From assembly GCA_021809925.1 (NCBI GenBank), contig JAJZJV010000005.1, positions 1 to 35,503 of the forward strand: a stretch of DNA of 35,503 bases, written 5' to 3'. How positions within the stretch are numbered: the stretch's first letter is position 1; the number at the start of each line of letters is the position of its first letter. Positions 1-35,503 of the stretch are shown here, piece by piece. The DNA is from Microcaldota archaeon. Lineage in GTDB: Archaea > Micrarchaeota > Micrarchaeia > Micrarchaeales > CABMGC01. The notes beneath the pieces were generated by a model. It worked only from the letters and a program-made list of their open reading frames with translations. It searched no databases and had not been told where the DNA came from. The translations under genes and the position numbers were made by a program.

Positions 1-89
1 TACAAGACCACACTTATCGGAAATCTAGAATGTTTCCGCTCCGATAAGGATTGATATATATAAGGAAAAGAAGATTTATAATATTAATG

Positions 90-136
90 CTCGACAATTC
101 CTCCCACCAATAAATCGTGTGGGCTTCCTTGTCGAG
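90..136. other. Strong imperfect inverted repeat / hairpin downstream of the AbiE-like pair
   Basis: CTCGACAA(90-97)-ttcct-CCCAC(103-107)-loop-GTGGG(119-123)-cttcc-TTGTCGAG(129-136): 8 bp + 5 bp stems with a symmetric 5/5 internal loop. Confidence 0.6.
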
Positions 137-208
137 ATTAGGTGAGCGCGTGTATAATAATACTTATCGGATGAGACTGAATGAAAAGCTGCGGTGGCGC
201 TGAGTCCG

Positions 209-841
209 TTAATATGGGCTAGCGAGCTTCCCTGCATCTGCAGATTCCTTGTGTCTTTTTATGAAATTCAGGACAACTGTAGCAGTATGCTTGTCATATC
301 TCTCCAGGTACTTGCGGATTTTTTTCCTGCTTATCTTCGTTAATAGCTCGCTGTAATCCTGAATTGGCAGCTTTACTTTATAGTAAAACAGATCTATAAG
401 CGTCTTTTCTGGGTCGGATACAGGTACCTCCAGTGTCCCGTATTTGATTATGTCAAACCCGAAGAAGTACTTTGCCGGCACATGGTGGACGAAGACTGCT
501 TCCTCCATATCATTAAATATGTGAATCGAAGAGACACGTACCTTACGGATGGTGATAATATCTGGTCTAGAATTCTGTGTCCAGAGCTCTCTTATAGTTA
601 GCGCGGACAGCAATCCATAGTAAAATGGACTATATGCAAAGCCTGCCACCATAATATCTTTTCTGAATGTATAAACTCCTTTTCTGATAGTATACAGCTT
701 CCCGCTACTCTTCATATACGCAATGAGCCTTGTAAGATTTGCCGTTTTCAGCTTTTTGCTTCTGAAATATAATGTAAGGTCCCTGTGTGTGAACGTATGG
801 TAGTCTGAAAAATGATTAATTATGTCCTTTACTATTGTCAC
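209..841 (-). CDS. AbiEi-like antitoxin / winged-helix transcriptional regulator
   Basis: 210 aa; N-terminal wHTH-like segment (LTRLIAYMKSSGKLYTIRKGVYTF) and AbiEi-type core (VSDPEKTLIDLFYYK); GTG start; overlaps the nucleotidyltransferase toxin ORF by 26 nt. Confidence 0.75.
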   Translation of the reverse strand: MTIVKDIINHFSDYHTFTHRDLTLYFRSKKLKTANLTRLIAYMKSSGKLYTIRKGVYTFRKDIMVAGFAYSPFYYGLLSALTIRELWTQNSRPDIITIRKVRVSSIHIFNDMEEAVFVHHVPAKYFFGFDIIKYGTLEVPVSDPEKTLIDLFYYKVKLPIQDYSELLTKISRKKIRKYLERYDKHTATVVLNFIKRHKESADAGKLASPY

Positions 842-1514
842 TCAACCACTTCTTTATCGTATTTATCATTAAGTCAAATGTTGGCGGGAGACCTGCGATT
901 ATCAGATGTCCTAGGCTACCCATGTTAGGCGGCGGAGTTCTCTCTATTTTTCCAATTAATGCCTTTAGCTGTTTGGCTGTCTTTGCATCGGCATTTTTGA
1001 CAAGGGAAGTTAGATAGTAAATATCGTATAAATCCTGCACTTCGGTCTGCTTGAGTTTCTGCGTAGCGTTCAATTTATCTTCGTAGGCAGCCATCTTTTC
1101 ATTTAGCAGTTCTAATGGACTTAGGGATAAGACAACAATTTTGCTGCCATCAATTTTTGTGTAATCGAATTCGGTGCCTTTTTTGTATTTGAAGTTTATG
1201 TCAATCTTCATCTTTGTGTTGGATTCTACCAAAAAGTGCATCGTGTCTGTTGCCTTCTCATATCCCTTTTCTTTGATCAGAAATCCTGAATCTTTCAAGA
1301 ATTCTGAAAATTCCTTGTAGTGCTGTGCCTTTTCTTCTCTTGTCTTAGCATAGAGATAAAAGTCCATGTCTCTAGAAAACCTGTTTCCCCCATGGCATCG
1401 CCATATGGAAGTGCCGCCATGAAACACCAGGCCGTTGTGCCTGCTATACAAGAGTTCTACTAAAACATCCTCTAGTTTTGCCTTCTCCATCTGCGCCTGA
1501 TCTTTTATATTCAT
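816..1514 (-). CDS. AbiEii/AbiGii-family nucleotidyltransferase toxin
   Basis: 232 aa; characteristic VFHGGTSIWRCHGGNRFSRDMDFYLY nucleotidyltransferase motif; LSPLELLNEKMAAYEDKLN segment typical of the family. Confidence 0.85.
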   Translation of the reverse strand: MNIKDQAQMEKAKLEDVLVELLYSRHNGLVFHGGTSIWRCHGGNRFSRDMDFYLYAKTREEKAQHYKEFSEFLKDSGFLIKEKGYEKATDTMHFLVESNTKMKIDINFKYKKGTEFDYTKIDGSKIVVLSLSPLELLNEKMAAYEDKLNATQKLKQTEVQDLYDIYYLTSLVKNADAKTAKQLKALIGKIERTPPPNMGSLGHLIIAGLPPTFDLMINTIKKWLSDNSKGHN

Positions 1515-1531
1515 ATAATCATAACTACATT

Positions 1532-1553
1532 TTATTACAATTTTATGTAATAA
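1532..1553. promoter_or_regulatory. Inverted repeat, candidate operator upstream of the AbiE-like pair
   Basis: TTATTACA(1532-1539)-N6-TGTAATAA(1546-1553), perfect 8/8, 18-39 bp upstream of the minus-strand toxin start at 1514. Confidence 0.45.
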
Positions 1554-1708
1554 TATGCACTTATATATTTATAATACCTTGCTCTAGAATGCAGCGCTTT
1601 GGTATCCTATCCAGTTCGCAACAAGAAATCGCAGAGGTAATCCCTGGCCAGAGCATGAATTGTTATGAAGTATCAAAGCATTAAATATGTTTATCGGTTA
1701 TCTTTATC

Positions 1709-2818
1709 ATGAATTATTCTGATATAGCTAATTACCGTATTTCAGCCCAGCATATAAATGGAAGTTTAGATGGTCCTGCAGAGGTGCTCGAAGCTATGGG
1801 AGCAGTACAGGCCCAAGATTATACCGCATCTGTTTGGGCGATGGGATTGAGATGTAAGGAAGGCACTACCGCAGCTGATATTGAAAAGACCATAAACGAA
1901 AGGAAAATAGCAAGAACATGGCTCATGAGAGGCACGCTTCACTTCGCAGCCTCTAAGGACATACGATGGATGTTGAAGCTTTTTGCGCCGCGCCTTTTAC
2001 ACACCGCAATAATGAGAGATCAGCATCTGGGCCTAAGCAACGAGGTGGTAGAAAAGACAAAAAAGCTATTTTATAATGCATTGAAGAAGGAAAAACAACT
2101 TACGCGAAAGGAAATGTACAAGGTGCTTGAGAAAGCCGGAGTTCCATCAAAGAATAATCTTGGCTACCACATGCTTTATCGTGCAGCATATGATGGATTG
2201 ATATGCTTCGGCCCGTATTCAGGAAAGGAGCAGACCTTCGTGCTTATGGACGACCACATAGGAGGAGAGCATGTATTATCTGCAGAGCAGGCTAATGCCG
2301 AGCTGGCCAAGAAGTATTTCACAAGCCACGGCCCGGCAACGATTAGGGATTATGTATGGTGGTCTGGATTGACAGTTAAGGATGCGAAGGCAGGAATAGA
2401 GAGGGCAGGATCAGCTATTAGCGAAGAGACAGTAGAGGGGAAGGCATATTACATGTCAAGGAGGATCTCGAAGCCAGATAACAGAGAGTCGGTTCATCTG
2501 CTTCCTGCATTTGATGAGTACCTTGTAAGTTATGCTGATAGAGAAGCCATGCTTGGGAATCCTCAGATGCAGCGTGCACTGAATGGAATGCTCAAGACGG
2601 GAAAAGTATCGATAATCCATAGCAATGGTATATTTGTTCCTGTGATAGTTGTTGATGGGGAAGTAGTTGGAACATGGGGTAGGAAGATTGTGAAGGGAAA
2701 GATGGTCATAACACTGAAGCAGTATGTGAAGCTAAGCAAGGATGGAATTAGAGAAGCTAAGGAAGAGGCAGGGAGATACGGAAGTTTTTTCGGACTTGAA
2801 GCCGTTGTAAATTATTGA
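1709..2818 (+). CDS. Winged helix DNA-binding domain protein (HTH_42 / AlkX-like family)
   Basis: 369 aa; family-like segments VQAQDYTASVWAMGLR, ARTWLMRGTLHF, LLPAFDEYLVSYADR. Confidence 0.8.
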   Translation: MNYSDIANYRISAQHINGSLDGPAEVLEAMGAVQAQDYTASVWAMGLRCKEGTTAADIEKTINERKIARTWLMRGTLHFAASKDIRWMLKLFAPRLLHTAIMRDQHLGLSNEVVEKTKKLFYNALKKEKQLTRKEMYKVLEKAGVPSKNNLGYHMLYRAAYDGLICFGPYSGKEQTFVLMDDHIGGEHVLSAEQANAELAKKYFTSHGPATIRDYVWWSGLTVKDAKAGIERAGSAISEETVEGKAYYMSRRISKPDNRESVHLLPAFDEYLVSYADREAMLGNPQMQRALNGMLKTGKVSIIHSNGIFVPVIVVDGEVVGTWGRKIVKGKMVITLKQYVKLSKDGIREAKEEAGRYGSFFGLEAVVNY

Positions 2819-2962
2819 GTTATAATCTTGCTATACCTATGCTTACCAAATTGACCATAAGGGATGTCTGTAATCATGTCTAATCCGCCTTTACTTTTTG
2901 TCCGAGTCCGATTGCCTGGCACTACAGCCACTTACGCTACGATTGATTGGTTGGCGGTAGGC

Positions 2963-3000
2963 CTCGTAAGTTGCGTTGGCAACGAACGAGCTGTCGCAGC
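2963..3000. other. Nested hairpins in an intergenic region (candidate structured RNA or terminator)
   Basis: CTCGT(2963-2967)-aa-GTTGC(2970-2974)-gttg-GCAAC(2979-2983)-ga-ACGAG(2986-2990), followed by GCTG-TCG-CAGC (2990-3000). Confidence 0.4.
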
Positions 3001-3169
3001 TTAGGGTTATGGGCAACATATGAAATCTTTTTTACGAAAAGCTTTATCGAAACATTGGGTGCGAATGCAGCTAGAATTGCACCGTATCGGTATATTTCTA
3101 AATGCACTATAAGCTGTGTGCGAAGACACAGATGTTCGCATTCAATCAAACACCTTTTGCTTGAGTCAA

Positions 3170-3595
3170 TCAGCTTCTATTTAGCATTGTATTTATTTCA
3201 GATCCTTTATCGTACTTTAAGGCAAGCAGGCCAAAAAGTATAAGGTATATCCACGCTATAAGCGAGATTCCCCTTCCATAACTGTACTGCGCAAATGTTA
3301 TATGGCCCACGAGCAGCTGTGTGGTTATGCCAGGAAGCACAATGAATGCAGATACAAGAAAGATAAATATATTCAAGATACTGTACAGAAGCGCAGGCAG
3401 ATACCATACCCTTAACCCAAGCAGATATATGACACCTATTATAGAGTAAAAGGCGACCTCTGTTTCCAGCCAGAATGTAACCTGGCTGTTTGCACCTGGA
3501 CTTGCAAAGAGGTGGCTTGCAACATTAAGCAGAGCAAAGAAAGCTAGCGAGAAACGCAGCCAGTGAACTTTGTTGTATGCCTTTGAGGAATCCAT
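3170..3595 (-). CDS. Small multi-pass membrane protein, unknown function
   Basis: 141 aa with about four hydrophobic segments; no family recognised. Confidence 0.6.
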   Translation of the reverse strand: MDSSKAYNKVHWLRFSLAFFALLNVASHLFASPGANSQVTFWLETEVAFYSIIGVIYLLGLRVWYLPALLYSILNIFIFLVSAFIVLPGITTQLLVGHITFAQYSYGRGISLIAWIYLILFGLLALKYDKGSEINTMLNRS

Positions 3596-3700
3596 TTAAC
3601 TCACAACGCCAAATAAATCTAAACTGATTAGTATATAAGCATTGCTCTGAAGGATCTCTGGGTAGAACGTTGACAAATTATGGATGTTATTTCGAAATGA

Positions 3701-3841
3701 GTTCTTCTCTTTTCCTCAGTCCCACATGTTGCCATTGGAACGGGTTTCGGAACCATTGCTGGGTTCGAGGTCGCGAGCACCCTTGCATTGCCTCTTTGGA
3801 GTATCGGTACCTTCCTTGCATACCTCTCTGTCTGTATGTAA
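3701..3841 (+). pseudogene. Possible remnant of a membrane protein gene
   Basis: Open frame without a start codon encodes VLLFSSVPHVAIGTGFGTIAGFEVASTLALPLWSIGTFLAYLSVCM, membrane-protein-like. Confidence 0.3.
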
Positions 3842-4064
3842 TCAGGATGTATCCTTGTTCGATGCCTTTTGGATAGGTGTGGAAACATTCCAAACTATAG
3901 ATTTCATGCCATAGTGAAGAACAGAGTAAAGATCACGACGTTAACCCGATAATTCCTGATACTCAGAAAATTTTTCAAAATGAAAAAGTTTTAATATGTA
4001 ATTGTTATTAAATTAAAAATAGTTAGAGTTTCTATAATATCTTGATAGGGGTTGTAGAAAAGAA

Positions 4065-5381
4065 ATGATCATAATGAAATTTGGAGGGAGTTCCGTAGGG
4101 GATTCCTCTCGAATAGCCAAAGTAGCGCAGATAGTTAAGTCTCGTTATTTAGATAGCCCTGTGGTCGTTCTCTCGGCTCTCCATGGGGTTACTGACAACC
4201 TTATAAACACAGCTAAGTCCTCAGAAGAGAGTGGATCAAGAGTTTTAAGGGCTGAAGAGATAATAAAAAGACACCATACAGTGCTTGGCGAACTTGGCTT
4301 AAGCAATGAATTGATAGCTGAAGAAGTAAGCCAGCTTAGAAAAGAGATGCAGGAGCTGGATTCTGGAAAGCAGCTAACGCTGCAGGTTCTTGATAAAATA
4401 ATGTCTTTTGGAGAAAGAATGTCAGTTAGGATAATGGCCGGATGCCTCTCATCCATTGGCATGGAAGCCAAAGCATGCGATTCTTTTGATATAGGCCTTA
4501 TTACAGATTCTAATTTTGGATATGCAGATATCCTGCCTGAATCTTACAATAACATAAGGGAAAGCATCGCAAATATAAATGGAATCCCAGTCGTGACAGG
4601 ATTCATTGGAAAGAATAAGGAAGGGGAGATAACAACAATGGGAAGGGGAGGAAGCGATTATACCACATCCATATTGGGCGCGGCGCTTGGAGCTAAAGAG
4701 ATCCAGATATGGACAAACACAGACGGAGTAATGACTGCGGATCCGAAGGTTGTCAGCACTGCTAAGAATATAAGAAGATTGTCATATGCTGAAGAATTCG
4801 AGCTGGAAGCGCTTGGCGCAAATACGCTTAATCCAAGAGGGATAAAGCCTGCAATGGATAAGAATATACCGGTCAGGATACTTAATACATTCAATCCGGA
4901 GCATAAGGGAACGCTAATAAGCAACTGCTCAAGGCTCAAGAGCCGGGTTGCTTCAATAACTTATAAAAATGATATTAATGTTCTGAGCATCTCGGCTCAA
5001 AAGACCGCTAGTGAAGGGGAGTTCATAGAGAGAGTGCTTGGACTCTTTGCAAAGAATAACATACCTGTCAATATACTCTCTATAGAGAATGGCAATCTGG
5101 CGTTAACAGTAGATGAAAAATACGATGTAAGCGCAATAGTCAAGGAGCTTGGAAAGAGCGCAAAGGTGACTATGAAGCGCAATATGGCGCAGGTCTCGCT
5201 TGTTGGAAATAAACTAGGCATGATGCCAGGAATATCAGAAACATTGTCAGAATCCCTGAACAGGATTAGAGTCGAGATGATTCCACAGCCTACTTCTGAG
5301 ATAAACAGGAGCGTCATGGTAAAAGAAGCGCATATGGTAAAAGCAGTGCGCATGCTTCACAATACTTTCTTCGGTAAATGA
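4065..5381 (+). CDS. lysC: Aspartate kinase
   Basis: 438 aa; [15 protein letters not shown]-terminus, [36 protein letters not shown]-terminal ACT-like region. Confidence 0.95.
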
Positions 5382-5382
5382 G

Positions 5383-6438
5383 ATGGAAAAAATAAGCGTT
5401 GGAGTCCTTGGCGCTACTGGAGTAGTTGGGCAGATGTTTGTTAAGCTGCTTGAGAACCACCCATGGTTCGAGCTCACAGAGCTTGCTGCTTCAGAGAGAT
5501 CTTCAGGAAAGGATTATGAAGAGGCGTTGGAAGGAAGAGGGATAGTCAGCGATCAGATCCCAGAATACGCAAGAAACCTTAAAGTAAAGAGTTGCGAGCC
5601 TAATCTGGACTGTGAACTTGTCTTTTCTGCTCTTGACTCAAATATAGCATTGAAGACAGAGGAAGAATTCGCAAAGGCAGGATATGCTGTCTCGAGCAAG
5701 GCAAGCAGCCACAGGATGGATAAGGATGTGCCGCTCATAATTCCGGAAGTGAATCCTGAACATCTTGGATTAATAGATGTGCAGAGAAGGAAAAGAGGGT
5801 GGAAAGGATTCATAGTAACAGACCCCAACTGTTCAACAATACATATGGTGCTTGCACTTAAGCCATTGTACGATTCTTTCGGAATAGATAAAGTAATGGT
5901 CACGACGATGCAATCTGTCAGCGGGGCGGGATACGCAGGAGTTTCATCATTAGAGATAATAGATAATGTTATTCCCTATATCAAGAATGAGGAAGATAAA
6001 CTTGAGAATGAACCTCTAAAGATCTTTGGCACACTCTCCGATTCTGAGATAAATCATGCAAAGATGGATATAAGCGCACAATGCAACAGAGTTGGAGTAA
6101 AGTACGGACATACCGAGTCTCTCAGCATTAAGCTCTCGGAGAGAGCTGAAGAAAAGGATATCATAGATTCATTCAACAAGTTCAATCCGCTTAAAGACCT
6201 TGGGCTTCCATCTGCACCAAAGAGGCCGGTAATATATGACAGGAGAGAGGATAGGCCGCAGCCTAGGCTGGATCTCTCTCCTGAGAATGGGATGGCATCT
6301 GTTGTTGGAAGGCTTAGGAAATGCAACATACTTGATTACAAGTTCGTTGTTCTGGGCCATAACATCATAAGAGGAGCTGCGGGCGCCGCAATACTGGATG
6401 CAGAACTGCTTAAGATCAAGGGTTACGTTGGCCAATAG
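5383..6438 (+). CDS. asd: Aspartate-semialdehyde dehydrogenase
   Basis: 351 aa; [18 protein letters not shown] Rossmann motif, [19 protein letters not shown] active-site Cys motif, starts 1 nt after the lysC stop. Confidence 0.95.
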
Positions 6439-6448
6439 AGGTAACAAA

Positions 6449-7678
6449 ATGGGAAAAGTTCTAATCATAGGAGCAGGAGGAATTGGTAGAGTAGTAGCAC
6501 ATAAATGCGCAGAAGCAAGAGATGTCTTTGATGAGATAATGCTTGTGAGCCGCAACGTAGCCAGGTGTGAAGAAGTTAGGGCAGATATTAAGAGGAGAAC
6601 GGGAAAAGAGATTGAAGTTGCTGGAGTCGACGCAGAGAACGTGCCGGAGCTTGCAAAGCTAATAAAAGAGTTCAGGCCAGACATAGTTGTCAACGTTGCT
6701 CTTCCTTATCAGGATCTTAGCATTATGGATGCATGCCTTGAAGCAAAAGCAAATTATCTTGATACTGCAAACTATGAGCCAAAGGATGTTGCACATTTTG
6801 AGTATAGCTGGCAATGGGCATACAAAGACAAATTTAAGGAAGCAGGGCTAATCGCGGTGCTTGGGTGTGGATTCGATCCTGGTGTTTCAGGGGTCTTCTG
6901 TGCGTATGCACAGAAACACCTCTTTGATGAGATTAATTATATAGATATACTTGATTGCAATGCTGGCAACAACGGCCATCCGTTTGCAACAAACTTCAAC
7001 CCTGAAATAAATATAAGAGAGGTAACACAGAAGGTGAAGTATTGGGAGAATGGAAAGTGGCTGGAGACTCCTCCAATACTCGACCCAAAGAGCATTCATT
7101 TTTCTTTTGATTATCCTGTTGCAGGGCCTAAGGAGAGCTATCTTCTATACCATGAAGAGCTCGAGTCCCTTGTGAAGAATATAAAAGGACTTAAAAGAAT
7201 AAGATTCTGGATGACCTTCTCTGACAATTATCTTACGCATCTGAGAGTGTTGCAGAATGTTGGTATGACAAGGATAGATGAGGTAGACTTCGAAGGAAAG
7301 AAAATAGTTCCTGTGCAGTTCCTCAAAGCATTGTTGCCAGACCCTGCGAAGCTTGGAGTTAATTATACTGGAAAGACAGTGATAGGAGATGTCTTCAGGG
7401 GAAAGAAAAATGGAAAGGAAAGATCCGTTTACATTTACAATATATGCGACCATGCTGAAGCTTACAAGGAAACTGGAGGGCAGGCAATCTCATATACTAC
7501 TGGAGTTCCTGCGATGATAGGGGCTATGATGGTAATAAAAGGGTTATGGAAGGGAAAAGGAGTCTTCAATGTGGAAGAGCTTGATCCAGACCCATTCATG
7601 GAAGAGCTGAATAGGCGCGGGCTTCCTTGGGAGCAGGTGGAGTTTAAAGGGGAGCTTTACGGAGAGTTGATTCATTGA
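6449..7678 (+). CDS. Carboxynorspermidine/carboxyspermidine dehydrogenase (saccharopine dehydrogenase family)
   Basis: ATG at 6449 is preferred over the ORF-track start 6398 (GAGGTAAC RBS just upstream); MGKVLIIGAGGIGRVVAHKCAE; LDTANYEP, AVLGCGFDPGVSGVFCAYAQKHLFDEI; adjacent to nspC. Confidence 0.88.
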   Translation: MGKVLIIGAGGIGRVVAHKCAEARDVFDEIMLVSRNVARCEEVRADIKRRTGKEIEVAGVDAENVPELAKLIKEFRPDIVVNVALPYQDLSIMDACLEAKANYLDTANYEPKDVAHFEYSWQWAYKDKFKEAGLIAVLGCGFDPGVSGVFCAYAQKHLFDEINYIDILDCNAGNNGHPFATNFNPEINIREVTQKVKYWENGKWLETPPILDPKSIHFSFDYPVAGPKESYLLYHEELESLVKNIKGLKRIRFWMTFSDNYLTHLRVLQNVGMTRIDEVDFEGKKIVPVQFLKALLPDPAKLGVNYTGKTVIGDVFRGKKNGKERSVYIYNICDHAEAYKETGGQAISYTTGVPAMIGAMMVIKGLWKGKGVFNVEELDPDPFMEELNRRGLPWEQVEFKGELYGELIH

Positions 7679-8913
7679 GCGAAAAATACAAAAGATCACA
7701 TTATTTAAATGATGCAGCAAGAGCTGCAGCAAGAAAGGCGGCTGTGAAAGACTTTCCGGCATCAGTAATAAATGCAATTAGCAGCACACCAACATTTCTT
7801 GTAAGCGAGGATGCCCTCAGGAGAAATCTTGAGATTCTAAGCTCTGTCAGGAAGAGGAGCGAAGCTAAGGTACTCTTGGCACTAAAGGCATTCGCTCTCT
7901 ACCAGACCTTTCCGATAATCAGAGATTATCTGGATGGTATTTGCGCGAGCGGCCCGATGGAAGCAAGGCTTGGCAAGGAATTTTTCGGTAAGGAAGTGCA
8001 TACTTTCGGTCCTGCTTATTCTGCTGAGGATATTGACAGACTAATCAAATACTCAGATGTCATAATATTCAACTCGATAAGACAATGGAAGAAGTATAGG
8101 GAGGGGATTGCAAGGAGCGGTAGAAAGATAGAAATTGGGCTGAGAGTGAATCCAAAATATTCTGAGATCGAGACGGAATTATATAATCCGGCATCACCAG
8201 AAGCAGGCTTGGGGGTTCTGCCAGAGGAGCTTGAAGGAGAAGACTTGCAAGGATTGGATGGGTTGCACTTCCATGTATTGTGCGAGAACAATGCGGATGC
8301 GCTTGCGCACGTATTGGATCATTTCGAGAGATTATATGGAAAATACATCAAGAAGATGAAGTGGGTCAACTTTGGCGGCGGACATCACATAACAAGAGTT
8401 GATTATGATATAGAGGGGCTTGTAAAAATAATAAAAGGCTTTAGAGAAAGATATGGAGTGCAGGTTCACCTCGAGCCTGGCGAGGGCGTGGTGCTCAACG
8501 CAGGGGTCCTGATCTCCTCAGTACTCGATATTGTTCACGAGAATAATTCTGACCCTTCAGTAATGCCAGTAGCTATCCTTGATACCTCTGCAGAGGCGCA
8601 TGTGCCTGATGCGCTTGCTATGCCATATAAACCAGATATAATTGACGCTGGAGAGCCTGGAGAAAAGAGATATAATTATAGGCTACGGGGATTGACCTGC
8701 CTTGCAGGGGATATAATAGGAGAGTACTCGTTCGATGAGCCATTGAAGGAGGGGAGCAGGGTTGTATTCCTTGACATGGCACAGTATACAATGGTCAAGA
8801 CTACAACCTTCAATGGAGTGAGGCTGCCATCAATTGCCATCTACAGCTCAAAAACAAAGAAAGTAGATCTTGTAAAGAGCTTTGGATACGAAGATTACAA
8901 AGAAAGATTGTAA
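7675..8913 (+). CDS. nspC: Carboxynorspermidine/carboxyspermidine decarboxylase
   Basis: 412 aa PLP-dependent fold type III; LLALKAFALYQTFPIIRDYLDGICASGPMEARLG, LHFHVLCENNADAL, WVNFGGGHHITR, LEPGEGVVLNAG; TTG start overlaps the upstream TGA. Confidence 0.93.
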   Translation: MSEKYKRSHYLNDAARAAARKAAVKDFPASVINAISSTPTFLVSEDALRRNLEILSSVRKRSEAKVLLALKAFALYQTFPIIRDYLDGICASGPMEARLGKEFFGKEVHTFGPAYSAEDIDRLIKYSDVIIFNSIRQWKKYREGIARSGRKIEIGLRVNPKYSEIETELYNPASPEAGLGVLPEELEGEDLQGLDGLHFHVLCENNADALAHVLDHFERLYGKYIKKMKWVNFGGGHHITRVDYDIEGLVKIIKGFRERYGVQVHLEPGEGVVLNAGVLISSVLDIVHENNSDPSVMPVAILDTSAEAHVPDALAMPYKPDIIDAGEPGEKRYNYRLRGLTCLAGDIIGEYSFDEPLKEGSRVVFLDMAQYTMVKTTTFNGVRLPSIAIYSSKTKKVDLVKSFGYEDYKERL

Positions 8914-9017
8914 TCCCATATTCCAGATGGAATAACTATTTGTATCTTAGGGAGTAGAAGGTAAAAAATTGATAATTAACTTAATAGTGCTAATTATAGT
9001 AGATATTAAATGGTTGG

Positions 9018-9866
9018 ATGATAGCGATTATGTATTTACTGATCCTGCTTGTCATTGGAGTAGCTGCAGGCTTTGTAGGATCACTCACTGGTCTAGGAGG
9101 AGCTGTGATAATAATGCCAGCGCTATCGCTCTTTCTTAATGTGCCAATAGAGCATGCAACTGGCGCTGCGCTAGTAGCCACAATAGCAACTTCTAGCGGA
9201 GCTGCCGCAGCGTATGTCAAGGATAAGATATCGAACGTGAGAATAGGCATGTCTCTTGAGATAGGCACCACTCTTGGAGCAATAGTGGGGGCTCTTTTAG
9301 CTGCTTTTGTCTACTCGCACAATCTTTCATTCATAATATTCATATTGTTTGGAGTAGTGGTGCTCTTCTCAGTGTATCCAACATTGAAGAAAAAGGACCT
9401 TATCAAAAGAATCAAACCAGATGCCAGCACCAGGATATTCCAGATGCATGGCTCGTATTACGATCGTGCAGAAAAGAAGATAATAAGATATGATGGTGTG
9501 CGCTGGTGGCTTGGAGAAGGGATAATGTGTATTGCAGGTTTAATATCTGGGCTTCTTGGTGTTGGCTCAGGAGTGCTCAAGGTTCTTGCAATGGACTCAG
9601 TGATGAAGCTTCCAGTCAAAGTAAGCACAGCTACAAGTGACTTTATGATAGGAGTAACTGCTGTAACTGGATCTGCCATATACTGGTCCCTTGGATACAT
9701 AGTGCCTAGCCTTGTAGCTCCGGTGATAGTTGGGGTTATCATAGGTGCATACTTTGGAAGCGAGAAGATGGAATCAGTGCATAAAGAAAGATTGAGGAAG
9801 ATATTTACAATAGTTCTTGTAGTTGTTGCTGTAGAGATGATATTGAGGGGGATTGGAGTTACATGA
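9018..9866 (+). CDS. TauE/SafE family membrane transporter
   Basis: 282 aa; AAGFVGSLTGLGGAVIIMPALSLFL and SGLLGVGSGVLKVLAM paired glycine-rich motifs; multi-pass. Confidence 0.88.
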   Translation: MIAIMYLLILLVIGVAAGFVGSLTGLGGAVIIMPALSLFLNVPIEHATGAALVATIATSSGAAAAYVKDKISNVRIGMSLEIGTTLGAIVGALLAAFVYSHNLSFIIFILFGVVVLFSVYPTLKKKDLIKRIKPDASTRIFQMHGSYYDRAEKKIIRYDGVRWWLGEGIMCIAGLISGLLGVGSGVLKVLAMDSVMKLPVKVSTATSDFMIGVTAVTGSAIYWSLGYIVPSLVAPVIVGVIIGAYFGSEKMESVHKERLRKIFTIVLVVVAVEMILRGIGVT

Positions 9867-10168
9867 AGAAAAGGGATATGAATGTAGTGATTTCATGGAT
9901 TCTGAAAGCCGGAGTAATAGCCAGCGCAGGGCTTCTCATTATAGGCATGCTGCTCGCTTATTCTGGAATTAATAGTATCTCTATATACGACACCGTCTTT
10001 GAGAGCTTGGGAGTCTTTGCATTGTTTGCAACGCCAGTTGCCAGAGTTGCGACTTCGGTAGCTGCCTTTGCCATTGAAGGAAATAAAATTTATACTGCAA
10101 TAACTGCGATAGTCCTTATGAATATATTGATAGCCATCTTCGTTGTTCCAGCAGTGCTGCATATCTGA
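9863..10168 (+). CDS. DUF1634 family membrane protein
   Basis: 101 aa, three TM segments, ATGA-overlapping start with the TauE gene, a commonly observed partner arrangement. Confidence 0.75.
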   Translation: MKKRDMNVVISWILKAGVIASAGLLIIGMLLAYSGINSISIYDTVFESLGVFALFATPVARVATSVAAFAIEGNKIYTAITAIVLMNILIAIFVVPAVLHI

Positions 10169-10238
10169 TTTGATCTAAAAGGTGGAGAAGCATTCGATGT
10201 TATAGATCAGCTTTGGCAGCGAGTTTGCATGGATGAAA

Positions 10239-10991
10239 TTATGGCTCTCTCCATCTTGCTTTCCTGTAACCTACGACAAGGAGGACTATGCATACAAGGA
10301 TTACTATGACCCAGTCAACAAAGAGGGCGATAGGATCAATCGCGATGTAATTCATTGAAGCCTGGGCGATTTGTGCAGCGTATGTGGTAGGGGAGATGTA
10401 CGCAATGTATCTGAATGGAAGCGGAATGTAGGTTATTGGATAATAAACAGGGGGAATTGTGCTTAGCAGTACTGTGACTATTCCGGAAAAGCCCCAGCTC
10501 TGCAAGACATCAGTAGTCAATGTTGATAAAAAGAATCCGAGCGCTGTTGAGAAGAGAAACATCAAGGCCATCACCGCTATTATTGTTAGTGCCTGTATCG
10601 CTGTTGGATGTATGTAAATTGCAGCAAGTATGGTAAGAAGTATCAGGACAGGTATTGAGAAGACAATTTCGGATAATCCCATCCCCGCAACATAGACCGG
10701 AGCGCTGGTAGGTGAAGTCACAACCATATCCTGAAGCTTTAGGTCATTCTTCAGATGGGAGAGATCCCCTTGTATGCTCACCCCAGACATCACAGCAGTC
10801 ATTATCAGTGCTCCTTCTATGCCTATCCCTATCAATGCGCCATGGCTTACAAAGACAATCACTATCAGTATTGAGATTGGGGATAATAGGGTATTTATGA
10901 ACATTATAGGATAATTCTGCATTGCATATATGGCGTTGACTAAGACTGATGCAAGAATCTGGCTAAATACGCTTCTCTGCTTTAGTGCCAT
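10239..10991 (-). CDS. ABC-2 type transporter permease
   Basis: 250 aa, six hydrophobic segments, overlaps the ATPase gene by 10 nt. Confidence 0.85.
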   Translation of the reverse strand: MALKQRSVFSQILASVLVNAIYAMQNYPIMFINTLLSPISILIVIVFVSHGALIGIGIEGALIMTAVMSGVSIQGDLSHLKNDLKLQDMVVTSPTSAPVYVAGMGLSEIVFSIPVLILLTILAAIYIHPTAIQALTIIAVMALMFLFSTALGFFLSTLTTDVLQSWGFSGIVTVLLSTIPPVYYPITYIPLPFRYIAYISPTTYAAQIAQASMNYIAIDPIALFVDWVIVILVCIVLLVVGYRKARWREP

Positions 10992-11911
10992 TCGCCCTCG
11001 CCGCTTTCTTCAGTATCTTCATTTATGGAGCGCTTTGCAAAGTAGTAGAAGAGATCCTCAAGCGAGACAGGATTTGTTGAGAACTTCATCTTCTTCTTCA
11101 TCAGCATATTAGAGAGCGCGAATGCCTCTTTCTGGTTTGTGAGAATCTGGTATCCTTTCTCGATCTTTGAGGCTCTTACACCTTTTGGAAGCTTGATGTT
11201 GGTTGCATCCATCACTCTTACGCTGTATTCCTGGCCTGCCCTCTTCCTCAGCTCTTCCATAGATCCTTCTGCAACAAGCCTTCCATCTTCTATTATGACT
11301 ATCTTATCAGCAAGATACTCTGCTTCTTCAAGATAATGTGTAGTCAATACTATTAGATAATCATTCTTGAGCTTGTTCAGGAGTTCCCAAAGCTCTTTTC
11401 TTGAGATTGGATCGAGCCCTGTGGTTGGCTCATCAAGAAATATGATTTTCGCCTCTGAAGCAAGCACTGTTGCAACCAAGATCTTCCTCTTAGTTCCTCC
11501 AGAGAGCATCCTGCTGAGCTTCTTTGCATTCTCTTCCAGTCCCAGGCTCTTTAGTGCTGCTGAGGCTCTTGATGATGCCTCATTATAAGGAAATCCGCGA
11601 TATAATAAATAGGAGAGAACCTGCTGTCTTGGGTTCATCCAGGGTATTGCGCGGGCTTCCTGAGGCACTATTGCCATTAAGTTCCTAGCCTTAACAGGAT
11701 CTGCAATGACATCTATCCCGTTTATCATAGCAGATCCTTTCGTAGGCATCAACTCAGTAGATAGTATGCGTATTAGGGTAGTCTTGCCTGCTCCGTTCCT
11801 GCCTATTATGGCTAGTATTCCCTTCTCTGGGAAGCTTAAGGTAACGTCCCGCAAGGCATACTTCTTCCCATCATATGTCTTTGAGATCTTCTTAACAGTT
11901 AAACCGTCCAT
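10982..11911 (-). CDS. ABC transporter ATP-binding protein
   Basis: Walker A GRNGAGKTTLIR, signature LSGGTKRK, Walker B KIIFLDEPTTGLDP; likely start at MDGLTVKK (11911) rather than ORF-track 11947. Confidence 0.93.
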   Translation of the reverse strand: MDGLTVKKISKTYDGKKYALRDVTLSFPEKGILAIIGRNGAGKTTLIRILSTELMPTKGSAMINGIDVIADPVKARNLMAIVPQEARAIPWMNPRQQVLSYLLYRGFPYNEASSRASAALKSLGLEENAKKLSRMLSGGTKRKILVATVLASEAKIIFLDEPTTGLDPISRKELWELLNKLKNDYLIVLTTHYLEEAEYLADKIVIIEDGRLVAEGSMEELRKRAGQEYSVRVMDATNIKLPKGVRASKIEKGYQILTNQKEAFALSNMLMKKKMKFSTNPVSLEDLFYYFAKRSINEDTEESGEGEWH

Positions 11912-12008
11912 CCTGATGCCTTCTTTTCTATTATTGGAAGAGAGCATTTATTAACCAATAATTATAAGCATTCATCTGTATAAATAAAATGGAAATTCTG
12001 GGTCTATT

Positions 12009-12572
12009 ATGCTCCCGATTAAAAGATGCGAGTGGTGCCTTACTGATCCGCTTTATATCAGATACCATGACAATGAGTGGGGGAGGCCAATCCATGATGA
12101 TAAGAAGTTATTCGAATTCCTTGTCCTTGAAGGAGCTCAGGCAGGTCTCAGCTGGCTAACAGTGCTGAAAAAAAGAGAATCTTACAGAAAGGCATTCGAT
12201 CTCTTCGATCCGCAGAAGATAGCCAGATACGATGATGAAAAAGTCAACTCTCTCTTAAACAATCAGGAGATAATACGCAACAGACTCAAGATAGATGCTA
12301 CCATAAACAACGCAAAGATCTTCCTTAAGATCAATGATCGTTATGGAAGCTTTGACAGATATATCTGGGGCTTTGTTGACAACAGGATTATCCAGAACAA
12401 TTGGGATTCTATCAAAGAGATTCCTGCAAAAACAGAGGCATCAGATATGATGAGCATGGTTCTCAAAAAAGAGGGCTTCAAGTTTGTTGGAAACACAATC
12501 TGCTATGCGTACATGCAGGCAGTTGGAATGGTTAACGACCATCTGACTTACTGTTATCTCCACAAGAAGTGA
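12009..12572 (+). CDS. tag: DNA-3-methyladenine glycosylase I
   Basis: 187 aa; RCEWCLTDPLYIRYHDNEWGRPIHDDKKLFEFLVLEGAQAGLSW. Confidence 0.95.
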   Translation: MLPIKRCEWCLTDPLYIRYHDNEWGRPIHDDKKLFEFLVLEGAQAGLSWLTVLKKRESYRKAFDLFDPQKIARYDDEKVNSLLNNQEIIRNRLKIDATINNAKIFLKINDRYGSFDRYIWGFVDNRIIQNNWDSIKEIPAKTEASDMMSMVLKKEGFKFVGNTICYAYMQAVGMVNDHLTYCYLHKK

Positions 12573-12596
12573 AGCAAGTTAAATAATTAGGTAAGA

Positions 12597-12722
12597 TCCG
12601 AGATGCTTAAATTAGTACCAAATCTCACAGCAAATCTAAAAGCTCAGAGAGAGGTTGGTCTCGGAGATTGAGCTCGTTTTCTTTAGGAAGTTGTACTTCT
12701 CAACTTTTAGCCCCGAGAGGGC
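12597..12722. other. Intergenic region with dense, mutually exclusive inverted repeats (candidate structured RNA)
   Basis: AGCTCA(12641-46)/TGAGCT(12669-74); AAGTTG(12688-93)/CAACTT(12701-06); CTAAAAG(12636-42)/CTTTTAG(12704-10); GCCC(12710-13)/GGGC(12719-22); CCGAGA at 12598 and 12713 both complementary to TCTCGG at 12659-64. Confidence 0.4.
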
Positions 12723-12723
12723 G

Positions 12724-13083
12724 TCACTTTAGGGTCTTTGCCCATTCTGCGAATTCCTTGTGAGGAGAGAATGAGCCTGCGTTCATAACCCTTATCTTTG
12801 CACCTTTGAAATCGCCGTCTTCAAGCTCAATCTCTTCCTTTATAGTATCCATATCAGCATAATAGACCTCTACCCAATGCTCCTTCCCTTTCATGAAATC
12901 CGATATGATCTCTGTATTCATCAGCATGGGAAAAGAGACGAAGAAGAATGCTATTCCATAATGCCAATAAATGGGCCCTCTTCCCTGGGATTCTGTTATC
13001 GCAGTCTTTGCCAGTTCTTCTTTGCTGACTTTATATAATTTATGTATTACCAATTCCTTTGGAGGCTGATGTGTAACCTGCAT
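12724..13083 (-). CDS. Hypothetical protein
   Basis: 119 aa, soluble, coding-like composition; no family recognised. Confidence 0.65.
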   Translation of the reverse strand: MQVTHQPPKELVIHKLYKVSKEELAKTAITESQGRGPIYWHYGIAFFFVSFPMLMNTEIISDFMKGKEHWVEVYYADMDTIKEEIELEDGDFKGAKIRVMNAGSFSPHKEFAEWAKTLK

Positions 13084-13173
13084 ATCATCACCATTGGCTT
13101 TTCTTTCTTAAGTATTAAAACCTTCTCTAGTAAAAGATAAATATCAGTAAATATAATCTTACTCTGTGAGTTT

Positions 13174-13683
13174 TTGACTGCTTATACTGCCTCTGCAATG
13201 CAGGGATCGTCGTCTCTGTTGGCAATTGCATTTGTTGCGATAATACTTACTTTCAGGGTTTACAGAAATATGAAAGGCACCAAGTTTACGGCAAAGAAGC
13301 TCTATCTCGCTCCTGCAACATACATACTTCTTGCATTATTCTCATTTGCAATATACAGCTACACGATTGATGAGATAATATTGATGTTTGTGCTTCTGGC
13401 AGCAGGGATCGGGGCCGGATTTGTTCTGGGTTCTGCCGAATTCTTTATAAATGGGGGAGAGACCTTTTACAAGAGATCCCCTGTAATCATAACAATATGG
13501 ATTGTCTCTTATATTGCGAGGTTTGGGCTTGCTTACGAGTACCCAAATGTGATTATTATTAATATTATAGTAGAGGCTGCGCTATTCTTCACTACGGGAT
13601 TGATAATAGGAGAGGCAGTCAGCATAAGCAGGAAGTATGAGGAGCATAAGAGAAATTCTTCCGTACAAACTACTTCTCAATAA
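13174..13683 (+). CDS. Multi-pass membrane protein, CcdC-like
   Basis: 169 aa with about five hydrophobic segments; TTG start; family assignment tentative. Confidence 0.6.
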   Translation: MTAYTASAMQGSSSLLAIAFVAIILTFRVYRNMKGTKFTAKKLYLAPATYILLALFSFAIYSYTIDEIILMFVLLAAGIGAGFVLGSAEFFINGGETFYKRSPVIITIWIVSYIARFGLAYEYPNVIIINIIVEAALFFTTGLIIGEAVSISRKYEEHKRNSSVQTTSQ

Positions 13684-14599
13684 GCTTCTTTGCAGACGCT
13701 GTCACCTTGTCTGCTATCTCGTTTCCAGCAATGCTCAAAGCCTCGAAGGTTGATGCGCCGAGATGCGGAGTAAGAAGGAGATTCTGGTGTTTTATCGCGT
13801 AATCTATCAGCATGTCGCGCTTTGCTGTAAAAGGCTCTTTTGGGAAGACATCTATCGCTGCTCCGCCAATCCTCCCTTCCTTGAGCGCTGAGAGGAGTGC
13901 GGTTTCATCAATTATCTCAGCTCTTGAAGTATTTATGAAGAGTGCGCTCTTCTTCATCATCCCAAATTCCTTTGCGCTTATCATCTTATCAGTCTCTTTG
14001 GTATGCATGGCATGCAGTGTTATGATATCTGCTTCTTTAAGGAGATCGCTTAAGTTTACCTTCTTGAACTTGTCAATGCTCACATACGGATCAGAGTAGA
14101 TGATATTCATGCCTAATGCTTCAGCATACTTTGCAACCTCAGCCCCTATCCGCCCAAGACCTATTATCCCCAATGTCTTTCCCCCTAGCTGGTGGCCTAT
14201 GAACTTGTAGCGATCCCAGCCGCCTTCCTTCATATGCTCAAATGCCCAGGGAATATTGCGAGATAGGCTTAGCATAAGAGCCATCGTATGCTCGGCTGTC
14301 GATTTAGTATGCACACCATGAAGGTTTATGATCTCTATTCCAAGCGAAGCTGCTTTCTTTAGATCTATGTGATCCAATCCGGTTGTTGCAGATCCTATTA
14401 TCCTAAGGCGTTTGGCTTTCCCAAGAAGAGAGGCATCTACCGTAGTCTCTATTCTTATTACAAGTATGTCAATCTCTTTTATTGTAGATTCAAGCTCTTC
14501 GCGCGTCATCCTCTTGGCTGTAACATTGCCAAGTTTCTTCAGCTTTGCTATGGCAGTCTTATCAAAATACTCTGGTTCTGTTACAAGAATGTTAAACAC
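13670..14599 (-). CDS. D-isomer-specific 2-hydroxyacid dehydrogenase (phosphoglycerate dehydrogenase-like, no ACT domain)
   Basis: 309 aa; TLGIIGLGRIGAEVAKYAEALGMNIIYSDPY, INTSRAEIIDETALLSALKEGRIGGAAIDVFPKEP, TPHLGASTFEA. Confidence 0.92.
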   Translation of the reverse strand: MFNILVTEPEYFDKTAIAKLKKLGNVTAKRMTREELESTIKEIDILVIRIETTVDASLLGKAKRLRIIGSATTGLDHIDLKKAASLGIEIINLHGVHTKSTAEHTMALMLSLSRNIPWAFEHMKEGGWDRYKFIGHQLGGKTLGIIGLGRIGAEVAKYAEALGMNIIYSDPYVSIDKFKKVNLSDLLKEADIITLHAMHTKETDKMISAKEFGMMKKSALFINTSRAEIIDETALLSALKEGRIGGAAIDVFPKEPFTAKRDMLIDYAIKHQNLLLTPHLGASTFEALSIAGNEIADKVTASAKKLIEK

Positions 14600-14608
14600 A
14601 TATTCGCC

Positions 14609-16000
14609 TTAGGCACCTGAAGATTTCTGCATCCTTGGATCTGTAGCTTTTATTATCTTTGTTACTGAGCTCTTATTAAAGCCTTTGAATCCCTGTGTAC
14701 GCTCAAGATTCTCCATATGGCTTCCTATAGCTCCATTCTTTAAGAAAGTCTCATATTGATCTTTTGTTATAGAGCCTTTTGAGAGAAGAGTATCCAATCT
14801 CTTCTTCTCGACTTCCCATCTCTCTCCAACAGTGAATGCCTGTTTAAGAAATTCAAAGTAAGAGAATGGGGGCATGACCTCAACGCCAAAGCCAGGAAGA
14901 TCTTTACTCAATTTGTCAAAGTCAAATCTTGCTTCCAGATGATGCATTCCTGCCTGTAAGATGCTTTCCCCATGAAGGCCGACCCATAGGCCAACGGTGC
15001 CCAGAGTTTTTCTGTCTTCTAATCCTTCATGTGCAAAATCAATCTTTGTCTCTTCAGGATAAAGATCAACATCTGTAAAGACAACAATATTGCATGTTGG
15101 ATGTTCTAAGATCTGGGCTCCCCATTTAGCTTCTTCTCCAGCATAGTATCTCTCCCTGCATTTGTAGCCCATGCTCTCAAAGATCTTTATCATTGACAAG
15201 AAATTGGCTCTTGATGATCTATAAGTGTGGTGATCCTGATTACCCCAGCCAAGACCCAGCCTTTCCTGCCTTGATTTTTGTATCTGGCCTGCTTTATTCC
15301 TTCTCTCCCAGTAAAGCCGCTCTGCCCTGAAGAAAGCATCTGAGACTCTTGCACTATCCAGATTTTTAACTGCCTTTGCAATTGTTTTCTTTGTTTCTGA
15401 AAGGCCCTCCTCATCACTTTCAAAGAAGCGTTTCCGGTTTAAGAAGGAGCTGAGCATGGATATGTATCTATCAATATCTTCACTTTCACTCTGAAAGAAG
15501 CCATCATAACCCCTTCGCTCAATAGCTGAGAGAATAAATCCATTCTCATTGTTTATCGATGCTTTCCTGAAATTAGAGAAAGGCTTGCCTTCGGCCTTTA
15601 CCCCTTTACCTAGAATCTGTAGAAATGAATCTAACTCTTCGGGTTTTAGCACGACTTCCATGCCTGCTCTTTTACTGAGAAGTATTGGGAAAAGATAGGA
15701 ACTTGGATGCACAAATACGGCACTTTCTTCTTTGCTCTTCTTCTCAATAAAGCCCATTCGCTCCAGATCACGAGCCCTGACGCTGCTTTCAGGAATCGCG
15801 ATGTGATCTATCCAATTAAAGAAAGTGGTAGAAGTTTCATCAGACATTCTCTTTGAGAGCTCGTTTGCAAAATGGTTCTTTGAGAGAAATTGTGCAGTTC
15901 TTGATTTGACAAACTCCTCTGCTTCTTTATATAATCCCCAATCGAAATCGCTGTTCAATGCGGCATAATCGATATCTTTGTTGTTCTTTACAGAATCCAT
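14609..16000 (-). CDS. Putative DUF1338/HglS-like (VOC-fold) metal-dependent protein
   Basis: 463 aa; FFNWIDHIAIPESS near the N-terminus and GNQDHHTYRSSRANFLSMI...VGLHGESILQAGMHHLEARFDF in the C-terminal half, resembling the His/Glu-bearing motifs of DUF1338; needs HMM confirmation. Confidence 0.45.
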   Translation of the reverse strand: MDSVKNNKDIDYAALNSDFDWGLYKEAEEFVKSRTAQFLSKNHFANELSKRMSDETSTTFFNWIDHIAIPESSVRARDLERMGFIEKKSKEESAVFVHPSSYLFPILLSKRAGMEVVLKPEELDSFLQILGKGVKAEGKPFSNFRKASINNENGFILSAIERRGYDGFFQSESEDIDRYISMLSSFLNRKRFFESDEEGLSETKKTIAKAVKNLDSARVSDAFFRAERLYWERRNKAGQIQKSRQERLGLGWGNQDHHTYRSSRANFLSMIKIFESMGYKCRERYYAGEEAKWGAQILEHPTCNIVVFTDVDLYPEETKIDFAHEGLEDRKTLGTVGLWVGLHGESILQAGMHHLEARFDFDKLSKDLPGFGVEVMPPFSYFEFLKQAFTVGERWEVEKKRLDTLLSKGSITKDQYETFLKNGAIGSHMENLERTQGFKGFNKSSVTKIIKATDPRMQKSSGA

Positions 16001-16104
16001 GATTTAGGTATTGAAAAATAAGTTTTTATAAGTAAGCTTTTTTAAGCAAAAAGAAGAATTAGAAAATTAAAGAGAAATTAAAAAGAAAAAGAAAGAAGAG
16101 CTTT

Positions 16105-16758
16105 TCAGCTCTGCTTTACTGATAGGGATGCTATCTGTGCGAATGTAGATGCTTGTCCGGTGTTCGTTGTTGAATAGGCCATCCAGATATGTCCGCTGAA
16201 TGCAGTTCCTATCGGCACAGTGCCCGTAGCTCCTTCAACGTTTCCATTGCTGTCGTAGCATGGCAGGTTAGTAACTGTTATTGTCTGACCGCTGTATAGC
16301 TCGTTTCCGGAGTATCCCGATATTGCAGAGCTTCCAGATATCGGATTGCCTGTCATTACATTTCCTGTTGCTGTATCAAGTGAGAAAAATGCGTTTGTTA
16401 CTGGGGAAAGGCTATTGTATGAAGTTCCTGTTGTTCGAGGAAGTCCCGAGCTGTCAGCAGTTGCAGCACATGAAAGGAAGACATTGTATACCGGGTTTCC
16501 TGTATTCTGCCCTAGCTGGAATGTAAGCACTGAAGGGTACATTCCGTTAGAAGAGGCAGAGAGAATCGGACTCTGACATAGATATCCAGATACTGCCACA
16601 CATGAAGTTCCGAGCAGCGAGCCTCCGCTGAATATTCCCAAGGAGAATAGCACAGCAAGCACTACTGCTATTATCAAAATTGCCCAACCATAAGTCATCA
16701 AGTACTCCATTGCGCTTTGGAGCTTTGATTCTCTTCTTTTCTCTATCTTTTTCATCAT
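16105..16758 (-). CDS. Class III signal peptide-containing pilin-like protein
   Basis: 217 aa; KIEKRRESKLQSAMEYLMTYGWAILIIAVVLAVLFSLGIF archaeal class III signal peptide, Ser/Thr/Gly-rich extracellular part. Confidence 0.85.
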   Translation of the reverse strand: MMKKIEKRRESKLQSAMEYLMTYGWAILIIAVVLAVLFSLGIFSGGSLLGTSCVAVSGYLCQSPILSASSNGMYPSVLTFQLGQNTGNPVYNVFLSCAATADSSGLPRTTGTSYNSLSPVTNAFFSLDTATGNVMTGNPISGSSAISGYSGNELYSGQTITVTNLPCYDSNGNVEGATGTVPIGTAFSGHIWMAYSTTNTGQASTFAQIASLSVKQS

Positions 16759-16848
16759 ACCAACCTATTTAATGGTGTTTTATAAGAGAACATAAAGTTA
16801 TTTAAATCTTTCGCGATTCCATAAGAGAAAATTGCTTCGTAATAACAC

Positions 16849-17430
16849 TTATTTTCTCTTTTGATTTTTCTTCTGAGGCTTATGGAATAAGAGAGCGTTG
16901 CTCGTGCTTTCCAACTGTATTCTTGCGACATCCTGCTTTTTCCTGAAGTCTGGGACCAGGGAGCTTGCGAATCTAAGTGGAAGCGTTGAGTCGTAGATAT
17001 CAAGCATTATCTCATAGTACTTCATTGCTTTGTCTGCTTCGTTCCTTCTCATCGATTCAAATGCTTCCCTCTTTAATTCACCAACGCAATCGAGAAGGCC
17101 GAGAAGGTAAGGAAGTTCTCCTTCTCCGAGTTCTTCTGCGCCAGGTATCCTGCCTTCCTTTATTATATGGTATATCAATCTTGCTTCCACGACTTCCTGA
17201 TGGCATTGCAGCGAGTAAAATTCCATTCCTTTCTCAAGCGTATTTATCTTTGATAATATAGTTACAGACTCATCTAAGAGTTCCTTTGCATATGGAAGCT
17301 TGCCTGCATGCATTGCTGTTATTGACTTTCCGGTAAGCATGATCGCTTTTCTTGAGAGATCCATTATCTTATCCCTTCGCTCATGAAGCTCGAGTATCGA
17401 CTTCTCGATTCTGTCTATATCTTTAATCAC
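16849..17430 (-). CDS. Translin family protein
   Basis: 193 aa alpha-helical; REAIMLTGKSITAMHAGK-like region, EFYSLQCHQEVVEARLIYHIIKEGRIP, YLLGLLDCVGELKREAFESMR. Confidence 0.85.
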   Translation of the reverse strand: MIKDIDRIEKSILELHERRDKIMDLSRKAIMLTGKSITAMHAGKLPYAKELLDESVTILSKINTLEKGMEFYSLQCHQEVVEARLIYHIIKEGRIPGAEELGEGELPYLLGLLDCVGELKREAFESMRRNEADKAMKYYEIMLDIYDSTLPLRFASSLVPDFRKKQDVARIQLESTSNALLFHKPQKKNQKRK

Positions 17431-17463
17431 AAAATCATCGATTAATGATCGCTTGAAGCTTTC

Positions 17464-18366
17464 TTATTTCTTTCCTATCTTGTTTTCGCGACCATGCCAA
17501 TATAGGTACTGCTGTGCATATCCTGCAAGATCTCCCCATTTGGAAGCTGCATGAGCATGTATCTCGTTTATGCTCTTCTTCCTGCCTTTGAAATAAACAT
17601 TCTCAATTATTCTCTTAACCCATGAATCTATTGGAAATGCTTCGAAGCGCTTGTAACCGAAGAGCAGTATGCAGTCGGCAACCTTGTCTCCTATGCCATC
17701 AAGCGCCATCAGCTCTTCTTTTGCTTCGGAATATCCCATATCTTTCAGTGAGGCAAGGCTCATGCCATTTGAGCACTCTTCTGCGACGCTCTTGATATAT
17801 TTGTCTCGGAACCCTGTGCCGCATGATCTTATCTCGGCAAGCGTTGCGTTTGCTATCTCTTCAGGCATTGGAAATAGCTTATAGGAAGTTCCATCAATGA
17901 TCGCCTCCCTGCCAAATTTGGTGACCATCTTTTGCGTTATTCCCCTTATTCTTTTAATGTTGTTGAATTGCGAGATTAGAAAACAGAGGGTTGTCTCCCA
18001 GGGATCATTAAGCGTAACCCGCAATCCGTTCATTTTGGAGAGGGCTTCATGCATGAATTGATCTGTATCTATTCTGTTGCAGATTTCTCCAAAATCATCT
18101 TCAAGACCGAACCTTGAGATTATCTCCTTCATTGCCTCTGCATCGTTGTAATCTCCAGAATAACTAAAAGATAATCTTGATGCTTTTTTCCTTAGGAAGA
18201 TGATGCCTTTGCTTGTAGAATAAGTCAGCCTTTCGATCCCCAGATCAGAGGAATAATCAGAATGGAAGGCAAGAGGCTGTCCGCTTCCGATGCTGAGGCC
18301 CAGACTGAGATTCTCGGCAGTTATGCTATGCCAGCCAGAACTGTTATTTGAAGATATTCCTACCAC
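17464..18366 (-). CDS. 8-oxoguanine DNA glycosylase/lyase (OGG1 type)
   Basis: 300 aa; DPWETTLCFLISQFNNIKRIRGITQKMV, HhH-GPD LMALDGIGDKVADCILLFGYKRFEAFPIDSWVKR. Confidence 0.92.
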   Translation of the reverse strand: MVGISSNNSSGWHSITAENLSLGLSIGSGQPLAFHSDYSSDLGIERLTYSTSKGIIFLRKKASRLSFSYSGDYNDAEAMKEIISRFGLEDDFGEICNRIDTDQFMHEALSKMNGLRVTLNDPWETTLCFLISQFNNIKRIRGITQKMVTKFGREAIIDGTSYKLFPMPEEIANATLAEIRSCGTGFRDKYIKSVAEECSNGMSLASLKDMGYSEAKEELMALDGIGDKVADCILLFGYKRFEAFPIDSWVKRIIENVYFKGRKKSINEIHAHAASKWGDLAGYAQQYLYWHGRENKIGKK

Positions 18367-19839
18367 CTAGAAAATTTCGCCTATCTTCTTTCTGATCTGC
18401 TTTGTGGTATCACGGTCACGAATAGTCACAGTGTCATCTTCCAATGTCTGATAATCTATTGTGATGCAGGAAAGAACTCCTATCTCATCGGCTCTTGCAT
18501 ATCTCTTTCCTATGCCTCCTGTTTCAGAATAGTAGGAGCTAAGATTGCGCTCGTTTAGGAGAGAGTAGACCTCCCTGGCTTTATCCATGAGCTTTTCGTC
18601 TTTCTGCAATGGGAATATGGCAAAGTGGTATGGAGAGATGTTCTCGTTGAGCTTGAGATATGACCATCCTCTTTCGCTGCCGTCTACAGCAGAGTTGTGG
18701 AGTATTGCGAGAAGAAGCCTGTCTATTCCTATACTGGCTTCTGCGACGTGCGGCAATATCCTCTTTCCATCAAGAACAACTCCAAGCTCCTCGCCCGAGA
18801 GCTTTGCATGCTGCGATAAATCAAAGTCGGATCTTGAGGCATTGCCTGCAACCTCCATCCACCCATACTCAGTCTTTGCCTCCAGGTCTATGTTCCCCTG
18901 AGAATAGTGTGGAAGTTCTTCTTTCTCCACCTGCCTGAATCGATACGTCTCCTTTGACAGACCCATCTTGGCCATGAGCTTGTCTTCGAGATAGATCAAG
19001 AGAGCCAGATGCCTGTTTGGTATTATCCCCAAATCAAGCAGTTCGCCTATCCTGCGCTCCCTGGCCTCGTCGCTGTTGCTTTCCATGAATGTGATCTCTG
19101 CTTTTGCGAAGGTATCGAACCATATGCCATTGAATTCCTCCAGCTCTGCGCCGGGATCAAAGAAGAGCTCGGTCTCCATCTGGCCAAACTCCCTCATTCT
19201 GGATAGCTGCTGCCTTGGTGAGATCTCGTTTCTAAAGACTTTTCCTGCCTGAGAGATACATACAGGCAACCTGAGGCCATAAACCCTGAAAAGATTCTTG
19301 AAATCAACGAAGATGCCCTGGGCAGTCTCTGGGCGCAGATATCCATTCTCGCTGCTCCCGGGCCCGATCTGCGTCTTGAACATAAGATTAAAGCTTTCGA
19401 TCTTTGAAAGCTTGCTTCCACATTTAGGACATTTTACTCCTGACGAGGAAATCTCTTTCTCGAGTTCAGGTATCTTCATCCTCTTAACTGCAGAGAAAGC
19501 CTTCGTGTCTCCTTTCTTCTCATAAAACTCTTCGAGGAGTTTGTCTGCCCTATGGGAAGCCTTGCACACCGTGCAATCTATTATCGGGTCTGTAAATGTT
19601 GCCAGATGGCCGCTTGCTTTGAGCACTATCTCTGGCAATATGAGAGTTGTCTCAACTTCCAGAGCATTGAGCTCTCCAAGAAAGAACCTTCTCCAGGTAT
19701 TCTCTATATTCCTTCGTATCCTGAGACCTATAGGCCCATAATCATAAAATCCGCTTATCTCCTTGTATATGCCGAATGCCTGATAGTAGATACCTCTTCT
19801 TGATATTATGTCATTAGCTATCTTCTCACTCTTCTCCAA
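18367..19839 (-). CDS. glyS: Glycyl-tRNA synthetase
   Basis: 490 aa class II aaRS; FYDYGPIGLRIRRNIENTWRRFF, LRPETAQGIFVDFKNL, FRNEISPRQQLSRMREFGQMETELFFDP; TTG start 5 nt after GGTG. Confidence 0.97.
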   Translation of the reverse strand: MEKSEKIANDIISRRGIYYQAFGIYKEISGFYDYGPIGLRIRRNIENTWRRFFLGELNALEVETTLILPEIVLKASGHLATFTDPIIDCTVCKASHRADKLLEEFYEKKGDTKAFSAVKRMKIPELEKEISSSGVKCPKCGSKLSKIESFNLMFKTQIGPGSSENGYLRPETAQGIFVDFKNLFRVYGLRLPVCISQAGKVFRNEISPRQQLSRMREFGQMETELFFDPGAELEEFNGIWFDTFAKAEITFMESNSDEARERRIGELLDLGIIPNRHLALLIYLEDKLMAKMGLSKETYRFRQVEKEELPHYSQGNIDLEAKTEYGWMEVAGNASRSDFDLSQHAKLSGEELGVVLDGKRILPHVAEASIGIDRLLLAILHNSAVDGSERGWSYLKLNENISPYHFAIFPLQKDEKLMDKAREVYSLLNERNLSSYYSETGGIGKRYARADEIGVLSCITIDYQTLEDDTVTIRDRDTTKQIRKKIGEIF

Positions 19840-19933
19840 TGGAACACCTTGATCCTTCTTTATTCGATATAATTGCTTTACAAAGATATATAGAGTTTAA
19901 ATATAAGATAAATATCTGATAAATGGTGTTCTT

Positions 19934-20815
19934 TTGAAGGAAAGCATTGAAGAGAAGAGGGCAAGGCTTCTGGGCCTTGCAAAAGCAAGCCTGAGCGAGG
20001 CTTACTCTACCGAGGAGCATTCTCTCATACAAGCTATCAACGCTTACAATGAGACGGAAAAGATGAGAAACCTCATGCATGAAAGGCTTGAGGAATGGTA
20101 CAGTATATACTTTCCAGAAGCCAAGATTAGCAGCCCTTCAGTATATGCCAAGTTTATAATAGAATTTGGCAGAAACAAGAAAGAGGTTGAAGAAATTAAG
20201 CTTGAGGAGATATTTGGAGATAAGAAAGAGGAAATAAAGAGCATTATAGAAAGAAGCATTGGAAGAGAGCCCACAAGCGAGGAGTATGCTGCAGTGAGAA
20301 GGATAGCTGAGGAAGAGCTGAACCTGATAGAGCTTGAGAAGAGGCTTGATAATTATATCGAGAAGACAACCAAGAAGCTCATACCAAATATATCGTATTT
20401 AATAGATTACAAGATAGCTGCAGAGCTTCTGGCCAAATCTGGCTCACTCTCAAAGCTTGCGGTGATGCCTGCAAGCACAATCCAGCTTCTCGGAGCAGAG
20501 AAAGCGCTATTCAAGCACATAAAATTCGGAAGCAAACCCCCAAAATATGGTTACCTATTCAAGATAGCTCCAGTAACAAATGCTTCTCGTGATGATAGAG
20601 GGAGAGTTGCAAGATTATACGCTGCGAAGATCAGCATAGCTGCAAGAGCCGATGCCTTCACTAAGAATTTCATAGCTCCAAAGCTAAAAGAAGATATAGA
20701 TAAGGCGCTTGCGCGTGAAAGGAAGCATGGAAAAAAGAGAGAGTATCGGGCGAGCCCAAGGCAGGATCACGGTAGAGACAGGGGCAGAGAAGGGAGATTC
20801 AGAAATAGAAGATAA
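19934..20815 (+). CDS. Nop5/Nop56-like C/D box RNP protein
   Basis: 293 aa; ASTIQLLGAEKALFKHIKFGSKPPKYGYLFKIAPV Nop domain motif; basic Arg/Gly tail; TTG start 5 nt after GGTG. Confidence 0.95.
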   Translation: MKESIEEKRARLLGLAKASLSEAYSTEEHSLIQAINAYNETEKMRNLMHERLEEWYSIYFPEAKISSPSVYAKFIIEFGRNKKEVEEIKLEEIFGDKKEEIKSIIERSIGREPTSEEYAAVRRIAEEELNLIELEKRLDNYIEKTTKKLIPNISYLIDYKIAAELLAKSGSLSKLAVMPASTIQLLGAEKALFKHIKFGSKPPKYGYLFKIAPVTNASRDDRGRVARLYAAKISIAARADAFTKNFIAPKLKEDIDKALARERKHGKKREYRASPRQDHGRDRGREGRFRNRR

Positions 20816-20855
20816 ATGGATTTGGCTTTTCTGAAGCGATGGCCTTAATTATCTT

Positions 20856-21749
20856 CTATGGTGCAGAATAGCTGTACCACCAGGTATTATCAAATAACAC
20901 AGCCTTTGCAACCCCACCATTATTGTTTCCAGAATAGTCTGTTACGTTTCCGTTCAGGGGCCACCATCCAGATAGTGCTTGAAGGTTTGTTGGCCTGCCG
21001 CCTATCCCCTCACTGTACAATATAGCGATGTCATTTGAGGAAAGAGAGGTATTGTACATCTGTATGTTTGATAAGGAGCCATTCCACTCGCTGACAGAAC
21101 CATAAAGAGTGCCTATCTGCAGCGATGAGGGATTGCCAAAGCCTGAAGATGAGAAAGGCATCTCGTTGATGAGTTGGCCATTTACATAATAGTATGCATT
21201 TTGGCCATCATATGTAAGTGCCACGAAGTACCAGTTATTGAATAGCAATTTGAAAGAGGATGGAAGATTTCCAGGGCCTGTATTTGAGTAACCTATCTGG
21301 TATGTTAATTGCATCCCAGAATATTCTGCGCCGAAAGTGCTCTGGAACCTGAAGATGCTGAATGATGACATAGGTATTGCCCAATCAGAGACCTTAGTGC
21401 CTGTTGGCTCTACCCAGAAAGAGACAGTAAAGGAATTGTATGTACCGAAAAGGTCAGGCTGTGTCACGGTTGCAAAGCTTTGCCCCAGTCCAGTAGTGTG
21501 CATTACGAATTCAGGGAGCGCATCAATACATTCGCCTTCAAAGGTAATCAACGATGTTGTCTTGGGACCATATGGCCTGGAGACATGGCAGCTTCCAGGA
21601 GAGGCTTTTGGAGCCCAAAAGTTTGGATTGAATACCCCAAAATAAAATAAGATGGATAGTACTATTACTATGATAAGTATCGCCCAGCTGTAAGTCATCA
21701 GGTATTCCATTGCTGACTGCATCTTTATCTTTTTACCATAGCTGCCCAA
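20856..21749 (-). CDS. Class III signal peptide pilin-like protein with LamG/concanavalin A-like domain
   Basis: KKIKMQSAMEYLMTYSWAILIIVIVLSILFYFGVF signal; FTVSFWVEP...WYFVALTYDGQNAYYYVNGQLI...GSLSNIQMYNTSLSSNDIAILYSEG LamG signature; proposed TTG start at 21749. Confidence 0.88.
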   Translation of the reverse strand: MGSYGKKIKMQSAMEYLMTYSWAILIIVIVLSILFYFGVFNPNFWAPKASPGSCHVSRPYGPKTTSLITFEGECIDALPEFVMHTTGLGQSFATVTQPDLFGTYNSFTVSFWVEPTGTKVSDWAIPMSSFSIFRFQSTFGAEYSGMQLTYQIGYSNTGPGNLPSSFKLLFNNWYFVALTYDGQNAYYYVNGQLINEMPFSSSGFGNPSSLQIGTLYGSVSEWNGSLSNIQMYNTSLSSNDIAILYSEGIGGRPTNLQALSGWWPLNGNVTDYSGNNNGGVAKAVLFDNTWWYSYSAP

Positions 21750-21761
21750 GATAAACACCAT

Positions 21762-22913
21762 TCATCTCTTTGTCATTGAAATGTACTTAACATTGGTCTT
21801 TCCGGTATAATACTCGAGAGGCCTTATCAGCCTGTTGTTCTCCCAGTACTCAAGCATATGCGCGCACCATCCCGGAACCCTGCTTGCTGCGAAGAGAGGA
21901 GTGAATAAGCTTGAGGGTATGCCTATATGGGTGTACACGGGCCCTGAGAAGAAGTCGACATTGGGCCAGATCCCTTTTGCCTTTCCTAGCTTCTTGATCA
22001 TGAGCTTCTCGGCTTCAAGGGCTATTGCAGTGAGATTCTCCACTTCAGGAGAGGCGTGTTCCCTCAACTCTTCTAAATACCCTCTTATTATCCTTGCCCT
22101 TGGATCATACGCTTTGTAGACCCTGTGGCCAAATCCCATTATTCTCTGCTTGCCTGCAAGCGCATCGTTTATGTATTTGACAGTATTCTCAGGCTTCCCT
22201 ATGGCGCGCATCATCCTCAGCGCAGCTTCGTCGGCTCCACCATGCAGCGGACCTTTCAATGTGCCTATTCCAGAAGTTATCGCAGAGTATATGTCGGAAA
22301 GCGTTGCTCCAGTGACTATTGTGGAAAAGGTAGATGCATTCGAGCTGTGCTCTGCATGCAGCACGAACATGATGTCAAGCATTCGCCTCTCGGATTCTGA
22401 AGGCTTCTCACCATTAAGCATGTAAAGGAAATTTTCTACGTGGCCAAGTTTTTTCTCGGGACGTACGTACTCCTCTCCATCGCGCACTCTCCCTATTGCT
22501 GCGACTATACTTGAAATCTTAGAGATCAGGCGGATGCTCTTTCGCATGTTTGCTTCCTTAGAATTGTCCTTGACGTCAGGATCATAGATTGCGGAAAGAG
22601 AGACTGCGGTCCTTAGAACATCCATTGGCAGGCCTTTCCCCGCAGTGTCAGTTATGACCTGAAGCACTTCGGGATCCAGATCACGCTCCTTAACCAAAGC
22701 ATCCTTAAAAGAGAGGAACTCCTTCTCCTTTGGAAGATAACCGTTAAGAAGTAAAAAGCAGACTTCCTCGAAATCTGAGTGCTTTGCTAACTCTTCTATG
22801 GAATAGCCCCTGTAATAGAGCTTCCCTTCAATGCCATTGACAGAGCATATGCTCGTCTCAGCCATATAAATTCCTTCAAGGCCCAGATGTATCTCCGGCT
22901 TCTTAGTCCTCAT
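21762..22913 (-). CDS. gltA: Citrate synthase
   Basis: KLYYRGYSIEELAKHSDFEEVCFLLLNG, LHAEHSSNASTFSTIVTGATLSDIYSAITSGIGTLKGPLHGGADE, MGFGHRVYKAYDPRA; start at MRTKK (22913), 5 nt after GGTG, preferred over 22931. Confidence 0.96.
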   Translation of the reverse strand: MRTKKPEIHLGLEGIYMAETSICSVNGIEGKLYYRGYSIEELAKHSDFEEVCFLLLNGYLPKEKEFLSFKDALVKERDLDPEVLQVITDTAGKGLPMDVLRTAVSLSAIYDPDVKDNSKEANMRKSIRLISKISSIVAAIGRVRDGEEYVRPEKKLGHVENFLYMLNGEKPSESERRMLDIMFVLHAEHSSNASTFSTIVTGATLSDIYSAITSGIGTLKGPLHGGADEAALRMMRAIGKPENTVKYINDALAGKQRIMGFGHRVYKAYDPRARIIRGYLEELREHASPEVENLTAIALEAEKLMIKKLGKAKGIWPNVDFFSGPVYTHIGIPSSLFTPLFAASRVPGWCAHMLEYWENNRLIRPLEYYTGKTNVKYISMTKR

Positions 22914-22974
22914 ACCAACACCACACTGCAATGATATAAATAAACAGAAGGGTTTATTTTTCTATTCCAGGAAA

Positions 22975-23544
22975 TCATGTCGGAGCGGAAGAGGAGTACT
23001 TTGTAGCTATAGAAGCTACAAGGTTTGTTGCGTTGGAGTTTAACGAGGGTATTGTGTAATTGACCCAGACATATCCGAAAAAGGAGTTTCCCAGTATCGA
23101 GCCTGCTTTCTGGCTTCCGCCGCCGTAGCAGAAAACGCGGAAGACATGGCTGCTTCCGGTGAAGATCTCTACTCCGGAGCCGGGAGCATTTCCCTTAGGG
23201 TAAAATGCAGGGGAGTTCGTAGTGAATATATTGCCGAACGCAGGCTTGTTCCCAGTATTGTTGACCTGCGTTGAACAGGATACACCATTCACGATTATCT
23301 CGCTGCCTATCGCCTGCGAGAGCTGTATCTGCAGCGACCCAGACGTGTTAATGAAATAGAAGCCGCATGAGAATCCCGAGAAGGTGGTGCAGGACGAGGT
23401 AGTTACTGTCCGGTTAATTACAGACTCATTGTAGATTATTGCCAAGGCGACAAGTATTATGACGAGTGCAACACCATAGGATGAGAGATAGTCTATTGCA
23501 GCCTGCGCTTTTCTTGTATTTTTCTTGCTAGCCTTGAGAAACAA
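22975..23544 (-). CDS. Pilin-like protein with class III-type signal peptide
   Basis: 189 aa; KKNTRKAQAAIDYLSSYGVALVIILVALAIIYN followed by a low-complexity Ser/Thr/Asn extracellular region. Confidence 0.8.
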   Translation of the reverse strand: MFLKASKKNTRKAQAAIDYLSSYGVALVIILVALAIIYNESVINRTVTTSSCTTFSGFSCGFYFINTSGSLQIQLSQAIGSEIIVNGVSCSTQVNNTGNKPAFGNIFTTNSPAFYPKGNAPGSGVEIFTGSSHVFRVFCYGGGSQKAGSILGNSFFGYVWVNYTIPSLNSNATNLVASIATKYSSSAPT

Positions 23545-24159
23545 TTATTTCGCCTTCATCTCCATCTTAGCTTCAAAATCGGAGATATTATAGGTAAATT
23601 CATCGTTTGTCTTTATTAATCCTTTCTCTTTGAGATACTCTCTTGCGAGAAGATAATATATCAGGGCTAGAGACCTCCTTCCCTTGTTATTGCATGGAAT
23701 TACAAGATCAACAAACTTTATCCAGTTGTCTGTATCGCAAAGCGCTATCGTAGGGACGTTTGTCTTGCTTGCCTCCTTTACTGCCTGCCTCTCAGTCCTT
23801 GTATCGCTTATTAGTACTATCTCAGGTTCTGTGAAATCCTCTCTGTTTGGATTCGTAAATATTCCAGGCATGACCCTTCCTTGAAGAAGCTTTGCCTTTG
23901 TTATCTCTGTAAATTTCTGTGCTGCTGAGACTGCATATATTCTTGATGCTGTAACCGCTATCTCTTCAGGATTGTATTTTGAGAGGATCTTTGCTGCAAG
24001 CTTTATTCTCGTGTCTATCGTAGCGAGATCAAGCAGGTAAAGGCCGTCTTCCCTGACTTTGTATATGAATCTCTTCATTCCGGGAGTCTTGACCTTCGTC
24101 CCTATATGTATTCCTACTTCCAAATACTCTGACTGAGGTATCAACGTTTCGTTTTCCAC
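23545..24159 (-). CDS. rpsB: 30S ribosomal protein S2
   Basis: 204 aa; IGTKVKTPGMKRFIYKVREDGLYLLDLATIDTRI, GRVMPGIFTNP, PTIALCDTDNWIKFVDLVIPCNNKGRRSLALIYYLLAREYL. Confidence 0.97.
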   Translation of the reverse strand: MENETLIPQSEYLEVGIHIGTKVKTPGMKRFIYKVREDGLYLLDLATIDTRIKLAAKILSKYNPEEIAVTASRIYAVSAAQKFTEITKAKLLQGRVMPGIFTNPNREDFTEPEIVLISDTRTERQAVKEASKTNVPTIALCDTDNWIKFVDLVIPCNNKGRRSLALIYYLLAREYLKEKGLIKTNDEFTYNISDFEAKMEMKAK

Positions 24160-24176
24160 TTATACACCATTAAATA

Positions 24177-24274
24177 CGGGGTCGCCGAGATTTTCAGCTT
24201 TTTTGAATTCCCGTTAAAGACCTCGGGTCATGTGCTCCCTAAGCACAGAGCCTACCAGGCTAGCAGACGACCCC
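24177..24274 (-). tRNA. tRNA-Pro-like, anticodon read as AGG, with ~25-nt insertion in the T-loop
   Basis: Acceptor GGGGTCG/CGACCCC; D-region TAGCCTGGTA; anticodon stem-loop TGTGC-TTAGGGA-GCACA; T-stem CCGAG/CTCGG enclosing 32 nt; mature length 73 nt if 25 nt removed; lies between rpoN and rpsB. Confidence 0.75.
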
Positions 24275-24342
24275 GTGTTAAATATCTTTTGTGAGAGAAT
24301 TATTATATCTTGTTATAATGGCATCTCTCTCAAGTAAAATGC

Positions 24343-24543
24343 TTACTTTCTCCCATAATTGATGATATCATCTATGAGGTCAACGTGACTTATCAGCATT
24401 CTCCTGCAGCAGTATCTCTTTATCTTCATTTCGTCGAGCACCTTTGCTGGATCTTCTCCGTCAATGTTAACTCTCTTATTGTACTCTTCCCATTTGTCTG
24501 CTATCACTTGGCCACAAGAGAAACATCGTACTGGTATCATCAT
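24343..24543 (-). CDS. rpoN: DNA-directed RNA polymerase subunit N
   Basis: 66 aa; [20 protein letters not shown]...[22 protein letters not shown]. Confidence 0.97.
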
Positions 24544-24575
24544 TTTATCATTCCATTCATAAGTTTATGATTCCA

Positions 24576-25121
24576 TCATCTGTAAGATTTCTGGAATCTC
24601 GCCCTTGCTTTAGGCCCTTTGAATTTCTTTGGCTCAACTCTTCTGTAGTCATCTGCAAGAAGAGATCTATCATACTGCAGATATGCGCTCTTTAATTCGC
24701 TTCCTTTTGATGCCTCAGTAAGAGCCTTTGCTATGGCAGACCTTGCAGCCTGAGCTTGGCCGCTGTTCCCTCCACCGCAAACATTAATATCAATGTCAAA
24801 TGTGCTTGCCAATTCTTTGGTTTCGTTTGAGAGTTTTACTGGCTCCAGCACCAACTCCCTTAGGGCTTTTGGCTTCATGAAGTCAACATTTATCCCATTT
24901 ACACGGATCTTTCCGCTGCCTGAAGTGAGCGTTGCCCTGGCGATGGCCTCTTTTCTTTTGCCTTTTGCAAGTATAATTATGCCCTTCTTTTTCTCAACAG
25001 CAGTTTTCTTTGACTTTGTACCGCTCTTTTTTGGAGGGGTTTTCTTTGCCTCTGCCTTGGGCTTTGCGAAGGTATTAAGTTCTTTTTCCAGATTTTCAAT
25101 GTTTTGAGTCTTATTTGCCAT
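24576..25121 (-). CDS. rpsI: 30S ribosomal protein S9 with lysine-rich N-terminal extension
   Basis: 181 aa; GKRKEAIARATLTSGSGKIRVNG, GGGNSGQAQAARSAIAKAL, KARARFQKSYR C-terminus; ~45 aa basic N-terminal extension. Confidence 0.96.
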   Translation of the reverse strand: MANKTQNIENLEKELNTFAKPKAEAKKTPPKKSGTKSKKTAVEKKKGIIILAKGKRKEAIARATLTSGSGKIRVNGINVDFMKPKALRELVLEPVKLSNETKELASTFDIDINVCGGGNSGQAQAARSAIAKALTEASKGSELKSAYLQYDRSLLADDYRRVEPKKFKGPKARARFQKSYR

Positions 25122-25128
25122 TTAACCA

Positions 25129-25557
25129 CTATTCTTTATAACCGAGCCTTGATGAGAGCTCTCCGATTGTTATGACTCTTTCGTAAATAGATATTGGATC
25201 TTTCACATCTATCTTATGCTCCTCGCTGCCTTTTAAGGCTGCTGGAGATCCCATATAAACAGTCAGTCTTTTGAGGGCATCTCTTCCTCTCGCCTGTTTC
25301 CTTGGCAACATTCCCCTTATGACCCTCTTCACGAAGAAGTCTGGCCTTCGGGATATGTGTGGAGAGTGCTCAGGATTTGCCTTGTCCCTTAAATTAAGCT
25401 TATGTTTGTATCTTTCTGTAATTTCTTCTGCATGGCCGCTGATAAGCATCTTCTCTGCATTTATTATAGTTACATTTTCTCCGCTGAGCAGCAATTTAGC
25501 TACCTGGGTTGCAGTCCTTCCCAATATCTTTCCTTCGCCATCTATGATCTTGCTCAT
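25129..25557 (-). CDS. rplM: 50S ribosomal protein L13
   Basis: 142 aa; IIDGEGKILGRTATQVAKLLLSGENVTIINAEK, RGMLPRKQARGRDALKRLTVYMGSP. Confidence 0.95.
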   Translation of the reverse strand: MSKIIDGEGKILGRTATQVAKLLLSGENVTIINAEKMLISGHAEEITERYKHKLNLRDKANPEHSPHISRRPDFFVKRVIRGMLPRKQARGRDALKRLTVYMGSPAALKGSEEHKIDVKDPISIYERVITIGELSSRLGYKE

Positions 25558-25568
25558 GCGAATACCCG

Positions 25569-25916
25569 TTATATTATAAGTTTTATATCTGGCTTTCCAA
25601 CCATCTCCTTTATGCTAACCATCTTGCACTTTGATTCTGCAAGTTTCTTGGCAGCTTCTGAAGAATAGTCAAGAGCGCTTATGTTGAAGCTCTTTGTCAC
25701 CTTTCCGACACCCAAGACCTTTCCTGGAACTATGATGTTGTCCGATGCGTTTGCATATTTATCCAGGCGATTCAGATTGATTGAGACTCTGCTTCGCTTT
25801 GGCTTTGCAGCAAACTTTGCTATCCTCTTAAAGAGCTTTCTCTTCTTCTCGCTTGATGCGCTGCCGAAGAGCTCTGCCCATTCAATTATTTTCTCATTTT
25901 CAATCTTTCTTGACAT
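25569..25916 (-). CDS. 50S ribosomal protein L18e
   Basis: MSRKIENEKI...RSRVSINLNRLDKYANASDNIIVPGKVLGVGKVTKSFNISALDYS; start at 25916, 5 nt after GGTG, preferred over 25952, which runs into the tRNA. Confidence 0.95.
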   Translation of the reverse strand: MSRKIENEKIIEWAELFGSASSEKKRKLFKRIAKFAAKPKRSRVSINLNRLDKYANASDNIIVPGKVLGVGKVTKSFNISALDYSSEAAKKLAESKCKMVSIKEMVGKPDIKLII

Positions 25917-25927
25917 TGTTTCACCAT

Positions 25928-26026
25928 TGCGGGGGGTGAGATTCGAACTCACGCAAGCACTAAAGCTACAGGAATTTTGAAAGATTCCTCAATCCTGCGC
26001 ATTTGACCAAGCTCTGCCACCCCCGC
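25928..26026 (-). tRNA. tRNA-Leu (GAG) with a 12-nt intron at position 37/38
   Basis: Acceptor GCGGGGG/CCCCCGC; T-arm GTGAG-TTCGAAT-CTCAC; long variable arm; anticodon stem CAGGA/TCCTG; bulge-helix-bulge: central helix TTGA/TCAA, intron AATCTTTCAAAA at 25975-25986. Confidence 0.9.
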
Positions 26027-26032
26027 TCTTTA

Positions 26033-26620
26033 TCATTTCTTCATTTCCTTCTGTAATTCTTTGATGCCATCGCTTATTATATTTAATGCTCTGCTAAGTA
26101 TCTCGGTGGGTGGCATCTGGCCAAATGATTCTATATAGAATTCAAAAGTATCATCACTCTTTGCCTTGTAGGATGCCATGCCTGCCTGGAACTTCGTGCT
26201 CTTGCTCGGAAGCCCGAGTACTGCTTTGCCGGTCACTTTAAGCTTCTGGCCCTCTGCAAGCTTTATTATTGGGATATTCTCGTTTGCAACCTTTACTTCT
26301 TTGTCAGTGCTCTTGAGATCTTTTGAATAAACGGTCTTTGGGCCTTCCGCCTCTAAAGAAAAGAGTATCTCTTCCTTCTCATCGTACTTTCTTGGCATGG
26401 AGAGGGGAATCATGCCTATTCTGTGTGCAACATACTCATCAAACATCGAACCGGAGTTCTCATAAAACGTCACGCTGTCTATTGCTATCGCTTTGACGTC
26501 GTTCAGTATTATCCTTCTCAGCGAATTTACGAAAGTGTGGCTGACTCCGCTCAGCTCAATTGTAAGTGAGGTTGGATTACTCTCTATAAGATGAAATTTC
26601 ATATGATCAACAGCTGTCAA
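26033..26620 (-). CDS. rpoD: DNA-directed RNA polymerase subunit D
   Basis: LTIELSGVSHTFVNSLRRIILNDVKAIAIDSVTFYENSG...YVAHRIGMIPL; start may be the internal ATG (MKFHLIES, 26602). Confidence 0.96.
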   Translation of the reverse strand: MTAVDHMKFHLIESNPTSLTIELSGVSHTFVNSLRRIILNDVKAIAIDSVTFYENSGSMFDEYVAHRIGMIPLSMPRKYDEKEEILFSLEAEGPKTVYSKDLKSTDKEVKVANENIPIIKLAEGQKLKVTGKAVLGLPSKSTKFQAGMASYKAKSDDTFEFYIESFGQMPPTEILSRALNIISDGIKELQKEMKK

Positions 26621-26742
26621 AAACAGGCAAATGCCATAAGATTGATTATTGATATGTTAGGGAATATATATAAATATTGCTTGGAATTTGTGAGATGTGA
26701 ATAAAGCCGCCTTTTATGTATTATAGATTTATGGCTGGAAAA

Positions 26743-26763
26743 CCCACGACTTTTAATCGTGGG
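26743..26763 (+). repeat. Left-side hairpin associated with an IS605/TnpB relic
   Basis: CCCACGA(26743-26749)-CTTTTAA-TCGTGGG(26757-26763), perfect 7 bp, followed by ATGA. Confidence 0.7.
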
Positions 26764-26816
26764 ATGAATGCGAATGCGGCAACTGAAGATGTATAAATAT
26801 TAACAGAGTAATAAAC

Positions 26817-27353
26817 ATGGTCATCATGAAAACTGCATATAAATACTATGAATATCCTTCAATAGAACAGAAGGAAATACTTAATCGGCAGATGTTTCTT
26901 GCGAAGGAAATCTACAACGTGCTCCTTGAAAAATCAAAGGCATACTACAAGGAAACAAGAAAGACGCTAACAGAATACAGGATGAATAATTGGCTCATGC
27001 AAATTAAGAAGGAAAAGCCAGAATTTACAGAACTGCACTCACAGGGTCTACAGGATATCTCAAAAAGAATATCGGATGCTTGCGTGCATTTCTTCAGAAG
27101 ATCCAGGGAAAAGAAGCATGGAAAGAAAATAAACGTTGGTTTCTCAAGGCATAAGATGCCACAGTCTGAGGGAACAGTCTACTGCCAGGAATGCGGAATA
27201 TCAAAGGGGAAGGATCCGGGTGCAAGCATAAACATACTCAAAAGAGCTACCTCTGGACAAAGGGAAATGCCTGCCAGTGGAGATATTATAAGACCTTCAG
27301 CAATGAATGCTGATCTCGTTGAACGAGGAACCATATATGGTGTTTCACAATGA
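26817..27353 (+). pseudogene. tnpB: TnpB (IS200/IS605 family) internal-deletion derivative
   Basis: 178 aa; N-terminal OrfB-type HTH region (MKTAYKYYEYPSIEQKEILNRQMFLAKEIYNVLL) joined directly to C-terminal zinc-ribbon/RuvC-III region (YCQECGISKGKDPGASINILKRATSGQREMPASGD); central RuvC-I/II region missing. Confidence 0.8.
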
Positions 27354-28036
27354 CCAATATAAAACACCAACCAGAAGCCAACGGCCTTCAGTCGTTGGAT
27401 GATCTCGCCTTTAAGCTGAATGATTCCATTATGGATATTTCTAAAACTTACTTTAATGAGAAGAAGAAGGATTCGTTTGGCAGGGCAAGGCTTTTGCTTA
27501 ACAACAATGACCGACTTGGCACACCAGACAGGCACCATGCCTCGCTTGCAGGAATAGAAGGGGATTCTAAAGACCTAAACAAGGGAGAGGCATTGTTCCA
27601 AGCAGGTATTGGAGAGTATAGATATATACTGTCTAAAAATATAACATTTGATATCTTCATCTCCCTTTACGATGTTGACAATAAGTCTTTCGCTGGGTTC
27701 AGGACTGAAAGAAGCCCTGATGAGGTATCCATGCTGCGGTTTTTGGAAGAGAGCAAAAAGAGGAAGATGAGGAATATAGAGATGAGAGTTTATGGCATGC
27801 AGGACAATGACGCTTCCATGGCCCAATTAATAGAAAGAATCATTCGAAGTTCGAAGGCAAGCTTGGTGGAAGTTGACATTTTCGGAAAAGAAGTTAGAAA
27901 TCTCGCTTTTGATCTGAAGACAGGGATGGTCTTCAACCTGCTTCTGCTGAATAGAATATATAGGCCAGGGGAGCTTGCCAACAAGGAAGTTGCTGGAATC
28001 GGATCTCAAGTCCAGCTAAAATTCAATCCGGGATAG
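27350..28036 (+). CDS. Hypothetical protein whose 5' end overlaps the TnpB relic's right end
   Basis: 228 aa; ATGA overlap with the tnpB relic stop; N-terminal codons lie in the right-end hairpin (27378-27398). Confidence 0.6.
   Translation: MTNIKHQPEANGLQSLDDLAFKLNDSIMDISKTYFNEKKKDSFGRARLLLNNNDRLGTPDRHHASLAGIEGDSKDLNKGEALFQAGIGEYRYILSKNITFDIFISLYDVDNKSFAGFRTERSPDEVSMLRFLEESKKRKMRNIEMRVYGMQDNDASMAQLIERIIRSSKASLVEVDIFGKEVRNLAFDLKTGMVFNLLLLNRIYRPGELANKEVAGIGSQVQLKFNPG
27378..27398 (+). repeat. Right-end hairpin of the TnpB relic (omegaRNA 3'-end-like)
   Basis: CCAACG(27378-27383)-gccttcagt-CGTTGG(27393-27398) followed by ATGA, parallel to the left hairpin. Confidence 0.6.
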
Positions 28037-28552
28037 TTCCCTGTGTATGGGACCTGAAGAGGTGAGCTTGCTCTCCTTGAAGGATATGGAAGTTACCTCG
28101 AAAGAGCCGAAGTCGCGATCCCTATTCTCGCAGATCTTTTCCTTTGCCAAGAAAATGCCACCTCTACTCTTGACCCTGGCTATGGTAAGGTGTGGCACAA
28201 AATTCTCCCTTTTTATGTTTATTGCCTGCTTCGCTAACGCAGATGCTTTTTTATGCAGGCCCTCAAGATCCTCTGCGCCTGAAGATATGTTTATGAAGAC
28301 GACACGCGGCTCTCTTTCCGGAAATGAAGATAGTCCTCGAAGGCTTGCCATAAAAGGTGCAACTCTCAGCCCCTTTAAGGAAAGGGCCACACTTTCCGCG
28401 TCTTCTTTGCTTATCTCCCCGAGGAATGCGATGGTTATGTGCATAGCATCTTCCATTACTGGAACTATGCCTTCGGCCTTTTCTTCCCCGAATATGGACA
28501 GTGCCGCTTTCTTGATCTTATCCGGAATCCCTACTGAGATAAATGCCCTCAT
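28016..28552 (-). CDS. thpR: RNA 2',3'-cyclic phosphodiesterase (2'-5' RNA ligase family)
   Basis: MRAFISVGIPDKI; HITIAFLG and HLTIARV paired HxT motifs; start at 28552 proposed. Confidence 0.93.
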   Translation of the reverse strand: MRAFISVGIPDKIKKAALSIFGEEKAEGIVPVMEDAMHITIAFLGEISKEDAESVALSLKGLRVAPFMASLRGLSSFPEREPRVVFINISSGAEDLEGLHKKASALAKQAINIKRENFVPHLTIARVKSRGGIFLAKEKICENRDRDFGSFEVTSISFKESKLTSSGPIHRELSRIEF

Positions 28553-28614
28553 GATTCCTCTTTTAAATATCATTATTTAAAATGATTCTGATTAATGATA
28601 TACTGGGTTTTTCT

Positions 28615-28944
28615 ATGGTAAGCATAGAGGATTTATCAAAGATAGAGCTAAGGATAGGCAGAATAATAGATGTTCAGGATCATGAAGGTGCGAGAAAACC
28701 CATGTACAAGCTCAGAGTTAATCTTGGAGAGGAGCTTGGAGAGAGGATTATAGTCGCTGGAATCAGGAACGTATACTCCAAGGAAGACCTTCTGGGAAAA
28801 GAGATTGTGTGCGTTGCCAACCTTGAGCCGAAGCTAATCGCAGGAATCGAGTCAAACGGAATGCTGCTAGCAGCCGGGGAGGGAGAGAAAGTCTCACTGC
28901 TCATGCCTGACAAGGAGATTAAAGAGGGAAGCAGGATTCATTGA
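28615..28944 (+). CDS. tRNA-binding (EMAP II/CsaA/MetRS C-terminal-like) OB-fold protein
   Basis: IELRIGRIIDVQDHEGARKPMYKLRVNLGEELGERIIVAGI...GKEIVCVANLEPKLIAGIESNGMLLAA; ATG at 28615 preferred. Confidence 0.9.
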   Translation: MVSIEDLSKIELRIGRIIDVQDHEGARKPMYKLRVNLGEELGERIIVAGIRNVYSKEDLLGKEIVCVANLEPKLIAGIESNGMLLAAGEGEKVSLLMPDKEIKEGSRIH

Positions 28945-29519
28945 GGGATATCATGATAATATGCCTTACAGGAATGCCAGGGGCAGGGAAGAGCGAGGCC
29001 TCACTAATCCTCAAAAAACATGGATTTGAGGTAATAGAGATGCGCAGCATAGTGCTCTCGATGATGAAAGAAGAGCACATTGAGGTAAATGTTAGAAGCC
29101 TTGAGGAATTCGCCAGGAAAATAAGGGAAGAGCGCGGAGCTGATGTTGTTGCAGAAGAGCTGGTTGCAAGAATGAAAGAAAGGAAAGACAAGATAGTTAT
29201 CGTGGGGCTTAGAGGGATGGGCGAGCTGGAATATCTCAAGAAAAAGATGTCGGATATACATGTTGTTGCCCTCATCGCAGATAGGAGCGTGAGGTTCGAG
29301 AGGCTAAAGCTGAGCAAGAAGGACAGCCTGGGAAGCTATGCAGATTTTGAGCTTAGGGAGATAAACAATGCAAAGAACCTTGGAGTAGATGCAACAATGA
29401 AGCATGCAGAATTTTACATATTCAATAATGGCACAAAGGAAGACCTCGAGAGGAGTGTTGAGGATCTCTTCGCAGCGCTTGAGAAGAAAGAGAAGGAGAG
29501 GGAATCAGGAAACCTTTAA
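28941..29519 (+). CDS. UPF0200 / dephospho-CoA kinase-like P-loop NTPase
   Basis: MIICLTGMPGAGKSEASLILKKHGFEVIEMRSIV; IVGLRGMGELEYLKKK. Confidence 0.85.
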   Translation: MRDIMIICLTGMPGAGKSEASLILKKHGFEVIEMRSIVLSMMKEEHIEVNVRSLEEFARKIREERGADVVAEELVARMKERKDKIVIVGLRGMGELEYLKKKMSDIHVVALIADRSVRFERLKLSKKDSLGSYADFELREINNAKNLGVDATMKHAEFYIFNNGTKEDLERSVEDLFAALEKKEKERESGNL

Positions 29520-29840
29520 TACGGCAACTTCCTGGCGGCGCACAATGCCAGAACTTACGAGTGCCGCTCTGTTCCTGAATGCATGAAGGCCTTTCTGGGT
29601 AAGGGCAAGAGGCTTGTAACTCTCTCCTTTCTCAGTAAAGTCGATCATTCCCTTCTTCTTCAATTGCTTTAAGGTATACCACACACCGCTCTGAGAGACC
29701 GAATGCTTTAAGTATAAATATTCGACGAATCTTGTGGCTGCAGGAATCTCGTTGAGACCAATCTCTGAGATTATCAGCATCTCCTTCTTAGAAATGGCTG
29801 ATAACGAGTCAAGACTATGCTTTAGTTTAAGCGCACGCAT
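29505..29840 (-). CDS. Winged-helix transcriptional regulator
   Basis: 111 aa; VSQSGVWYTLKQLKKKGMIDFTEKGESYKPLALTQKGLHAF wHTH with wing. Confidence 0.75.
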   Translation of the reverse strand: MRALKLKHSLDSLSAISKKEMLIISEIGLNEIPAATRFVEYLYLKHSVSQSGVWYTLKQLKKKGMIDFTEKGESYKPLALTQKGLHAFRNRAALVSSGIVRRQEVAVLKVS

Positions 29841-29900
29841 AAGAACCCACCAACAAAAAGAGTTTTTTATTAGGAGCCCTTATACGGCGCTTCTAAACAA

Positions 29901-29933
29901 TGTGTTATATATGCACTTGACGCCTATAACACA
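29901..29933. promoter_or_regulatory. Inverted repeat, candidate operator upstream of the wHTH gene
   Basis: TGTGTTATA(29901-29909)-N15-TATAACACA(29925-29933), perfect 9/9; overlapped by GACGCC/GGCGTC. Confidence 0.45.
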
Positions 29934-30244
29934 CATGGCGTCTATAGACATGGCTGGCAGTATTGGCAAGGAGAACCAGATCATTGGAACCTGTTTGCCA
30001 GCTACCATATATAACATCTATAATGATTTTATCCTTCCTTATTCCACGTTCACTAATATTACTAACCGACCAACTCTTATTTAAGCCTTTTGTCCAACCC
30101 GGCTTTGCTCCTTTAGTCCATCTTACCCCTAAATTAAGATGCAGACATTAGTAGCAAATCTGTCCAACTTTCTCGGAAAGAGAATGACGAGATATCCAGA
30201 AAGATTTTTAGTCTTAGAACAATAAGATAGGTTATGGTGTTTTG

Positions 30245-30940
30245 ATGGCCGCAGATCTCAATGTTGAGCTTCAGTGGAGTCCGGAAGTAGATAGTCTTAT
30301 TGATTCTATAGACGATATGATTATACCGAAGCTGAACATAAGCCTTAGAGACCTTCTCTTAAATCCGGAGAAATTCAAGGATACTGATGGCATAGGCGAT
30401 ACGCTCTCCTCTGTTAAAAGTTCCGTAGATGAATTCTTTGATAGCTTATTTGGGGATCTTTCTGATGAGAGAAAGAGGCTTTCAGTCGAGCTTGAGAGGA
30501 CAAATGTAGAGTATGGGAAGATAAACAATGCGATATCTTCCAAGACCACATCTGCAAGCATACCTTATGTGAAGCCTCTTTTCATAGATTCTGATCCGCG
30601 CAGTAGGGAAGAGATAACAATAGAGAGCTATGATGAAGGATTCGATGCGCTTTTGTCCAAATTCATAGTGAATTCTGATTATGTTGCGGACCTCTCGGCG
30701 AAGTACAATGAGTATAATCTGGGGTCGTGGGTTTTCTCTGGAAAGAAGGTGTACGTTCTGACCTTAAACCAGCCCACAAGCGTAATATTCTCTCTTGAAG
30801 AGAGCAGGGACACTATAGTCAATCTGCTCAACTCAGTAACAATGAGTATAACGTCGCAGAATCAGACAGCTTTGCAGAACCAGGGCAAGAGTGGCGCACC
30901 GCAGCAGCCAAAACAGAAAAAGCCCAGTAAGAGTTCCTGA
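30245..30940 (+). CDS. Hypothetical protein, possibly lineage-specific
   Basis: ~231 aa, acidic with Gln/Lys/Ser-rich tail; ATG at 30245 is 5 nt after GGTG. Confidence 0.75.
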   Translation: MAADLNVELQWSPEVDSLIDSIDDMIIPKLNISLRDLLLNPEKFKDTDGIGDTLSSVKSSVDEFFDSLFGDLSDERKRLSVELERTNVEYGKINNAISSKTTSASIPYVKPLFIDSDPRSREEITIESYDEGFDALLSKFIVNSDYVADLSAKYNEYNLGSWVFSGKKVYVLTLNQPTSVIFSLEESRDTIVNLLNSVTMSITSQNQTALQNQGKSGAPQQPKQKKPSKSS

Positions 30941-30946
30941 TTTATC

Positions 30947-31504
30947 ATGAAACAGGAAAGAATAATAGCAGTAACTGGCACACCAGGATCTGGCAAGAGC
31001 ACAGTCGCAAGAATGCTCGCTGAAAAGATTGGAGCGGAGCTTGTCGGGGTGAACGAATTCATAAGGGAGAGGAAGCTTGCGACCAGATATGAAAAGGACG
31101 GAACCGCAATTGTCGGGATAAATCTTCTTGAAAGAGAGATAAATAAGGAGTTATTAAAAAGAAAGGGGAGGGTAGTTATAGAAGGGCATCTTCTTTGCGA
31201 GCTTAAGATAAGGAACTCCTGCATTATAATAGTTAGAGAGCACCTTCCAACAATCATAAGTAGGCTTAAGAAAAGAGGTTACTCTATTTCCAAGATACGG
31301 GATAATATCGTTTCTGAGGCCACAGACTACTGCGGCATAAATGCTAGCCTGAATTACGAGAGATCTATAGAGCTAATGAATGATGAAAGGTTTTTGGGCA
31401 CAGCAATCAGGTTCACGCAAAATAAACTAAAGCCGCGAAATAGGATAGATCTCCTTATAGAGCTTGAAAAAGTGATAAGTAAAGATCCAAGACTTGCACT
31501 CTGA
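30947..31504 (+). CDS. AK6/Fap7-like adenylate kinase
   Basis: IIAVTGTPGSGKSTVARMLAEKIGAELVGVNEF; VVIEGHLLCEL; 185 aa. Confidence 0.85.
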   Translation: MKQERIIAVTGTPGSGKSTVARMLAEKIGAELVGVNEFIRERKLATRYEKDGTAIVGINLLEREINKELLKRKGRVVIEGHLLCELKIRNSCIIIVREHLPTIISRLKKRGYSISKIRDNIVSEATDYCGINASLNYERSIELMNDERFLGTAIRFTQNKLKPRNRIDLLIELEKVISKDPRLAL

Positions 31505-31637
31505 TATTTCATCCGCTAAACAGCATGGTTTCCCTTATTCATTTAAATAATTAACGAAATGGTCCAAAGATAGTTACTAAAAAGAATGCTGTGAAAAGCG
31601 TTAATAATATTCATGTTGAGTAAGAACCAGATAGGAT

Positions 31638-32387
31638 ATGCAAAGTTTAGGAATAAGCAATGCGGACGTGACTCTCGATAGATACAAGTTGGTTTTCGGA
31701 GGGCGTGAGATAAAGCCTTCGATCAGAAGACTTGGGGAGATACAAGATGTGTTGCTTGACAATGTGATTAATTCCAGCAATAAAGACAATCCTATTTATT
31801 ATATGTATAGATCAAGCATCCGTTCAGAAGATGAGCAGATATTTGAAAAATCTGAGATAAGATATGATATAACTGTGCTAAACAGCACAAGGCTTGGAAG
31901 GGAGCTGAACAAGACCCTTGGGCATTTCCATCCGATTGTGCATGACGGCCTCTCGTATCCTGAGATATACGAAGTTTTGTCAGGAGAGGCCCTGTACATA
32001 CTTCAAAAGCAGGCGAAAGGATACTACATCGTTAAGATAATACATGCAAGGGCCGGGGAGAAGGTATTGATCCCGCCAAATTATGGGCATGTCACTGTTA
32101 ATCCGATAGATAAAGATCTTGTAATGGCTAATCTTGTTAGCAGCAGGTTCTCTTCGCTGTACGAGCCTGTTAGAGAGAAGAAAGGAATGGCAGTGTACAT
32201 CCTTGAGGACAGCTTCAAGGTAAATAGCAATTATGACTATGCAAATATAGAGATAGAGTTCTCGAAGAATAGGTTCAAATTACCTATAAAGAGAACTCTT
32301 TATGACGCATTCCTATCAAATCCTTACAAATTTGATTACCTGAACGAGCCAAAGATCATCGATGGCAAATTCAGGGAAGAGAGCTAG
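31638..32387 (+). CDS. pgiA: Cupin-type glucose-6-phosphate isomerase
   Basis: TLGHFHP...SYPEIYEVLSGEALYILQK...VLIPPNYGHVTVNP cupin PGI signature. Confidence 0.93.
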   Translation: MQSLGISNADVTLDRYKLVFGGREIKPSIRRLGEIQDVLLDNVINSSNKDNPIYYMYRSSIRSEDEQIFEKSEIRYDITVLNSTRLGRELNKTLGHFHPIVHDGLSYPEIYEVLSGEALYILQKQAKGYYIVKIIHARAGEKVLIPPNYGHVTVNPIDKDLVMANLVSSRFSSLYEPVREKKGMAVYILEDSFKVNSNYDYANIEIEFSKNRFKLPIKRTLYDAFLSNPYKFDYLNEPKIIDGKFREES

Positions 32388-32569
32388 GGCTTGGAATATC
32401 CATTAATCCATGTGGCTATATATCCAATGTTTATTGTGTTGCCATCATTATTGTCTCCTGAGTAATCATTTGCATTTCCATTCAGGAGCCACAGTTCTTT
32501 AGCTCTGGGGTTGATTTGGGCTATTGAAAGAAAGATGGTCTTTTCAACAGACGCAGAATCGCGGCAGAG
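32384..32569 (-). pseudogene. Remnant of a LamG-domain pilin-like gene (3' end only)
   Basis: Minus-strand open frame ...ELWLLNGNANDYSGDNNDGNTINIGYIATWINGYSKP-stop aligns by eye with ...GWWPLNGNVTDYSGNNNGGVAKAVLFDNTWWYSYSAP-stop at 20856; no start or signal peptide. Confidence 0.7.
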
Positions 32570-32670
32570 ATCTGATTAAGGATATGGCGAAGGAAAATTG
32601 TGGTAGGGGGCCGTGGATCTTGCAGACAAGATATTAATAGATTGGCAATAGACTATTGATGGGTGGTTTT

Positions 32671-33420
32671 TTGAGTGCGTTTGAGAAATCAGTTAGGAGG
32701 AATTTTGGAGGAGATCTCGTTGGCTTAATAAAAGATATTGATAGACGCGTGCTGATGCTTGATCTTGAGGGTGTTGTCGGACCTAAGCTCTCCGATCTTC
32801 CTCCAGGAAAGATGATAGCCAGGAAGTTGAGGGAATATGTGGCCAAAAGAATCAGCATAGAGGAAGAGGGAGGGGCCCTTGAGTCCGAGTTTCTCAGGCT
32901 TTCAAAAAAATATGGGACAGATGCACTATTATACGCTCTTCGTTGGGAATATGGAATAACGTATCAAGATGTAATAAAAGAAGTATATATGCCAGAGCTC
33001 AACAGGCTTGAACAATACTTAACTCCAGACAAGGAGCTCAGGGAGCTTCTCAAAAGAGCAAGGGATATTGGCAAGGAAATAGTTTTGCTTAGCAATAGCA
33101 ATTCTGCAGTTGTTGATGCGATGCTGAGCGGATTAGAGCTGAGCAGTTTGTTTGACAGCGTGATAACTGTTGAGATGTTTGATAAAAGATTGAGGCCTAA
33201 GCCTTACCCTGAAGCATACGATCTTGCTCTTGTGCATAGAGGACTGGCAGGTAGGTACGCGGATGCCCTATATGTTGATGATAGAAAAGATAATCTTCTC
33301 GCGCCACATGGGATGGGCATCAAAACAATACTTGTCAGTGCAGATAGTCAGAGTGAAAGATGGATCGACCACAGGGTTGATGATTTAACTTCACTGCTTA
33401 GGGTTGTAACCACCATATAA
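32671..33420 (+). CDS. HAD superfamily hydrolase
   Basis: VLMLDLEGVVG motif I-like, VLLSNSNSAVVDAML, RPKPYPEAYDLAL, ADALYVDDRKDNLLAPHGMGIKTI; TTG at 32671 (5 nt after GGTG) proposed over 32656. Confidence 0.85.
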   Translation: MSAFEKSVRRNFGGDLVGLIKDIDRRVLMLDLEGVVGPKLSDLPPGKMIARKLREYVAKRISIEEEGGALESEFLRLSKKYGTDALLYALRWEYGITYQDVIKEVYMPELNRLEQYLTPDKELRELLKRARDIGKEIVLLSNSNSAVVDAMLSGLELSSLFDSVITVEMFDKRLRPKPYPEAYDLALVHRGLAGRYADALYVDDRKDNLLAPHGMGIKTILVSADSQSERWIDHRVDDLTSLLRVVTTI

Positions 33421-33425
33421 ATAAT

Positions 33426-33548
33426 ATGGATCTTAAAGCATGTATAGGTCTTATTGAAAAACACCCGATGCTGAAGTTTGATGATAATGAAGCATGCCGT
33501 AATTATGGCAAGATTGAAGACAACCTGAGAAATATTTTCAAGCTTTGA
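33426..33548 (+). CDS. Small ORF, 40 aa
   Basis: ATG...TGA encoding MDLKACIGLIEKHPMLKFDDNEACRNYGKIEDNLRNIFKL, starting 5 nt after the HAD gene; below the ORF-track length cut-off. Confidence 0.35.
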   Translation: MDLKACIGLIEKHPMLKFDDNEACRNYGKIEDNLRNIFKL

Positions 33549-33669
33549 GAGAAAGGAAATATGAGCAAAATTCAGGTTTCTTGTTTATGGACGCTTCTCT
33601 AAGAATGTGTCTGATATTTAAGTAGATATGCAAAAATGTTGATAATGAATAGAGATTGTTGGTGTGTAT

Positions 33670-34227
33670 TTGTCGATTATTTTAGATGCTTTTGCCTTGG
33701 TAGCACTTATTGTGATAGTACTTGCATTTCTTGTATACAACAATCTGATACGGCTAAGGAACAATGTAACTAGAGCATGGTCAAATGTTGATGTGCTTCT
33801 TGAAAAGAGGCATGATCTTATATCGAATCTTATAGTCGTAGTAAAAGAGTACGAGCAATATGAGAAAACACTCTTATTGCAATTGACCAGGTTAAGGGAT
33901 TCCTGGAATGCAGTCAAAGACAATGGCGACATCTCCAGCAAGATCAAGACATCTAGTTCGATAAGTGGAAGCATGAAGACACTTTTTGCGGATGTTGAGA
34001 ATTATCCTGATTTGAAAGCAAATACCACTTTCGCTGAGCTGCAGAAAGCATTGGTTGAGGTTGAAAATGAGATAGCGGACAGCAGACAATTTTATAATGA
34101 TAGCATAAAGTTATATAATACAAACATAGAAGTTGTACCTTATAGCCTCTTTGCAAATGCGCTTCATTATACTCCAATGCCGTATTTTGGAGTTCTGGAA
34201 TCGGACAAAGGAAATGTTGCTTTATGA
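33670..34227 (+). CDS. LemA family protein
   Basis: N-terminal TM then YNNLIRLRNNVTRAWSNVDVLLEKRHDLISNLIVVVKEYEQYEKTLL; TTG at 33670 (5 nt after GGTG) proposed. Confidence 0.93.
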   Translation: MSIILDAFALVALIVIVLAFLVYNNLIRLRNNVTRAWSNVDVLLEKRHDLISNLIVVVKEYEQYEKTLLLQLTRLRDSWNAVKDNGDISSKIKTSSSISGSMKTLFADVENYPDLKANTTFAELQKALVEVENEIADSRQFYNDSIKLYNTNIEVVPYSLFANALHYTPMPYFGVLESDKGNVAL

Positions 34228-34269
34228 TGATTGTGTTTTGGTTAGGAAGAGATACCTGGTGAATAGGGC

Positions 34270-35277
34270 ATGATTGGAGAATCGAGATACTTTAAATCCA
34301 TTGGAGTAAATTATTATGGGACTAGAAGTTCTTTTGTATCAGAAAATAATACACACGGCAGAAGAGGGAGGAGCATATTCGGTAAGGTTCCGATCGCATT
34401 CATACTCTTTGCTGTCTCGTTGGGCATCCTTGCATTCTTAGGAACCCCAAACAATGATTATGGTACTGTCTCACCGCCTATAATAGCCAATATATGGCCA
34501 TATGTTGCTGCAGATGCGCTAGTCTTTGGGGCACTTTTCATATTTGTAGGTTGGCTCGAATTCTCCCTCAATCAGTCAATCAGAGATATACCTACAATAA
34601 AGATCGATGCTGCTGCAGCAGGAGTAAATGAGATTGTAGCTATGTTCGTTCCGGAAAAAGAGGGTCTGCTGAGCCCGATATCGAAGCAGCAATGCATATT
34701 TTACAGTACGCTGTTGCAGAAGTATGTCAATGTGGGAAAGAATAGCGAGTGGCAGACATGTGGACAGATAACAAATGGAGCCCCTGCGTTATTGACAGAT
34801 GGTACGGGGTACCTTGCAATAAATCTTGACGAGGCAGATATGGATATAGATTGTACGAATTATTATCCACTTAATTCCAATGGCGAGGGACTGAAGACGA
34901 ATATGGATGAAGGAAAAAAGCTTCAAGACGGATTTGAAGGGCTGAACGCAGAGAAGAACTTCCCAATGCAAGGAGTAATGTTTAGCAAGAGCGGAGGAAG
35001 AGCATCCTTTCTTGAGGGTGCCCAGTTAAGAGTGCTTGAGTGGATTATACCTACAAACACAAATTACTTTGTCATGGGAAGGATTGGAGAGACTGTTGGC
35101 ACATTTAATGATAAGCAAGTAAAGAGAATAGAATATGATCAGGCAACAAAGTTATTGACAGTAAGAAGCCAAAGCAAGAAACAGATAGAAAGAGCTGACA
35201 CGTTTCTTTACCTCGTCTCTTTTGGCACAGGAGTCATCTTGTTTCTTTTGGGGCTTGCAATATTTGGCTTTGCATAA
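34270..35277 (+). CDS. GIDE-domain (E3-ligase-related) membrane protein
   Basis: 335 aa; TM pair, SPISKQQCIFYSTLLQKYV...TDGTGYLAINLDEADMDI...RVLEWIIPTNTNYFVMGRI, C-terminal TM; follows lemA. Confidence 0.8.
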   Translation: MIGESRYFKSIGVNYYGTRSSFVSENNTHGRRGRSIFGKVPIAFILFAVSLGILAFLGTPNNDYGTVSPPIIANIWPYVAADALVFGALFIFVGWLEFSLNQSIRDIPTIKIDAAAAGVNEIVAMFVPEKEGLLSPISKQQCIFYSTLLQKYVNVGKNSEWQTCGQITNGAPALLTDGTGYLAINLDEADMDIDCTNYYPLNSNGEGLKTNMDEGKKLQDGFEGLNAEKNFPMQGVMFSKSGGRASFLEGAQLRVLEWIIPTNTNYFVMGRIGETVGTFNDKQVKRIEYDQATKLLTVRSQSKKQIERADTFLYLVSFGTGVILFLLGLAIFGFA

Positions 35278-35282
35278 GACAT

Positions 35283-35345
35283 ACATTCTCCACAATTGAG
35301 AGGTGAATGTCGGCTGGCTGAGTTTCAACAGATTGCCACAGCCGA
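35283..35345. other. Two adjacent hairpins after the GIDE gene (terminator or small RNA candidate)
   Basis: ACATTC(35283-35288)/GAATGT(35305-35310) and TCGGCTG(35310-35316)/CAGCCGA(35339-35345). Confidence 0.4.
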
Positions 35346-35380
35346 TATATGATGTTTATTTATTATAGAGGTATTTAAAG

Positions 35381-35452
35381 TGGGCCCGCGGAGAATCGAA
35401 CTCCGGATCTTCACCGTGTGAAGGTGGCGTCTTACCACTCGACTACGAGCCC
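35381..35452 (-). tRNA. tRNA-Val (CAC)
   Basis: GGGCTCG/CGGGCCC acceptor; D-loop GTCGAGTGGTAAGAC; anticodon loop TTCACAC; T-arm CGGAG-TTCGATT-CTCCG; discriminator A. Confidence 0.93.
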
Positions 35453-35503
35453 ATAGAATAAGGTTGTACTGAATTATACGTTGAAGTATTCTTTAAACTT
35501 GTT

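Follow-up and report, generated by a model that had tools for sequence, protein, structure and literature searches.

The tRNA-Pro(AGG) gene and its surroundings

The window, the 35,503-nucleotide stretch of contig JAJZJV010000005.1 analyzed here, carries on its minus strand at positions 24177 to 24274 a 98-nt gene for a pre-tRNA-Pro(AGG) with a mature length of 73 nt, which the analysis confirms as a real, working tRNA gene. From 24274 to 24177 it reads GGGGTCG-TC-TGCT-AGCCTGGTA-GGCT-C-TGTGC-TTAGGGA-GCACA-TGAC-CCGAG-(intron 1, GTCTTTAACGGGAA)-TTCAAA-(intron 2, AAAGCTGAAAA)-T-CTCGG-CGACCCC-G, with GGGGTCG/CGACCCC as the acceptor stem. The anticodon arm (24231 to 24247, minus strand) is read directly from the sequence as TGTGC-TTAGGGA-GCACA with a U32-A38 pair, and the anticodon AGG occupies 24238 to 24240 on the same strand with A34 at 24240; the stem and the AGG at positions 34-36 agree with a preliminary description of this DNA. 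All but one of 200 dinucleotide shuffles fold less well than the gene (z -3.2).

The unspliced gene elicits no call from ARAGORN, nor does the gene with intron 1 alone removed, and it does not match the Rfam tRNA model, even at E<=10. Both programs miss it because the two introns leave the T-arm CCGAG/CTCGG enclosing 32 nt rather than 7. Removal of both introns in silico yields a canonical 73-nt cloverleaf with the T-loop TTCAAAT, which ARAGORN identifies as tRNA-Pro(agg); the proline identity proposed earlier is thus upheld, while the suggested ARAGORN check succeeds only on the spliced sequence. As in other tRNA-Pro species, G35, G36 and G37 lie in the anticodon loop (TTAGGGA here; YTAGGG across the family). 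Charging with proline is predicted from orthology to tRNA-Pro(GGG) and from likeness to this genome's own tRNA-Pro(TGG) (L025), with which the molecule shares the GGGG start, a CTGCTAGYTTGGTAGGCT-type D-arm and G73.

A candidate TATA box, TATAATAA, is found on the minus strand at 24300 to 24307, approximately 26-33 nt 5′ of the tRNA start; its sequence is direct and its function putative. Downstream lies rpsB, encoding 30S ribosomal protein S2 (uS2; 23545 to 24159, minus strand; TIGR01012, E 1e-77), the start codon of which is 17 nt from the 3′ end of the tRNA (24159-24177). If the two share a transcript, the rpsB mRNA would begin where the 3′ end of the tRNA is processed. The order tRNA-Pro then rpsB is kept in the sister family.

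T-loop introns and the splicing endonuclease

Intron 1 (14 nt; 24208 to 24221, minus strand) is inserted at position 53/54 and intron 2 (11 nt; 24191 to 24201, minus strand) at position 59/60. Each folds into a bulge-helix-bulge (BHB) motif with a 4-bp central helix and bulges at both splice sites: TGA-CCCG-AG^G ... CGGG-AA^T-TCA for intron 1, with the central helix CCCG/CGGG, and CCGAG-TTCA-AA^A ... TGAA-AA^T-CTCGG for intron 2, where the helix TTCA/TGAA lies inside the T-stem. The intron 1 motif is of the relaxed type, since its outer helix is short; the isolated intron 2 motif has a folding z of -2.8. When the four bases preceding the 5′ bulge were compared with those preceding the 3′ bulge, all four central-helix pairs were present in 30 of 34 parsed copies of intron 1 and in 84 of 85 of intron 2; two rows mis-parsed by the script (L105, L200) are genes with intron 2 as their single intron. 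Outside the central helix the introns differ in sequence and length between homologues, and intron 1 is either absent or replaced by other sequences with the same ending. Relatives carry both introns, either one, or neither. A single 25-nt intron was ruled out, as it would leave GTCAAAT or TGAAAAT as the T-loop and is incompatible with relatives possessing intron 1 only (L043, L045), intron 2 only (L039) or none (L134, L213).

Both BHB folds draw on T55-C56-A57 and are mutually exclusive. Removal of intron 1 probably precedes that of intron 2, because the folds compete for the same T-loop bases and because intron 1 lies between the T-stem and the T-loop. The genome also encodes, on another contig (C4), an epsilon2-type splicing endonuclease (full-length match to PDB 4fz2/9w2k; E 2e-153; 58% identity to the ARMAN-2 enzyme). 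Enzymes of this type have broad substrate specificity, relaxed BHB motifs included (PMC12397907, PMC6379350), and by analogy with its ARMAN-2 homologue this one would be suited to such T-loop introns. Excision of both introns in vivo is accordingly a prediction from the BHB motifs and the endonuclease gene.

Noncanonical tRNA introns are common in this genome: tRNA-Leu(CAA) (L029; C17, 12292-12388) also has a T-loop intron, and tRNA-Gln(CTG) (L030) has a disrupted D-arm. Within the window, a tRNA-Leu(GAG) gene (25928-26026, minus strand), upstream of and adjoining ribosomal-protein genes, has a 12-nt intron in its anticodon arm; it was missed by the default ARAGORN run and found by Rfam.

A34 as a family trait

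Genes for A34 tRNAs are described as absent in archaea (PMC11066159), as are all ANN anticodons (PMC8007984), and the preliminary description rightly regarded A34 as abnormal here; it overlooked the two T-loop introns and the replacement of G34 by A34 across a whole family. A DNA search showed 69 of 78 relatives to possess a homologue. Position 34 is A in 43/43 genomes of this family of ultrasmall Micrarchaeota (f1) with a readable gene. At the same locus upstream of rpsB, G34 (anticodon GGG) is found in 23 genomes of the sister family (f2), including ARMAN-2, and in two genomes of a third family (f20). The assignment of GGG to ARMAN-2 (L133), which among the relatives has been studied best, follows from the presence of the ARMAN-2 endonuclease, at 100% identity, in the f2 genome G053. 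A pattern scan of GTDB returned 73 records, of which 70 are this A34 tRNA, nearly all titled Candidatus Micrarchaeota; two others (L147, L209) fit the pattern by chance and are no tRNAs. A Methanomethylicota record (SJ3.Bin40, L176) is tRNA-Pro-like, with YTAGGG and an anticodon-loop insert, and could be read as AGG, or as UGG with a shifted intron.

Another genome of the genus (L031) and record JAMCSO010000033.1 (L168) each carry an identical copy of the gene; these copies, together with the conservation of A34 in all 43 family genomes and the 70 GTDB records, exclude a sequencing error at base 34. A shift of the anticodon by an intron is likewise excluded, since the anticodon arm is intact and both introns are confined to the T-loop.

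The A34 copies have the stem TGTGC/GCAYA or close variants, with a U-A or C-C combination at 32-38 (one U-G), whereas the G34 copies have GC-rich anticodon stems and U38. Since the sister and third family orthologues are GGG, this family replaced G34 by A34, and with it acquired the new stem and, at position 38, an A or C in place of U.

That the gene is a pseudogene or a decayed tRNA copy, which the preliminary description had allowed for, agrees with its being missed by standard tRNA finders. We consider this hardly credible: the anticodon arm, acceptor and BHB helices are conserved in more than 40 genomes while the intron sequences vary, and no tRNA-Pro(GGG) was found that could stand in for it in this genome or in the single-contig relative G029.

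Proline tRNAs and the use of CCC

The inventory of proline tRNAs proposed in the preliminary description reveals pattern matches for AGG, TGG (C20) and CGG (C24) only in this genome, which is 93% complete; the scan found no tRNA-Pro(GGG). The near-complete tRNA set of G029 likewise comprises AGG, TGG and CGG for proline, with G34 in the other four-codon boxes, which suggests that only the proline box was switched to A34. One family genome (G021) has, beside the AGG tRNA, a UGG/CGG-type paralogue with a GGG anticodon (L291; C84), possibly a re-evolved G34 or an assembly error.

CCC is the rarest proline codon in the family totals. It makes up 14% of proline codons in 38 genomes of this family versus 17% in 20 of the sister family, and relative to the other four-codon boxes CCC/CCU is approximately 0.77-fold lower (ln 0.26 lower). 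With codon counts from naive ORF calling, and kinship handled by genus means only, this shift gives t -1.9 and, for genus means, p 0.02-0.04, that is, a weak and borderline depletion. The same shift is absent in Ala, Val, Gly and Leu; Ser displays a similar t in the opposite direction.

CCC nevertheless continues to be used as proline. There are 97 CCC sites at positions where at least 80% of sister-family homologues have Pro, which rules out reassignment of the codon. CCC codons align to sister-family Pro nearly as often (0.64) as do the other Pro codons (0.71-0.72), from which we conclude that CCC specifies proline and is read.

How CCC might be read

We consider it probable that a functional, twice-spliced tRNA-Pro(AGG) replaced the ancestral GGG species and reads both CCU and CCC with an A34 that is most likely unmodified. 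The epsilon2 endonuclease would excise both T-loop introns from its transcript; the mature tRNA would read CCU well and CCC adequately, and CCA and CCG would be covered by the UGG and CGG species. There is precedent for such decoding: in Salmonella tRNA-Pro, mutation of G34 to A34 leaves the C-ending proline codon read almost as in wild type (PMC3711424), and unmodified A34 tRNAs function in Mycoplasma (PMC3711424, PMC11066159). Unusual wobble decoding is the best supported of the three options offered in the preliminary description; A34 editing finds no support and a non-functional gene is rejected.

Editing would require that an unrecognised archaeal enzyme convert A34 to inosine, the resulting tRNA reading CCU, CCC and CCA like the eukaryotic tRNA-Pro(IGG). 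Archaeal tRNAs do contain inosine, at position 57. The continued use of CCC would be in keeping with I34, as would the observation that outside this family almost every A34 tRNA undergoes editing (PMC11066159). The A34 on which such editing would act is encoded here, but the search for a TadA-like deaminase was negative: neither PF14437 nor PF00383, the profiles for TadA/ADAT, has a match in this genome (93% complete), and of the 18 family genomes with a completeness of 90% or more, 12 lack a PF00383 match, this genome and G003 (97% complete, 3 contigs) among them. Matches elsewhere are sporadic and occur in the G34 sister family too. The ADAR-type profile PF02137 had no match, but nor did it match any control, so that this result carries no weight. 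I34 would be expected to favour CCC, a codon that shows if anything a slight avoidance. We therefore regard inosine at position 34 as unlikely.

It is more improbable still that A34 reads CCU alone and that tRNA-Pro(UGG), with an unmodified U34, reads CCC by superwobble. The rarity and slight depletion of CCC are what such an arrangement would produce, but CCC persists at conserved prolines and the Salmonella A34 tRNA-Pro reads this codon.

Comparison with known systems

The archaeal tRNA-Pro(GGG), for instance that of ARMAN-2 (G053), shares the locus upstream of rpsB, the D-arm and the two T-loop intron positions, but has G34, U38 and a GC-rich stem where the A34 form combines a weaker stem with U-A or C-C at 32-38. 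Eukaryotic tRNA-Pro(AGG), which ADAT2/3 converts to IGG, has the same anticodon at the gene level and likewise A34 in place of G34 in the proline box; here, in contrast, no ADAT/TadA homologue was found, the proline box alone appears to have switched and the T-loop has introns. The unmodified-A34 tRNAs of Mycoplasma (Thr AGU; Arg ACG in TadA-less species) also combine a reduced genome, A34 without TadA and the use of C-ending codons; those are bacterial, whereas this tRNA serves proline, within a full three-tRNA proline set, on an archaeal ribosome. Relaxed BHB introns outside position 37/38 are known from tRNAs of ARMAN-2, which has the same epsilon2 endonuclease type, and of crenarchaea; by comparison the present gene has two tandem introns of 11-14 nt in one T-loop with folds that exclude each other.

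No earlier report of an archaeal A34 tRNA was found in a search of openly accessible journal papers. The T-loop introns would cause standard surveys to miss this tRNA. Approximately 70 species of one archaeal family now stand against the absence stated in reviews (PMC11066159, PMC8007984), and on balance we favour the view that here, for the first time among archaea, an A34 tRNA is obligate in a lineage: a family-wide replacement in the proline box led to unmodified A34 decoding CCU and CCC on an archaeal ribosome without a wobble deaminase. The A34 family and its G34 sister family, ARMAN-2 included, constitute a natural before/after pair, parallel to the eukaryotic switch from G34 to A34, with which the decoding range of unmodified A34 becomes testable on archaeal-type ribosomes.

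Other features

A tRNA-Val(CAC) gene near the end of the window (35381-35452, minus strand) has an identical copy at the start of another contig (C30, 5-76), the duplicate probably representing an assembly overlap. In G029, the 3′ part of a tRNA-Glu(TTC) (L351; C1, 654680-654830) has no matching 5′ half and may be a remnant, an integration scar or a gene with a D-arm intron. The window also contains an ORF (26817-27353, plus strand) that by eye resembles a TnpB-type transposase lacking its middle, the N-terminal part being joined to the C-terminal zinc-finger part.
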